A stretch of DNA of 50,524 bases. It comes from an uncultured Eubacteriales bacterium (GTDB lineage Bacteria > Bacillota > Clostridia > Lachnospirales > Lachnospiraceae). The notes under the pieces were generated by a model. It did no database searches and was not told the DNA's origin. It was given only the letters and a program-made list of their open reading frames with translations. Location: assembly GCA_900314525.1 (NCBI GenBank), contig OMVN01000017.1, forward strand, positions 1-50,524, written 5' to 3'. Positions 1-50,524 of this stretch are shown here, one piece after another. Within the stretch, counting starts at the first letter, position 1. Each line of letters opens with the position of its first letter. The position numbers and the translations under genes are program-made.

Positions 1-123
1 TGTCCGCTTGAAATTCTTTTGAAATTTCAGGGATGGTTTATTTCAATCTATTGTTTGAAATTCTTTAAAACTGTTTAGTTATCAATGTTCATATGTTTTG
101 TTCGCTCAGCAGCGAACTTCTTA
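1..123 (-). other. probable 16S rRNA leader (5' part of an rrn operon)
   Basis: The stretch downstream of P2 has no reading frame of note. It begins with a perfect 7-bp hairpin (GTTCGCT/AGCGAAC, 100-117) near the predicted transcript start. It then contains a segment read as ACATTGATAACTAAACAG, resembling the 'TTGAAAACT' tract common in rRNA leaders and spacers of Firmicutes. The window ends before any 16S sequence, so this is context-based inference. Confidence 0.55.
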
Positions 124-152
124 ATGATATCACATCTTCAAGTGTTTGTCAA
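124..152 (-). promoter_or_regulatory. rRNA-type promoter P2, reading left
   Basis: Minus-strand -35 TTGACA (147-152), a 17-base spacer and -10 TATCAT (124-129). Both promoters carry the same GTTGTTGACA context at the -35, which suggests a duplicated element. Transcription would begin near 117. Confidence 0.72.
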
Positions 153-218
153 CAACTTTTTTTATTTATTTTTGTGATTTCATGTCGCTTTTTGTTTTCC
201 GCTTCAAGCGACCTGTAT

Positions 219-247
219 ATAATAGCACTTTGATATATGATTGTCAA
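219..247 (-). promoter_or_regulatory. rRNA-type promoter P1, reading left
   Basis: On the minus strand a -35 TTGACA (242-247) is followed after exactly 17 bases by a -10 TATTAT (219-224). It is the first of two near-consensus promoters in tandem, the usual arrangement in front of Firmicute rRNA operons. No protein gene starts between it and the left edge. That it drives an rRNA operon is inference, because the 16S gene lies outside the window. Confidence 0.75.
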
Positions 248-264
248 CAACTTTTTTTAAAAAA

Positions 265-1020
265 TTACAAATTAATTTGAAGTTCCACTGGACAATGATC
301 TGATCCTAATACTTTAGTGTGTATTTTCGCATCTTCAAGCTTATTTTTTAATGATTCAGATGCGAGAAAATAGTCTATACGCCACCCTGCATTTTTTTCT
401 CTTGCTTTAAATCTATACGACCACCACGAATATTCCCCTTCCTTATCTGGATAAAAATATCTATAGGTATCTATAAATCCTGAGTTGAGAAGTCTGGTCA
501 TCTTTTCTCTTTCTTCATCTGTAAAGCCTGCATTTTTCCTGTTAGTTTTAGGATTTTTTAAATCTATGTCCTCATGTGCAACATTCATATCTCCACAGAC
601 AATTACCGGTTTTTCCTTTTCTAGTGTCTTCAGATATTCCAAAAATGCATTTTCCCATTCCATTCTGTAATCCAGCCTCTTTAATTCATTTTGGGAGTTT
701 GGAGTATAAACAGTCACTATATAAAAGCTATCATATTCAAGTGTTATTAATCTTCCCTCTTTGTCATGTTCTTCAATACCCATTCCATACTTCGCTGATA
801 AAGGTTCTTTTCTTGTAAATATAGCTGTTCCTGAATATCCTTTTTTCTCTGCATAATTATAAAACTGAAAATACCCATCTAGTTCTAAATCTAGCTGGTT
901 TGCCTGCATTTTTGTTTCCTGTACACAGAATATATCTGCATCTACATTTTTAAAATAATCTATAAATCCTTTTGTTACACATGCCCTTAATCCATTGACA
1001 TTCCATGATATTAATCTCAT
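265..1020 (-). CDS. xth: exodeoxyribonuclease III (AP endonuclease)
   Basis: A 251-residue member of the ExoIII/AP endonuclease branch of the EEP nuclease superfamily, which cuts DNA at abasic sites and removes 3' blocks in base excision repair. Visible family motifs in order: ISWNVNGLRA at the N-terminus, the metal-binding QETK near residue 35, the VYTPNSQ segment, the catalytic GDMNVAHEDIDL segment near 143, WWSYR near 199 and the C-terminal GSDHCPV with the catalytic His. The protein is full length for the family. The start is supported by a GGGAG ribosome site about 8 bases upstream. It is the last gene of a three-gene operon with the HAD phosphatase (3-base gap) and the ArsR-type regulator, and is followed by the divergent-context rRNA promoters. 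The family assignment is secure; the symbol could equally be exoA. Confidence 0.95.
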   Translation of the reverse strand: MRLISWNVNGLRACVTKGFIDYFKNVDADIFCVQETKMQANQLDLELDGYFQFYNYAEKKGYSGTAIFTRKEPLSAKYGMGIEEHDKEGRLITLEYDSFYIVTVYTPNSQNELKRLDYRMEWENAFLEYLKTLEKEKPVIVCGDMNVAHEDIDLKNPKTNRKNAGFTDEEREKMTRLLNSGFIDTYRYFYPDKEGEYSWWSYRFKAREKNAGWRIDYFLASESLKNKLEDAKIHTKVLGSDHCPVELQINL

Positions 1021-1023
1021 TCT

Positions 1024-1662
1024 TTAGTCTCCCATTTTATCAAATACTTCTTTTACTACTTCAGGCAGTTTTGTTATATCCTCAATTTTTGGTACAATCC
1101 TATTTGTCGTTCCAAAACCATATGCTGCATGTATGAATGGAATACCTGCTTTATCTGCTGAATCTAAATCCCCTTGAATATCGCCAACATATAATGACTT
1201 ATCAAGATTATTTCTATCAACTACCAATCTGATGTTGTCTCCTTTTTCAAGTCCTGTATTGCCATAGCTTTCTATATCTGTAAAATATTTCTCAAATTTA
1301 TAATGCTCTATAAAAGATTCTATATAACCTACCTGACAGTTACTTACTATAAACAGCTTATAGTCATTGCTTAACTTCTTAAGTGTTTCCTCAAGATTTT
1401 CAAACAATATACCTCCACGTTTCTTTATAAACTCAATTTCCGTGTCACAGCATTCATCAAATATTTTCTTTCTGTCCTCTGGTGTCTCATCAGGTAACAT
1501 CATATTTGCTATCACTTCCATAGTTCTTCCCATATAATTATGCATATCATCGAGTGTAATCTGTTTTCTTCCATATTTTTTCAATACATAATTCCAGGAT
1601 TCAACTACACACTGTGAAGAATCCCATAATGTTCCATCTAAATCAAATAATATTCCATTCAT
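1024..1662 (-). CDS. HAD-family hydrolase, phosphoglycolate-phosphatase-like
   Basis: A 212-residue soluble haloacid dehalogenase-type phosphatase. Motif I is FDLDGTLWDS at residues 6-15, with the nucleophile and acid/base aspartates of DxDGT. Motif II is the Ser in IVSNCQ near residue 105. Motif III and IV are represented by a Lys region and GDIQGDLDSADKAG near 165-178. The helical cap between residues 15 and 85 fits the phosphoglycolate phosphatase-like (Gph/PGMB) subgroup. Substrate cannot be told from sequence; small phosphorylated metabolites are usual. A GGAG ribosome site lies 6-7 bases upstream of the ATG. It sits between the ArsR-type regulator (about 30 bases upstream) and exonuclease III (3 bases downstream), so all three are probably co-transcribed. 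Confidence 0.85.
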   Translation of the reverse strand: MNGILFDLDGTLWDSSQCVVESWNYVLKKYGRKQITLDDMHNYMGRTMEVIANMMLPDETPEDRKKIFDECCDTEIEFIKKRGGILFENLEETLKKLSNDYKLFIVSNCQVGYIESFIEHYKFEKYFTDIESYGNTGLEKGDNIRLVVDRNNLDKSLYVGDIQGDLDSADKAGIPFIHAAYGFGTTNRIVPKIEDITKLPEVVKEVFDKMGD

Positions 1663-1692
1663 ATTAATTCTCCTATTTTTTATTTATTATAC

Positions 1693-2067
1693 CTATCTGT
1701 CTTCCTCTATATGCTCACAGCCCTTTTCTATAATTGTTCGTACATGATCATCTGCCAGAGAATAAAAAACTGATTTACCTTCTCTTCTGGCCTTAACAAG
1801 TTTATTTTGTCTGAGAATCTTTAGCTGGTGAGATATGGCAGACTGAGTCATATTAAGTGTTTCTGCTAAATCGCAGACACATACTTCAGCTTCAAATAAT
1901 ACAAAGAGTATCCTTATTCTTGTAGAATCCCCGAATATTTTAAACAATTCAGCCAGATCATATAACTCTGTCTCATCTGGTATTTTATCATTTACTATTT
2001 TCAAAAGATCTTTATGTATTTCAACTGCATCGCAAATACAGTCTTTTTCTAATTCTATTTTCTTCAA
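1693..2067 (-). CDS. ArsR/SmtB-family metal-sensing repressor, CadC-like
   Basis: A small winged-helix repressor of the ArsR/SmtB family. The core includes a CVCDLAE segment in the metal-binding helix and TQSAISHQLKILRQNKL as the recognition helix. The C-terminus holds the exact alpha-5 metal-site pattern DxHx10HxxE, as in zinc/cobalt sensors such as CzrA and CadC. An N-terminal CxC (DCICD) resembles the extra alpha-3N cadmium/lead site of CadC. I prefer a TTG start at 2067, giving 124 residues that begin KKIELEKDC after the initiator. It has a GGAG 9 bases upstream and a CadC-like length. The first ATG (2100) lies directly against a consensus -10 box and would fall outside that transcript. 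It heads the operon with the HAD phosphatase and xth; no metal transporter is adjacent, so its targets are unknown. Confidence 0.82.
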   Translation of the reverse strand: MKKIELEKDCICDAVEIHKDLLKIVNDKIPDETELYDLAELFKIFGDSTRIRILFVLFEAEVCVCDLAETLNMTQSAISHQLKILRQNKLVKARREGKSVFYSLADDHVRTIIEKGCEHIEEDR

Positions 2068-2100
2068 ATATTCCAGCTCCGTTTCAAATAATTTGTGCAT

Positions 2101-2129
2101 ATTATATCATATTATTTTTTTATGGTCAA
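2101..2129 (-). promoter_or_regulatory. promoter of the arsR-type operon
   Basis: Minus-strand -35 TTGACC (2124-2129), 17-base spacer and consensus -10 TATAAT (2101-2106). The -10 ends one base before the first ATG of the regulator gene, so the transcript should start within that frame near 2094. The -35 overlaps the T-run of the upstream gene's terminator. Confidence 0.65.
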
Positions 2130-2175
2130 AAAAAGAGAATTCAATATATACTCTTTTCGTATATCATGAATCCTC
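2128..2175 (-). terminator. intrinsic terminator of the zinc-ribbon gene pair
   Basis: Minus strand: a 17-bp imperfect stem (arms 2159-2175 and 2135-2151, about 15 pairs including one G-T) around a 7-base loop, followed directly by seven T (2128-2134). It lies 26 bases after the stop of the gene ending at 2202. Confidence 0.8.
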
Positions 2176-2201
2176 TATTTATAATTTTTTATGAAAATTA
2201 A

Positions 2202-3368
2202 TTACCAGTCCGTATCATTTGCATGGATATAAAGAACTTTCCATTCTGATTTCCCCTTCATTTTTACAATATACATTTTCATCTGTCCATAACCATTTTC
2301 TTTTGATCCTTTAACTTTAATATCGGCAACAATTTTCTTCATTTCTTTAATATCATCTGCATTAATTACGTCATTAATTGTCTTTGAAGAATATTTACTT
2401 ACTATCAAGTCAAAAATATCATCTTCTTCAGAAGAAATTATATCTTTGATTTTTGATTTTTTTACAGAATCAACAGATTTTATTTTGTAGCTAAACTTAT
2501 AATCACTTCCATACTTGCTCTTTAATATACCTTTTACCATGTTTTCAAGGTATTCACCGCTCATCATTCCGCCGTAACCCTGTTTGTTGTCTGCTTCACC
2601 TATTAATCCCATCATATTATATGCATACACTCTTCCAATTTCTTTTCTGTCATATGTATATCTTGCTTTCATTGCTCTCTCAGTGACTTTATTATATTTT
2701 TTATATTTTAGTCCACTCATCAGGAAAAAATTGGCAGCTGCAAACAGCGCTACTACAATTAAAATGGCAACAATCAATCCAGAATTAGTCTTTTTGTTTT
2801 TAGAATAACTGCTTGTTTCAAAATTTGAATTCATGTTGTTATTCATACCATTCATCTGATTATAAGAAGGGTATGTCCCATTGCCACCTGTATTTCCTGC
2901 ATTGTAAGAGCTGTATCCGCTATTTGTATCATTTGCAGCATTCAAACTATACGATGAATAATTTGAATTACTACTAGAATTATATGATGAATAGCTCTGG
3001 TTTGTTGTATCTCCGCCGTACGGTGTGTATCCCTGATTTGTTGAGTCTCCACCGTATGGTGTGTAGCCCTGATTTGTTGAGTCTCCGCCGTATGGTGTGT
3101 AGCCTTGATTTGTTGAGTCTCCGCCGTATGGTGTGTAGCCCTGGTTTGTTGTATTCCCGCCATATGAAGAATATACTTGACCTGATGTATCTCCTCCATA
3201 TGCTGAGTATCCCTGACTATTATTATTACTTGCGCTATTTTCTCCGTTATCAATATTATTTGTTGACTTTTCCTCCATACCAAGGCCCGTCGTCAATTCA
3301 TTTCCACATTTCGGACACATGAAGTCAAATTCCTCGACTTGATTTCCGCAAAATGGACAAATTTTCAT
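2202..3368 (-). CDS. zinc-ribbon membrane protein with 12-residue tandem repeats (paralogue A)
   Basis: About 388 residues. The N-terminus is a zinc ribbon with two CxxC knuckles (CPFCG and CPKCG). A low-complexity region rich in Asn, Ser, Gly and Tyr follows, containing four near-perfect copies of a 12-residue unit TNQGYTPYGGDS plus decayed copies, to about residue 180. A single transmembrane helix (about 195-218, SGLIVAILIVVALFAAANFF) precedes a C-terminal domain of roughly 165 residues rich in Lys, Asp and Ser. The topology is probably cytoplasmic ribbon and repeats with the C-terminal domain outside. GGAGG lies 3 bases before a first ATG (3374) and 9 before the second (3368), so I chose the second. 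It is 20 bases downstream of its paralogue and followed by a terminator. No function is assigned. Confidence 0.75.
   Translation of the reverse strand: MKICPFCGNQVEEFDFMCPKCGNELTTGLGMEEKSTNNIDNGENSASNNNSQGYSAYGGDTSGQVYSSYGGNTTNQGYTPYGGDSTNQGYTPYGGDSTNQGYTPYGGDSTNQGYTPYGGDTTNQSYSSYNSSSNSNYSSYSLNAANDTNSGYSSYNAGNTGGNGTYPSYNQMNGMNNNMNSNFETSSYSKNKKTNSGLIVAILIVVALFAAANFFLMSGLKYKKYNKVTERAMKARYTYDRKEIGRVYAYNMMGLIGEADNKQGYGGMMSGEYLENMVKGILKSKYGSDYKFSYKIKSVDSVKKSKIKDIISSEEDDIFDLIVSKYSSKTINDVINADDIKEMKKIVADIKVKGSKENGYGQMKMYIVKMKGKSEWKVLYIHANDTDW
3001..3180 (-). repeat. in-frame 36-bp tandem repeats
   Basis: Four consecutive 36-base units (3001-3036, 3037-3072, 3073-3108, 3109-3144) differ at only a few positions, and a fifth decayed unit ends at 3180. 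They encode the 12-residue repeats of paralogue A. The unit length keeps the frame, so copy number can change without breaking the gene. Confidence 0.85.
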
Positions 3369-3388
3369 TTTCATAATCCTCCGTTGTA

Positions 3389-4489
3389 TTATTTTTTCTT
3401 ATAATTTATAAGTTTCCATTCTGATTCGCTGTCAAATGTCACCATATCAATAGTATATTTGAATGTATTATCACGTTTAGAACCTTTTATTTGGACTGTA
3501 ACTTCTGCCCTTGCCACTTTACTTACTTCCTCTGAATTAAAATAATCATCAAGTGAAGGTGGTGCGCCTGCAGCCGGACCTGCAATCATTTTAAACATAT
3601 CCGTTTTTGAATTTTCAATTGCATCTTTCTTTGTCTGAGCTGATATTTCTTTTACACTATTAATTTTAGCTTTAATTTTGTAATCATCGCCATATGATTC
3701 TTTTAGACTGTTTAATGTAATAGTATTTATAGTTCTTGTCTGTGCATTTCCATATGCACTTATCATATCTGATATTTTATATGCACTTATACTGTCCATT
3801 TTATCATAATCATTCTCAACAATAGCTACTGCCGATTTATTAATTGTATCTTTATACTGTCTCTTACTAAAATCCTTAATAAATGGAATTGAGTAATAAA
3901 TTGCTGCTCCAATAATTGCAATTATCAAAAGTGCCTTAAAGAATCCTTTAAAAGAAACGGCTCTTCTCTCACTTTTAATCTTTGCATTTGATGTTCTGAC
4001 ATAATCCAAATCTTGATTGTACTTTGAATATTTACCTGCTTCATTAGCAGAATACGTCTGCACTGGTTTAGGCTGGTCACCACCGATATTTCCGGAAAGT
4101 GAATTACTTGCAGCACCTCCATAGGGATGATAGCCGCTTGTATCTGATGCAGATGGTGCCTGGGAATATGGCTGGTAGCCACTTGTATTTCCGGTTGGTG
4201 CCTGAGAATATGGCTGGTAGCCACTTGTATTTCCGGTTGGTGCCTGAGAATATGGCTGATAGCCACTTGTATTTCCCGTTGGTGCCTGGGAATATGGCTG
4301 ATAGCCTCCATTTGATGCTCCATAAGACGCTGCTCCATATGAGCTGGAAGGTGTATCTGAATATGCATTATAACCGCTTGATGAATTGTGGTTAGCAACT
4401 GGTATAGAAGGTGTTAACTCTTTACCACATCTTGGACACATTGAATCATAATCTTCAACTTCCATTCCACAATAAGGACAATTTGTCAT
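3389..4489 (-). CDS. zinc-ribbon membrane protein with 14-residue tandem repeats (paralogue B)
   Basis: About 366 residues with the same plan as its neighbour. It has a zinc ribbon at the N-terminus (CPYCG and CPRCG), a Ser/Gly/Tyr/Pro-rich region with three to four copies of SGYQPYSQAPTGNT, a basic stretch, one transmembrane helix (ALLIIAIIGAAIYYSI, near residue 190) and a C-terminal domain related to that of paralogue A. The longer frame starting at 4504 reads through its own ribosome site. GGAGGAG lies 6-7 bases before the ATG at 4489, so the protein begins MTNCPYC. A promoter is visible at 4525-4553. The two genes look like an old duplication in which the repeat units have diverged in length and sequence while the ribbons and membrane domains were kept. 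Function unknown. Confidence 0.76.
   Translation of the reverse strand: MTNCPYCGMEVEDYDSMCPRCGKELTPSIPVANHNSSSGYNAYSDTPSSSYGAASYGASNGGYQPYSQAPTGNTSGYQPYSQAPTGNTSGYQPYSQAPTGNTSGYQPYSQAPSASDTSGYHPYGGAASNSLSGNIGGDQPKPVQTYSANEAGKYSKYNQDLDYVRTSNAKIKSERRAVSFKGFFKALLIIAIIGAAIYYSIPFIKDFSKRQYKDTINKSAVAIVENDYDKMDSISAYKISDMISAYGNAQTRTINTITLNSLKESYGDDYKIKAKINSVKEISAQTKKDAIENSKTDMFKMIAGPAAGAPPSLDDYFNSEEVSKVARAEVTVQIKGSKRDNTFKYTIDMVTFDSESEWKLINYKKK
4155..4306 (-). repeat. in-frame 42-bp tandem repeats
   Basis: Three nearly identical 42-base units (4155-4196, 4197-4238, 4239-4280) and a partial fourth encode the 14-residue repeats of paralogue B. The high DNA identity suggests recent expansion or homogenisation. 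Confidence 0.85.
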
Positions 4490-4524
4490 ATGTGTCTCCT
4501 CCATTTCATTGTTTAATTGTTATA

Positions 4525-4553
4525 AATATATCATAATTTCTACCTATTTTCAA
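4525..4553 (-). promoter_or_regulatory. promoter of the zinc-ribbon gene pair
   Basis: Minus-strand -35 TTGAAA (4548-4553), 17-base spacer and -10 TATATT (4525-4530), about 30 bases upstream of the ribosome site for the gene starting at 4489. Confidence 0.55.
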
Positions 4554-4570
4554 CAATTCTGACAACTCAG

Positions 4571-6310
4571 TTAAACCGGAATTGAACCTCTCAGGCAAAG
4601 AGCCCCAAACCCTTGTTTTTCTGAAGGTATTTGCTCGCCTTTTAGTCCTCTTGCTCCCTTAACAAGATAACTTTTTAATTTTTGACCATACAGATATTCA
4701 TCATTTTTATTTACTATTCCCCACTCCATAAGTAAAGCTGCACTGCCCGTCACAAATGGTGTTGCCATGGACGTGCCCGATTTTACTGTAAGTCCACCAT
4801 TTGGTGCGGCTGAGAGAATATTTACTGCTGGTGCAACTATATCAGGTTTTATCTGGTTAGTCAGTCTGGTAAACCCTCTTCCTGAAAATTCAGCATATGA
4901 AAATGTATTTTCATTGTATCCTCCAACTGAAATTGCCAGATTACTTGTTGATGGTATGGTTAATGTGTTTTCAGGACTTGGGACATTAAATCTAGTATTT
5001 TGATTTAGGGATATCTGGTCAGGAAGCCACATATCCACTCTCCCGCTGATTACACTTATGGCTTTTATTTCAATCGTCCAAATCCCGCTGGTTATGTAAT
5101 TTACATCATTGAAATATGGTATTAGTTCAAAAAATATTTCCTGAAATCTGCTATATGGAGATGGTGTACCATAATATAACAAAAGTTTATTATTCCCTGC
5201 TCTCGTGTTTTGGACTCCAGATTTATTATTTATTCTAATCCCAGACAAATCTCCCGGGGCATATAATGTAATTTCATACTCATCTTCATAAGTTTTCCAC
5301 AACTCTAAACTCAAACTCCCCTCAAATTCCCCAACACTAAACTCTATTTTTCTGCTTTGACCATCAGAAAAAAAACTAAGCGAGTGACCAGATCCACTCC
5401 CCTCATTACCTGTGCCAATGCATATACTCATTTTCCATAGATTTGCTATATTATCAATAAATGTCTCAACTAATGATGTGCCATCATGTGATCCATATGA
5501 ATTACCATAGCTGATATTTATTGCAACAGGTTTACGTAAACTGGAAGCTGTTTTATAAATATAATCAATTGCCATCATAAGTTTTGCAGTTGTCCCTGAC
5601 TCACCCCCTCTGTTATCAAGTTTTACAGCAATAATATCCGATTTGGTTGCAATACCCACATTGTTAATCTTATTATCCGCAAAATTTCCAGCCATTATAC
5701 CTGCAACATGTGTTCCATGGCCTGACAAATCCTTTCCTGGAACTGTAGCGGAAGGGTATTCTGCAAGTATTATATTATTTAACTCTGTTTCATCATATTC
5801 TGAACCTATATAATAGCCATCTGGTGGATTTCCATTAATAGTCTGATCCCAGAGTGCCTTTATTCTTGTTGTACCATCCTGATTTCTGAATACATTATTG
5901 AATATATCAATCCCACTGTCTATCAAGGCACATATGACACCCTCTCCATATAAATTTTTCCCTGGAAATCCAGCTGACTTAACGGGATTTATACACGATG
6001 CTCTTATTGAATCAGTTACACTCAAATATACATTTTTTGGCATCTCAGCATATATTATCTCTGAAAAGAATGGTATTTCATTTATTATTTCCATGGGAAC
6101 ATACAAAATAGCATAATTTCCAGTTAGATTCACAATTACAATTCCCATTTCTCTTAGAAATTCAATATCTCCAGTATATCTAATAATTATCTCAGCAATA
6201 TCCTTACTGTCAAATAGCAGATTTAATGTCTCACTTTTTTCCCTCTCCTCTTCATTTATATTTAGCGACAAATTTAACATTGGCTCAAATTTTTCACTCT
6301 GCATACTCAT
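4571..6310 (-). CDS. S8-family serine protease, Csp-like subtilisin
   Basis: A 579-residue subtilase with an intact catalytic triad: Asp131 in ALIDSGIDI, His201 in SGHGTHVAG and Ser514 in SGTSMATP; the oxyanion Asn is probably in GTGNEGSG near 300. A jelly-roll-like insertion of about 150 residues lies between roughly 310 and 460. This layout, without a classical signal peptide, matches the clostridial CspA/B/C-like group known from spore germination and widespread in Lachnospiraceae. The first ~90 residues form a compact domain that could act as a propeptide. Neither the exact role nor export is proved here. No clear ribosome site precedes the start at 6310 (AT-rich leader, two ATGs two codons apart). 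The gene is divergent from the MATE exporter and appears monocistronic. Confidence 0.85.
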   Translation of the reverse strand: MSMQSEKFEPMLNLSLNINEEEREKSETLNLLFDSKDIAEIIIRYTGDIEFLREMGIVIVNLTGNYAILYVPMEIINEIPFFSEIIYAEMPKNVYLSVTDSIRASCINPVKSAGFPGKNLYGEGVICALIDSGIDIFNNVFRNQDGTTRIKALWDQTINGNPPDGYYIGSEYDETELNNIILAEYPSATVPGKDLSGHGTHVAGIMAGNFADNKINNVGIATKSDIIAVKLDNRGGESGTTAKLMMAIDYIYKTASSLRKPVAINISYGNSYGSHDGTSLVETFIDNIANLWKMSICIGTGNEGSGSGHSLSFFSDGQSRKIEFSVGEFEGSLSLELWKTYEDEYEITLYAPGDLSGIRINNKSGVQNTRAGNNKLLLYYGTPSPYSRFQEIFFELIPYFNDVNYITSGIWTIEIKAISVISGRVDMWLPDQISLNQNTRFNVPSPENTLTIPSTSNLAISVGGYNENTFSYAEFSGRGFTRLTNQIKPDIVAPAVNILSAAPNGGLTVKSGTSMATPFVTGSAALLMEWGIVNKNDEYLYGQKLKSYLVKGARGLKGEQIPSEKQGFGALCLRGSIPV

Positions 6311-6399
6311 ACTTTTTTATTTTTATTTAATTATATTACTATGGCAATAAATCTTATTTCATGATAGAGTTTTCTTAACAAAAATTTTCGAGGTACACT

Positions 6400-7740
6400 A
6401 TGCAAAATACTACAGATGTTAAAAATATGTCCCTATTTAAACTTGGATGGCCAATATTTATACAATCCCTGCTTTCTATGTGTCTTGGTTATATCGATAC
6501 CCTAATGATAAGCAGATATTCAGATACTGCCGTAGGTGGTATAGGAAATGCCAATCAGATTACCGGTTTTCTAACCCTGGCATTTTCCATTATTTCAACA
6601 GCCACTGCTGTAATAACAGCTCAATATCTTGGTGCAAAAATCAGAAACAAGATTAACACAATTTACTCAGTTTCAATGGCATTTAATCTTGTCCTGAGCT
6701 TACTCATAAGTTTAATAATATTAATTTTTAACAGACCAATTTTAAAAATGATGAATGTACAAAAAATAATGTTTGAAGATGCATCATCATATATGGTCAT
6801 AGTTGGTGGATTTATATTTCTTGAAGCAGTATTTGATATTTACTCTCAGATTTTCAGAAGCAACGGAAAAACAAAAATAGGAATGGTAATTTCCATTGTA
6901 ATGAACCTTACAAACATCACTGGTAATTACATGTTTTTATATGGACCTCTTAAGTTTCTTCATCTTGGTGTAAAAGGTGTAGCACTTTCAACTACTATAA
7001 GTCGTGTTGTAGCGGTCATAATTGCAATAATTTACTTCAAAAAAAATATTGATGGAAGTATTTCCATTAAATATCTCATTCCTTTTGATTTTGAGATATT
7101 TAAAAAATTACTTTTAGTAGGTCTTCCCTCAGCTGGAGAAAACATTTCCTACAATGTTGCACAGATTATTCTACTTATGTTTATAAACTCTTTATCAGCA
7201 GTTGCTGTTAATACGAGAATTTATGCCAATATCCTCAGCAGTTTTGCATATCTGTTTTCTATATCCTCAGCAATGGCAACATCTATTATTGTTGGGCACC
7301 TGGTTGGCGGGAAAGAATACGACAATGCTTATACAAAAGTATTAAACACACTAAAGAAAGCAATGGTTTTATCAATTATAATAGCAATTATTAATTATAT
7401 AATAAGTCCTTTTACCTTTGGTCTTTTCACAGATAATAGCCAGGTTGTCTCACTTGGTCACAAAATAATGTTCATATGTATTTTTCTTGAAATAGGAAGG
7501 TGTACAAATCTCGTTGTTATTAACAGCATGAGAGCTGCTGGTGATATTAAATTCCCTACTTTTCTGGGAATGGCCTCTATGTGGGGAATTTCAGTATTCG
7601 GTGGTTATATTCTCGGAATTGTAATGGGATTTGGACTTCAGGGAATATGGATTGCAATGGCTCTAGATGAAATTGTTAGGGGAATTGTTGTCCTTGCCAG
7701 ATGGATAAATGGCAACTGGAGAGGTAAAAGAATTGTTTAA
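6400..7740 (+). CDS. MATE-family efflux transporter
   Basis: A 446-residue polytopic membrane protein with about 12 predicted helices in two similar halves, as in the multidrug and toxin extrusion family. These proteins export cationic compounds in exchange for sodium ions or protons. Family-like segments include the N-terminal FKLGWPIFIQSLLSM, AQYLGA near residue 75, and the second-half VGLPSAGEN and NSMRAAGD. The substrate is not predictable. A GAGG ribosome site lies about 7 bases before the ATG. It is the first gene of the only plus-strand operon in the window, 17 bases ahead of the ylmH-like gene, and is divergent from the subtilase. Confidence 0.9.
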   Translation: MQNTTDVKNMSLFKLGWPIFIQSLLSMCLGYIDTLMISRYSDTAVGGIGNANQITGFLTLAFSIISTATAVITAQYLGAKIRNKINTIYSVSMAFNLVLSLLISLIILIFNRPILKMMNVQKIMFEDASSYMVIVGGFIFLEAVFDIYSQIFRSNGKTKIGMVISIVMNLTNITGNYMFLYGPLKFLHLGVKGVALSTTISRVVAVIIAIIYFKKNIDGSISIKYLIPFDFEIFKKLLLVGLPSAGENISYNVAQIILLMFINSLSAVAVNTRIYANILSSFAYLFSISSAMATSIIVGHLVGGKEYDNAYTKVLNTLKKAMVLSIIIAIINYIISPFTFGLFTDNSQVVSLGHKIMFICIFLEIGRCTNLVVINSMRAAGDIKFPTFLGMASMWGISVFGGYILGIVMGFGLQGIWIAMALDEIVRGIVVLARWINGNWRGKRIV

Positions 7741-7757
7741 CAAATTGGAGGATTAAT

Positions 7758-8504
7758 ATGATGAATAATGATGTTGATTTTTTGAAAAAGAGATATAAGG
7801 AACTGGCAAATAAGTCTTATTCAAGAAATATACCAGTATTCACGAATTTCCTTGGTTTAATGGAAATGAGTGTTTTTATGGAAATCTCAAAAGATATTTC
7901 TTTCGCCGATTTTGATATTTATGGTGGTGCGCCAGATTTGGAAAGGAAGGTTGTCCGTTTTGGTCAAGATACCATTCCTTATCCAATAGACTGCATCCAT
8001 ATAACACCATCACTAAAAAAATTCTCTGACAAACTTACTCATCGCGACTTTTTAGGTGCGTTAATAAACCTTGGTATTGAAAGGGATTATATAGGGGATA
8101 TCATTGTAAAGGATAATGAAGCCTTTGTTTTCTGCATAAATAAAATGACTAATTTTATTACAGAAAATCTTGACCGTGTAAAACACACTTCTGTCAAATG
8201 TGTTATATATACTGGAGAAATGGATAATATTTCCTCTGATATAAAAGAAATAGAATTAAATGTTGCATCTTTGAGACTGGACGTGGTAATTGGGGAGGTA
8301 TACAAGCTCTCAAGAAGTCAATCACAGACAAAAATCCGCGAAGGAAAGGCATTTGTAAATGGCAGGCTCATGGAAAACAATAGTTACCAGTTAAAGCCTG
8401 CCGATGCCATTACCCTCCGCGGATATGGTAGATTTATTTTTTCTGATACAATGGGAGTATCAAAGAAAGGACGACCATATATCAAGATTTTGCTCTATAT
8501 CTGA
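7758..8504 (+). CDS. ylmH: YlmH-like S4-domain RNA-binding protein
   Basis: A 248-residue protein of the YlmH / photosystem II S4-like family. The N-terminal two thirds is an RRM-like region typical of the family (FGGAPDLERKVVRF-like segment near 55-70, THRDFLGALINLGIERDYIGDI near 95-115). The C-terminal S4 domain begins around 175 with RLDVVIG and contains SRSQSQTKIREGKAFVNG, the canonical S4 RNA-binding helix pair. YlmH homologues bind the ribosome and have been linked to rescue of stalled nascent chains. Elsewhere the gene is often near sepF and divIVA, which are not present here. Strong ribosome site GGAGG. The stop lies 10 bases from that of the convergent LTA-synthase-like gene. Confidence 0.9.
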   Translation: MMNNDVDFLKKRYKELANKSYSRNIPVFTNFLGLMEMSVFMEISKDISFADFDIYGGAPDLERKVVRFGQDTIPYPIDCIHITPSLKKFSDKLTHRDFLGALINLGIERDYIGDIIVKDNEAFVFCINKMTNFITENLDRVKHTSVKCVIYTGEMDNISSDIKEIELNVASLRLDVVIGEVYKLSRSQSQTKIREGKAFVNGRLMENNSYQLKPADAITLRGYGRFIFSDTMGVSKKGRPYIKILLYI

Positions 8505-8514
8505 TCTACTTTCT

Positions 8515-10506
8515 TTATTCCCCATAATACAGACACTCTTTTGTCTGACTTAATTCGTAGCCACTTTCAGCCACACACTGCTTAACAACAAATGAATCAA
8601 GTGACTTTAGTTCATCATCTTTAATTTTAAGTGTATTTTCATCTACAAATTCGGTATCAAAAATCTCATCATTAACATATACTTTACTAAATTTTGTAAA
8701 ATTACTTCCGGAAATCACAACATCTCCGTCCTTTTTTTCTATCTTATCAATAGTGATATCCTTTATTCCCATTTTCATATCTGTAGGTTCGTAAGGATTT
8801 ATTCCACCATAGGCAATTGAATCACCAAATAGTGTATCGTATTCAAGTTCCTGCAATTCAGAGAGATACTCATCTTTAAGATCGGCATCATCTAAATATT
8901 TCTGGTGAAGTCGATTAATAACTCCTGAATTCATATTAAGTGACTTAAGAATTGTTGATGATAATTCATACGACTGAATTTCCTTATCCTCTTTTTGCAT
9001 TCCAAAATTATTCCATATAACGTAAGGTGTTTGATACATATTATTATTAGTCAAATCAGATTCCGAAAATCCTAATCCTGGTAAATGATCTCCATACATT
9101 ACAAGAATAGTGTGCTCATCTAATTTGCTCAATTCATCTGTGAGCTCTTTTATAAATTCATCCATTTCATGAGTCTGGTTAGCATAATATTCAATTGCAT
9201 ACTTTCTGCTCTCATCATCCATTCCACCAGTTACCTTTATTTCAGGATTTCCAAGAATATTAGATGTTGGATAACTTCCATGTCCCTGTACTGAAATTGT
9301 ATAAATATAATCTGGTTCATCTGTGGATTTAAGTGTATCTATAATTTCACTTGTAAGACACTTGTCCTTTGCCCATCCAGTTTTTGTATAGTCATTAACA
9401 TTCATATACTCAATAGATGTAAAGGAATCATATCCAATATTTGGAAATACAGTACTTCTGTGGTAGAATGTTGCATTGTTATCATGAATAGCATGTGTTT
9501 TATAACCATATTCCTTAAGATCAAATGCCATACTCTCACATGTTCTGTCTCTTAGAACGGATTTAAATGGAATCTCCCCTGGTCCGAAATCTGCCAAATT
9601 CATTCCTGTCATAATCTGAAATTCTGTATTACATGTTCCATATCCCACATTAAATACATCCAGATAACCTGAGGAGTACTGCTGCTGTAATTGATTAAAA
9701 TACGGAATAGGATTCTCATTGAGCTGAAGATTCTTAACCGTTTTCAGATCAAAAAACGACTCAAGCTGCAGGAAAATAATATTCGGTGTATCATTTGCCT
9801 TGCTAAGCTCAATTTCACTATCTTTTCCTGTATCCTTTGTTATTTTTTCAATTGTTTTCTTTGAATAATCACTAGGTTTCTTCACACCTTTATCAATAAT
9901 GCCAATACCAAACGAATACACAAATCCATATTCTCTGTATGCATTTGTGAGATTAGTAAATTTTGTTGTAAATACTCCTGTAAAAATTGCAACTTTAAAT
10001 ATTATAAATGTAAATACAACCATCAAAAGGGAAATTGAAAGATTTTTCCATTTATTTATCTTCCCTTCAAATTTAGGTGCTTTGATAAATATATAACCGT
10101 AAATACCTATTACAAGAATAATACCTATAATAATCAATATCATTTCAATTAAATTTACATATTTATTTACAAGGGTTATTGCCGAATCAAGTACAGCAAT
10201 ATCTGAGGGATTGAAAGGACTCACCCTGACTGACTGCAAAATTCTATTTATCAATCCAAGTATAAGAAATATACTTCCTGATATAGTCCAGTAAAATATC
10301 CTTCTCTTAAAAATAAACCCAAAAGAAAAAACTGTAATAATTATCAGAGTTGTAAGCAAAAACTTGAGAGGACTTTTAAACATAAAAAGTATTCCCTCTA
10401 CAACGGAGCATCTGTTAAACATCTCAATAATAAGGTTAATTACAAAAGTAACAGCTACAACTATAATCGCATTTAGAAATAATGAATTTTTTATTCTTTT
10501 TTCCAT
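8515..10506 (-). CDS. LTA-synthase-like phosphoglycerol transferase with C-terminal IPT-like domain
   Basis: A 663-residue membrane sulfatase-fold enzyme of the LtaS family, which moves glycerol-phosphate from phosphatidylglycerol to an envelope polymer. Five hydrophobic helices fill residues 1-190. The extracellular domain (about 235-560) carries the metal and catalytic motifs: FLQLESFFDL with the metal-binding Glu, GTCNTEFQ with the presumed nucleophile Thr, and YGDHLPG with the C-terminal Asp-His ligands. Beyond the usual end of the family, about 85 residues (GIKDITID, GSNFTKFSKVYVND) look like an IPT/TIG immunoglobulin-like domain. Whether the polymer is teichoic acid or a glycolipid head group cannot be read. 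GGAG ribosome site present. It follows the G3E GTPase pair after a U-less hairpin and converges on ylmH. Confidence 0.87.
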   Translation of the reverse strand: MEKRIKNSLFLNAIIVVAVTFVINLIIEMFNRCSVVEGILFMFKSPLKFLLTTLIIITVFSFGFIFKRRIFYWTISGSIFLILGLINRILQSVRVSPFNPSDIAVLDSAITLVNKYVNLIEMILIIIGIILVIGIYGYIFIKAPKFEGKINKWKNLSISLLMVVFTFIIFKVAIFTGVFTTKFTNLTNAYREYGFVYSFGIGIIDKGVKKPSDYSKKTIEKITKDTGKDSEIELSKANDTPNIIFLQLESFFDLKTVKNLQLNENPIPYFNQLQQQYSSGYLDVFNVGYGTCNTEFQIMTGMNLADFGPGEIPFKSVLRDRTCESMAFDLKEYGYKTHAIHDNNATFYHRSTVFPNIGYDSFTSIEYMNVNDYTKTGWAKDKCLTSEIIDTLKSTDEPDYIYTISVQGHGSYPTSNILGNPEIKVTGGMDDESRKYAIEYYANQTHEMDEFIKELTDELSKLDEHTILVMYGDHLPGLGFSESDLTNNNMYQTPYVIWNNFGMQKEDKEIQSYELSSTILKSLNMNSGVINRLHQKYLDDADLKDEYLSELQELEYDTLFGDSIAYGGINPYEPTDMKMGIKDITIDKIEKKDGDVVISGSNFTKFSKVYVNDEIFDTEFVDENTLKIKDDELKSLDSFVVKQCVAESGYELSQTKECLYYGE

Positions 10507-10526
10507 TTTTTCTCCTTTTATCTATT

Positions 10527-10554
10527 ATGCGCCCAAGTTTTAGCTTGAGCGCAT
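10527..10554 (-). other. intercistronic hairpin without U-run
   Basis: An 11-bp stem (ATGCGC.../...GCGCAT; one G-T pair on the minus strand) with a 6-base loop lies between the G3E-DUF1980 gene and the LTA-synthase-like gene. Neither strand has a T-run after it, so it is not a standard intrinsic terminator. mRNA stability or partial attenuation are possibilities. Confidence 0.45.
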
Positions 10555-10559
10555 TAAAT

Positions 10560-11516
10560 TTAAAAATATACTAGTTCGTCTTCTGGTTTCTCTGTCTTTG
10601 ATGATTCTAAAAGATAAAGTACCGGACCCTTACCTCTGTACTCTTTCACAAATTCTCTCTTGACTTTTGCAAGTACATTGACCCATTCCTTATCCTGATA
10701 ATCAGCAGAAATTCCATTTGTGCACTTACACAGAATTCCCATAAACTGTATATCATCAGCACAGCATGTCATTGCAAATCTACCTGGAACGAAGCAATTT
10801 GATGGAAATTTTGGAGGATTATAAACCTGTGCATTGAATCTTACAACTTTTCCCTCATACTTTTTAGGGTTGTCCATAGCATCCATATACCAGATTCCAA
10901 AATCATCATTATCAATTTCAATTATATCTGCATCGATATCAAACGGAAGTTCTTCTTCCTTTAATGCATCTTCAAAACCTTCAGCTGCCTCATATCCAAT
11001 TTGGGCTTTTTTATTAAATAACTTTACGTTTCTTCTGAATTCATTTCTCTTTGTCTTGTCTGTACATCTATTTAAAATCACCATATCCGAAAGCGAAAGC
11101 TGCTGCATTAATAATGATCTCATATTTGTCCAGTAAGAATCAATAGTTGTTGCATCAACTGTAGAAATAACCTGTGCTAAAATCCAGTCTTCAGGCATAT
11201 TGTCTTCATCAACTGGTTCTAAATCCCACATTCCATTATATTCAATCATTACTCTTTCTGGTTTGTGGAAATCTTCACATTTCTGAAAAAATTCTTTTGT
11301 AAGACTTTCTTTTTCCTCAATGTGCTCAAAATATATATTTTTCTTTACCATTTCAACTTCATCATATTCCTCAATTCCCTCTTCACAGAGAATTACAAGT
11401 GTCTTCTCTCCTCTGTGAAATCCTTTGTCACATAGGGTATCTCTGATAAAGCTTGTCTTTCCACTCTCAAGTATTCCAGTAAATAAGTAAACTGGTACTT
11501 CTCTTTTATTGCTCAT
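10560..11516 (-). CDS. G3E (COG0523) GTPase fused to a DUF1980/YcgQ-like domain
   Basis: A 318-residue protein. Residues 1-180 are a CobW/COG0523-type GTPase: Walker A GILESGKTS near 13-21, a Glu-rich switch region (CEEGIEEYDEVEM) and a base-specificity segment ILNRCTD. Instead of the CobW C-terminal domain, residues ~200-318 resemble the C-terminal part of the YcgQ/DUF1980 (TIGR03943) family: YEGKVVRFNAQVY, then RFAMTCCADDIQFMGILC, then EWVNVLAKV. In Bacillus-type genomes YcgQ-YcgR are separate proteins near metal-stress GTPases, so the fusion supports a metal-handling role; that is inference. The GTPase lacks the CxCC metal motif of its upstream neighbour. It lies 38 bases after that gene and is probably co-transcribed. 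The ribosome site is weak (AAAGG, long spacing). Confidence 0.72.
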   Translation of the reverse strand: MSNKREVPVYLFTGILESGKTSFIRDTLCDKGFHRGEKTLVILCEEGIEEYDEVEMVKKNIYFEHIEEKESLTKEFFQKCEDFHKPERVMIEYNGMWDLEPVDEDNMPEDWILAQVISTVDATTIDSYWTNMRSLLMQQLSLSDMVILNRCTDKTKRNEFRRNVKLFNKKAQIGYEAAEGFEDALKEEELPFDIDADIIEIDNDDFGIWYMDAMDNPKKYEGKVVRFNAQVYNPPKFPSNCFVPGRFAMTCCADDIQFMGILCKCTNGISADYQDKEWVNVLAKVKREFVKEYRGKGPVLYLLESSKTEKPEDELVYF

Positions 11517-11554
11517 ATTATATACCGGCCTTTCTCGTATTACCGTTTATTTAA

Positions 11555-12598
11555 TTATAGTAAAAACAGGTCTTTTAATTTATCTTCAGCAGGATTTGTT
11601 CCGATTACGCAGATTCTTCCTGTGTAATCCGGCTGTCCATCTCTGAGCTCATATTCACCAGGAACAAGATCAAAATAAATCCATGTCTCTTCAGTTGATG
11701 GAAGCATTCCCTTTGCTCTTAAAATTGTGCCGTACTCATCTGTATTAGCAAGTTTGTCAAGGGCATTCTTAACCTCATCTTTTGTATATTTTCTAGGTGT
11801 CTCAATACCCCAGCTTGTAAATACATCATCTGCATGATGGTGATGATGATGCTCATGATCATGGCATCCACATTCGTGGTCATGATCGTCATGATCATGG
11901 TGATGGCATTCGTGCTCATGATGATGATCATGATCATGGTGATGGCCGCATTCAGGACATATATCTTCTTCTGCTAATAATTCATCTGCAAGTGAGCCAG
12001 ACTGTTCCATAGCTTTTAAAATAACTGATCCGTCTATTTCATCCCAAGGTGTTGTTATTATCTTGGCATTTCCATTATGCTCTTTTAACAGTTCAACAAC
12101 TCCTTCTAATTTATCTTCTTTTAAGCTCTGTGTACGGCTGATAACTATTGTTCCTGCGCTCTCAACCTGATTGTTGAAGAACTCTCCAAAATTCTTCATA
12201 TACATTCTTGTCTTGATTCCGTCAACTACTGCAGTTGTGCTATTAAGAGAAATCTGGTCTCCCGTTTCTTCTACAATATTGTTAACTGCCTTTATTACAT
12301 CTGATAATTTACCAACTCCAGATGGCTCGATAATTATTCTGTCTGGTGAATACTTATCTATTACTTCCTTTAATGATGTTCTAAAGTCTCCAACCAGTGA
12401 ACAGCAGATACATCCTGAGTTCATCTCTGTAACCTGAACTCCAGAATCTTTTAAAAATCCACCGTCTATTCCAATTTCTCCAAATTCATTCTCTATTAAA
12501 ACTAATTTTTCTCCGTTAAAAGCATCTGCTAATAGCTTCTTAATAAGTGTTGTCTTACCTGCACCCAGAAATCCAGATACAATATCAATCTTAGTCAT
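11555..12598 (-). CDS. CobW/COG0523 G3E GTPase with His-rich metal-binding tract
   Basis: A 347-residue G3E GTPase of the COG0523 group (YciC, ZigA and ZNG1-like metallochaperones). Visible motifs: Walker A GFLGAGKTT at residues 9-17, the switch segment IENEFGEIGIDG, the metal-binding CICC near 63-66, and IEPSGVGK as Walker B region. A tract of about 45 residues near 218-262 is almost entirely His, Asp, Glu and Cys, including a CPECGHHH start and a run of six His. A CobW C-terminal domain follows, with GMLPS and WIYFDLVPGE. Such proteins load or buffer zinc and are often induced by metal limitation. The sequence alone cannot decide between zinc, cobalt and nickel. Promoter and a palindrome overlapping its -35 are visible upstream. 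Confidence 0.87.
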   Translation of the reverse strand: MTKIDIVSGFLGAGKTTLIKKLLADAFNGEKLVLIENEFGEIGIDGGFLKDSGVQVTEMNSGCICCSLVGDFRTSLKEVIDKYSPDRIIIEPSGVGKLSDVIKAVNNIVEETGDQISLNSTTAVVDGIKTRMYMKNFGEFFNNQVESAGTIVISRTQSLKEDKLEGVVELLKEHNGNAKIITTPWDEIDGSVILKAMEQSGSLADELLAEEDICPECGHHHDHDHHHEHECHHHDHDDHDHECGCHDHEHHHHHHADDVFTSWGIETPRKYTKDEVKNALDKLANTDEYGTILRAKGMLPSTEETWIYFDLVPGEYELRDGQPDYTGRICVIGTNPAEDKLKDLFLL

Positions 12599-12634
12599 TT
12601 TATCTTACTTCCTTTCAAATAATATTCTTTGTTA

Positions 12635-12662
12635 AGTATATCTGATTAAAAATCTTTGTCAA
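12635..12662 (-). promoter_or_regulatory. promoter of the G3E GTPase operon
   Basis: Minus-strand -35 TTGACA (12657-12662), 16-base spacer and -10 TATACT (12635-12640). It is about 40 bases ahead of the GTPase start and is followed by an AAAGGAAG ribosome site. Confidence 0.6.
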
Positions 12663-12673
12663 GATTATGACAA
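12656..12673. promoter_or_regulatory. candidate operator: 6-6-6 inverted repeat over the -35
   Basis: TTGTCA-AGATTA-TGACAA is a perfect 6-bp inverted repeat with a 6-base centre that contains the whole -35 hexamer. A repressor bound there would block the promoter. It does not match the Zur or Fur boxes I know, so the regulator is unknown. Confidence 0.35.
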
Positions 12674-12704
12674 CTTAAAAAATTATGAAAATTTTGTGTT
12701 CTGT

Positions 12705-13493
12705 CTAATTTAACTCTTTTAAATCACCAAACTTGTAGCCCATTTCTTCCCATTTTGTTAACAGTTCATCTAGTATCTCTGCATTTGTTTTTGATGTACT
12801 GTGAAGAAGTACTATAGCCCCTGGATGGATTCTTTTTGTCAATTTATCAATAGCTTGTGATGGGTCTGGCTGTTTATCATCATACCAGTCCACATATGCA
12901 AGGCTCCAAAATATTGTCTTATATCCAAGATTCTTTGCATGTTCCAATGAATTGTGACTATACCTTCCCATAGGTGGCCTGTATAATTTGATCATTTCTT
13001 TTCCTGTAACTTCTCTGTACTTATCCTCAAGTTTATTTATTTCCCCTTTAAATTTCAAAAGATCATATGATGACATATCAGGATGTGAAAATGAATGATT
13101 TCCTATGTTATGTCCCTCATCTGACATTCTCTTTACTAATTCCTTATTATCTTCAATAAAATTGCCCACTACAAAGAAGGTTGCACATACATTATGTTTT
13201 TTTAATGCATCTAATATTTTACCCATATTTCCATTCTCGTATCCAGTGTCAAATGTAAGATAAATTTTATCTTCATCACCAATATAGTATGCATTATATT
13301 TTTTTAATTCCTCTTCTCTTTCATTTCCCACTGGCTTTTCACCATCATGATTGAATGATAGTCCCCAGTCCCTGCCTTTATCCTCTGTACCTGCACTTAC
13401 AAAATTCACAACCTTCGCAGTCTGTCTTCCCGTGATAAAACAAAATAGCAGTAACAATAAAATCACTGCTATTTTACAAACTCTGTTTTTCAA
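12705..13493 (-). CDS. polysaccharide deacetylase, PdaA-like
   Basis: A 262-residue NodB-family carbohydrate esterase with an N-terminal membrane anchor or signal (residues 6-24, CKIAVILLLLLFCFITG). Catalytic motifs are intact: LTFDTGYENG (Asp base and metal Asp, near 78-88), HSFSHPD (metal-binding His pair, near 137), RPPMGRYS, and the C-terminal LLHS. The FDTGYENG form is typical of the PdaA delta-lactam branch, whose members deacetylate N-acetylmuramic acid in cortex peptidoglycan during sporulation. Whether this organism sporulates is not shown here, so a vegetative wall role is possible. The start is a TTG with AGGGG about 6 bases upstream. It lies 54 bases after the S66 peptidase and could be the tail of the cobalamin operon or have its own promoter. 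Confidence 0.86.
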   Translation of the reverse strand: MKNRVCKIAVILLLLLFCFITGRQTAKVVNFVSAGTEDKGRDWGLSFNHDGEKPVGNEREEELKKYNAYYIGDEDKIYLTFDTGYENGNMGKILDALKKHNVCATFFVVGNFIEDNKELVKRMSDEGHNIGNHSFSHPDMSSYDLLKFKGEINKLEDKYREVTGKEMIKLYRPPMGRYSHNSLEHAKNLGYKTIFWSLAYVDWYDDKQPDPSQAIDKLTKRIHPGAIVLLHSTSKTNAEILDELLTKWEEMGYKFGDLKELN

Positions 13494-13547
13494 TTTTTTC
13501 CCCTGTAACTTTTATTATCTAATACTATGAAATACTAATAGTAAATA

Positions 13548-14438
13548 TTACAGCTTCTGAAACTTCATATGTTTTCCTATTTCAATTAATTTAGCATCAC
13601 TGCCATGTCCAATATCCATTGTTCGTGCCACAGGAATATCATTACCAGCAACTTTCTGGATTAATTCCTCCACTGAAGGAATAAATATTTCCGAATCAAG
13701 TTTTGTAAATGTTCCCAGCAATATTCCATTTATTTTTTCAAAAGCCCCTAATTGCTTAAGCTGGCATAAATATGTCATAACCTGAGCAGATGACGAATTA
13801 AGTGCCTCAAGTAAAAGAATTTTTCCCTCAAAATCTGGCATATATTTTGTTCCAGCAAGTTTTAGAAAGCATCTGATATTTCCTCCTATTATCTCCCCTT
13901 CCATATATGTCTCCTGTATGAAATAATAAGAAATATCTGCTAAATTATCTTTTTCTTCACTAAAAGTCTCTATAAAATCACGTTTTTGATTTCCTGTCTC
14001 ATCATATATAAGATTTTTTATCTGATATAAATATGCATTTTCACCAGTCATTGTGTATATTGCATTTATAACTGTAGTGAGATCACTATATCCAAAAAAT
14101 GGTTTTTTACTATTTTTAATAATCTCATAGTCAAGATAGTCCAAAACCTCATTGGCAATATCTCCCCCTGAAATATCAAAAATACCACTTACATTTTCAT
14201 CCTTATAGGCATCCATCAGGGCCATAGCCCTCTCCACGCCTGTACCGCTAAAATATGAATCTTTTTCATATAGAAAATCAGAACATTTAACCTTGTAACT
14301 ATTTTCTTCCAGATATTCTATTAAACTATTAATCTTTGTATCATTAGCTCGTGATTGGCCGTTAGAACACGCAACCAGTGCAATGGTACTTCCCTTTTCT
14401 AAAATCATATTAAGTAAATCCTCCATATCAAAGGCCAT
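13548..14438 (-). CDS. S66-family peptidase (LD-carboxypeptidase / MccF-like)
   Basis: A 296-residue protein of peptidase family S66, which includes cytoplasmic muropeptide LD-carboxypeptidases and microcin C immunity hydrolases. The Ser nucleophile is in FGYSDLTT (Ser118), the Glu of the triad probably in LLLEALNSS, and the His in DIGHGSDAK near the C-terminus. Length and order fit the family. The ATG at 14438 overlaps the end of the ECF transporter gene by 11 bases and has AAAGGA upstream. An internal ATG at 14408, preceded by GGAGG at 11 bases, gives a start closer to relatives (MILEKGSTIALVA), so either is possible. The overlap implies co-expression with B12 import. A link to corrinoids is not known for this family; it may be a passenger, or clip an amide or peptide. 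Confidence 0.8.
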   Translation of the reverse strand: MAFDMEDLLNMILEKGSTIALVACSNGQSRANDTKINSLIEYLEENSYKVKCSDFLYEKDSYFSGTGVERAMALMDAYKDENVSGIFDISGGDIANEVLDYLDYEIIKNSKKPFFGYSDLTTVINAIYTMTGENAYLYQIKNLIYDETGNQKRDFIETFSEEKDNLADISYYFIQETYMEGEIIGGNIRCFLKLAGTKYMPDFEGKILLLEALNSSSAQVMTYLCQLKQLGAFEKINGILLGTFTKLDSEIFIPSVEELIQKVAGNDIPVARTMDIGHGSDAKLIEIGKHMKFQKL

Positions 14439-16806
14439 ATTTTTCCTTTACTCTGTCGATTTTTTCAATCATTACCTGTGATAATAACATAGTATATGCA
14501 AAAGAGGCAATACCCTGGGTAATATCCATTGGCAGTCCAGCTGCATAATAAGAAACAAGGACAGCTCTGCTAAGTCTTACACGCGACATCAGAGCCGCAG
14601 CAGGATTCATTATTAGACCATATATTAGTATTGGTGCTAAAAGGCTGTAGAATGAAAGTAAAAACCTGCCTGAAATTGTATTATAAAATTTATTTTTTCT
14701 GAATCTAACAAACATTATTCCAGAAATAAATCCAGTTATCCCCATAGCAAACATCTGCCACGGTGTCCAGGGTCCCTGTCCGAATAACATATTTGATACT
14801 ATCATGGTAATCGCTCCAACAAGAAATCCCCCCTCCGGGCCTAAGCAGACTCCACATATTATTACTATAGTAAATACTGGTTTAAATTCAGGGAGCATAT
14901 AAAAAACCGCTCTGCTTGCAACACATATGGCACTTAATGCTGATATGAGCACAATCTGCCTTGTATCTTTGCCATTTTTCTCAAACATTATAAAAAATGG
15001 ACACATACATTCTAGTACAATCATAAGTGAAATAAATAAATACTTTTTGTCATCAATCAAGTACATTCCTGCAAAAATTGTCAAAGGTACTATAAGTACA
15101 ATAAAAACGAGTGACATAAATCCCAAAAAAGATATACTCTTACTATTGTGATTTATAATGTATTCAGGCTCTTTATTATTGATGTTTTTTTTTATGTATT
15201 TTCCTTTATCTCTAAGAAAACCTACTACGTCTTCCTTTGTAACTGCATTAATCAAAATATCTCCAGCAATTCTGTTTGAAATTGTGGTATAAAAATTATT
15301 ATTGGTAAAAAATTCTCTTGTGTTATTCCTTACAATAATATCCCCATTAAACATCAGCGCACACTCCAGTGTCCACTCACCGCAAAACTCTGTATCGTGA
15401 CTTACTATAACAATTGTTTTACCCGCTTCATTGAGTTTGTAAAGGAGTTTTCCAAACTCACTTTTAAATTCATTGTCCATTCCCTTTGTTGGCTCGTCAA
15501 ATAGAAGTAATTGGGCATCTGTTAATAGAATTTTTGCAAGTCCTGCCCTCTGTCTCTCTCCGCCTGATACGTCATAAATATTTCTGTCAAGTATATTCTC
15601 AATATTACAAAGCTTGATTACCTCATCAGTCTTATCCGATTTCATTTCTGCAAGTTCTTCATAAATTGTATTTTTTACAAATAGCATTTCCGGTTCCTGT
15701 GGCAGCATAGCAATTTTTACATCATTTCTGTTTACTATTTTACCACTATATTGTTTTTGGAGTCCTGCAATTACAGATAGTAATGTACTTTTTCCAGTAC
15801 CATTTCCTCCTAAAATTCCAAGTATGGTTCCATCTTTAATATCGAGGTTTACACCTTCTAGCACATCTCTTGATTTTCTATCATACCTGTAGTAAATATC
15901 TTTTACCTTTATCAGGATATCTTCTTTCTCATCACTGGTTTTCTCGTCATATACATAATATTTATCAGTTACATTCTCATTGCATTTTAAAAACCAGTTT
16001 CTTCCATCCCTAACTGTGAGTGGACAAAAACTATTCTCATAACCAGACTCAATGTAAATCTGTGAGGGAATTGGCATAGATTTTATTAGAGAATTATTAT
16101 CACTCTTCAATTTCAGACAGACATTTTCCGGATTATCATCAATAATTATATTCCCCTTTTCCATTACAATAACTCTGCTGCTATATGGAAGTATCTCATC
16201 TAATCTGTGTTCTGCGATAATAATAGTAACCCCGAGATTTCTATTTATTTTTAATAACATATTTATAAAATCTTCTGCTGCTATTGGATCTAACTGACTT
16301 GTAGGTTCATCAAGGACTATTACCTCAGGCTTCATTGTCATAATTGAAGCAAGTACCAGAAGCTGTTTTTGTCCTCCTGACAACTCAGAAATGTTTTTAT
16401 CAAACATAGACTGCATTCCAAAAAATGATGCCATTTCTGCAACTCTTAATCTTATTTCATGAGAATCAGTGCCCAGGCTTTCAAGGCCAAATGCAAGTTC
16501 ATGAAACACTTTATCTGTTACTATCTGATTCTCCGGATTTTGTGATACAAATCCAATTCTGGATGTCTGTATATATTTATCAGTTTCTGACAAAGCTTTA
16601 CCTTGAAACAAAATATCCCCTGTTTTTTCACCATAAGGACTTATAGCAGTCTTTAAATGTCTGAGAAGTGTGGTTTTTCCACATCCTGATTTACCACACA
16701 CTGTTATAAATTCTCCCTGTTCAATATTTAGATTTATATTATTCAGTACTGGTTCATTCCCCAGATTATATCTGAAACTTAAGTTTTTTATCTCTAATAT
16801 ATTCAT
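14428..16806 (-). CDS. single-chain ECF transporter: ATPase-ATPase-S component, predicted cobalamin uptake
   Basis: A 792-residue fusion. ATPase 1 (about 1-245) has Walker A GKSGCGKTT, signature LSGGQKQ and Walker B VIVLDEPTSQLD. ATPase 2 (about 295-515) has GGNGTGKST, VSGGERQ and LLLFDEPTKGMD. Both nucleotide sites look intact. The last ~230 residues hold about six membrane helices with the ECF S-component look: GGFLVGAITMIVSNMLFGQGPWTPWQMFAMG. ECF importers take up vitamins using an S component, a T component and two ATPases; here three of the four parts are one chain, and the T component is the upstream gene. Specificity for cobalamin is inferred from the riboswitch and DUF4430 neighbours, not from the S domain itself. 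The ATG overlaps the upstream stop as ATGA, suggesting translational coupling. Confidence 0.85.
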   Translation of the reverse strand: MNILEIKNLSFRYNLGNEPVLNNINLNIEQGEFITVCGKSGCGKTTLLRHLKTAISPYGEKTGDILFQGKALSETDKYIQTSRIGFVSQNPENQIVTDKVFHELAFGLESLGTDSHEIRLRVAEMASFFGMQSMFDKNISELSGGQKQLLVLASIMTMKPEVIVLDEPTSQLDPIAAEDFINMLLKINRNLGVTIIIAEHRLDEILPYSSRVIVMEKGNIIIDDNPENVCLKLKSDNNSLIKSMPIPSQIYIESGYENSFCPLTVRDGRNWFLKCNENVTDKYYVYDEKTSDEKEDILIKVKDIYYRYDRKSRDVLEGVNLDIKDGTILGILGGNGTGKSTLLSVIAGLQKQYSGKIVNRNDVKIAMLPQEPEMLFVKNTIYEELAEMKSDKTDEVIKLCNIENILDRNIYDVSGGERQRAGLAKILLTDAQLLLFDEPTKGMDNEFKSEFGKLLYKLNEAGKTIVIVSHDTEFCGEWTLECALMFNGDIIVRNNTREFFTNNNFYTTISNRIAGDILINAVTKEDVVGFLRDKGKYIKKNINNKEPEYIINHNSKSISFLGFMSLVFIVLIVPLTIFAGMYLIDDKKYLFISLMIVLECMCPFFIMFEKNGKDTRQIVLISALSAICVASRAVFYMLPEFKPVFTIVIICGVCLGPEGGFLVGAITMIVSNMLFGQGPWTPWQMFAMGITGFISGIMFVRFRKNKFYNTISGRFLLSFYSLLAPILIYGLIMNPAAALMSRVRLSRAVLVSYYAAGLPMDITQGIASFAYTMLLSQVMIEKIDRVKEKYGL

Positions 16807-17693
16807 TTATTTTTATCCTCAGGTTTGTTTTTAAATTTAATTCTGAATTTCAATTCTATTATAAGCGGGATTATACATAATATAAAAAATACTACATAAG
16901 TTATACACATAAAAACACCAAATAAGTCATCGGAAAAAGAAGGATAGTATCTGTATTCTAATTTTTCATTCATTGCTCCCCATACTATTATTACAATTGA
17001 TATTAACATGTAAACAAAAGGTCCCATATCTCTGCTGGTAAATTTATACAGACTAAAAGATGTTCTTCCTCTTAGTCCATATCCCCTGTCTTTCATGGAG
17101 TCTGATGTCTCTATAGAATTTTCCAAAGACCAGGAAATCATTGCTGATAATATTCCTGCAAAATTTTTTATTCTGGGAAAATATCTTCTCTTTCCACACT
17201 TTAACTGATTATCTCTGTATTTTTTTAATTCACGAAATCTCTTCGAAAATCTGTCAACATATCTGATTGTCATTGATAATACCAGACTAAAAGATGGCAT
17301 TATTCTACCAAACAGATAAAGAAACTTATCACTGGTAATGACTTCATTATAACACTGAAACCACTGGATTACTGCCATAAACAATAATGCCATAAATATT
17401 CCAAATATAATAGCCTCTTTTGTCACCGGATTTCCAATCCTGTTATAAAATAAAATTGTCACACCCTGATGATTAAACAATGGATTCGTTATACCAATAA
17501 GTATGGCAATTATCATAACATATCTTATTGATTTAAGAGTTTTTCTTACTCCTTTTAAACTAATCAGATAGAAAAGCGAGCACACAAAACTAATTACTAT
17601 AAATGCTGGATGATACATGAAAATACTAATAATCAGAATTGCTGTGAAATACATAAAATTGACAATGGGATGGTATTCCCTGAAATGATTCAT
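16803..17693 (-). CDS. ECF transporter T component (EcfT/CbiQ family)
   Basis: About 296 residues with five to six predicted membrane helices. The N-terminus YHPIVNFMYF is typical of the family. The long cytoplasmic coupling helices contain SMKDRGYGLRGRTSF near residue 220, the conserved Arg-Gly coupling motif that contacts the ATPases. Its partner ATPases and S component are fused in the next gene, with which it shares an ATGA overlap. A longer frame begins at a GTG (17720). The ATG at 17693 is better: it starts one base after the upstream stop, has GGAAGGA ahead and matches the family N-terminus. Together with the next gene it would complete an importer. Confidence 0.87.
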   Translation of the reverse strand: MNHFREYHPIVNFMYFTAILIISIFMYHPAFIVISFVCSLFYLISLKGVRKTLKSIRYVMIIAILIGITNPLFNHQGVTILFYNRIGNPVTKEAIIFGIFMALLFMAVIQWFQCYNEVITSDKFLYLFGRIMPSFSLVLSMTIRYVDRFSKRFRELKKYRDNQLKCGKRRYFPRIKNFAGILSAMISWSLENSIETSDSMKDRGYGLRGRTSFSLYKFTSRDMGPFVYMLISIVIIVWGAMNEKLEYRYYPSFSDDLFGVFMCITYVVFFILCIIPLIIELKFRIKFKNKPEDKNK

Positions 17694-17694
17694 T

Positions 17695-18669
17695 CTAACT
17701 AATATCCTTCCCAAGGTCACATGTATACTCCCATTTAATTACATCGCCTTTATTTACTTTAATCTCTGAACTTCCATAGTTATAAAATTTCCCATTTACG
17801 CTATACATCCAGCCAGACAGACTTCCACAGTCAAACTCATATATATTTTCTATGCCCTCTACATAATTACTTCCGTATAAAGGTGTATAAGAAAATTCCA
17901 TTGGAATCTTCTGATTCATGCAAACTTTTTTCAGTACATCAAACACAGTATCTCCTTCATTGTATTCGTATTTTGTAGACTTCAAAATATAACCATCAGA
18001 TGGAACAATATCCTTTTTCTCCTTCTTAAGAGCACCCATATTGTTTAGAATTGTCCTGCAGGAAATTGATATTGTACATTCATTTGCCACGGACTGACTA
18101 GTCCCTGTATTTCTGCCATCACTATTTGAAGATCCTTGATTATTTACCCCACCAGTCCCTGATGTATTTCCTGTATTTTTATTTTCTATAACTTCTGATC
18201 CGCTATTTTCCGAATTATTACCTGCATCATTTCCAGTAATCTGAGTATTTCCCTTATCTACAAAACTGCTTTGTTGTGTTATATTCCCTTCGGTATCATC
18301 TTTTGTGCTGTATATTACACTATCTTTATCACTGGTATCATTTAACTCTGTTAAATCAGAATCATCAGAAGATGACATGTTTTGAACTGTTTCCTCTGTT
18401 GAAGCATTGCCATCTTCAGGATTTTCTGTTGTCTGTTGTTCATTTACTGATGTTTCTTCCTGTGTAGTTTCTGATAATGTTATGTTCTCACTTAGAATGA
18501 CATCCTTAGACTTAGCTGATGTTGTATTTTCTATATCATGTAATTTTTTCGATTTATTCTTACTTAGTGGTTCACCTGCAAAAAAGGCTATACATAAAAT
18601 CACTAATACTGTTAGAACAGCTGCTATTCTCTTTTTATTTTTCAATATTAATTCCTTTATTTTATCCAT
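17695..18669 (-). CDS. membrane-tethered DUF4430 (transcobalamin-like) corrinoid-binding candidate
   Basis: A 324-residue protein with an N-terminal membrane helix (about 13-31, RIAAVLTVLVILCIAFFAG) and no lipobox Cys, so it is a single-pass anchor or signal. A Ser/Thr/Asn/Asp/Glu-rich linker follows, to about residue 200, and then a C-terminal DUF4430 domain (about 205-324). DUF4430 (Pfam PF14478) is related to the C-terminal beta domain of transcobalamin and intrinsic factor. Visible here: GDTVFDVLKKVC, the hallmark SGWMYSVNG near 285, and GDVIKWEYTCDLG at the end. The long flexible linker would let the domain reach through the wall toward the importer. It lies between the wall-anchored DUF4430 protein and the T component, so a relay role is proposed. 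Good ribosome site AAGAGG. Confidence 0.82.
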   Translation of the reverse strand: MDKIKELILKNKKRIAAVLTVLVILCIAFFAGEPLSKNKSKKLHDIENTTSAKSKDVILSENITLSETTQEETSVNEQQTTENPEDGNASTEETVQNMSSSDDSDLTELNDTSDKDSVIYSTKDDTEGNITQQSSFVDKGNTQITGNDAGNNSENSGSEVIENKNTGNTSGTGGVNNQGSSNSDGRNTGTSQSVANECTISISCRTILNNMGALKKEKKDIVPSDGYILKSTKYEYNEGDTVFDVLKKVCMNQKIPMEFSYTPLYGSNYVEGIENIYEFDCGSLSGWMYSVNGKFYNYGSSEIKVNKGDVIKWEYTCDLGKDIS

Positions 18670-18702
18670 TTCTTACCTCTTTTTCATGAACATAGTTAAA
18701 AT

Positions 18703-18729
18703 TTCACCGCCAGCATTGCCAGCGGTGAA
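18703..18729 (-). other. intercistronic hairpin in the cobalamin operon
   Basis: A perfect 8-bp stem TTCACCGC/GCGGTGAA, extendable inward with wobble pairs, lies just after the stop of the giant surface protein and before the DUF4430 gene. It is followed on the minus strand only by ATTTTAACT, so termination would be weak. It could set a high ratio of surface protein to transporter. Confidence 0.5.
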
Positions 18730-18735
18730 TGTATT

Positions 18736-21700
18736 TTATCTTATTGTTTCTTTTTTCTTCAAAATCACTATAACAGCTGCTGCCACAACAAATAATAACA
18801 TATATTCAATGTAATTGTCATCACCTGTTTTTGGAGTTTTACCTGTCTCAGCCTTTAACTGATTATTATCTGACTGTAAAGCCTCTCCCTGTGATGTTTC
18901 TGTTTCAGCATTATTTCCTGAGACTATCTGAGCTGTAATTGCTTTACCTGTGTCTTGTGGCATAAAATTGATAACTGGATCTGTATTAGATTGATCATCT
19001 GATGGTATCAAACCATTATTATTGTTTTCAATATCATTATCATTATTATTTTCATTTTCTGTGTTACCTGAATTGTATTCTATAACAGTATTATCTACAT
19101 CTTCCATATCATATAATCTGCTCTCCTCATTACAGAATCTGTAATATGATACCATTGCTAAATATGCCTGTTCTGTAGACATCTGATTAGCCGTTGCTTT
19201 CATTCTTGCCCCACTAATTCTCTCATGATAGAATCCGCCATTACCTGCATAGAAATTAAGTAAAGCAGAATATACAGATGTTCCATTCTTTATAAATCTC
19301 TCATCTGCTGAAGGATTAATATTATTTGATGTAAGTGAAATTACTACCTGTGCAGTTGATTCTGCATTTGCAGTTCCATTCTCACCAAAGCTACCATCAT
19401 CATTCTGTACATTTGATAAATATTCAACCCCTGAATTTATAACTTCTGCATATTCTTCATAAGGTGCAAGTGCCTGAATTGCCATTGCTGTTATATCAAT
19501 ACTTGGTGACTCACCATCAAGAGTAAATGAGCCATTTTCCATTCTTGCAGAAAGAATATTATTTATAAGAATTTCTCTTGTTGTTTTATTTTCAGTCGAA
19601 TCGTTTTCTGGAACATTATAGTTTCTTGTATCTAACGCAATCAGTGCAAAAATCGAGCCATTAACTCCCTGGTTTGAAACATAATCAACATCTGCTAAAG
19701 GATTAAGAAGATTATTTCCATTTACCTTCTGAGCATCAACTCCAAGTGATGAAAGAGCAATTATCGCTCTTGAGTTTTCTGTTGATTTTCTGTTACTTAG
19801 TTTTTCAGAACCCACAGTTTGTATATATTCACATAGATTTTTATAATATCCGTTCTTGAACTCATCACTTATTTTGCCTGCTCTTGCAAGACCTGTTATA
19901 ATCCATTCACCTCCTACAGATGAAACTAAAGGTGTTTCCCCATCTAAAAGTGCATTTGTAGTCTCCTCAAAAATATTCTGTGATTTTTCAGTAACTTCTG
20001 CTTTTAAATGAAGTATATATATTACAGGTGCTTTTTCTCCATTCTGCACTAATACTCTTACTGTTTTTTCACTTCCATTCAGATTAATAACCACATTGCC
20101 ATCGGCAGCAATCTTTTGATTATTTACATATATATTATCTTCAGAATCTGCACCTCTTAGACTGATAGTGAACTCTTTTGAGTCATTTAACGAAACATCG
20201 TAAGTACTCTTGTCATTTTCTATGGCAACTTCATTTTCATTACCAGAATTATCTGAGATTATAACACTTTCTATATCATTTGTAATTGATACATCATTTC
20301 CTGATTTTGTAGTTCTTACAACGTATCCAACCTCTGTTGATTTTTCTCCAAATGCTCCAGCCCATATATTTGAAGCTGTAGAAACCTTTATGTAATGGAT
20401 TCCATTAGGTAATTCCGCTGGATTTCCATTTTCATCTACTGCAAGACTTAAATCAAATCCATTAGAAGCTTTTCTTCCATCATAAGGATTTACATCTGCT
20501 CCGATTTTTCCGTTACTACATACATCACTGTATCCAAAGGATGGATATGTTGCAAATGCTGATGTTGTGTCATTTCCATAAAGTGATCCATCCTTCGCTT
20601 TAAGAAGAGATGCATTAATTGTTATTTCGTCGTTTCCTGCAAGTTTATTCATGTAATAAACTGATGCCTGTGGCCATAAACCTGATTTAGTTTTTCCATC
20701 ATTTGAACCACCCTGATTATCTGTCCATGCAGTTTTACCATCTGCTGTTTTAGTATAAGTAATCTGATAATTATTTATAGAAGCATCTTCATAGTACTCC
20801 GATCCTGCAATCTGATACCATGTATTTCCATCTTCAGAAACATATACAGTACCTGGTTCTGCAAAGCTTTCGCTTCCCATTGAATTTCCATATACATAGA
20901 AATCAACACCATACATATTTTCAGGATCGTTTATGATTGGATTATCATAATAATATGTAATGTATCCTCCAAAGTTACCAAGTGATGTTATATTTCCAGC
21001 CAATGTACCAAGTGGATTATTTCCGTATGGTGCTCTATCAGTATACTGACTATTTAAGCACAGATAATCAACAACTTTATCTGGTACATCATAGGCACTT
21101 TTTCTTATTATTTTAAATGAATAGTTATTTTCTACACCGTTATTTTTTATGTTTACTACATTCTTACCAGTTTTTAAATCTATGCTATACTGGTTATTGT
21201 TGTTGTCAAGAGCATTATTATCAAATGTAACCGATGCTCCTTCAGATGTTTTAAACCCTAAAGTTGGGAGTTCATCTTCATGACCTACTACAATTTCGTA
21301 ATCATATTTGTTTTTATCAAATTCAGGATAAATATCACCTGTGTTTAAATTCGCACTTTCAATCTGTGCAGAAGCAATATCTGATGTAGACTTTATTACG
21401 TTTAATGTATAAAAAGTTCCATTTTCTGAAGCATTGTCAAATCCATTTTTTGTATACTCATCATCTGAAACTGTGCAAATATTAATCTTGACACTGTCTT
21501 TGCCATTAAAGCTTATCTCTTCAGTCTGCTGTCCGCTGGCTACTTCTTTAGCTTCTTCTGACTCTGCGTTATATCTTATATGAACATAATTTGTCTTTCC
21601 CTTAAGAGTGAGAGTAAACTTATCTGCATCTTCAAAAAGATATGTCTCAAAATTATTTTCATCAATTTTGTTTACTGTTCCCTCTTTAATTCCATTGACA

Positions 21701-22911
21701 GCTGTAGGATACAACTCTCTGCCTGACGGACTGATTGCAACACCATTATTTGTATTTAATTGATTACTTGTATCATATGGTCTGTTAATATTTAAAGTAT
21801 ATACTTTTTCATTATTTCTATTGTTTAAATCATATATTTTTATTTCTACTTTATTCTGTCCAAATGCCAGTGATTTGATATTTGTATTCTTTCCGCTTAA
21901 AACAGGGATAGTATTATCATTTCCATCGCTGTCCTTATAACATAATTCAGCACCATATTTTGTATCATCAAATTTTGTCTGGGAATTTATCATTACTGCT
22001 GATGTAGAATATGCTTTTATATCTATATTATATTCTGTTTTTGACTTATCAAAGCCATCCCATCCGTTTACTGCAAATGAGGAGATGTTAAAATTATCAA
22101 AATCAGGATTTGAAACTTCATCTTTTGCAATAGTTACAGTATAAACTGATTCATTCTGTCCATAGTTCATTGTTGGCCAACTTGAATTACCAACTCCAAC
22201 GTAAATCTTATCACCAGGCTGAATATCAACATACTGAGATCTCTTTATTCCAGGATTTTCTGGCTTGTATTCATTTTTATAAATTCTAGCCTGAAAATTT
22301 CTATTTACTGCAGATGGAGTAACTTTTATCTTATCAACATCACTTCCTACAGTTAATGTATAGTTCTTTACACCTGAGCTAAATGTTTCACTAAGTACCC
22401 CATCAGAAAATGTGAGATTACTTAATGATGTATCATTTTTGTCCCACATACTTCCAATATCTGCACCCCATGCACATGAGTATTCAATACATATTTCATC
22501 ACCATCACTAAGTGAACCATCTGCGGTTTTAAACTGAGTTCCTGCTGCATTAAGCATCCAGTCATTCAGACTTATATTAAATCCGCTCATGCTTCCTCCG
22601 TCCATTTCATTCAAGCCATTTATCTCTGTCACATAGCCAGTATCCGCTCCTGTAATAGAATACCCGCTTGACTTAACGGCATCCGAAATAGATGAAAGAA
22701 CGTTAGACTCACTGTTTAAACTTACTTCTTTATCTAAAAGTAATCCATCCCATTTCGCACCATCTTCTGTCTTAAAAGTATTATTTCTAACAATTACTCT
22801 TACTGTACCATAAGTAATTTCAGTCTCTGCAAATGTTATTCCCTGGAAATTTAAAAATACCAATGTAAACATCAGCAGAAACGATATCACTTTTTTAAAT
22901 TTTGTCTTCAC
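18736..22911 (-). CDS. giant wall-anchored protein with DUF4430 and alpha/alpha-barrel domains (intrinsic-factor-like)
   Basis: 1391 residues. A signal peptide (1-28) is followed by DUF4430 (about 30-155: SGFNISLNDWMLNAAG, DEICIEYSCAWG) and several cadherin-like beta-sandwich or Ig-like segments (about 160-620, e.g. LSNLTFSDGVLSETFSSGVKN). A beta-rich surface domain (about 625-860; YGVDFYVYGNSMGSESFAEP) and another Ig-like segment (about 885-980) come next. The alpha/alpha-toroid like terpenoid cyclases and the alpha domain of intrinsic factor spans about 1000-1265 (QNDDGSFGENG, ESTAQVVISLTSN, GNGGFYH). An Asn/Asp-rich linker and a sorting signal end it: TPKTGDD, a hydrophobic helix and KKK. 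TPKTG is a variant of LPXTG. Start is GTG with GGAGG 9 bases upstream, overlapping the small gene before it by 17 bases. Corrinoid binding is inferred from domains plus the riboswitch. Confidence 0.83.
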   Translation of the reverse strand: MKTKFKKVISFLLMFTLVFLNFQGITFAETEITYGTVRVIVRNNTFKTEDGAKWDGLLLDKEVSLNSESNVLSSISDAVKSSGYSITGADTGYVTEINGLNEMDGGSMSGFNISLNDWMLNAAGTQFKTADGSLSDGDEICIEYSCAWGADIGSMWDKNDTSLSNLTFSDGVLSETFSSGVKNYTLTVGSDVDKIKVTPSAVNRNFQARIYKNEYKPENPGIKRSQYVDIQPGDKIYVGVGNSSWPTMNYGQNESVYTVTIAKDEVSNPDFDNFNISSFAVNGWDGFDKSKTEYNIDIKAYSTSAVMINSQTKFDDTKYGAELCYKDSDGNDNTIPVLSGKNTNIKSLAFGQNKVEIKIYDLNNRNNEKVYTLNINRPYDTSNQLNTNNGVAISPSGRELYPTAVNGIKEGTVNKIDENNFETYLFEDADKFTLTLKGKTNYVHIRYNAESEEAKEVASGQQTEEISFNGKDSVKINICTVSDDEYTKNGFDNASENGTFYTLNVIKSTSDIASAQIESANLNTGDIYPEFDKNKYDYEIVVGHEDELPTLGFKTSEGASVTFDNNALDNNNNQYSIDLKTGKNVVNIKNNGVENNYSFKIIRKSAYDVPDKVVDYLCLNSQYTDRAPYGNNPLGTLAGNITSLGNFGGYITYYYDNPIINDPENMYGVDFYVYGNSMGSESFAEPGTVYVSEDGNTWYQIAGSEYYEDASINNYQITYTKTADGKTAWTDNQGGSNDGKTKSGLWPQASVYYMNKLAGNDEITINASLLKAKDGSLYGNDTTSAFATYPSFGYSDVCSNGKIGADVNPYDGRKASNGFDLSLAVDENGNPAELPNGIHYIKVSTASNIWAGAFGEKSTEVGYVVRTTKSGNDVSITNDIESVIISDNSGNENEVAIENDKSTYDVSLNDSKEFTISLRGADSEDNIYVNNQKIAADGNVVINLNGSEKTVRVLVQNGEKAPVIYILHLKAEVTEKSQNIFEETTNALLDGETPLVSSVGGEWIITGLARAGKISDEFKNGYYKNLCEYIQTVGSEKLSNRKSTENSRAIIALSSLGVDAQKVNGNNLLNPLADVDYVSNQGVNGSIFALIALDTRNYNVPENDSTENKTTREILINNILSARMENGSFTLDGESPSIDITAMAIQALAPYEEYAEVINSGVEYLSNVQNDDGSFGENGTANAESTAQVVISLTSNNINPSADERFIKNGTSVYSALLNFYAGNGGFYHERISGARMKATANQMSTEQAYLAMVSYYRFCNEESRLYDMEDVDNTVIEYNSGNTENENNNDNDIENNNNGLIPSDDQSNTDPVINFMPQDTGKAITAQIVSGNNAETETSQGEALQSDNNQLKAETGKTPKTGDDNYIEYMLLFVVAAAVIVILKKKETIR

Positions 22912-23164
22912 TTTTTTTGTCCTCCTTGTATTTTTTTCTTAGTCTCTCCCTTTTTAGCCTGTTCCTTTCCCTCTTGTCAGTCTCAGGTCCCGATTTTAAT
23001 AAAGCCGCTTCTAAAGCTCTTGGCCATGGTCCAAGTTTCTGCTTTATAAAGCACACGTCATCAGAATTAAAATCCTCTTTCTTAGGGAGTCTTGAATAAT
23101 TAAGCTCTCTGCTTTTATTCTGCAACAATTCAATTGCCCTCTGTCTCTTCAAATCTTTCTCCAT
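22895..23164 (-). CDS. small protein with a homing-endonuclease-associated-repeat-like domain
   Basis: An 89-residue, very basic protein and the first gene after the cobalamin riboswitch. Residues ~20-50 (SRLPKKEDFNSDDVCFIKQK, then a G-W/P-ALEAA segment) match the pattern of the homing endonuclease associated repeat (HNH_repeat, PF18780), a short helical DNA-binding module. The rest is charged, with a Lys/Arg/Glu-rich helical tail (RERNRLKRERLRKKYKE). There is no nuclease motif. The longer frame from 23200 is less likely because GGAGAAGGA lies 6-7 bases before the ATG at 23164. The stop overlaps the start of the giant surface gene by 17 bases, implying coupling. Role unknown; autoregulation of the operon or DNA binding unrelated to B12 are both open. 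Confidence 0.68.
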   Translation of the reverse strand: MEKDLKRQRAIELLQNKSRELNYSRLPKKEDFNSDDVCFIKQKLGPWPRALEAALLKSGPETDKRERNRLKRERLRKKYKEDKKSEDKI

Positions 23165-23210
23165 GATATATCCTTCTCCAAAACTATCATTAGTACACAT
23201 AAATACAAAA

Positions 23211-23377
23211 ATGCACTTGGCTCATCGTTTGCTGTATGCAAGCATTCGTTCTCACTTGGCTCATCGTTTGCACTTACAAACTCACTTCATCAGCTCGAAT
23301 AAATTCTCGCTGATGTACGTTCGCCAAATGAGAACCTGTATGCAAGCATCCGTTCTCACTTGGCTCATCGTTTGCAC
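23211..23377. repeat. dispersed direct and inverted repeats between riboswitch and first gene
   Basis: Two 40-base direct copies (23234-23273 and 23338-23377) differ at one base. A partial third copy of the CACTTGGCTCATCGTTTGC core starts near 23213. An inverted partial copy, GCCAAATGAGAAC (23323-23335), faces GTTCTCACTTGGC (23353-23365) and could form a hairpin. The 64 bases between the full copies are unrelated. The block is more GC-rich than its surroundings and sits inside the 5' untranslated region. It looks like a small interspersed repeat family, but origin is unknown. Confidence 0.8.
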
Positions 23378-23407
23378 AAAAAAACAGTTGTGCAAAATGC
23401 ACAACTG
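23378..23407 (-). terminator. riboswitch-controlled intrinsic terminator
   Basis: Minus strand: perfect 10-bp stem CAGTTGTGCA/TGCACAACTG with a 3-base loop (23385-23407) followed by seven T (23378-23384). The 5' arm plus flanking AATT (23399-23411) can instead pair with an upstream segment (23480-23492) at 12 of 13 positions, giving an antiterminator. This is the expression platform of the cobalamin riboswitch. Confidence 0.85.
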
Positions 23408-23520
23408 AATTAAAACCCTGCGTATAAATGCAGCGTCACTATATTATGACTTATGAATCCCAAAGTCTGATATTTTTATAATTCGGTTGTGCTCTCTTCT
23501 CGTCCAAAAAAGCCAAATCT

Positions 23521-23632
23521 TTTATATATGGGAGTATTCTGGCTCATGGCATAATGCCAAATACAGTAATGACGGTTGCTCCGGACTCTCACCGGATTCC
23601 CAATTACCTACTAAATTCGAACCATATATAAA
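23521..23632 (-). ncRNA. cobalamin riboswitch (compact form)
   Basis: Read on the minus strand, the aptamer is closed by an 11-bp P1 pairing (23622-23632 with 23521-23531, TTTATATATGG/CCATATATAAA). Inside are the conserved cobalamin core words GGGAATCCGGTG, AGAGTCCGGAGCAACCG, ATTACTGT and the B12-box-like GAGCCAGAATACTCCC. The length of about 112 bases, without large peripheral arms, suggests a class II aptamer rather than the larger class I; ligand preference (methyl-, hydroxo- or adenosylcobalamin) cannot be told. It is followed by an expression platform (23378-23520) with mutually exclusive terminator and antiterminator helices, so bound cobalamin should switch the B12 capture operon off. 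Confidence 0.9.
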
Positions 23633-23656
23633 TCATTTTTGTTTTTAACACAAGTC

Positions 23657-23685
23657 ATTATAATTATAAATGTTTATATTGTCAA
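23657..23685 (-). promoter_or_regulatory. consensus promoter of the cobalamin capture operon
   Basis: Minus-strand TTGACA (23680-23685), 17-base spacer and TATAAT (23657-23662), a full consensus match. Transcription would begin near 23650, just ahead of the riboswitch, so control is expected to be mainly at the RNA level. Confidence 0.88.
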
Positions 23686-23706
23686 TGCAAACAGTCCATC
23701 CAGAGT

Positions 23707-24234
23707 CTAATTTCCCATTATTTTCTGGGCAATCTGTTCAAAATCTGCTCCTTTTTCAATTGAATAAGAACCTATCTTTAATTTTGATTCATAATTATTT
23801 TCTTTCATAAAGTCATCAAATGCCTTTTCATCATCAATAAGTCCTGCTTCTTTTAAAACCTTGGCAGCATCGTCAGATGAAGTACCTTTACTTATCTCAA
23901 TAGTAACTTTATCGCCACTCTCTGTTGTCTCCTGGATAGTTGTTTCCTGCTCTGTTGTCTCTTCTTTTGTTGTCTCTTCTTTCTTTGTCACTTCCTTATT
24001 ATCTTTCGCAGTAGTCTCTTCTTTCTTTTCTGTATCTTTATTTATTTCTTCTTTAGTTTCTTTGATAACATCATTACTGCTGCAAGTAATATTTTCTGTT
24101 TTTACTTTCTTACCATCTGAATTCTTTTTTGAGTCGTTTTTAAAATATCCATCCTTATATAATGTCAAAAGTATAACTAAAGATGCAATTATTATTCCGC
24201 AACCCATTCCTCTAATAAAACTCTTGATTTTCAT
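23707..24234 (-). CDS. MltG/YceG-like membrane protein lacking the lytic transglycosylase domain
   Basis: A 175-residue protein with an N-terminal membrane helix (about 8-27, GMGCGIIIASLVILLTLY) and a Lys/Glu/Thr-rich spacer with many TTKEE-type repeats (about 35-105). A C-terminal domain of ~65 residues, with VTIEISKGTSSDDAAKVLKE, AFDDFMKENN and LKIGSYSIEKGADFEQIAQK, resembles the LysM-like N-terminal module of MltG. The catalytic YceG domain that follows in true MltG (normally ~200 more residues) is absent. Stop and spacing are clean and no frameshift remnant is seen before the next promoter, so this appears to be a natural short family member. It ends the chemotaxis operon, 9 bases after the preceding gene. 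Its role there is unknown. Ribosome site GGGAG is present. Confidence 0.7.
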   Translation of the reverse strand: MKIKSFIRGMGCGIIIASLVILLTLYKDGYFKNDSKKNSDGKKVKTENITCSSNDVIKETKEEINKDTEKKEETTAKDNKEVTKKEETTKEETTEQETTIQETTESGDKVTIEISKGTSSDDAAKVLKEAGLIDDEKAFDDFMKENNYESKLKIGSYSIEKGADFEQIAQKIMGN

Positions 24235-24243
24235 CTTTCTCTC

Positions 24244-24768
24244 CTATTTATCAGAATTTCTGTTCAAGTCAATGACAAGTCTGACCTCACCGATACTAGT
24301 TTTAAGTTCTTTCGCTATTTCTGCTGGTTCCATTCCTTTTTTGCTTAATTCTATTATTTTTTCTCTTCTGTCTGATTTGCTTAAAACATCATTTGCAGCC
24401 ATAACAACGCCACTATTCTTTACATTATTTTTGTTTTTAGTATTGTTCTTTTTTGAAGATTTGTTCTTCTTTTTATTATTCTGATTTCCAGAATTATGTT
24501 CTAATTTTATTGTATCTATTTTATTTTCATTTTTACTTTCTTCAGACTGAGGTTTGTTTTCAGACTTGACTTCAGACTTTTTCTTTTCAATAGAAGACTT
24601 ATTTTCTCTATTTTCAAGTATTTTATTTACAATGTCATAGACATCTTCTCTGCTTAATTTATCTTCATCTTTTCTCTCTGCTTTATCAAAATATTTGGCA
24701 AAAATAAAGCTAAGAAGTAAAAGCCATACTCCAATGTCCAAAAAAATTCTTATCACTTGTAATAACAT
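24244..24768 (-). CDS. DUF6115-like membrane protein of the chemotaxis cluster
   Basis: About 174 residues with one N-terminal membrane helix (VIRIFLDIGVWLLLLSFIF) and a long Lys/Asn/Ser/Glu-rich linker. The C-terminal ~55 residues look like a small helix-turn-helix (SDRREKIIELSKKGMEPAEI, then AKELKTSIGEVRLVIDL). Proteins of this form, anchor plus linker plus HTH-like tail, are regular neighbours of cheD and sigma-28 genes in clostridial motility clusters; no function is established. A longer frame opens with a TTG, but its first codons are the ribosome site AAAGGAAAT, so the start is the ATG at 24768. It lies 20 bases after cheD and 9 bases before the MltG-like gene. Confidence 0.7.
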   Translation of the reverse strand: MLLQVIRIFLDIGVWLLLLSFIFAKYFDKAERKDEDKLSREDVYDIVNKILENRENKSSIEKKKSEVKSENKPQSEESKNENKIDTIKLEHNSGNQNNKKKNKSSKKNNTKNKNNVKNSGVVMAANDVLSKSDRREKIIELSKKGMEPAEIAKELKTSIGEVRLVIDLNRNSDK

Positions 24769-24788
24769 ATTTAAATTTCCTTTCAATG

Positions 24789-25283
24789 TTAAATTATTTT
24801 TTCAGTTTTACCCACAGCCCTTATTGTCATATTACCATTTGACGGATCAAATATGATTGTTCTTCCATAATTTTTGCCGATATCTTTTGAAATAATCTGG
24901 ATATTTTTGCATTTGAGTATTTCAATCACAGCATTTATATTCTCATCTCCAATTGAAATAATTCCTCTGGATTTTTTATCTGCACCATACTCAAACATTC
25001 TGGCTCCCCCTGCTATTTTCGCAATAATATCTTCTATATTAGATCCATTTTTTTTCATTATTTCAAGCATATCAGAAATGGCGGTATCAGCAAATTTTGC
25101 TCTGTTTGAATTGTTTTTTATTTTAGTACTGTCAGGAAGCATAATGTGCATCAATCCGCATAATTTGGTTCGTACATCATACAGGACTAGTCCCACACAG
25201 GATCCAAGTCCCAGTGTTGTAATAATATCCGGCGGGCTGCAAATATTCATATCTGCCATACCTACTTTTATTATTTTACCCAT
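24789..25283 (-). CDS. cheD: chemoreceptor glutamine deamidase CheD
   Basis: A 164-residue CheD. The enzyme deamidates glutamines of chemoreceptors and binds CheC, stimulating its phosphatase activity. The catalytic residues are visible: Thr23, Cys29 in GLGSCVGLVLYD and His46 in LMHIMLPDS; KIAGGARMFE follows near residue 90. Full length. The start has GGGAG upstream. It follows cheC by 17 bases, the normal order in Firmicutes. No receptor gene is present in the window. Confidence 0.94.
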   Translation of the reverse strand: MGKIIKVGMADMNICSPPDIITTLGLGSCVGLVLYDVRTKLCGLMHIMLPDSTKIKNNSNRAKFADTAISDMLEIMKKNGSNIEDIIAKIAGGARMFEYGADKKSRGIISIGDENINAVIEILKCKNIQIISKDIGKNYGRTIIFDPSNGNMTIRAVGKTEKII

Positions 25284-25300
25284 AATCTTCTCCCAACTAT

Positions 25301-25921
25301 TTACCTAATACCAAGTGAGTCAAAAATTTTATTGTATGAATCCATTTCAGGAGCAAAAATATAGTAACCTTTTACCATATCATCTCTCTTATTTAAAGAA
25401 AACTCGGTCTGAATCATGAGGACCTTATCTCCAATTTTTCCAAACTGAATTGCTGGTACAGAAATCAGTGCACTAGCCATATCTACCTGGAACATAGGAA
25501 CTGAAGGTGCAATTGTCAGTCCTGTCATTTTCGAAATTGATTTTATATAGGAACCTATGATGATATTTCCCAGTTCCATAACTACAGACTTCTCTAAGTC
25601 ATTAAAATCAATCTGGGTGCCACTTTTTCTTGAAAGCAGTATATTTATTATCTTCTCTGAAACTTCTTCATCTAGTAAAAACATCATTATCCCACTTACG
25701 TCACCAGAGAGTTCTACTAAAATTCCAGTCATCACTCTCTCTGCTTCCCCAATAAAATCCTGAAGTTCATTTAATTTAACAAGTTCAATATCAGGAATCC
25801 CTATTTCGATTCTCTTTCCAACTAATTTTGCAAGTGCAGTTGTTGCATTACCTGCACCAATATTTGCAAGTTCTTTTAATACATCTGCCTGCATTTCCGA
25901 TAAATTATTGAAGTCCTCCAT
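25301..25921 (-). CDS. cheC: CheY-P phosphatase CheC
   Basis: A 206-residue CheC with both phosphatase half-sites intact: ELANIGAGNATTALAKLVGK near residues 17-36 and VMELGNIIIGSYIKSISKM near 114-132. Each carries the Glu and Asn (ExxN) that attack CheY-phosphate. CheC dephosphorylates CheY-P for adaptation and signal termination, in a CheC-CheD feedback loop. Clear GGTGGGA ribosome site. Spacing of 17-20 bases to cheD and cheW indicates one transcript. Confidence 0.94.
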   Translation of the reverse strand: MEDFNNLSEMQADVLKELANIGAGNATTALAKLVGKRIEIGIPDIELVKLNELQDFIGEAERVMTGILVELSGDVSGIMMFLLDEEVSEKIINILLSRKSGTQIDFNDLEKSVVMELGNIIIGSYIKSISKMTGLTIAPSVPMFQVDMASALISVPAIQFGKIGDKVLMIQTEFSLNKRDDMVKGYYIFAPEMDSYNKIFDSLGIR

Positions 25922-25940
25922 AATATCCCACCTTTTCCAC

Positions 25941-26366
25941 TTAATTTATAAGTAAATTATTTATATTTATAATTGAAATCAGTTTATCATTGTACTTACC
26001 AATTCCATATATATATTTGTCAAACTCACCAGTTTTGGCAATCTTTCTCCTATTAATGTCTAAAATATCCACAACCTTTTTTATTTCATCAACAATTATA
26101 CCCAATTCATCCTGTTTATTTGTTCTAATGACTATTAATTTCCAAAGGGGATCTATTTTCTCAGACTGAAATCCCAATTTTTTTCTGAGATTCATAACGG
26201 GAACTACGTTTCCTCTGAGATTAATAACTCCCTCCATATAATCAGGTGTTCCTGGAACTCTTGTTATTTTTTTCATTTCAACAACACTTGTCACATCATT
26301 AATATCAAATCCAAATAATTCAAAACCAATTTTTCCGATTACAAATTTATTACCTATATCACTCAT
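25941..26366 (-). CDS. cheW: chemotaxis coupling protein CheW
   Basis: A 141-residue single-domain CheW, the adaptor that links receptors to CheA. Family features: the N-terminal FVIGKIGFELFGFDI, VPGTPDYMEGVINLRGNVVPV (split here as IxRVPGTP and EGVINLRG), and GIIVDEIKKVVDI. Full length, GAGG ribosome site, 20-22 bases from both neighbours. Confidence 0.94.
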   Translation of the reverse strand: MSDIGNKFVIGKIGFELFGFDINDVTSVVEMKKITRVPGTPDYMEGVINLRGNVVPVMNLRKKLGFQSEKIDPLWKLIVIRTNKQDELGIIVDEIKKVVDILDINRRKIAKTGEFDKYIYGIGKYNDKLISIININNLLIN

Positions 26367-26387
26367 AAATTTTCCTCTTATCCATCT

Positions 26388-28418
26388 CTAATACAACGTA
26401 CATATGGCATTTGTATCTATAATCAGAACAACCTCACCATTGCCCATAATAGTTGCACCTAAAATTTCTTTATTAGACGATTCAAGCTGACTTCCCAAAG
26501 ACTTTATTACAATATCCTGCTGGTTAATAATTCCATCAACCACAAGTCCAAGATATTTGTCTCCTCTTTTTAAGACAACCACAAGTTTCTCATCTGTCTT
26601 TTCGCTCTGAATATCGAAAATCCTTGATAATTCCACAATTGGAACTATATTTCCCGACACCTGGATAACTTCTCTGTCCTGTATCATAAATATATCGTTT
26701 TCACTCAGGTCTTCAATCATCTGTATATTTTCAATTGGTACTGCGTAAGTCTCATCTCCCGCTTTGACCATCAGAGCCTGCATTATTGCAAGTGTCATAG
26801 GTAATCTGATTGTAAAACTACTTCCCTTATGAGGTTCTGATTCTAAATAAATACTTCCACTTAATGACTCAATTTTAGTCTTTACTACATCTAATCCCAC
26901 ACCTCTTCCAGAAACATCTGAAATCTTTTCCGAGGTAGAAAACCCTGGTAAAAACAAAAGTTCCATAGATTCTTTTTCAGTCATCTTAGTTGCCTGTTCA
27001 CTGCTAATCATATTTTTTTCTATGGCTTTTTTCTTTATTTTCTGAGTATCTATACCATTACCATCATCTGTTACTCGTAAAATTACACTCTGACCTTCCT
27101 GTGTTGCACATAATGTTATTTTTCCTTTTCTTGGTTTTCCTTCCTGCTCTCTAATTTCAGGAGATTCAATACCGTGATCAGCTGAATTTCTAAGCAGGTG
27201 CATAAGTGGGTCACCTATTTCGTCTAATACAGTTCTATCTAATCTGGTATCTTCGCCTACAATTTCAAAGTCAAATTCCTTTGACAGTTTCTTCTGAAGG
27301 TCTCTCATCATTCTAGGGAACTTGGCTAATATAATCTCAATAGGCATCATTCTAATATCCATAACTTTTTCATGAAGATTAGATGTAATACTCTCTAAAT
27401 ATTCCACCTGATCTGCAAAGATATTATCTTCTACTGTAAATTTTTTACCTCTCTGGGTAATCCCATTTTTTGTAATAATAAGTTCACTAACTAGATTCAT
27501 TAACTGATCAAGCTTTTCAATATCTACCTTTACTGACTTACCTGATTTTGACTTTCCACTTGTATTATCATGTAAATCAGGATTTTTTTCTATATTCTTG
27601 ACTTTATCTGTCTGATTTGTATCATTTTCTGTTTTTATATCAGTCTGTATTTTTTCACTCTGATTAGTTTGAGCATCACTCCATGGTTCCATTTTTTCTG
27701 CAACTGCATCTCTTATCTCAGAGATTCTCTTTACTTTAGATGTTATCTTATCTATATCATTGTCAGTTGCAACTATAATCTGAATTATGAAATCAAACTC
27801 ATCACTGTCAAAGATTTCTTTATTTGGAAATGATTTTAATATCGTTCCAAAGGCTTCAATATTCTTAAATATTAAAAAAGCCCTGGCAGATCTAAGTGCG
27901 CAGGTCTCAGACAATGTAACAGTAATTTTGTAAACTGAATGATTTTCTTCTATTAATTTATTAATTTGTTGTTTTTCATCATTGCTGAAGTTTATCTTTT
28001 TATTGTCTGAATTGCCTTCGTCTTTTGCATCATTATTACCACCAATAAGTGCTTTTAGTCTATCTGCCAGCTCTTTATTATCCTCAGCACCCTCATTACC
28101 GGTACTAGAAATAACATCTAGATACTTCTGCAATGCATCAAGACATGCAAACAAAATATCAATTATATTCTCATTTACTTTTATGCTATTATTTCTAACC
28201 TCAGAAAAAACATTTTCCATTTCATGGGTCAGATTCTGCATATTCTTAAATCCCATGGTTCCAGCCATTCCTTTTAATGAATGGGCTGCTCTGAATATCT
28301 CGTTTATAGTATCCTGATTATCTGGATTTTTCTCTATCACAAGAATTTCATCATTTAGGTTTTGAATATGTTCCGAGGCCTCATCTATAAAAATCCCCAA
28401 ATACTTGTCTGTATCCAT
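26388..28418 (-). CDS. cheA: chemotaxis histidine kinase CheA
   Basis: A 676-residue CheA with the full P1-P5 order. P1 Hpt (about 1-110) has phospho-acceptor His46 in RAAHSLKGMAG. P2 CheY-binding (about 155-240) follows, then an acidic linker, and P3 dimerisation from SGKSVKVDIEKLDQLMNLVS near 290. P4 kinase has HLLRNSADHGIE (N box), DDGNGID (G1), and GRGVGLDVVK (G2). P5 is CheW-like to the end. All kinase motifs are intact. It autophosphorylates in response to receptors and hands phosphate to CheY. Because the adjacent CheB lacks a receiver, CheY is the only visible phosphate target. The gene starts 7 bases after the cheB stop with GAGGTGA as ribosome site. Confidence 0.96.
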   Translation of the reverse strand: MDTDKYLGIFIDEASEHIQNLNDEILVIEKNPDNQDTINEIFRAAHSLKGMAGTMGFKNMQNLTHEMENVFSEVRNNSIKVNENIIDILFACLDALQKYLDVISSTGNEGAEDNKELADRLKALIGGNNDAKDEGNSDNKKINFSNDEKQQINKLIEENHSVYKITVTLSETCALRSARAFLIFKNIEAFGTILKSFPNKEIFDSDEFDFIIQIIVATDNDIDKITSKVKRISEIRDAVAEKMEPWSDAQTNQSEKIQTDIKTENDTNQTDKVKNIEKNPDLHDNTSGKSKSGKSVKVDIEKLDQLMNLVSELIITKNGITQRGKKFTVEDNIFADQVEYLESITSNLHEKVMDIRMMPIEIILAKFPRMMRDLQKKLSKEFDFEIVGEDTRLDRTVLDEIGDPLMHLLRNSADHGIESPEIREQEGKPRKGKITLCATQEGQSVILRVTDDGNGIDTQKIKKKAIEKNMISSEQATKMTEKESMELLFLPGFSTSEKISDVSGRGVGLDVVKTKIESLSGSIYLESEPHKGSSFTIRLPMTLAIMQALMVKAGDETYAVPIENIQMIEDLSENDIFMIQDREVIQVSGNIVPIVELSRIFDIQSEKTDEKLVVVLKRGDKYLGLVVDGIINQQDIVIKSLGSQLESSNKEILGATIMGNGEVVLIIDTNAICTLY

Positions 28419-28425
28419 ATATCGG

Positions 28426-29007
28426 TCACCTCTTCATAATTGCATCCGGGATTTCATCAGGCGTCAGAACCATATCTGCCAGTCCCGCATCTATTATGGA
28501 CTTTGGCATTCCCCCTACAACACATGTTGAACAATCCTGTGCAATTACATAAGTTTTTTTATATCTGGACAGTTTTTCCAAGCCTTCTGTTGTGTCTTTT
28601 CCCATTCCTGTGAGTACAGTTACCGTTATTTTTTCAAAATCTGTCATCACAAGTGATTCCAGAAAAAAATCAGCACATGGCTTTAAAATACTGCTTTCAT
28701 CACTAACTAATTTAAAATAAGCTCTGCCTGAAATATCGTTAATAATTCTTATCTGCCTTCCACCAGGTGCCACGTAAATGCAGGAGGGCTTAACAATTTC
28801 TCCATCTTCTGCTTCCTTTACCGTAATACTGCTAATCATATCAAGACTTGCGGCCATAGATTTTGTAAATCCCTCGGTCATATGCTGAATAATAACAACA
28901 GGAACATCTAAATTTCTGTCTAATTTAGGAATTATCTTCTTTAGTATATCTGGTCCGCCAGTTGAACTTGCTATAACTACAATTTCATTTTTATCAGATT
29001 CTTGCAT
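28426..29007 (-). CDS. cheB: CheB-type methylesterase domain without receiver
   Basis: A 193-residue protein equal to the C-terminal catalytic half of CheB, the receptor methylesterase/deamidase. The triad is visible: Ser15 in ASSTGGP, His42 in IIQHM and Asp138 in TGMGKDTTEG. The usual N-terminal receiver (~130 residues) and linker are missing. The start is clean (AGGTGA ribosome site, first Met 5 bases after the cheY stop), so this is not a truncation at a frameshift. Activity cannot be phospho-regulated in cis. The cheY immediately upstream is a normal single-domain receiver and could in principle act in trans. Stand-alone CheB catalytic domains do occur in some clostridial motility clusters. 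Confidence 0.88.
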   Translation of the reverse strand: MQESDKNEIVVIASSTGGPDILKKIIPKLDRNLDVPVVIIQHMTEGFTKSMAASLDMISSITVKEAEDGEIVKPSCIYVAPGGRQIRIINDISGRAYFKLVSDESSILKPCADFFLESLVMTDFEKITVTVLTGMGKDTTEGLEKLSRYKKTYVIAQDCSTCVVGGMPKSIIDAGLADMVLTPDEIPDAIMKR

Positions 29008-29012
29008 ATAAG

Positions 29013-29375
29013 CTAATCACCTAATACATTCTTAACTGCCTCAATAACTCTGTCATCATCAAAAGGTTTTACAATAAAATCTTTTGCTCCTAAGCTAATA
29101 GATTCCATAACCATTGATTCCTGACCCATTGCCGAGCACATAACTACTGTGGCATCCTTGTCTATCTCCATTATTCTCTTCAATGTTTCAATTCCATTAA
29201 TCTCTGGCATAGTTATATCCATCAGGACCAACTCAGGTTTTGAACGCTTATATTCCTCAATTGCCCTGTATCCATTCTCTGCCTCTAGGACATTGTATCC
29301 GCATTTTGAGAGTATATCTTTAATTATCATACGCATAAAAACTGCGTCGTCACATACTAAAATGTTTTTTGTCAT
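29013..29375 (-). CDS. cheY: chemotaxis response regulator CheY
   Basis: A 120-residue single receiver domain. The acidic pocket is CDDA (Asp9, Asp10), the phospho-acceptor Asp53 in LMDITMP, the Ser/Thr switch in MCSAMG and the conserved Lys in FIVKPFDD. It matches Bacillus/Thermotoga-type CheY. A longer frame reaches 29414, but a GGAGAG site lies before the ATG at 29375, which also fits family length. First gene of the chemotaxis operon, 5 bases before cheB, separated from codY by a terminator. The usual CheY-P target, the flagellar switch, is not encoded in the window. Confidence 0.93.
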   Translation of the reverse strand: MTKNILVCDDAVFMRMIIKDILSKCGYNVLEAENGYRAIEEYKRSKPELVLMDITMPEINGIETLKRIMEIDKDATVVMCSAMGQESMVMESISLGAKDFIVKPFDDDRVIEAVKNVLGD

Positions 29376-29418
29376 ACTTATCACTCTCCATTCTTTAAAT
29401 TTATAAATACCCAATAAT

Positions 29419-29447
29419 ATTCTATCACATAAAGCGCAAGTTTTAAA
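29419..29447 (-). promoter_or_regulatory. candidate promoter of the chemotaxis operon
   Basis: Minus-strand -35 TTTAAA (29442-29447), 17-base spacer and -10 TAGAAT (29419-29424), between the codY terminator and cheY. A flagellar sigma-28 pattern (TAAA...GATA) can be traced through the same bases, but its spacing is about 2 short. Confidence 0.4.
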
Positions 29448-29480
29448 GCTATATATTTGATTATATTACCATATTCATCA

Positions 29481-29505
29481 GAAAAGACGGGAAATTAATC
29501 CCGCC
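29481..29505 (-). terminator. intrinsic terminator after codY
   Basis: Minus strand: 7-bp GC-rich stem GGCGGGA/TCCCGTC (one G-T pair), 6-base loop, then TTTTC. It begins 5 bases after the codY stop codon and separates the topA-codY operon from the chemotaxis operon. Confidence 0.8.
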
Positions 29506-29509
29506 TTTT

Positions 29510-30274
29510 TTATAGTAAATTCATCATGCTAAGCAATGTTTCATTCTTAATCTTTATATGTGTACCCTTCATTCCATTTGAGTGAGTCTCAATTAATCCT
29601 GCACTTTCAAATTTCTTTAGAGCATTTACTATTACTGATCGAGTTATATCAGCAGTTTTTGCAATTTTGCTTGCAACAACAATTCCCTCTGTTCCATTAA
29701 GTTCTGTAAACATTACCTTAATTGCTTTTCTTTCCGAAATAGACAATGATTTGATTGCACCGTCAAGCACATTTCTATTTCTTGTATTTCTATCATTCTC
29801 ATCACTTATTGATCTTATCATTTCAAGTCCAACAACTGTACTTCCATATTCAGCAAGAATGATATCCTCGATATTGTACTGACTGTCTGTCCTATATACA
29901 AACAGTGTTCCAAGTCTTTCTCCTGCAATATCTATTGGTGTTATGAGACCATAGTAATTATTTGTTTTTTCTTTATCAAATCCAAGTGTTTCCAGATTAA
30001 CATTTTCTTTTGTTGACAGTACTTCAAGCAGCCTTTCATTTAAATCCCCGTCAATATACTTCTTAATAGGTACATTCAAGTACTCTTCAATTTGATTGAT
30101 ATTAGGATTACTTCCAATACCCAAAACTTTACCTGTTGAACTTATAAACAGTACATTTGATTTCAAAATATCTGCAAGCACATTACAAATATCACTGAAA
30201 ATAAATACTGTAGAATTATTATTATGAAGTAATTTGTTTATTTTTCTGGTTTTATCTAATAGTAAAATACTCAT
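29510..30274 (-). CDS. codY: global transcriptional regulator CodY
   Basis: A 254-residue CodY, the GTP and branched-chain-amino-acid-responsive repressor of low-GC Gram-positives. The N-terminal GAF domain (about 1-155) binds isoleucine and valine. The C-terminal winged helix contains ASKIAKTADITRSVIVNALK then FESAGLIETHSNGMKGTHIK, nearly the textbook CodY DNA-binding signature. Length is normal. It starts 2 bases after the topA stop, so it belongs to the comM-dprA-topA-codY transcript, and is followed by a good terminator. Targets elsewhere usually include amino-acid biosynthesis, competence and motility. I saw no secure CodY box in the window. Confidence 0.96.
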   Translation of the reverse strand: MSILLLDKTRKINKLLHNNNSTVFIFSDICNVLADILKSNVLFISSTGKVLGIGSNPNINQIEEYLNVPIKKYIDGDLNERLLEVLSTKENVNLETLGFDKEKTNNYYGLITPIDIAGERLGTLFVYRTDSQYNIEDIILAEYGSTVVGLEMIRSISDENDRNTRNRNVLDGAIKSLSISERKAIKVMFTELNGTEGIVVASKIAKTADITRSVIVNALKKFESAGLIETHSNGMKGTHIKIKNETLLSMMNLL

Positions 30275-30276
30275 TC

Positions 30277-32370
30277 CTAATTTTCTCCACTTGCTTTTTT
30301 GTCAATATTTTCTACATGCCCACATGTTTCATTCGAACAAACCGCCTTGTTTCCTTTTTGGACCATATATGAGCCACATAAAGGACACTTTATATCCAAC
30401 GGTTTCTGCCATGACATAAAGTCACATTCTGGATTATTAAGACATCCATAGTATTTTCTGCCTTTTCTTGTTTTTTTGATTACAATATCTCCTCCACATT
30501 TTGGACATATTATACCAGTCTTTTCAAAATAAGGTTTTGTATTTCTGCATTCTGGGAAGCCTGGACATCCAAGGAATTTTCCATGTGGTCCATATTTTAT
30601 AACCATATTTCTTCCACATTCCTCACAAACCACATCAGTTACTTCATCTTCTATTTTAATTTTATCTAATGTCTCATTGGCTTTAGAAACTGCTTCATTA
30701 AGATCTGGATAAAAGTTTCTGACAACTGTCTTCCACTGTACCTCTCCTGAGCCAATACCATCTAATAGTGATTCAAGATTTGCTGTAAAATTTGAATCTA
30801 CAATTACAGGAAAGGCTGTTTTCATTATCTCATTTACAATCTCTCCAAGTTCAGTTACATAAAGATTTTTCTGTTCTTTTGTAATATATCTTCTGGCTAT
30901 AATTGTTGAGATAATTGGTGCATATGTACTTGGTCGTCCAATTCCTAATTCCTCTAATGCCTTTACTAATGATGCCTCGGTATAATGAGGTGACGGCTGA
31001 GTAAAATGTTGCTTAGTTTCTAACTCCTCAAACTTAAGTTCCGTATCCATGTCAAAGTTCTTAGAAATTACGTTATTACCTTTTTCTTCCTTTTCATCAT
31101 CGTTATCATTATATACTGATAAGAATCCATCAAATTCTAATTTAGATGTAGCACATGAAAATGTATATTCCCCTGCCTGAATTTTAACAGAGGTTGTCTC
31201 GTACACAGCACTGTCCATTCTGCTAGCAGCAAAACATTTCCATATCAGCTGATATAAACGAAACTGATCTCTTGTCAAATTGTCCTTTATCTTTGTAGGT
31301 GTAAGCGAAATATCAGTAGGTCTGATTGCCTCATGAGCATCTTGAATTTTTGCCTGTGATTTCTTTTTATTTTCTGATACAGATAAATACTTCTCACCAT
31401 AATTCTCTGCAATAAACTCTCTAGCCATTGCATCTGCTTCCTCAGATATTCTGGTAGAATCAGTACGCAAGTATGAGATAATACCAATTGTTCCACTGCC
31501 CTTTATATCAACACCTTCATAGAGCTGCTGAGCAATTCTCATTGTCTTCTGGGTAGAAAAATTAAGTCTTTTTGATGCTTCCTGCTGTAAAGTACTTGTA
31601 GTAAAAGGAAGAGGTGCTTTCTTAATTCTCTCACCCTTTTTTATAGATTTTACTTTGTATTCAGCATTATTTAAGTCTTTTACTATTTTATCTACATCTG
31701 CTTTGTTTTTTATCTCTATCTTTTTATCTTTATAAGAAGTAAGTTTTGCAATTATTGGTTTCTTATTTCCTTTTGGAATTAAAGCAGCATCAACACTCCA
31801 GTATTCTTCTGGTATAAATGAATTTATTTCATCTTCCCTGTCACATATAATTCTAAGAGCAACTGACTGTACTCTTCCCGCACTTAATCCTCTTTTTACT
31901 TTTTGCCATAAAACAGGACTTATTGAATATCCAACCATTCTGTCTAATACTCTCCTTGCCTGCTGAGCATCAACAAGATTCATATCTATTTCTCTAGGTG
32001 ACTTTAACGCTGTTTTTACTGCACCCTTTGTAATCTCGTTAAATGTAATTCTTGACATTTTCTTGTCATCTAATTTAAGTGCAGTTGCAAGATGCCATGA
32101 AATTGCCTCTCCCTCTCTATCCGGGTCAGTTGCGAGATAAACTTTGTCTGCTTTCTTGGCAGCTTTTTTAAGTTCCGCCAGCTTTTCCCCCTTACCTCTT
32201 ATTGTAATATATTTCGGCTCATAATCATTTTCAACATCCACTCCCATAGTACTTTTAGGTAAATCTCTAATATGACCATTCGATGCCATTACCGAATAGT
32301 TTGTACCTAAAAACTTTTTTATTGTCTTTACCTTTGCAGGTGATTCGACTATAACTAAATACTTTGGCAT
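30277..32370 (-). CDS. topA: DNA topoisomerase I
   Basis: A 697-residue type IA topoisomerase that relaxes negative supercoils. The Toprim domain at the N-terminus shows VIVESPAKVKTIKKFL and the acidic DPDREGEAISWH. The active-site Tyr is in GIISYLRTDSTRIS near residue 305. The conserved GRPSTYAPIISTI near 480 follows. Three C-terminal zinc-finger modules have CxxC pairs: CEECGRNM...CPGFPEC, CPKCGGD...CLNNPEC and CPLCGSY...CSNETC. Full length for Firmicute TopA. It lies between dprA and codY, a conserved arrangement. Confidence 0.97.
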   Translation of the reverse strand: MPKYLVIVESPAKVKTIKKFLGTNYSVMASNGHIRDLPKSTMGVDVENDYEPKYITIRGKGEKLAELKKAAKKADKVYLATDPDREGEAISWHLATALKLDDKKMSRITFNEITKGAVKTALKSPREIDMNLVDAQQARRVLDRMVGYSISPVLWQKVKRGLSAGRVQSVALRIICDREDEINSFIPEEYWSVDAALIPKGNKKPIIAKLTSYKDKKIEIKNKADVDKIVKDLNNAEYKVKSIKKGERIKKAPLPFTTSTLQQEASKRLNFSTQKTMRIAQQLYEGVDIKGSGTIGIISYLRTDSTRISEEADAMAREFIAENYGEKYLSVSENKKKSQAKIQDAHEAIRPTDISLTPTKIKDNLTRDQFRLYQLIWKCFAASRMDSAVYETTSVKIQAGEYTFSCATSKLEFDGFLSVYNDNDDEKEEKGNNVISKNFDMDTELKFEELETKQHFTQPSPHYTEASLVKALEELGIGRPSTYAPIISTIIARRYITKEQKNLYVTELGEIVNEIMKTAFPVIVDSNFTANLESLLDGIGSGEVQWKTVVRNFYPDLNEAVSKANETLDKIKIEDEVTDVVCEECGRNMVIKYGPHGKFLGCPGFPECRNTKPYFEKTGIICPKCGGDIVIKKTRKGRKYYGCLNNPECDFMSWQKPLDIKCPLCGSYMVQKGNKAVCSNETCGHVENIDKKASGEN

Positions 32371-32409
32371 GATATTTCCCCTTTTCTTATTTCCACATCA
32401 TTTATTATG

Positions 32410-33480
32410 TTATCTCCTAACATAAACATTCTTGGTTGGTTCATCAATCAGATTCATCATCTGAAGTGTGATTATATTCTTAAAAAACTGAACCGAGCCC
32501 ATTTTACTTTCGCACATAAGCTGTTCAATGTTCTTTGGAAAATAATCTACACAACTATATAACAATTCTAAATCTTTTTCAAGGGTAATATTTTTATTTT
32601 TTTCAAAACCATCTGTAACTCCCATCACAATATCTAAATCATCCATAATCTGTTCAGGCGAAATAACTATTCCCGCTCCCTCTTTTATCAGATTATTACA
32701 TCCCCTGCTAAGTTTATCATTTATCCTGCCCGGTACTGCATATATATCCTTCCCCTGCTCTAATGCTCTCTCTGCAGTTATAAGCGATCCGCTTTTTTCT
32801 CTTGCTTCAACTACTATGATTGCATCACACAGTCCAGAAATAATCCTGTTCCTCATAGGAAAATGCCATGCCAATGGATTTTCATCTAATCCATACTCAG
32901 AAATCACAATTCCTTTTTCCATTATTCTTCTATAAATGTCTCTATTCTCTGAGGGATAACATACATTTATGCCACTTCCAAGAATAGCGGTTGTGATTCC
33001 TCCTGCATCTAATGCCCCCAAATGTGCAGCCTTATCTATTCCTCTTGCCATACCACTTATTATATTTATGTTATTTCTGGCAAGATTATAAGCAAGTTCA
33101 TATGCTGTTTTTCTTCCATATTCTGTACAGTTTCTTGCACCTACAATTGCTATATTTTTTAAATCCTTTTTTTTATATTTGTCAAATAAGCTTCTATTCC
33201 CCTTATAATATAACAATACAGGACTGTCAGTTATATTTTTTAATTTTTCAGGATACAAGTCTTCATTTCTGGTAATTAGACCCGTATTATCCATTTCTAA
33301 TCTGCTTATCATTTCTTTTATGGAATTTAATTCCCTGGTATTATCTATCTCATCTATTATGTTTATATCATTTATTCCTGTCACAAAACACGCCTTGCAT
33401 AATTCTTCTCTTCCTGAAAAATACAGATTCTTTGCATTACCATAATACTCTAATAATTTATTTAAATTTCTTATTCCCAA
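32410..33480 (-). CDS. dprA: DNA-processing protein DprA
   Basis: At least 356 residues. DprA loads RecA on incoming single-stranded DNA in transformation. The Rossmann-type core is complete: VGARNCTEYGRKTAYELA, SGMARGIDKAAHLGAL, ILGSGINVCYPSENRDIY, WHFPMRNRIISGL and EKSGSLITAERALEQG. A C-terminal winged-helix-like segment follows. The start is uncertain. The first standard start codon in frame is a TTG at 33480, which cuts into the N-terminal helical domain. The frame stays open upstream to 33540 and encodes family-like residues (YLLWLCSIKGLGIRNLNK). An AUA at 33513 or AUU at 33525, near GAGGGG at 33526-33531, could be the real start, overlapping the end of comM. Forms an operon with comM, topA and codY. 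Confidence 0.93.
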   Translation of the reverse strand: MGIRNLNKLLEYYGNAKNLYFSGREELCKACFVTGINDINIIDEIDNTRELNSIKEMISRLEMDNTGLITRNEDLYPEKLKNITDSPVLLYYKGNRSLFDKYKKKDLKNIAIVGARNCTEYGRKTAYELAYNLARNNINIISGMARGIDKAAHLGALDAGGITTAILGSGINVCYPSENRDIYRRIMEKGIVISEYGLDENPLAWHFPMRNRIISGLCDAIIVVEAREKSGSLITAERALEQGKDIYAVPGRINDKLSRGCNNLIKEGAGIVISPEQIMDDLDIVMGVTDGFEKNKNITLEKDLELLYSCVDYFPKNIEQLMCESKMGSVQFFKNIITLQMMNLIDEPTKNVYVRR

Positions 33481-33518
33481 ACCCTTTATACTGCAAAGCC
33501 ATAATAAATATATATTTT

Positions 33519-35063
33519 CTATAATCCCCTCACATCCATTCTATATGCTATTGCTTCAGACAAATCTTCTACAGTTATCCTCTCTCTTTTTCCTATATCC
33601 GCTATTGTTCTTGCTATCTTTATCGCCTTATTATAGCCTCTCATACTCATTCCAAGTTTTCTATATGCTGAATGCATAAATTTCTCACTATCACTGTCTA
33701 AATAACAGTATTCTCTCAAGCTCTTCCCCTCTAATTCACTATTATAAAGTCCTCCCTGTCTCTTTCTCTGCATTTCCATAGCATTATTTACCCAAACTAC
33801 CATATCAGCAGACGTAATATTATCATATTTATTATTGCCATTATTTTCATCTTCTAAACATACCCTTGGAACTTCCACACTAATATCCATTCTGTCAAGG
33901 AATGGGCCGCTTAACTTAGATAAATATTTCTTTACTTCATTTTCAGAACAATTACATCTGTTCCTGTCAGGATAATACCCACATTTACAGGGATTCATTG
34001 CCCCTATTACAAGACAGTCAGCTGGGAAACTAAAACTGCAGTTTATTCTGTTTATAATAACTTTCTTGTCCTCAAGTGGTTGCCTTAATGAATCAATTAC
34101 ATTTTCTTTAAATTCAGGCAGTTCATCTAAAAAAAGCACACCTCTGTGAGCAAGAGTTATCTGCCCTGCTCTTGGATAACTTCCCCCACCAACTAATCCA
34201 GCTATTGTAATAGTATGGTGTGGTGACCTAAATGGCCTGTTCACAATTATATTCTTTCCATCAAGCATTCCACAAATGCTGTAAATTCCTGTAACCTCAA
34301 GGCTTTCCTCTTTTGTCATTTTAGGCATAATAGATGTAATTCTAGATGCTAACATGGATTTACCCACACCTGGACTTCCAACCATCAATAAGTTATGTCT
34401 TCCTGCTACAGCAATTGATATTGCTCTCTTTACTGTGTTCTGTCCTCTTATCTCGGCGAAATCACCTATACTGTCTTTTAATTCTTCCGACGCATTTGAA
34501 TTAAATTCATCCTCCATATGTTTAATTTTATCTGTAAATGATTTAGCAAAAGATGAATCCGAATAAAACCTAAATATCTCTCTTAGACTTTTAAATGGTA
34601 ATACCTGTATATCACCACAAACAAAACCTTCATTTCTGTTATCATATGGCATAATAATGTTATTTATTCCTTGAAAAATAGCCAATTCACATATCGGAAG
34701 AATACCTCTTACACTTTTAATAACCCCATCTAGTCCAAGTTCTCCTACAATGAGTGTATTATTAAATAGTTCAACATCAAGTATTCCCATAGAACAAAGT
34801 AAGGCTATAGCAATCGGTAGATCAAACCCGCTTCCTTCTTTCCTCTTATCCGCTGGTGATAAATTAACAGTAATTCTTCCCAATGGTAATGGGTATCCAC
34901 AATTTTTTAATGAACTCCTCACCCTCTCTCTTGATTCCCTTACTTCAGATGATAACATCCCCACCATGCTGAAATTAGGTAATCCACTCTGAATATCAGA
35001 TTCAATATTTACAATATATGGCTCAACTCCCCAGATAGAACCACTTTTTACTGAATAAAACAT
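33519..35063 (-). CDS. comM: YifB/ComM-family AAA+ ATPase
   Basis: A 514-residue Mg-chelatase-like protein. The N-terminal Lon-protease-like fold (about 1-180; GLPNFSMVGM, ADKRKEGSGFDLPIA) precedes an AAA+ ATPase domain. The ATPase has Walker A GSPGVGKSML near residue 235, Walker B LFLDELPEF near 318, and a zinc-like CKCGYYPDRNRCNC insertion. The MgChl C-terminal helical domain follows. ComM is a helicase that extends branch migration during natural transformation and is widespread also in non-competent bacteria. It is followed at once by dprA, a pairing common in Firmicutes. With dprA and a type IV pilus operon next door, DNA uptake is a reasonable but unproved idea. GGGGTGA ribosome site. 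Confidence 0.94.
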   Translation of the reverse strand: MFYSVKSGSIWGVEPYIVNIESDIQSGLPNFSMVGMLSSEVRESRERVRSSLKNCGYPLPLGRITVNLSPADKRKEGSGFDLPIAIALLCSMGILDVELFNNTLIVGELGLDGVIKSVRGILPICELAIFQGINNIIMPYDNRNEGFVCGDIQVLPFKSLREIFRFYSDSSFAKSFTDKIKHMEDEFNSNASEELKDSIGDFAEIRGQNTVKRAISIAVAGRHNLLMVGSPGVGKSMLASRITSIMPKMTKEESLEVTGIYSICGMLDGKNIIVNRPFRSPHHTITIAGLVGGGSYPRAGQITLAHRGVLFLDELPEFKENVIDSLRQPLEDKKVIINRINCSFSFPADCLVIGAMNPCKCGYYPDRNRCNCSENEVKKYLSKLSGPFLDRMDISVEVPRVCLEDENNGNNKYDNITSADMVVWVNNAMEMQRKRQGGLYNSELEGKSLREYCYLDSDSEKFMHSAYRKLGMSMRGYNKAIKIARTIADIGKRERITVEDLSEAIAYRMDVRGL

Positions 35064-35104
35064 ACAATCACCCCTTTGTATTTATGTATCTTATTGTTTA
35101 TGTT

Positions 35105-35133
35105 ATATTACACCTTAATTTTATGAATGTCAA
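35105..35133 (-). promoter_or_regulatory. promoter of the comM-dprA-topA-codY operon
   Basis: Minus-strand TTGACA (35128-35133), 17-base spacer and TAATAT (35105-35110), about 40 bases before comM and directly after the pilus-operon terminator. Confidence 0.6.
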
Positions 35134-35139
35134 TACAAT

Positions 35140-35178
35140 AAAAAATACACCGAAAATGTATTAAACATTTTCGGTGTA
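35140..35178 (-). terminator. strong intrinsic terminator of the pilus operon
   Basis: Minus strand: a perfect stem of 14 bp (TACACCGAAAATGT/ACATTTTCGGTGTA, 35146-35178) with a 5-base loop, followed by six T and a further T-rich stretch. It lies about 20 bases after the stop of the giant gene at 35199. Confidence 0.9.
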
Positions 35179-35198
35179 AATCTTTATAAATCATGTGA

Positions 35199-38100
35199 TT
35201 AATTCAAATTGAAGTAATCATACTTAATTGGTTCTTTCTTATTTAATCTAAATAAATCATATCCCTTTCCAGGAATTGGATTCTTAGATTTTAAGTAACC
35301 TTTATCACTTACTTCTATTACAATATTATAATTGTAAATATCTCCAGAACCACCTCTCTGTGAAATAACTGTATTAATCTTATTAATGTTATCTAATGTG
35401 AGGTAGAAATCTGTATCCTGTCTGTTTATTAATTGTGAACCTATAACGTTCTTAACCGCACCACTTTCATCTGTGAGATAAGAATTATTTGGATCATTAA
35501 GAAGAATATCTTTGCCTTCTGTATATCCTTCATCTCCGTCGATATCTACAAATACTTTAGCATCTGTAAATGCTAATTCGCCATCCTTTAAGTCATAATC
35601 ACTAGGATTATAAATTACCTGAACTGCATTCTTGTCAGTGAAGAAATCAACATATTTGTATGTATTTCCTGTCTTAGAATCTTTAGCTTCGTATGAATTC
35701 TGAATATTTACTACAGGATCATAGTTACCAGATTTTAAAGATGCAATAACGGTATTAATAAATAACTTTATCTCTGATTCTGTTGCTCCAGATGCATGAC
35801 CAGCACCAGTATATGTAATATTTCCTTTTGAGTAAATGTAGTAGTTATTAGCACCATCACCCTTTGTAAACTTATACTGCTGTGCATTATTTCCTGATTC
35901 AGAATTTGTTGCTTTTGTATTATTTCTAGAGTCATCATCAAGATAATACCATACTGTAAGGTCAGGATCTTCCATAGATAGTGTACTATACTGAGCATGT
36001 GTGGTTGAAACGTTAATTGTATCATCAAGAATAAATGGATATTCTGTTATCTGACCTTTATTAATCTTTGAAACCTTATTGGTACGTGACCAGTCTATTC
36101 TGTTATTTGTATTTGTTCCATATAAATCATTTGAGTAAAGTTTATCACCAGAATTACTTTTGAATACTGTTGTCTCAGTTATACCTCTCAAGTTTTCTGG
36201 TTTTACTAAATCAGGTCTTAAATATGATTTTGCATTAGCATAAATCTGCTCTTCTGTAGCAATATTCTGTTTCTGTATTTCTGATGTAGCAGTGCCAAGC
36301 TTAGATCCACCATATGATATTCCATACTGATCCATACCTAACATCCTTCTAAAGAATGAAGTAGAGTTTCTACCCCAGTACCAATTAGAACCCGAAACAA
36401 CATTACCTCTTACATCTCTATACCAGTTCATTGAATACCAGTATGAAGAGTTATCATGTGAATAAAGAAGTGAATGTCCAGAATCTAAGAAGTACTGAAT
36501 ATTCTTCTGTGCTGCTATGTTACTGATATCCATTTCTGTATGTGAATCTGAGAATCCAACTACAATCATATCGATACTCTGATTCTTTTCAATTGCTTTT
36601 TTAACAACATCTCCATCAAGATTAGTTGAATGATCAGCTACTCTTCTGTTGTAGAATGTACCAACCTTTAAAAGTGATGTATTTGCATCATACTGTTTAT
36701 TGACATCATCTATATAAGATGTCTCACCTGCCCATGTCTGATTAAAAATCTTATATGTTACAGATATCAAATGGATATTGTAACCACCCTGATTAATCTG
36801 TGTCCGATACTTATTAATTTCCTGATCAAATCTCAAGTTATTTCCAGATTCTGGGTAAATCCATAATACATAAACATCTCTTACTGGAGTCGATTTATCC
36901 TCAAATGCTGAATAACCTATGTAACTAAACTTCATTCCAGGATTTTCTTTACTTGTAACTTCTATTTTCCATGGAATAAATCCTGACATAGATCCTGGCC
37001 ATTTATTGCTAAGTTTTATCTTCTCTACTTTACCTGCATCGTTTGTAACATACTCGTAATTACAATCAATAGTTGCTGTAGAACCTTCTTCAAATTTACC
37101 AACACCAGATTTATCAATAATCATCTGATATGTGTACTTGCCGTCTAATTGAGTCTGGTCAACTCCACCTATATTATTAATATCTAATACAACATTAAAA
37201 TTCTTATAATCAGCTTCTGTTGGTTTAATTATTGTACCTACACTATTATATGCAACCTTATTACCATTTCTGTTATTATGATATTCCTGTGGTCCAGATT
37301 CAAATGTAAATCCTACCTTTGCTACTCTTCTATATGCAAAACTTAAACCACCATCAAATTTCTCTGCTGAGCTTAAATAATCTGGGTTAGTTCCTTCTTT
37401 CGCATACTTCTCATTTATAATACTTGCATAAGTCTTATTATCATAGAACACTGATGAATCAGTATAATTTCCACTAGCATCTCTTCCTAATGCTTTTGCC
37501 TGTAATATAAAGTTATATAACTTAGAATATCTATCGAGATATCTCCATCTAGCTGCATCATTTGCATTATTATTAAAGTCAATGTAATTGTCACTATTAA
37601 TAAGTTCATCTGCCATCATTATAGGATATCCAGCTTTTACATAATTAAGAAGACTGTTCATTCTCTTAACAGTAATATCATTACCTGACAATCTTGATGT
37701 TCCATAATGATTAATATCTAATACGTAGAATTTATTTACTCCAGTACTTGACAAATCCTTTAAATTCCAAGCTGGATCTGCGTTAGTTGTTAATCCTGTA
37801 GAGAAATATGTCATCCAGTATTGATAGTTCTTTAAAGGTGTAGATGGGAATCCACTGGCCTTTCCATATCCATCATCATTATTAGACATCCTTCCATTAA
37901 CAAGTACATAATCCGAAGGTGCATCACCTTTTAAGTGCTGAAGTACTGTATACTGATCACCAATTCCTGTATAAACCAATCCATTCATTGATGAATCCAG
38001 ATATTTTGTTCTGTGAATCTGTCCTTCATTTGTATTATAGTAATTTACAACCTGATAACCTGAATCAATTCCAAAGTAAATCAAATCATACATTGACTCA

Positions 38101-41100
38101 AGGTCTTCATTTCGAGTATTAAATTCTTTAACACTCATGTATTTTACATTAATATAATTCTTGTAATTTTCATTATTCATTCCATCTGCTTCAGCATCAA
38201 CATTAAGCATCTTTGCTAACTGCTTTGCTCCATCAAATGATGCATACTTGTTAACAGCTGCAGCTGGCTCAATTTCAAGAACATTAATAGGATAAATTGC
38301 ATTTGTAAGTGTTACATTTAGAATATATCTAATGATTCCACCCTTAGTTGCATTAACTATTTCAGAATTCTGATCTGACGTAAGTGTATTATCATATGGA
38401 ATTCCTTTATCATTATTGAAAGTAAATTTAGATAAATAGTTGTTCTCTAATACTGGTTTTGACTGCTTATAACCACATACAATCTCTTTATAATCATTTT
38501 GTGTTGTATAATAACGAACTACTAAATTAGCTGTAGCTCCGTCAGAGATATTCTGTCCAACATTAATTGTATCACCAGACTTAACATCCTTGAATCCTTC
38601 ATTATTGAAATTGTACATTACTCTGTTAAGTTTATCATAATTAAATGTTATATCAGCATATCCACAATACTCTAAAACTTTTCCATTATCAAAGTTATTA
38701 ACTGTGATTGTATATGAATCTGCCGCTTTCTTATATGAGTAATTTCTAGTAACAGTACCAAATTCCTTCATTTCATATTGGAATGTGATTGTAAGTGTAG
38801 AACCGGCAGTAAATTTAATTTTGTTTCCACTTGCATCTACATAATCAATTGTGTCATCACCGATTGTAAGTGAATTTTCATCACCAATCTTCATCTCATC
38901 ATTAAATGCAAATTGTTTCTGTCCCTGATTATTGTAAAGTAATCCACCATTGTTAGGTGCATAAACCTGTGTCTGTTTTCCACTTGCATCTGTAATCGTA
39001 AGTTTAATATTAGCATTTATCTTAGATAAGTCTGAACCGTTCATCCAGATTTTAGCATCCATTTCGCCGGCGAAATCAACAGATCCATTATTAATTGAAT
39101 TTGTTATTCCACCTAAGGCATATGAAGAAAAATTTGATTTTTTATCATTGTTACTATCTTCAAGATCATAGCCCTGTGAATAAGAAATCAAATCATACAT
39201 TCTACCAGCATAATTATTTCCTAATTCAAAATCATTTGATTTATCTGTCCAGTCACCACCACCATTTGGTTTTACCAAAATATTGTTATAGCCCTTTGGT
39301 ATTCTGACTCTGTAGTAGTATGCCAAATTATCATCATAAAATTCTGGCTCACCTGTTATCAAACTATTTCTATTGGCATCTTTCCATGTATATGCATATA
39401 AATTGATGTTATTATTTCTGAAATAATTTGGATAATTTCTTGATCCGTCATAGTTATACTTATTATATCCACTCTTAAGTGTCTTTAAATTTATAAGTAC
39501 ATAATTATCATCCTGAAGTAAATTCTTATCAGTAAGAATATTTGAAGAAAAAGCGTCTCTATATATACCTGGATTAATTACATAATGTACCTCATCTTTA
39601 CCTTCGGCAAAAATCTTTCCTCCAAAGAACTGATTTCCTGAGTAAGTATAGATTCTCTTGTAAACATAACTTGTGTTTCCACCTGCTATTCCGTTTACAT
39701 CATAAGTCTGACCTACCACATCAGGTTCATGGTATTTTGCATAATTTGTATAATCTGTACCAAATGTTTCTTTATTCCAGCTTAAATATGATCCGCCATT
39801 TCCAATTCCTTCTGGCCAATACGCACCTAAATCATCAATCTTATCCTTAAGTGTCTGATTATAATACTCTGGCTGAATTTGTCTTAAAAGTAATAAGACT
39901 TTATATACATTATTTGTATTATCAACCTGATATTCATCTAAATCAAGATTTCTATACTGCTCTGCAGCTAATGCCTGTAAATCTTCATTATATTTACCGA
40001 TTCCTCCATCTGAGAGTAAATCTGAGTTGTACATAAGTGCAACTTTACCATTTATTGCTCTGTCATACAATTCCATTGCAGGCTTGAAACTCATATCACC
40101 TTTATAACTTGTAATCTCTGAGATAGAATCTGCATTAATGCTATCAAAAAATGTATTTATCTTCTCTTCATCAGGAGTACCATCTTCCTTTAAGAAGGCT
40201 TTTGCTTCTAACTTTTTGAGTTCACTAACATATTTATCACGATAATATTTGTTATATGAATTAATTCCCACAAATTCAAGTATATCTGCTAAATTACCGC
40301 TAAATTCATCAATTGTATCTTCTCCACTTCCTGGAAGATTTGCAATTTCTTTCATATACTCCTCTCTCATTTTGTTATTAATGTTTTCAATGAGAGTTGT
40401 AATATTTGCATTGTCTATAGCCCCTGTATAGTCTATATCAACAAAGCCACTTATATTATTATCAGGATTATTTTCATCTGTGTAGCCTTTAATATACTCA
40501 TCACTGAGGAATCCATATGTCTTGCCAACATTTAATTTCTCAATTGAATCGTAAATTATCTTATAATCATCAGGAGTTAATCCGTAATTAGATTTCTTAG
40601 GAGCTTCTGTCTCTTCCTCTGGATTTTGAGTTTCCTGCTCTTTAGCTTTTTCTTCATCAATTTTAACTTTATAGTCTGAAAGTGTTGTTGCAGCTATATT
40701 ACTGTTCTCAATATTTCTTTCAGTAATTACCTGATGCATTGAAGGTACGGAGAAAATATCTTTTAAATCACTGATATATCCATTGTCTCCTTCAATGTTG
40801 AATTCTAAGAGCTGATCATCTCCCAATGCAAAGAAATAATTAATTGTCTTCTCAAGATTTTCATCAGTTAAATTGTTTTTATCTTTTAAGAATGCCTCTG
40901 CATAAGACTTCTGCTCTTCATTAACTGTACCTAATTCTGTATTTAATCTAGAAATAATATTTCTATCATCTCCACTAAATGTTGTTTCTGGAAGTGTCTT
41001 TAATTTTTCTACATAAGCATCAAAATTATATTCTTTGTAATTGTTTAAATCAATTCCATCTGTTGCATTTTTGTAGTTCTCATAAATAATACCAAAGTCA

Positions 41101-41801
41101 TCTTTTGTAATTACATTAGCTTTATCTGGGAATCCAGCTGCATTTTTAATCTTATTTATAGATGCTCCGAACTTATCAGAATCTTCACTATAACGACCAT
41201 TAAATGAAATTCCAAGATTCCCTGGCTCAATTCCATATGAACCTTTATTTACAAACTGATCATAATAGTAAAGTAAATTATCATTGTAATCATTTGAGTT
41301 GATGTAAATTAAATCTGCCTTGTCGATATCTCCTACTCTAACGTTACTTGCCTGAACAACATTTACTTTGATCTCACCAACACCCATCTGCTTGCCTAAT
41401 ACATTATCATTAAATGTATTATTCAATACATTTCCATCTACCTTATATGAAAATGTACCGTCACCATTCTGTGTCTTTGTAACTTTGTAACCTGTTGCCT
41501 GTCTGAAATCATCTACATCAAGATCCATAGTTCCCTTGTAGCTTTCAATCTGACTCTTTTTAATTGGTTCCTGGCCTTCTATTGTATAACCTAAGACCTG
41601 CTGTCCATTTTGTGCAACTATCTCTAAAATGTTAATATTATTTTTAAGAGATATATTGCCATTATCGTCTTTTACGAAAACACCGGCATTAGTTCTGTTT
41701 ACATACTTTATAACAAACACTGAAGTTATGAAAAGTACTAAAGCAAGCATAATGCAGATATTTCTTTTTTTATTCTTGACGATAAACTCTTTAATTGCCA
41801 T
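35199..41801 (-). CDS. giant DUF5057-like cell-surface protein linked to type IV pili
   Basis: 2200 residues. One N-terminal membrane helix (about 14-31, NICIMLALVLFITSVFVIKY) is followed by the motif NINILEIVAQNGQQVLGYTI, typical of DUF5057 proteins of Lachnospiraceae. The rest is exported and poor in Cys. It includes a helical Glu/Lys-rich part (about 200-680) and beta-rich Ig-like segments (about 700-1250). Several Rossmann- or GATase-like stretches (MYDLIYFGIDSGY, RDVYVLWIYPESG, IDMIVVGFSDSHTEMD, DSGHSLLYSHD) look like a repeated modified fold, followed by TGAGHASGATESEIKLFINT near 2000. No sorting motif or second membrane helix is seen at the C-terminus, so the N-terminal helix is the anchor, or a non-classical pilin-like segment. 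It lies 33 bases after the last minor pilin and ends the operon. Function unknown; a pilus-tip or adhesion role is inferred. Confidence 0.75.
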   Translation of the reverse strand: MAIKEFIVKNKKRNICIMLALVLFITSVFVIKYVNRTNAGVFVKDDNGNISLKNNINILEIVAQNGQQVLGYTIEGQEPIKKSQIESYKGTMDLDVDDFRQATGYKVTKTQNGDGTFSYKVDGNVLNNTFNDNVLGKQMGVGEIKVNVVQASNVRVGDIDKADLIYINSNDYNDNLLYYYDQFVNKGSYGIEPGNLGISFNGRYSEDSDKFGASINKIKNAAGFPDKANVITKDDFGIIYENYKNATDGIDLNNYKEYNFDAYVEKLKTLPETTFSGDDRNIISRLNTELGTVNEEQKSYAEAFLKDKNNLTDENLEKTINYFFALGDDQLLEFNIEGDNGYISDLKDIFSVPSMHQVITERNIENSNIAATTLSDYKVKIDEEKAKEQETQNPEEETEAPKKSNYGLTPDDYKIIYDSIEKLNVGKTYGFLSDEYIKGYTDENNPDNNISGFVDIDYTGAIDNANITTLIENINNKMREEYMKEIANLPGSGEDTIDEFSGNLADILEFVGINSYNKYYRDKYVSELKKLEAKAFLKEDGTPDEEKINTFFDSINADSISEITSYKGDMSFKPAMELYDRAINGKVALMYNSDLLSDGGIGKYNEDLQALAAEQYRNLDLDEYQVDNTNNVYKVLLLLRQIQPEYYNQTLKDKIDDLGAYWPEGIGNGGSYLSWNKETFGTDYTNYAKYHEPDVVGQTYDVNGIAGGNTSYVYKRIYTYSGNQFFGGKIFAEGKDEVHYVINPGIYRDAFSSNILTDKNLLQDDNYVLINLKTLKSGYNKYNYDGSRNYPNYFRNNNINLYAYTWKDANRNSLITGEPEFYDDNLAYYYRVRIPKGYNNILVKPNGGGDWTDKSNDFELGNNYAGRMYDLISYSQGYDLEDSNNDKKSNFSSYALGGITNSINNGSVDFAGEMDAKIWMNGSDLSKINANIKLTITDASGKQTQVYAPNNGGLLYNNQGQKQFAFNDEMKIGDENSLTIGDDTIDYVDASGNKIKFTAGSTLTITFQYEMKEFGTVTRNYSYKKAADSYTITVNNFDNGKVLEYCGYADITFNYDKLNRVMYNFNNEGFKDVKSGDTINVGQNISDGATANLVVRYYTTQNDYKEIVCGYKQSKPVLENNYLSKFTFNNDKGIPYDNTLTSDQNSEIVNATKGGIIRYILNVTLTNAIYPINVLEIEPAAAVNKYASFDGAKQLAKMLNVDAEADGMNNENYKNYINVKYMSVKEFNTRNEDLESMYDLIYFGIDSGYQVVNYYNTNEGQIHRTKYLDSSMNGLVYTGIGDQYTVLQHLKGDAPSDYVLVNGRMSNNDDGYGKASGFPSTPLKNYQYWMTYFSTGLTTNADPAWNLKDLSSTGVNKFYVLDINHYGTSRLSGNDITVKRMNSLLNYVKAGYPIMMADELINSDNYIDFNNNANDAARWRYLDRYSKLYNFILQAKALGRDASGNYTDSSVFYDNKTYASIINEKYAKEGTNPDYLSSAEKFDGGLSFAYRRVAKVGFTFESGPQEYHNNRNGNKVAYNSVGTIIKPTEADYKNFNVVLDINNIGGVDQTQLDGKYTYQMIIDKSGVGKFEEGSTATIDCNYEYVTNDAGKVEKIKLSNKWPGSMSGFIPWKIEVTSKENPGMKFSYIGYSAFEDKSTPVRDVYVLWIYPESGNNLRFDQEINKYRTQINQGGYNIHLISVTYKIFNQTWAGETSYIDDVNKQYDANTSLLKVGTFYNRRVADHSTNLDGDVVKKAIEKNQSIDMIVVGFSDSHTEMDISNIAAQKNIQYFLDSGHSLLYSHDNSSYWYSMNWYRDVRGNVVSGSNWYWGRNSTSFFRRMLGMDQYGISYGGSKLGTATSEIQKQNIATEEQIYANAKSYLRPDLVKPENLRGITETTVFKSNSGDKLYSNDLYGTNTNNRIDWSRTNKVSKINKGQITEYPFILDDTINVSTTHAQYSTLSMEDPDLTVWYYLDDDSRNNTKATNSESGNNAQQYKFTKGDGANNYYIYSKGNITYTGAGHASGATESEIKLFINTVIASLKSGNYDPVVNIQNSYEAKDSKTGNTYKYVDFFTDKNAVQVIYNPSDYDLKDGELAFTDAKVFVDIDGDEGYTEGKDILLNDPNNSYLTDESGAVKNVIGSQLINRQDTDFYLTLDNINKINTVISQRGGSGDIYNYNIVIEVSDKGYLKSKNPIPGKGYDLFRLNKKEPIKYDYFNLN

Positions 41802-41834
41802 ATTGCTTTCCTCCTCTTTATATTACCTTGCCTA

Positions 41835-42443
41835 TTAGCTTCTTATCTCATAAATAACTTCTGTTTTGTCTGCTTTGTCTTTTAATTTAATACCAACCTT
41901 TACCCTAACAAGGTTTGATCTCCTATCAGTTGCAATAATTTCAGATTCATATTCTGAAGTTATTGGTTCCCCTGATCCATCCGAACTTGCCCATGTTACA
42001 TCAAAAGAATCAACATATTTTGATACAACATGATCTGATTTATCACTATTAGGTGTATACACATCTAGATTTGATAAACTCGTAATTGAGCTAGTTCTAC
42101 TTTCATAAACATATAATACCTTATCTGCTTTAGAATAATAAAATACCTTCTTGTTCTGCCCAGTAGTTGTTTTATCCCCTAGGTATAATATCTGATCTCC
42201 GCTTGATAATTTTCTTATTATTGCAGTATCATTATCTCCAGATTTAATTGCTTCTCCAAGCATATTGTTAACAAAGGACATTTCATGCTGAACATTAGTT
42301 GTCTTATTAGCATTATTATAATTTTTTGTACCAATCATTACAAAAACAAATGCTGCACCCATTATAACTACTGAGATTGCTATTGAGATAATTAATTCAA
42401 TTAAAGAAAAACCTTTATTGTCTAATTTCAATTTCTCTTCCAT
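41835..42443 (-). CDS. type IV minor pilin, PilW/GspJ-like
   Basis: About 202 residues. A class III leader ends at NKG, followed by FSLIELIISIAISVVIMG with Phe+1 and Glu+5, the prepilin peptidase site and N-terminal assembly helix. The globular part is beta-rich (QILYLGDKTTT, DHVVSKYVDSFDVTW), as in GspJ/PilW pseudopilins. The preferred start is the ATG at 42443, 8-9 bases after GAAAGGAAA; a GTG at 42458 is inside that ribosome-site region. Operon neighbours on both sides are pilin-like. It probably sits at the pilus tip in a minor-pilin complex; this is by analogy. Confidence 0.86.
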   Translation of the reverse strand: MEEKLKLDNKGFSLIELIISIAISVVIMGAAFVFVMIGTKNYNNANKTTNVQHEMSFVNNMLGEAIKSGDNDTAIIRKLSSGDQILYLGDKTTTGQNKKVFYYSKADKVLYVYESRTSSITSLSNLDVYTPNSDKSDHVVSKYVDSFDVTWASSDGSGEPITSEYESEIIATDRRSNLVRVKVGIKLKDKADKTEVIYEIRS

Positions 42444-42470
42444 ACTGTTTCCTTTCACCCACCCTTGCTA

Positions 42471-42995
42471 TCAGTCTTTTTCAATATAATGCTTGCCTGT
42501 AAGTTTCACAAGTTTAATTTTCTTTGATAATCCTGATGTGCTTAAATAAATATATCCATCACTCACCGAACCAATTGAAGAACCAGATGAAGTACAGATA
42601 TCCATCTTATTAAAGCTTCCGTCTACTCTGTTAAATGATATATGTATCTCATTACCATCTTCTACGGTATACTTTGTTGAAGACACTGTGCCATACAGAC
42701 TTGAACTATATTTAGCTGAACCAAGCGTAGTTGTTTCACTTTTGGTTCCATTGCTAACTTCTGCTACGAAGTTATCTCCTGACTTTTTAATTACTAATTC
42801 ATATGCACCGTCCTTAGATAACGTATCCGATCTAAGGGAGCCAATCACGTCATTTGTATTTTCAGCGAAGGACTGCATTCTGTGGGATTTTATCCATGAA
42901 TATATCGACACAGAAGCTCCTACTACAACTGCCATGATTGCAATAGTAATCACTAATTCAATTAAAGAAAAACCTTTGTTGTTATGCTCTTTCAC
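42471..42995 (-). CDS. type IV minor pilin, GspH/FimT-like
   Basis: A 174-residue prepilin with leader MKEHNNKG, cleavage before FSLIELVITIAIMAVVVGA (Phe+1, Glu+5) and a small beta-rich head, resembling GspH/FimT-type minor pilins. The start codon is GTG at 42995, preceded by AAGGAGAGGG. It is 27 bases upstream of the PilW/GspJ-like gene start, and the order H, then J, fits a minor-pilin cassette. Confidence 0.86.
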   Translation of the reverse strand: MKEHNNKGFSLIELVITIAIMAVVVGASVSIYSWIKSHRMQSFAENTNDVIGSLRSDTLSKDGAYELVIKKSGDNFVAEVSNGTKSETTTLGSAKYSSSLYGTVSSTKYTVEDGNEIHISFNRVDGSFNKMDICTSSGSSIGSVSDGYIYLSTSGLSKKIKLVKLTGKHYIEKD

Positions 42996-43034
42996 AATAA
43001 AATCCCTCTCCTTTTGCTGTGTTTTCTAATTATA

Positions 43035-45749
43035 TTATTCTCTTCTCCAATTTTCTTTTGAAACTATGTCTGTGTATGCAACACTTCCTGAATCAACTAC
43101 ATCACCTGTGTCTGCAGTATTAACTATGACTATCTTATCAGATAAGAGATTTCTTAAATCTTTTACGTTTTTAAACATAAACTCTGTAAGTTCTGGGTTT
43201 GCACTTATTGTCACATTACCATTAATTTCCATAGAATCATTATTAAGTATTAATCCTGAGAAATTTTTGTTAACCAGGTAAGACTTTTCTCCTACCACAA
43301 CTCCTGCATCAAGTTCAAGTGGAGATCTCGAAATACCCTGCTCGTTGGAGATTGTAACACCAATCTTTAATCCTCCTGCATTTGATAAGTCGGATTTTAA
43401 AACTCCCGAATTAATAAGTATTGTCTTCAATTCCTGATTAAGTTTTTTTGCTTCCTCTGAACTAACATCGTAAATAGTATTATTTGCATCAGTTCCAAGA
43501 TTCTGGATATCAAACTGTATTGTCTTCCTTCCGCTTCCTGTTGCATCTAATAATTTTTCTCGGTCAATATAATAATCATAAGGTGAAGTACCTGTTGATT
43601 CTGGAGGATCTTCTCTATATGTAGAGTAATTTGTTCCTGACTGAAGTAAAACGTTTTTCTCACTTAAATCTTTTAGAGTACTCTGTAAATTACTTGTTCT
43701 ATTGTTAATTATATTAACAAAATTATTAAGATTACCATTAAGACCTGAGAGATTAGCACTATTTCCAGATACTGGATTTGAAATATATACACTCTCACCA
43801 CTTCTCTGAACTGTCATTACATTACCAAGAAGATAATATCCTAAACCTCTGTAAGGAAGAATAAATCCTCTAACATTTAATCCCGCTGAACCAAGCTGAG
43901 TTGTCATATCCGTAATCTTCTGTTTATCTGTTGCATCAGCGTTTGCAGCAAACATGCTCTTTACATAATTTGTCTGCGCAACTGGATTTGAATTTTTAAC
44001 ATAGAAGTAAATTTTCTGATCACCAAGTGGAGAATTTTTGGCAACTACATTGTTACTATCAAGGCCTAATGCCTCATATGTAACATCATTAATTGATGAA
44101 ACTCCTAAATTTTTAACAAGTTCTGTCTGAGAAATAGGATTTGTAAGTACATATTTATTACCTGCAAGTTCACCAACTTTATTACTGCTTGCAAGGTAAA
44201 TATTCTGGTTACCCTTAAATGAAGCAGACTCACCTGTCATATAAGAAGTGTTTGTATTTGTTCCGTCAAGATCGATATATGCTCTGCCAAGTAATACAAG
44301 ATTCTTGAGTGCAGATGTTGTACTTCCTGCAACAGATACACCACCATTCATGTTTACTAAAGCATTCTTACCATTGACAATAATAGCACTACTCTTCTCG
44401 TGTTCTTTATTAGTATCAACAAGACCTGATGTAAATGCATTTACAGCTGCTGTGTCATCTTCCACTCCATCTCTATTATTATCTCTAAAACCATATCCAA
44501 TGTAGTTACCACTGATGTTAACTTCACTGTTATCTCCGTTTATTTCTAAGTCATCCTTTACAATACAGTTTCCACCTAAGAAATAGAACTTTGCATCAGA
44601 AGTATTCTGAAGTGTCTTAATATTATTTGCATAGAACTGTAATGAATTAGTTGTATCTGATTCATTAGTTCCTGACTCATTACTCATAACCGCATTTGAC
44701 TTATTATTAAGTACAAAATCATTCTTACAATAGAATACTTTTGAATTAACATTAAGTGTTGCATTATTTCCAATTGTAACTGAAGGATTCTTTGCTAATA
44801 CAGAAGCTTCATTCTTAACATAATACTGTACATTATTAACCGGAGTATGTTTCTCAACCGCTGTATAAATAGTACCATCAGCATACATATTTCCTTTAAT
44901 ATTTACAGTAGATCCATCTGCAATCATAATTGGAGAAATCTGTCTGTCATTTAGTCTTATTGCTTCTGGACTTAAATTGTAACCCTCACATACAAATGAA
45001 TATTTACCTAAATCAAGTAATGTTGTTGAAATTGGTGAATCATGGAAATCAAGATTCATATCAGGTACTTTAATTTCAAAGTCTGATGCAATACTTGCTG
45101 AGTATTTTCTCTTCTTTATTTCACACTTCACGCCAACGTTTTTAATAATAATTTTATCTACATTCTCGATTTTGTCCGAATGTGTTAAATCAACATAAGC
45201 ACCAGATGTAGGATCTAATTTCTGATAAGAAATAGATATATTTCCACCTGATGGGTAAATTGTATATTTATATTTTGTTGATTTATTAAGTTCAGATACA
45301 TAACCCCTTAACTTGCCAAGAATTTCATCCTTAATTGTTGTATAGCTTGCAGGATCACTTACTACATTTACAAGTGTTCCATCCTGAAATGCAGCTGTCA
45401 GTTCCTTTCTTACTTCCTTCTTGTACGTAACATTTGCTGAATCCTGAACTGTAGGTATAGCAAGTAATGATTTATTTTCAGAATATCTTTCAAGAGAGTA
45501 TGTATAAGAGTCATCTACTTTATCCATTACCTCTTTGCCAATACCCGCATATATAGCATCTATTGCTTTCTCTGCATTGTAGAATACTGTCTGAGAGTTC
45601 TTCTCGTTCAGTTTCATATTAAAGTTAGTCGCTGTTACTCCAAGAATTAGAGTACCAAGAATTGACAAAATAAATATGCCAATTAATACAACGCCTAAAG
45701 TGTTACCTTTATTGTCAGTTCTAAAAAACTTGCGAATCTTTACTAACAT
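43035..45749 (-). CDS. large PilX/GspK-like pilus component
   Basis: 904 residues. The N-terminus has a basic leader RTDNKG followed by NTLGVVLIGIFILSILGTLI, a prepilin-like helix whose +1 is Asn and which lacks Glu+5. Absence of that Glu is known for the tip pseudopilin GspK and PilX-like proteins. The region to about 240 is helical then beta. About 250-620 is Asn/Ser/Val-rich with repeated short strands (GNATLNVNSKVFYC, GDNSEVNISGNYIG, GKNALVNMNGGVSVAG), suggesting a beta-helix or bactofilin-like stack. It is much larger than ordinary PilX (~200 residues). AGGAGGTGA ribosome site. Position between the I/V-like and H-like pilins supports a minor-pilin role. Confidence 0.78.
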   Translation of the reverse strand: MLVKIRKFFRTDNKGNTLGVVLIGIFILSILGTLILGVTATNFNMKLNEKNSQTVFYNAEKAIDAIYAGIGKEVMDKVDDSYTYSLERYSENKSLLAIPTVQDSANVTYKKEVRKELTAAFQDGTLVNVVSDPASYTTIKDEILGKLRGYVSELNKSTKYKYTIYPSGGNISISYQKLDPTSGAYVDLTHSDKIENVDKIIIKNVGVKCEIKKRKYSASIASDFEIKVPDMNLDFHDSPISTTLLDLGKYSFVCEGYNLSPEAIRLNDRQISPIMIADGSTVNIKGNMYADGTIYTAVEKHTPVNNVQYYVKNEASVLAKNPSVTIGNNATLNVNSKVFYCKNDFVLNNKSNAVMSNESGTNESDTTNSLQFYANNIKTLQNTSDAKFYFLGGNCIVKDDLEINGDNSEVNISGNYIGYGFRDNNRDGVEDDTAAVNAFTSGLVDTNKEHEKSSAIIVNGKNALVNMNGGVSVAGSTTSALKNLVLLGRAYIDLDGTNTNTSYMTGESASFKGNQNIYLASSNKVGELAGNKYVLTNPISQTELVKNLGVSSINDVTYEALGLDSNNVVAKNSPLGDQKIYFYVKNSNPVAQTNYVKSMFAANADATDKQKITDMTTQLGSAGLNVRGFILPYRGLGYYLLGNVMTVQRSGESVYISNPVSGNSANLSGLNGNLNNFVNIINNRTSNLQSTLKDLSEKNVLLQSGTNYSTYREDPPESTGTSPYDYYIDREKLLDATGSGRKTIQFDIQNLGTDANNTIYDVSSEEAKKLNQELKTILINSGVLKSDLSNAGGLKIGVTISNEQGISRSPLELDAGVVVGEKSYLVNKNFSGLILNNDSMEINGNVTISANPELTEFMFKNVKDLRNLLSDKIVIVNTADTGDVVDSGSVAYTDIVSKENWRRE

Positions 45750-45764
45750 TTATTTTGTCACCTC

Positions 45765-46883
45765 CTATTTTCCTGACGATTTTGTTGAATTAAATGTAGA
45801 AACTTTACCACCATTGTACTTAACAGTAACGTCAATATTGTAAATTGTTTCTAATTTTATTAATTTTACTGTTTCATTAACTGTATCCTGTTTATCTGTT
45901 CTTGTATCCGAATTTACAATTGAAACTGTATTCTTGTACAAGTTCGAATAAATCACTGTGTGTTTTAATATCTGTGAATCATTATTGTTTGTAATCTGCT
46001 TGTAAAGAGTTGTTAAAGTTCTTGATGCTCCTCCGTTTTCTGTAAAGCTAACTTGGTCAGCCGAAAGTTTTGGAACAGAACCTGAATTATTCTTCTGACA
46101 GATTAAGTATACACTTGCCTTATCTTTTATCTTATCTAATTTCTTTGTGTCATCTGTCTGTGCAGCATTAAATTCATCATAATTTGTATCTGTAATATTT
46201 ACAGCAATATTGAATTTATCAGCTTCGCTCTTAGGATTGTAAATCATGTACACCGAAGGAACAGTGTCATAGTTCCAAGACATCTTTTTTAATCCTAGCA
46301 TAGCACCGGCATTATTTTTCGAAGAAACAGTAACATCAACTACGAACTTCTTTGCAGATGAATCATAACTTATTACTGCATTAATTTCTCTTGATGCAGC
46401 ACCAACCTGATCAAACTTTGTAAGATTATCTACAAGTACTGCACATTTTGATCTGTCTAATTTATCAATCTGTGGAATAGCATCATCACTGTTTACTGCT
46501 ATCTGTTCTGGATACATATCAATATCCACTGTGTACTTATCAGAAAAACCAGTTGTAAATGCGGTAGACCTAAGATCCTTTACAGAATATTTATCAGACC
46601 CTTTTGTATACTGTTTCTTACTAGCATTTATTGCTTTATTAGTAACATTCAGCTTATATTTTGTTTTCATATAATCTATTGATGAAGCCTTAAATTCCTC
46701 AATTACATGTTCACCAATCTCGTTGGCTTTCTCAATTTTTTTGGATTTTACATTTGTCTTAGATGCTGTAATAAAGCTGCTTAAAAAAGGAGCAACAACG
46801 AGTGCTAAAATAACAACAGTTATTATTAACTCAACTAATGTAAAACCCTTATTATTGTCTTTAATTTTCCCATTAAACTGCAT
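45765..46883 (-). CDS. type IV minor pilin, PilV/GspI-like, enlarged
   Basis: 372 residues. Leader ends in NNKG, followed by FTLVELIITVVILALVVAPF with Phe+1 and Glu+5. The head (~340 residues) is larger than usual and contains a long beta-rich part with VNETVKLIKLETIYNIDVTV at the end. It resembles PilV/GspI by position and start. The chosen ATG overlaps an upstream out-of-frame ATG that reads only four codons to a stop; AAAGGAG lies about 9 bases before the chosen ATG. It is the first gene of the minor-pilin block, after a U-less hairpin. Confidence 0.83.
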   Translation of the reverse strand: MQFNGKIKDNNKGFTLVELIITVVILALVVAPFLSSFITASKTNVKSKKIEKANEIGEHVIEEFKASSIDYMKTKYKLNVTNKAINASKKQYTKGSDKYSVKDLRSTAFTTGFSDKYTVDIDMYPEQIAVNSDDAIPQIDKLDRSKCAVLVDNLTKFDQVGAASREINAVISYDSSAKKFVVDVTVSSKNNAGAMLGLKKMSWNYDTVPSVYMIYNPKSEADKFNIAVNITDTNYDEFNAAQTDDTKKLDKIKDKASVYLICQKNNSGSVPKLSADQVSFTENGGASRTLTTLYKQITNNNDSQILKHTVIYSNLYKNTVSIVNSDTRTDKQDTVNETVKLIKLETIYNIDVTVKYNGGKVSTFNSTKSSGK

Positions 46884-46940
46884 TCATCTTGTCTCCTTTC
46901 ATTAAGAACAATGACATGCTATTATTTCTACATTCCATTA

Positions 46941-46963
46941 CTGCCGGTATATAATACCGGCAG
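46941..46963 (-). other. perfect intercistronic hairpin in the pilus operon
   Basis: A 10-bp perfect stem CTGCCGGTAT/ATACCGGCAG with a 3-base loop lies between the PilO-like gene and the minor-pilin block. No T-run follows on the minus strand. It may stabilise an mRNA end or set the ratio between core and minor pilins. Confidence 0.55.
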
Positions 46964-46976
46964 ATAAATCCATTTC

Positions 46977-47687
46977 TTACTGTTCCTGAATGGCTACGTT
47001 ATAGAAAATATTTGTTGTTGAATTCTGATATGCAGGTACATTAACAGGACTCTGTTCTCTGTCCTCACCTGTAATTGCATATTCATTTACATTTGCTGTT
47101 GTTGTAACTATCTGATTTGTGGCATCATATGCAAAGTTTACTGTTGTAAGTACTTTCTTCTTACTGTAATTATTTACAATCTGGCTTAAAAACTGTTTTG
47201 CCTGATCATATGTACCTACTGTAGTAACAGTATATGTCATCATTTTTCCAGCATAACTTGGATCAAGACCTGCAGTACCACCATTTGGATTTGAGGAAGC
47301 AATTCCTCCAAATGTATAAACTACATCTGGTTCACCTAATGAAAGTGATGGTATCTGTACCTTTAATGACTGTGTTGCATTATATGAATCCATAATCTCA
47401 CTCTGATATGTAACATCTCCATCATAACGAGAGATTAATTTGTTATACTCATCCTCAGCCTCTTTAGTATCCTTCTTGGCTTTCTTTTCACCTGCTTTAA
47501 GATCCTCTAAATCATCTTTTCTTGATTCCAAATCGCTTATTTCATTGTTAATATCCTCAATCTTTGTATCATATTTCTTCCAAATCATAAAATATGCTGC
47601 TGCAACTAATACAATACCAAGTATTACTAATACATAGCCTGTATTTTTCAGATTGTCGGCTGACTGTTTCTTGTTTTCTTCGTTCAT
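46977..47687 (-). CDS. PilO-like type IV pilus assembly protein
   Basis: About 236 residues. An N-terminal membrane helix (about 18-36, GYVLVILGIVLVAAAYFMIW) is followed by a coiled coil (about 37-85, DINNEISDLESRKDDLEDLK) and a ferredoxin-like C-terminal domain that includes YTVTTVGTYDQAKQFLSQIV, as in PilO and GspM-like proteins. PilO pairs with PilN in the inner-membrane alignment complex. The start is the ATG at 47687, 8 bases after AGGAGG and 1 base after the stop of the PilM-PilN gene; an upstream non-ATG extension to 47708 is ignored. Confidence 0.8.
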   Translation of the reverse strand: MNEENKKQSADNLKNTGYVLVILGIVLVAAAYFMIWKKYDTKIEDINNEISDLESRKDDLEDLKAGEKKAKKDTKEAEDEYNKLISRYDGDVTYQSEIMDSYNATQSLKVQIPSLSLGEPDVVYTFGGIASSNPNGGTAGLDPSYAGKMMTYTVTTVGTYDQAKQFLSQIVNNYSKKKVLTTVNFAYDATNQIVTTTANVNEYAITGEDREQSPVNVPAYQNSTTNIFYNVAIQEQ

Positions 47688-47688
47688 A

Positions 47689-49302
47689 TTACTTAGCCTC
47701 CTGTCCAATTAATGCTGCAGCTACATCTGCATTTTCACCAAGTGTATCTATAAATTCATCTGTTACGATATAGAATGATGCATCAAACTTAACAAAATTA
47801 GTTTCATAGTCTTTTGTATATCCTGTTGTTGTAACTCTAAATATATGATCATTTTTCTCTAAATCATTAATAAAGCCTGCAACTTCATATTCAGCCATAC
47901 AAATACCATTAATAGTTACTACACCTTCCGCTACACTCATTGTTGAAATTTTTGCATCTGCTGGTAATATTTCCTCAAGATAACTTATAAGGTCTGGTGT
48001 TGCCTGTGTATTATTTATAGTAGTAGTATTAAATGCCTTGATATCTGTAACTTTATCTTTAGCTGCGTACATCTTATCATACACTTTTTCTACTGGTTCA
48101 AGTTTCTCTATATCATTCTTTAAATCTGTTCTCTCACTCTTTTTCACACCATATCTTATCATTGGTATGATTGCTACTGCTGCTGCAACGACTGCAAGTC
48201 CAGCAAATCCTGCAACAAAAGGAAGAATATTGACTGCTGATGACTCTCCTTTTTTGCCTGTCTTATCCATTGACTTAGGTTGCAAATGGATAGGTTCAAG
48301 AGCGGCACCAATATTAGCCATGAACTGTTTTAATGTAGATGTAGATAACTTGATTCTGTTGTAAGACTCTACATTCTTAAGTTCTGTAAGTCGTTCTGTT
48401 GGAAGTGATGTCTCATTAGCAAATAACAAATCCATTCCAAGAACATCTGCTCCATCACCAATAATAACTATTTTCTGAATTGGAGCATTCATATTTCTGC
48501 CTGAGTAGTATTCAATTACTCGGTTAACATTACTAATTAAATATTTAAGAGAATTAGTTGTCTCATCCTTATCAAGACTGTCTTTTACAATCTGTGCAGA
48601 TGAAAGAAGTTCAAGTGCAACTCTAGTAGTTACGTTTCTGCTGTCCATAACTGCGTTTAAAAGAAGTGACTCGCCATAAGGAATTGTTCTCTGTAACTGT
48701 AATACATTATTAGTCATTACTGATGCAATTGTTGTATCCATTCCAAGCTGAATTACTAATGTAGGTTTCTGATCAATCTGAATTTTAATCAGCTGTAATG
48801 TAGAGTTTCCGGCATAATCAACAGCCTTAACCTTCATTCCCAGAACACCAGCCAAATCGTAATAGCTCTGAACCATCATCTCAGGTGCTGCAAACACAAG
48901 GATTCTTAATTTCTGATCTTCCTTTGTCTTGATTTCTTCAAGTACAGTGTATGAAAGCACATAATCATCAATATTAACTGGGAAATAATCTGAAGCATTG
49001 ATATTTACAAGCTCCTGAATCTTATCCTTTTTAACTAATGGAAGTGGAACTTCCTTTGTTGCAACCCTTGAAGAATTAAGTACAAAAGTAACCTCATTTG
49101 CGCTTATTTGTTCTTCTGCCATTGCGTTTCTAATTTTCTCTGCTACCTGGCTTACATTTCTTACAAAACCATCTTCTACTGAGTCAGGTGGTGTCTGTAC
49201 TGAGATTGCATGATGAACCATTACCTTGCCTTTAGCCTTCTGAAGCTCGACAATCTTGATAAATTCATTACCAACCTCAATAGTTAGTGTTCTAGATGCC
49301 AT
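47689..49302 (-). CDS. PilM-PilN fusion, type IV pilus assembly
   Basis: About 537 residues. Residues 1-335 are PilM-like, of the actin/FtsA fold: the start TLTIEVGNEFIKIVELQKAK, a phosphate-binding segment VIQLGMDTTIASV, PYGESLL near 215 and IVIIGDGADV near 280. A short linker leads to a membrane helix (about 362-385, PFVAGFAGLAVVAAAVAIIP), a coiled coil (NDIEKLEPVEKVYDK) and a periplasmic-type ferredoxin-like domain (TPDLISYLEEILPADAKIST) typical of PilN. In most bacteria PilM binds the short cytoplasmic tail of PilN; here they are one chain. The start is ATG 49302 with GGGAGG upstream. Transcribed after pilD and before the PilO-like gene. Confidence 0.85.
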   Translation of the reverse strand: MASRTLTIEVGNEFIKIVELQKAKGKVMVHHAISVQTPPDSVEDGFVRNVSQVAEKIRNAMAEEQISANEVTFVLNSSRVATKEVPLPLVKKDKIQELVNINASDYFPVNIDDYVLSYTVLEEIKTKEDQKLRILVFAAPEMMVQSYYDLAGVLGMKVKAVDYAGNSTLQLIKIQIDQKPTLVIQLGMDTTIASVMTNNVLQLQRTIPYGESLLLNAVMDSRNVTTRVALELLSSAQIVKDSLDKDETTNSLKYLISNVNRVIEYYSGRNMNAPIQKIVIIGDGADVLGMDLLFANETSLPTERLTELKNVESYNRIKLSTSTLKQFMANIGAALEPIHLQPKSMDKTGKKGESSAVNILPFVAGFAGLAVVAAAVAIIPMIRYGVKKSERTDLKNDIEKLEPVEKVYDKMYAAKDKVTDIKAFNTTTINNTQATPDLISYLEEILPADAKISTMSVAEGVVTINGICMAEYEVAGFINDLEKNDHIFRVTTTGYTKDYETNFVKFDASFYIVTDEFIDTLGENADVAAALIGQEAK

Positions 49303-49328
49303 TCTCTTAGCCTCCCTCAAAAAAGTTT

Positions 49329-50084
49329 TTAATAATTAACAAACGATGTTAAATACCAATTTACGAGTTCATTCCCACATACCATTGAAATATATATTCC
49401 CATTGAAAGATATGGACCCATTGCAAGCATCCTCTCCTTATTCTGGATTTTCATCAAAGCCACATGAATTATGGAACCCAATACGCATCCAAGCACAAGT
49501 GCTAAAATAATATTCTTGTATCCAAGCAATAGTCCAGCAGCTGCCATTAATTTGACATCTCCACCACCCATTGCTCTTCCTTTGGATGCTTTTAAAATAA
49601 TAAACAAAAAACCACTTACAGATACAGCCCCAATCAGGTATACATACCAGTGACTAAGATCTGTAAATAGTCTTATAATACCTAAAATGCCGATGAAAGC
49701 ATTAAAGGCAACAGGAATCTCAAATGTCCTAATATCAATAATACTAAGTGATAAAAGTGCTGACATGCACAGACAATATAAAATTGTTTCCAAGCTAAAT
49801 CCTCTTATAATTACTAATATCGCATACCCGAGTCCATTAGTAAATTCAATTAATGGATATTGCCATGATAATTTTGTCTTGCAATATCTGCACTTTCCAC
49901 CTAGTATAAGAAAACTAAATATAGGTATTAAATCATACCACTTAATCTGTTTTCCGCAAGACATACAGTGGGATCTGTTAACAACTATACTTTCCTTCTT
50001 AGGAATTCTATATATACATACATTAAGGAAGCTTCCTATTAATATTCCATATATTATAACTACCACGTCAAGAAAAATATTCAT
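49329..50084 (-). CDS. pilD: prepilin peptidase PilD (A24 family)
   Basis: A 251-residue polytopic membrane aspartic protease that cleaves and usually N-methylates prepilins. The N-terminal domain has the GSFLNVCIYRIP signature and two CxxC pairs (CMSCGKQ, CRYCKTK), the methylase-associated zinc site. The catalytic aspartates are in IDIRTFEIP near residue 119 and GGGDVKLM near 177. About eight membrane helices. It lies between the pilin at the right edge and the PilM-PilN gene, and its substrates are the five pilin-like products of this operon. Confidence 0.94.
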   Translation of the reverse strand: MNIFLDVVVIIYGILIGSFLNVCIYRIPKKESIVVNRSHCMSCGKQIKWYDLIPIFSFLILGGKCRYCKTKLSWQYPLIEFTNGLGYAILVIIRGFSLETILYCLCMSALLSLSIIDIRTFEIPVAFNAFIGILGIIRLFTDLSHWYVYLIGAVSVSGFLFIILKASKGRAMGGGDVKLMAAAGLLLGYKNIILALVLGCVLGSIIHVALMKIQNKERMLAMGPYLSMGIYISMVCGNELVNWYLTSFVNY

Positions 50085-50107
50085 TGTCTATATATCCACC
50101 TTTATGT

Positions 50108-50524
50108 CTAATTTGTAAATCTTGTAGTAGCATCATACCCGCCACTAATTGTACCTGTTATAGTAATACTAATCTTTGTTCCATTTCCAATTTTGCTCTT
50201 TGTACTGATATCATCACCTAACACTCCTTTTAGAATATTAGCAAATTGTGATGTGCCATTACCGCTGAAATCAACATTAAGTCCCGAGTTTGTAGACTCA
50301 ATGACATATGTACATGTTCCAGTTGATGCATTATTAAAAATTGGAACTTCATCAATAGACGCATTAGATGCTGCAAGCTTAGCTTGTTTTTTCACTTCAG
50401 CTAAATTTGCCTTGTCTGTTGATGTTTTGGATTTTCCCAGATACTTAGTAAGATTAGGTGCAATAATGGCAACTAAAACTGCCATTATTGCAATCACTAT
50501 AATAAGTTCAATCAGTGAAAATCC
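50108..50524 (-). CDS. type IV pilin, missing only its leader at the window edge
   Basis: 139 residues are visible. The frame runs to the last base of the window and begins exactly at the prepilin site: Gly-1, then FSLIELIIVIAIMAVLVAII with Phe+1 and Glu+5, so only the short leader lies outside. The mature chain of 138 residues has a long N-terminal helix (KYLGKSKTSTDKANLAEVKK) and a small beta head that ends with GTKISITITGTISGGYDATT. The size fits a major pilin. No Cys pair closes the head except a single Cys near 65. It is first in reading order of the pilus genes in the window; ATPase and platform genes (PilB, PilC, PilT) should lie beyond the edge. Confidence 0.88.
   Translation of the reverse strand, partial: GFSLIELIIVIAIMAVLVAIIAPNLTKYLGKSKTSTDKANLAEVKKQAKLAASNASIDEVPIFNNASTGTCTYVIESTNSGLNVDFSGNGTSQFANILKGVLGDDISTKSKIGNGTKISITITGTISGGYDATTRFTN

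Follow-up and report, generated by a model that had tools for sequence, protein, structure and literature searches.

A probable cobalamin-repressed corrinoid-scavenging operon with predicted wall-anchored and membrane-tethered DUF4430 proteins in an uncultured Lachnospiraceae bacterium

Described systems for corrinoid capture and import

The capture of vitamin B12 at the surface of Gram-positive bacteria has been anticipated by Burroughs et al. 2007 (PMC1796856), who, in the portions of the paper drawn on here, described transcobalamin-like domains fused to alpha/alpha toroids and associated with Gram-positive anchors. The corresponding operons contain a second extracellular paralogue together with CbiO/CbiQ-like genes, the host genomes are usually devoid of B12 synthesis enzymes, and B12 scavenging was predicted (PMC1796856). 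The animal proteins transcobalamin and intrinsic factor use a toroid and a beta-grasp domain as a pair around B12 (PMC1796856). Regarding import, the S component CbrT of L. delbrueckii has been shown to bind and to transport B12 as well as cobinamide (PMC5997447), and CbrUVT is an established transporter name (PMC6593275, PMC6722938, PMC8123684). One review has linked cbrUVT to the uptake of cobyrinate diamide, hence, precursors may be cargo too (PMC8123684).

Here, a window of 50,524 nucleotides from an uncultured Lachnospiraceae bacterium (contig OMVN01000017.1) was analyzed. The initial annotation knew of no described system with the make-up found in it, a claim that had to be given up, because the 2007 paper describes this kind of system as a prediction (PMC1796856) and the transporter is of the CbrUVT type. 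This places the system in a known kind, whose design had been foreseen in 2007 and occurs widely.

The operon and its regulatory leader

The operon runs on the minus strand from a promoter via a cobalamin aptamer with terminator and antiterminator to a small gene, the wall protein, the tethered DUF4430 protein, EcfT and an ATPase-ATPase-S fusion (Table 1). Apart from the small gene, all genes of this layout and the riboswitch had been named before and were found again by covariance, profile and ORF evidence. The aptamer match, the exclusive folds, the CbrT-like S domain and the gene content of the own genome give good support to the earlier proposals of cobalamin-riboswitch control, corrinoid cargo and ECF import. 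Taken together, the operon is very probably a cobalamin-repressed B12-scavenging system.

Table 1. Features of the operon and its surroundings in the window
Feature	Position	Strand	Evidence and remarks
S66 LD-carboxypeptidase	13548..14438	-	PF02016 5.4e-31, PF17676 9.1e-27; 11-nt overlap with fusion gene
EcfA-EcfA'-S fusion	14428..16806	-	PF00005 in two stretches; S domain 15006-14431, CbrT-like
EcfT	about 16803..17693	-	TIGR02454 (NCBIfam CbiQ) E 3e-4, far under cut-off; homology to annotated T
Tethered DUF4430 protein	17695..18669	-	TM 15-33, linker 35-190, DUF4430 239-316; PF14478 E 2.4e-20
Hairpin between wall and tethered genes, possible attenuator	18703..18729	-	12 bp, weak T tract
Wall protein, 1391 aa	18736..22911	-	ORF; same-genus orthologue 1255 bits
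Putative sorting signal (TPKTGD, hydrophobic stretch, KKKETIR)	18739..18837	-	sequence and hydropathy
Alpha/alpha toroid of wall protein (approximate)	19042..19809	-	SQHop_cyclase_C 0.003, NCBIfam SCO2321 2.3e-10, both below cut-off
Best of three cadherin-like matches (spacer)	22129..22425	-	PF12733, whole-protein E 6.2e-14, 3 stretches
N-terminal DUF4430-like domain of wall protein (approximate)	22432..22821	-	similarity to tethered DUF4430
Small gene, 89 aa, HNH_repeat-like core and basic tail	22895..23164	-	17-nt overlap with wall gene
Intrinsic terminator	23385..23407	-	10-bp stem then T7; 5' arm common to antiterminator; hairpin search and fold
Antiterminator 5' arm, GCACAACCGAATT	23480..23492	-	pairs with 23411-23399; minimum-energy fold of expression platform alone
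Cobalamin riboswitch aptamer	23513..23641	-	RF00174 41.4 bits, gathering score 31.5, E 3.9e-7, model 1-189
Promoter TTGACA-17-TATAAT	23657..23685	-	12/12 consensus positions; consensus match only

The aptamer belongs to RF00174 as a full-length model match above the gathering threshold, and it is the single match of this family across the own genome. In the folds, terminator and antiterminator exclude each other, from which we infer a ligand-driven switch: at low cellular corrinoid the antiterminator would form and the leader would be read through, and at high corrinoid the aptamer would favour the terminator. Of 19 hand-picked loci, the window among them, 15 have a terminator-like hairpin 3' of the aptamer, two of these hairpins being weak; none was found at this place in the same-genus relative. 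The search for an upstream complement to the terminator arm gave 7 bases for the window, as against 0, 5 or 6 for the 14 other hairpin-bearing loci; among the 19 loci compared, an antiterminator was shown for the window only.

The gene overlaps claimed initially stand in part, the tethered and EcfT genes overlapping by 26 nt with a GTG start and not at all if the ATG at 17693 is used. The claim of a single transcript is weakened, because the hairpin at 18729-18703 separates the wall and tethered genes. The LD-carboxypeptidase gene, which lies within the originally annotated span (13548..23690) yet was unmentioned there, is probably co-transcribed. It is not part of the conserved system, being present in one of 40 family stretches (the same-genus one) and in none of 80 named loci. 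Like this gene, PdaA and CobW were rejected as system parts, since among the 40 stretches the same-genus one alone has them next to the operon; in the 80 named loci PdaA and CobW matches were filtered out and remained uncounted.

The small gene next to the leader displays the codon-position pattern of coding DNA. Its product scored 25.0 bits against PF18780, under the cut-off of 26, and all five orthologues tested were above it. It is present in 9 of 200 genomes, all nine fusion-positive, and usually lies directly 3' of the riboswitch; in two of the nine it sits next to a riboswitch on a different contig from the fusion. The protein is probably nucleic-acid-binding. A literature search gave no description of it, and the association of a small HNH-repeat gene with the riboswitch is new as far as our searches show.

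Surface proteins and transporter

The wall protein starts with a hydrophobic stretch (residues 8-26), which is followed by a DUF4430-like domain matching the tethered domain with 33.9 bits (E 6e-8, from a single comparison). Pfam reports no DUF4430 at the N-terminus of the window protein, and the same-genus orthologue carries one above the Pfam cut-off (5.2e-10). Similarly, Gram_pos_anchor is unreported by Pfam for the window protein and reaches 19.4 against a cut-off of 20 in the orthologue. The toroid is the domain missing from the initial annotation; 28 of the 40 relative loci contain a match to the corresponding piece, and in the same-genus orthologue Prenyltrans is barely above its cut-off (26.7 versus 26.5). 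Judged from these domain matches, the wall protein appears to combine both transcobalamin domain types, toroid and DUF4430. Searches of the PDB sequences with the toroid returned squalene-hopene cyclases and no transcobalamin, and no transcobalamin or intrinsic factor chain was retrieved from there with the wall protein, the tethered domain, the DUF4430 profile or toroid-DUF4430 queries. In the columns aligned to the cyclase motif DxDD, the first position is variable, and most rows have a hydrophobic residue at the last one.

The tethered protein has a single hydrophobic segment, and S, T, N, G, D, E and Q account for 75% of its linker. Both DUF4430 proteins are predicted to bind corrinoids, and the domain make-up suggests that the wall protein and the single-pass tethered protein would capture them on the outer side of the membrane, much as transcobalamin does.

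EcfT gave no Pfam match; in a tiny comparison set it matched a Latilactobacillus gene annotated as ECF component T with 118 bits. The S domain had one significant phmmer match among all PDB sequences, CbrT (6FNP, E 3.5e-9), and in a profile search CbrT stood at 7.9e-21, followed by RibU at 3.8e-5. As the S domain is closest to CbrT among solved structures and is accompanied by two ECF-type ATPases and a T component, the transporter can be placed with CbrUVT. A corrinoid would accordingly be passed to the S domain, which is fused to both ATPases, and imported together with EcfT, as judged by homology to the proven B12 transporter. It could be argued that the transporter instead imports cobalt or another vitamin such as riboflavin while the surface proteins bind something else, because the Pfam name of the S domain is ECF-ribofla_trS (2.1e-13) and its ATPases are similar to CbiO. 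However, the preference for CbrT over RibU makes this very improbable, as does an operon that contains both a cobalamin riboswitch and DUF4430, and riboflavin or cobalt was rejected as cargo on the CbrT likeness of the S domain. Furthermore, CbiC, the product of a key B12-synthesis gene, was not found in a Pfam search of the own genome, therefore imported cobalt would not serve de novo B12 synthesis, the capacity for which was judged by CbiC alone. Corrinoids thus remain the well supported predicted cargo, on firmer ground now through the CbrT match.

Searching with Pfam also revealed no FecCD-type permeases. Two B12-binding-domain proteins were over the cut-off, one of them reading as MetH; in a search confined to the PduO type, no adenosyltransferase was found. 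The operon transporter is probably the main corrinoid importer of the cell, feeding at least MetH.

Conservation in relatives and possible modes of capture

The fusion-positive set comprises 42 relatives and the own genome, hand-picked as strong matches to the ATPase part, the S part or both among the matches listed; weaker ones were left out, some with DUF4430 nearby (e.g. G017, G139, G195). A DUF4430 gene was found on the same strand between 12 kb upstream and 6 kb downstream of the fusion in 40 of 43 loci, counting rows on the contig of the fusion only, as was also done for riboswitch distances. A same-strand cobalamin riboswitch lies within 15 kb upstream in 22 of 41 loci, including two sub-gathering matches (G188, G134; 20 over the gathering score) and leaving out G197 and G089, where about 0.18 would be expected at random; the other 19 have none in this range. 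A first set of 30 loci with 1.5-kb flanks had yielded one riboswitch, the flanks being too short, and 20-kb stretches were used instead. Nine of the 43 fusion-positive genomes encode CbiC, as opposed to 109 of the 157 others (Fisher p 1.5e-8, uncorrected for relatedness); these 118 positives are a tally of 120 minus two matches that were weak or fragmentary (G016, G166). The nine fusion genomes with CbiC, like the 19 loci lacking a riboswitch in the range searched, count against the scavenging reading. The S-domain scan confirmed at least 594 relatives, so that for Clostridia and Bacilli without B12 synthesis, systems of this type may be one of the main ways of obtaining the vitamin.

Among 120 transporter-selected loci, scanned with profiles built partly from those same loci, DUF4430 was detected in 100 and the toroid in 80. 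All 80 toroid loci also carry DUF4430, in 37 of them only on separate chains, and locus L133 encodes both in one protein of 441 aa. This split between cis and trans arrangements of toroid and DUF4430 is new as far as our searches show. These counts bear on the idea that adhesion, or an enzymatic activity of a terpene-cyclase-like toroid at the surface, is the main role of the wall protein, which would share the riboswitch by chance while B12 enters via tether and transporter alone. The large cadherin-like spacer, the squalene-hopene cyclases found in the PDB and the lack of a toroid in 40 of the 120 loci (DUF4430 is lacking in 20; some stretches end at contig ends) would fit such a role. The constant company of DUF4430 in the same or another chain, i.e. 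the transcobalamin pairing, its single-chain form in L133 and the residues in the DxDD columns argue against it, and we regard it as unlikely.

How the two surface proteins cooperate can be pictured in several ways. The initial annotation proposed a three-stage wall-to-membrane relay, in which the corrinoid would be handed from wall protein to tether to S domain; both direction and order are inferred. Alternatively, the surface proteins might be independent B12 reservoirs without staged hand-off, a variant compatible with the scavenging reading. No sign of transfer is seen in the sequence, and the two DUF4430 domains, wall and tethered, have diverged to 26% identity, which would suit reservoirs. 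However, in 31 of 43 loci DUF4430 precedes the fusion by 0.85-1.13 kb, roughly the length of EcfT, and the tether linker could reach into the wall, for which NEAT-domain haem relays offer a parallel. We regard independent reservoirs as somewhat less likely than not. In a further version of the relay, the wall toroid and the tethered DUF4430 would close over one B12 molecule in trans, and formation of this clamp would itself pass the vitamin from wall to membrane; the fused arrangement, as in L133, and the split one would then be two layouts of one system. The joint reading of such a split surface transcobalamin with the small HNH-repeat protein as a second, unreported control layer is rather doubtful. 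The 37 separate-chain loci suggest a clean test case for a clamp formed in trans.

Comparison with known systems

The locus shares with the SLBB systems of Burroughs et al. the beta-grasp domain, toroid, a putative wall anchor, second extracellular paralogue, CbiO/CbiQ genes, a host of the kind that usually lacks B12 synthesis and the predicted scavenging of B12, whereas the riboswitch, the CbrT identity and the small HNH-repeat gene are absent from that account in the portions cited, which is a prediction that this operon makes testable (PMC1796856). Like ECF-CbrT/CbrUVT, it combines an S component of the CbrT type with genes for T and the ATPases (PMC5997447, PMC6593275, PMC6722938). However, in L. 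delbrueckii one ECF module is common to several S components, while here the ATPases and S form one chain beside the T gene (PMC5997447). In Lacticaseibacillus rhamnosus, a putative cobalamin ECF transporter with an "additional lipoprotein component" and a DUF4430 protein likewise points to an extra surface component, the link and the lipoprotein being known from proteome annotation only (PMC9963975). The Latilactobacillus curvatus plasmid p1_CACC879 shows the same order of LPXTG toroid protein, DUF4430 protein, EcfT, ATPase and S, but DUF4430 was not seen in its toroid protein, ATPase and S are separate, and its 12.6-kb stretch holds no riboswitch above the gathering score. As with the surface B12 capture proteins BtuG and BtuH of Bacteroidetes, B12 would be caught at the surface before import, so that the system works like these without being a member. 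The Bacteroidetes proteins are outer-membrane lipoproteins of other domain families, as far as described in the sources cited (PMC12751083, PMC13398666). Such scavenging bears on how bacteria compete for B12 and, moreover, on the proposal that animal transcobalamin is of bacterial origin. The window wall protein has the reverse of the transcobalamin domain order, with roughly 880 residues in between and no significant transcobalamin match in the PDB, whereas the L133 protein has the same domain order as animal transcobalamin and intrinsic factor.

Operon layout and riboswitch

Motif, domain and RNA searches confirmed the operon make-up proposed in the initial annotation, namely a riboswitch, surface proteins in the wall and on a membrane tether, EcfT and an EcfA-EcfA'-S fusion. 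On the minus strand of the window, a promoter recognized by its consensus match is followed by the cobalamin aptamer, a terminator, a small gene, the wall protein (1391 aa), the tethered DUF4430 protein, EcfT and the fusion; an S66 LD-carboxypeptidase gene comes next on the same strand. No other RF00174 match was found in the 2.36-Mb genome. In RNA folding, the terminator 5' arm has an alternative pairing partner upstream. The expression platform by itself adopts the antiterminator as its minimum-energy fold (platform energy -32.0 kcal/mol); with the aptamer included, the minimum-energy fold contains the terminator hairpin (-13.3 for the hairpin by itself). Of 19 hand-picked loci, 15 have a terminator-like hairpin 55-160 nt 3' of the aptamer (a weak one at two loci); none was found at the other four, including the same-genus relative. 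A possible attenuator inside the operon was counted against the reading as a scavenging operon. The 25-bp repeat past the terminator is a small dispersed repeat (Table).

Table. Coordinates of features in the window and elsewhere
Feature	Location	Strand	Remarks
Small gene, 89 aa	window 23164-22895	-	HNH_repeat-like core, basic tail
25-bp repeat	window 23227-23375	-	two exact copies, directly past terminator
Stretches similar to 25-bp repeat	G000:C50:30178-30352		shorter ones on C19 and C36
Two CobW-type GTPase genes	window 10560-12598	-	near operon; one with His-rich stretch, one with DUF1980_C domain
CobW matches	L033:16073-18345		near same-genus operon
Two tandem cobalamin aptamers	L155:661-1224		ahead of operon, Bacillus sp. 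REN16
'Fucose-binding lectin II'	L156:6650-7702		pMF1298-5; toroid profile match, 59 bits

Corrinoid import in the host and its relatives

When the S domain was compared with 177,635 distinct PDB sequences (phmmer), 6fnp_A was the sole significant match (3.5e-9; next 0.15), and a 38-row S profile ranked 6fnp (7.9e-21) ahead of a riboflavin uptake protein (3.8e-5) and of 4hzu_S (9.6e-5). The accessible text on 6FNP describes it as ECF-CbrT, which carries cobalamin and cobinamide; the Kd of its S component for cobalamin is nanomolar (PMC5997447). Corrinoid import by the operon, initially proposed as import of cobalamin, is strongly supported; the S domain is closest to CbrT among PDB sequences. 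Searches of the host genome found no CbiC, FecCD permease or PduO-type adenosyltransferase. PF02310 gave three matches, two above cut-off, and one of these proteins is presumably the methionine synthase MetH, judged by its motifs. With CbiC and FecCD missing and a MetH-like protein present, the genome is without a marker of de novo synthesis and without BtuC-type import, although it encodes a B12 enzyme.

Among 200 family genomes, the host included, strong fusion matches hand-picked from those listed came from at least 42 other genomes, giving 43 loci, two of them in G098. A same-strand DUF4430 lies between 12 kb upstream and 6 kb downstream of the fusion at 40 of 43 loci (at 31 it is 0.85-1.13 kb upstream, and at three it is downstream), with two or more at 14. 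A same-strand riboswitch within 15 kb upstream was found at 22 of the 41 loci covered (20 above gathering score; random expectation about 0.18) and not at the other 19. CbiC occurs in 9/43 fusion-positive versus 109/157 other genomes (p 1.5e-8, ignoring kinship); these nine genomes, and some loci without riboswitch, DUF4430 or toroid, were counted against the reading.

Used as a query on the genome collection, the S alignment found at least 594 confirmed relatives, the best 80 of which include records of Blautia, Paenibacillus, Bacillus, Fusibacter and Pelotomaculum and have same-strand EcfT (72), DUF4430 (62) and toroid (52) in the surrounding stretch. Upstream of operon genes, a cobalamin riboswitch was found at 11 of 16 Rfam-scanned loci from these best 80 (7/8 chosen for the small gene, 4/8 mostly named cultures) and not at the other five. 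Contigs titled Actinomycetes (L130), Nitrososphaerota archaeon (L131) and Paludibacteraceae (L140) also carry close relatives of the S domain, which may reflect binning error or transfer.

Surface proteins and the small gene

Sequence comparison identified the wall protein N-terminus as a divergent DUF4430 domain, and profile and relative-locus matches revealed a C-terminal alpha/alpha toroid absent from the initial annotation. According to the accessible parts of two papers, these domain types sandwich B12 in transcobalamin (PMC1796856), and DUF4430 forms the C-terminus of transcobalamins (PMC4350170, on vertebrate B12 binders). No sequence link between the operon's surface proteins and solved transcobalamins was found, which was counted against the reading. 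The toroid is present at 80 of 120 loci (40 family stretches plus 80 named). At 43 of these it shares at least one chain with DUF4430 (28 DUF4430 first, 15 toroid first), and at 37 both are on separate chains only, always with a toroid-free DUF4430 gene. At L133, a 441-aa protein has DUF4430 directly C-terminal to the toroid; in Latilactobacillus curvatus, the toroid is on an LPXTG protein and DUF4430 on the next gene's product. These layouts suggest that a B12 clamp may close between two proteins, one bearing the toroid and the other DUF4430. In the proposed relay, the corrinoid would be handed from wall to membrane.

The HNH_repeat-like core of the small gene scores 25.0 bits (cut-off 26), and five of five tested orthologues reach 33-50 bits; substitutions are least frequent at second and most frequent at third codon positions in 6/6 pairs. 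At E 1e-5, it was found in 9/200 family genomes, all fusion-positive (Fisher 4.8e-7, ignoring kinship). Seven of the nine matches start 112-313 nt past a cobalamin riboswitch, among them G098 and G108 with small gene and fusion on different contigs. The gene lies between wall and tethered genes in G188 and downstream of the ATPase gene in G030. From the best 80 of at least 594 relatives, seven of eight named loci with a match have it behind a riboswitch; at L141 it follows a DUF4430 frame with the riboswitch upstream, and L108 has a weak match and no riboswitch upstream. The likely ribosome-binding site of the wall gene lies inside the 3' end of the small gene, which may thus act as a coupled leader gene or as a regulator.

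Comparison with described systems

Our literature search, with few subscription papers in reach, found no B12-binding test of a bacterial DUF4430 protein in the texts available. In the accessible parts of the sources, CbrUVT is already named in gut-genome surveys (PMC8123684, PMC6593275), a proteome of Lacticaseibacillus rhamnosus includes an entry for an 'additional lipoprotein component of putative cobalamin ECF transporter' (PMC9963975), and CbrV-CbrU-CbrT is named for L. plantarum pMF1298-5 (PMC6722938). In the pMF1298-5 record, a DUF4430 gene and the toroid-matching 'lectin' gene adjoin CbrV-CbrU-CbrT, and the lectin label is, judging by the profile match, probably a misannotation. The initial statement that no described system of this exact make-up was known is contradicted by Burroughs et al. 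2007, who, in the portion available, already predicted it (PMC1796856); the system is known in kind.
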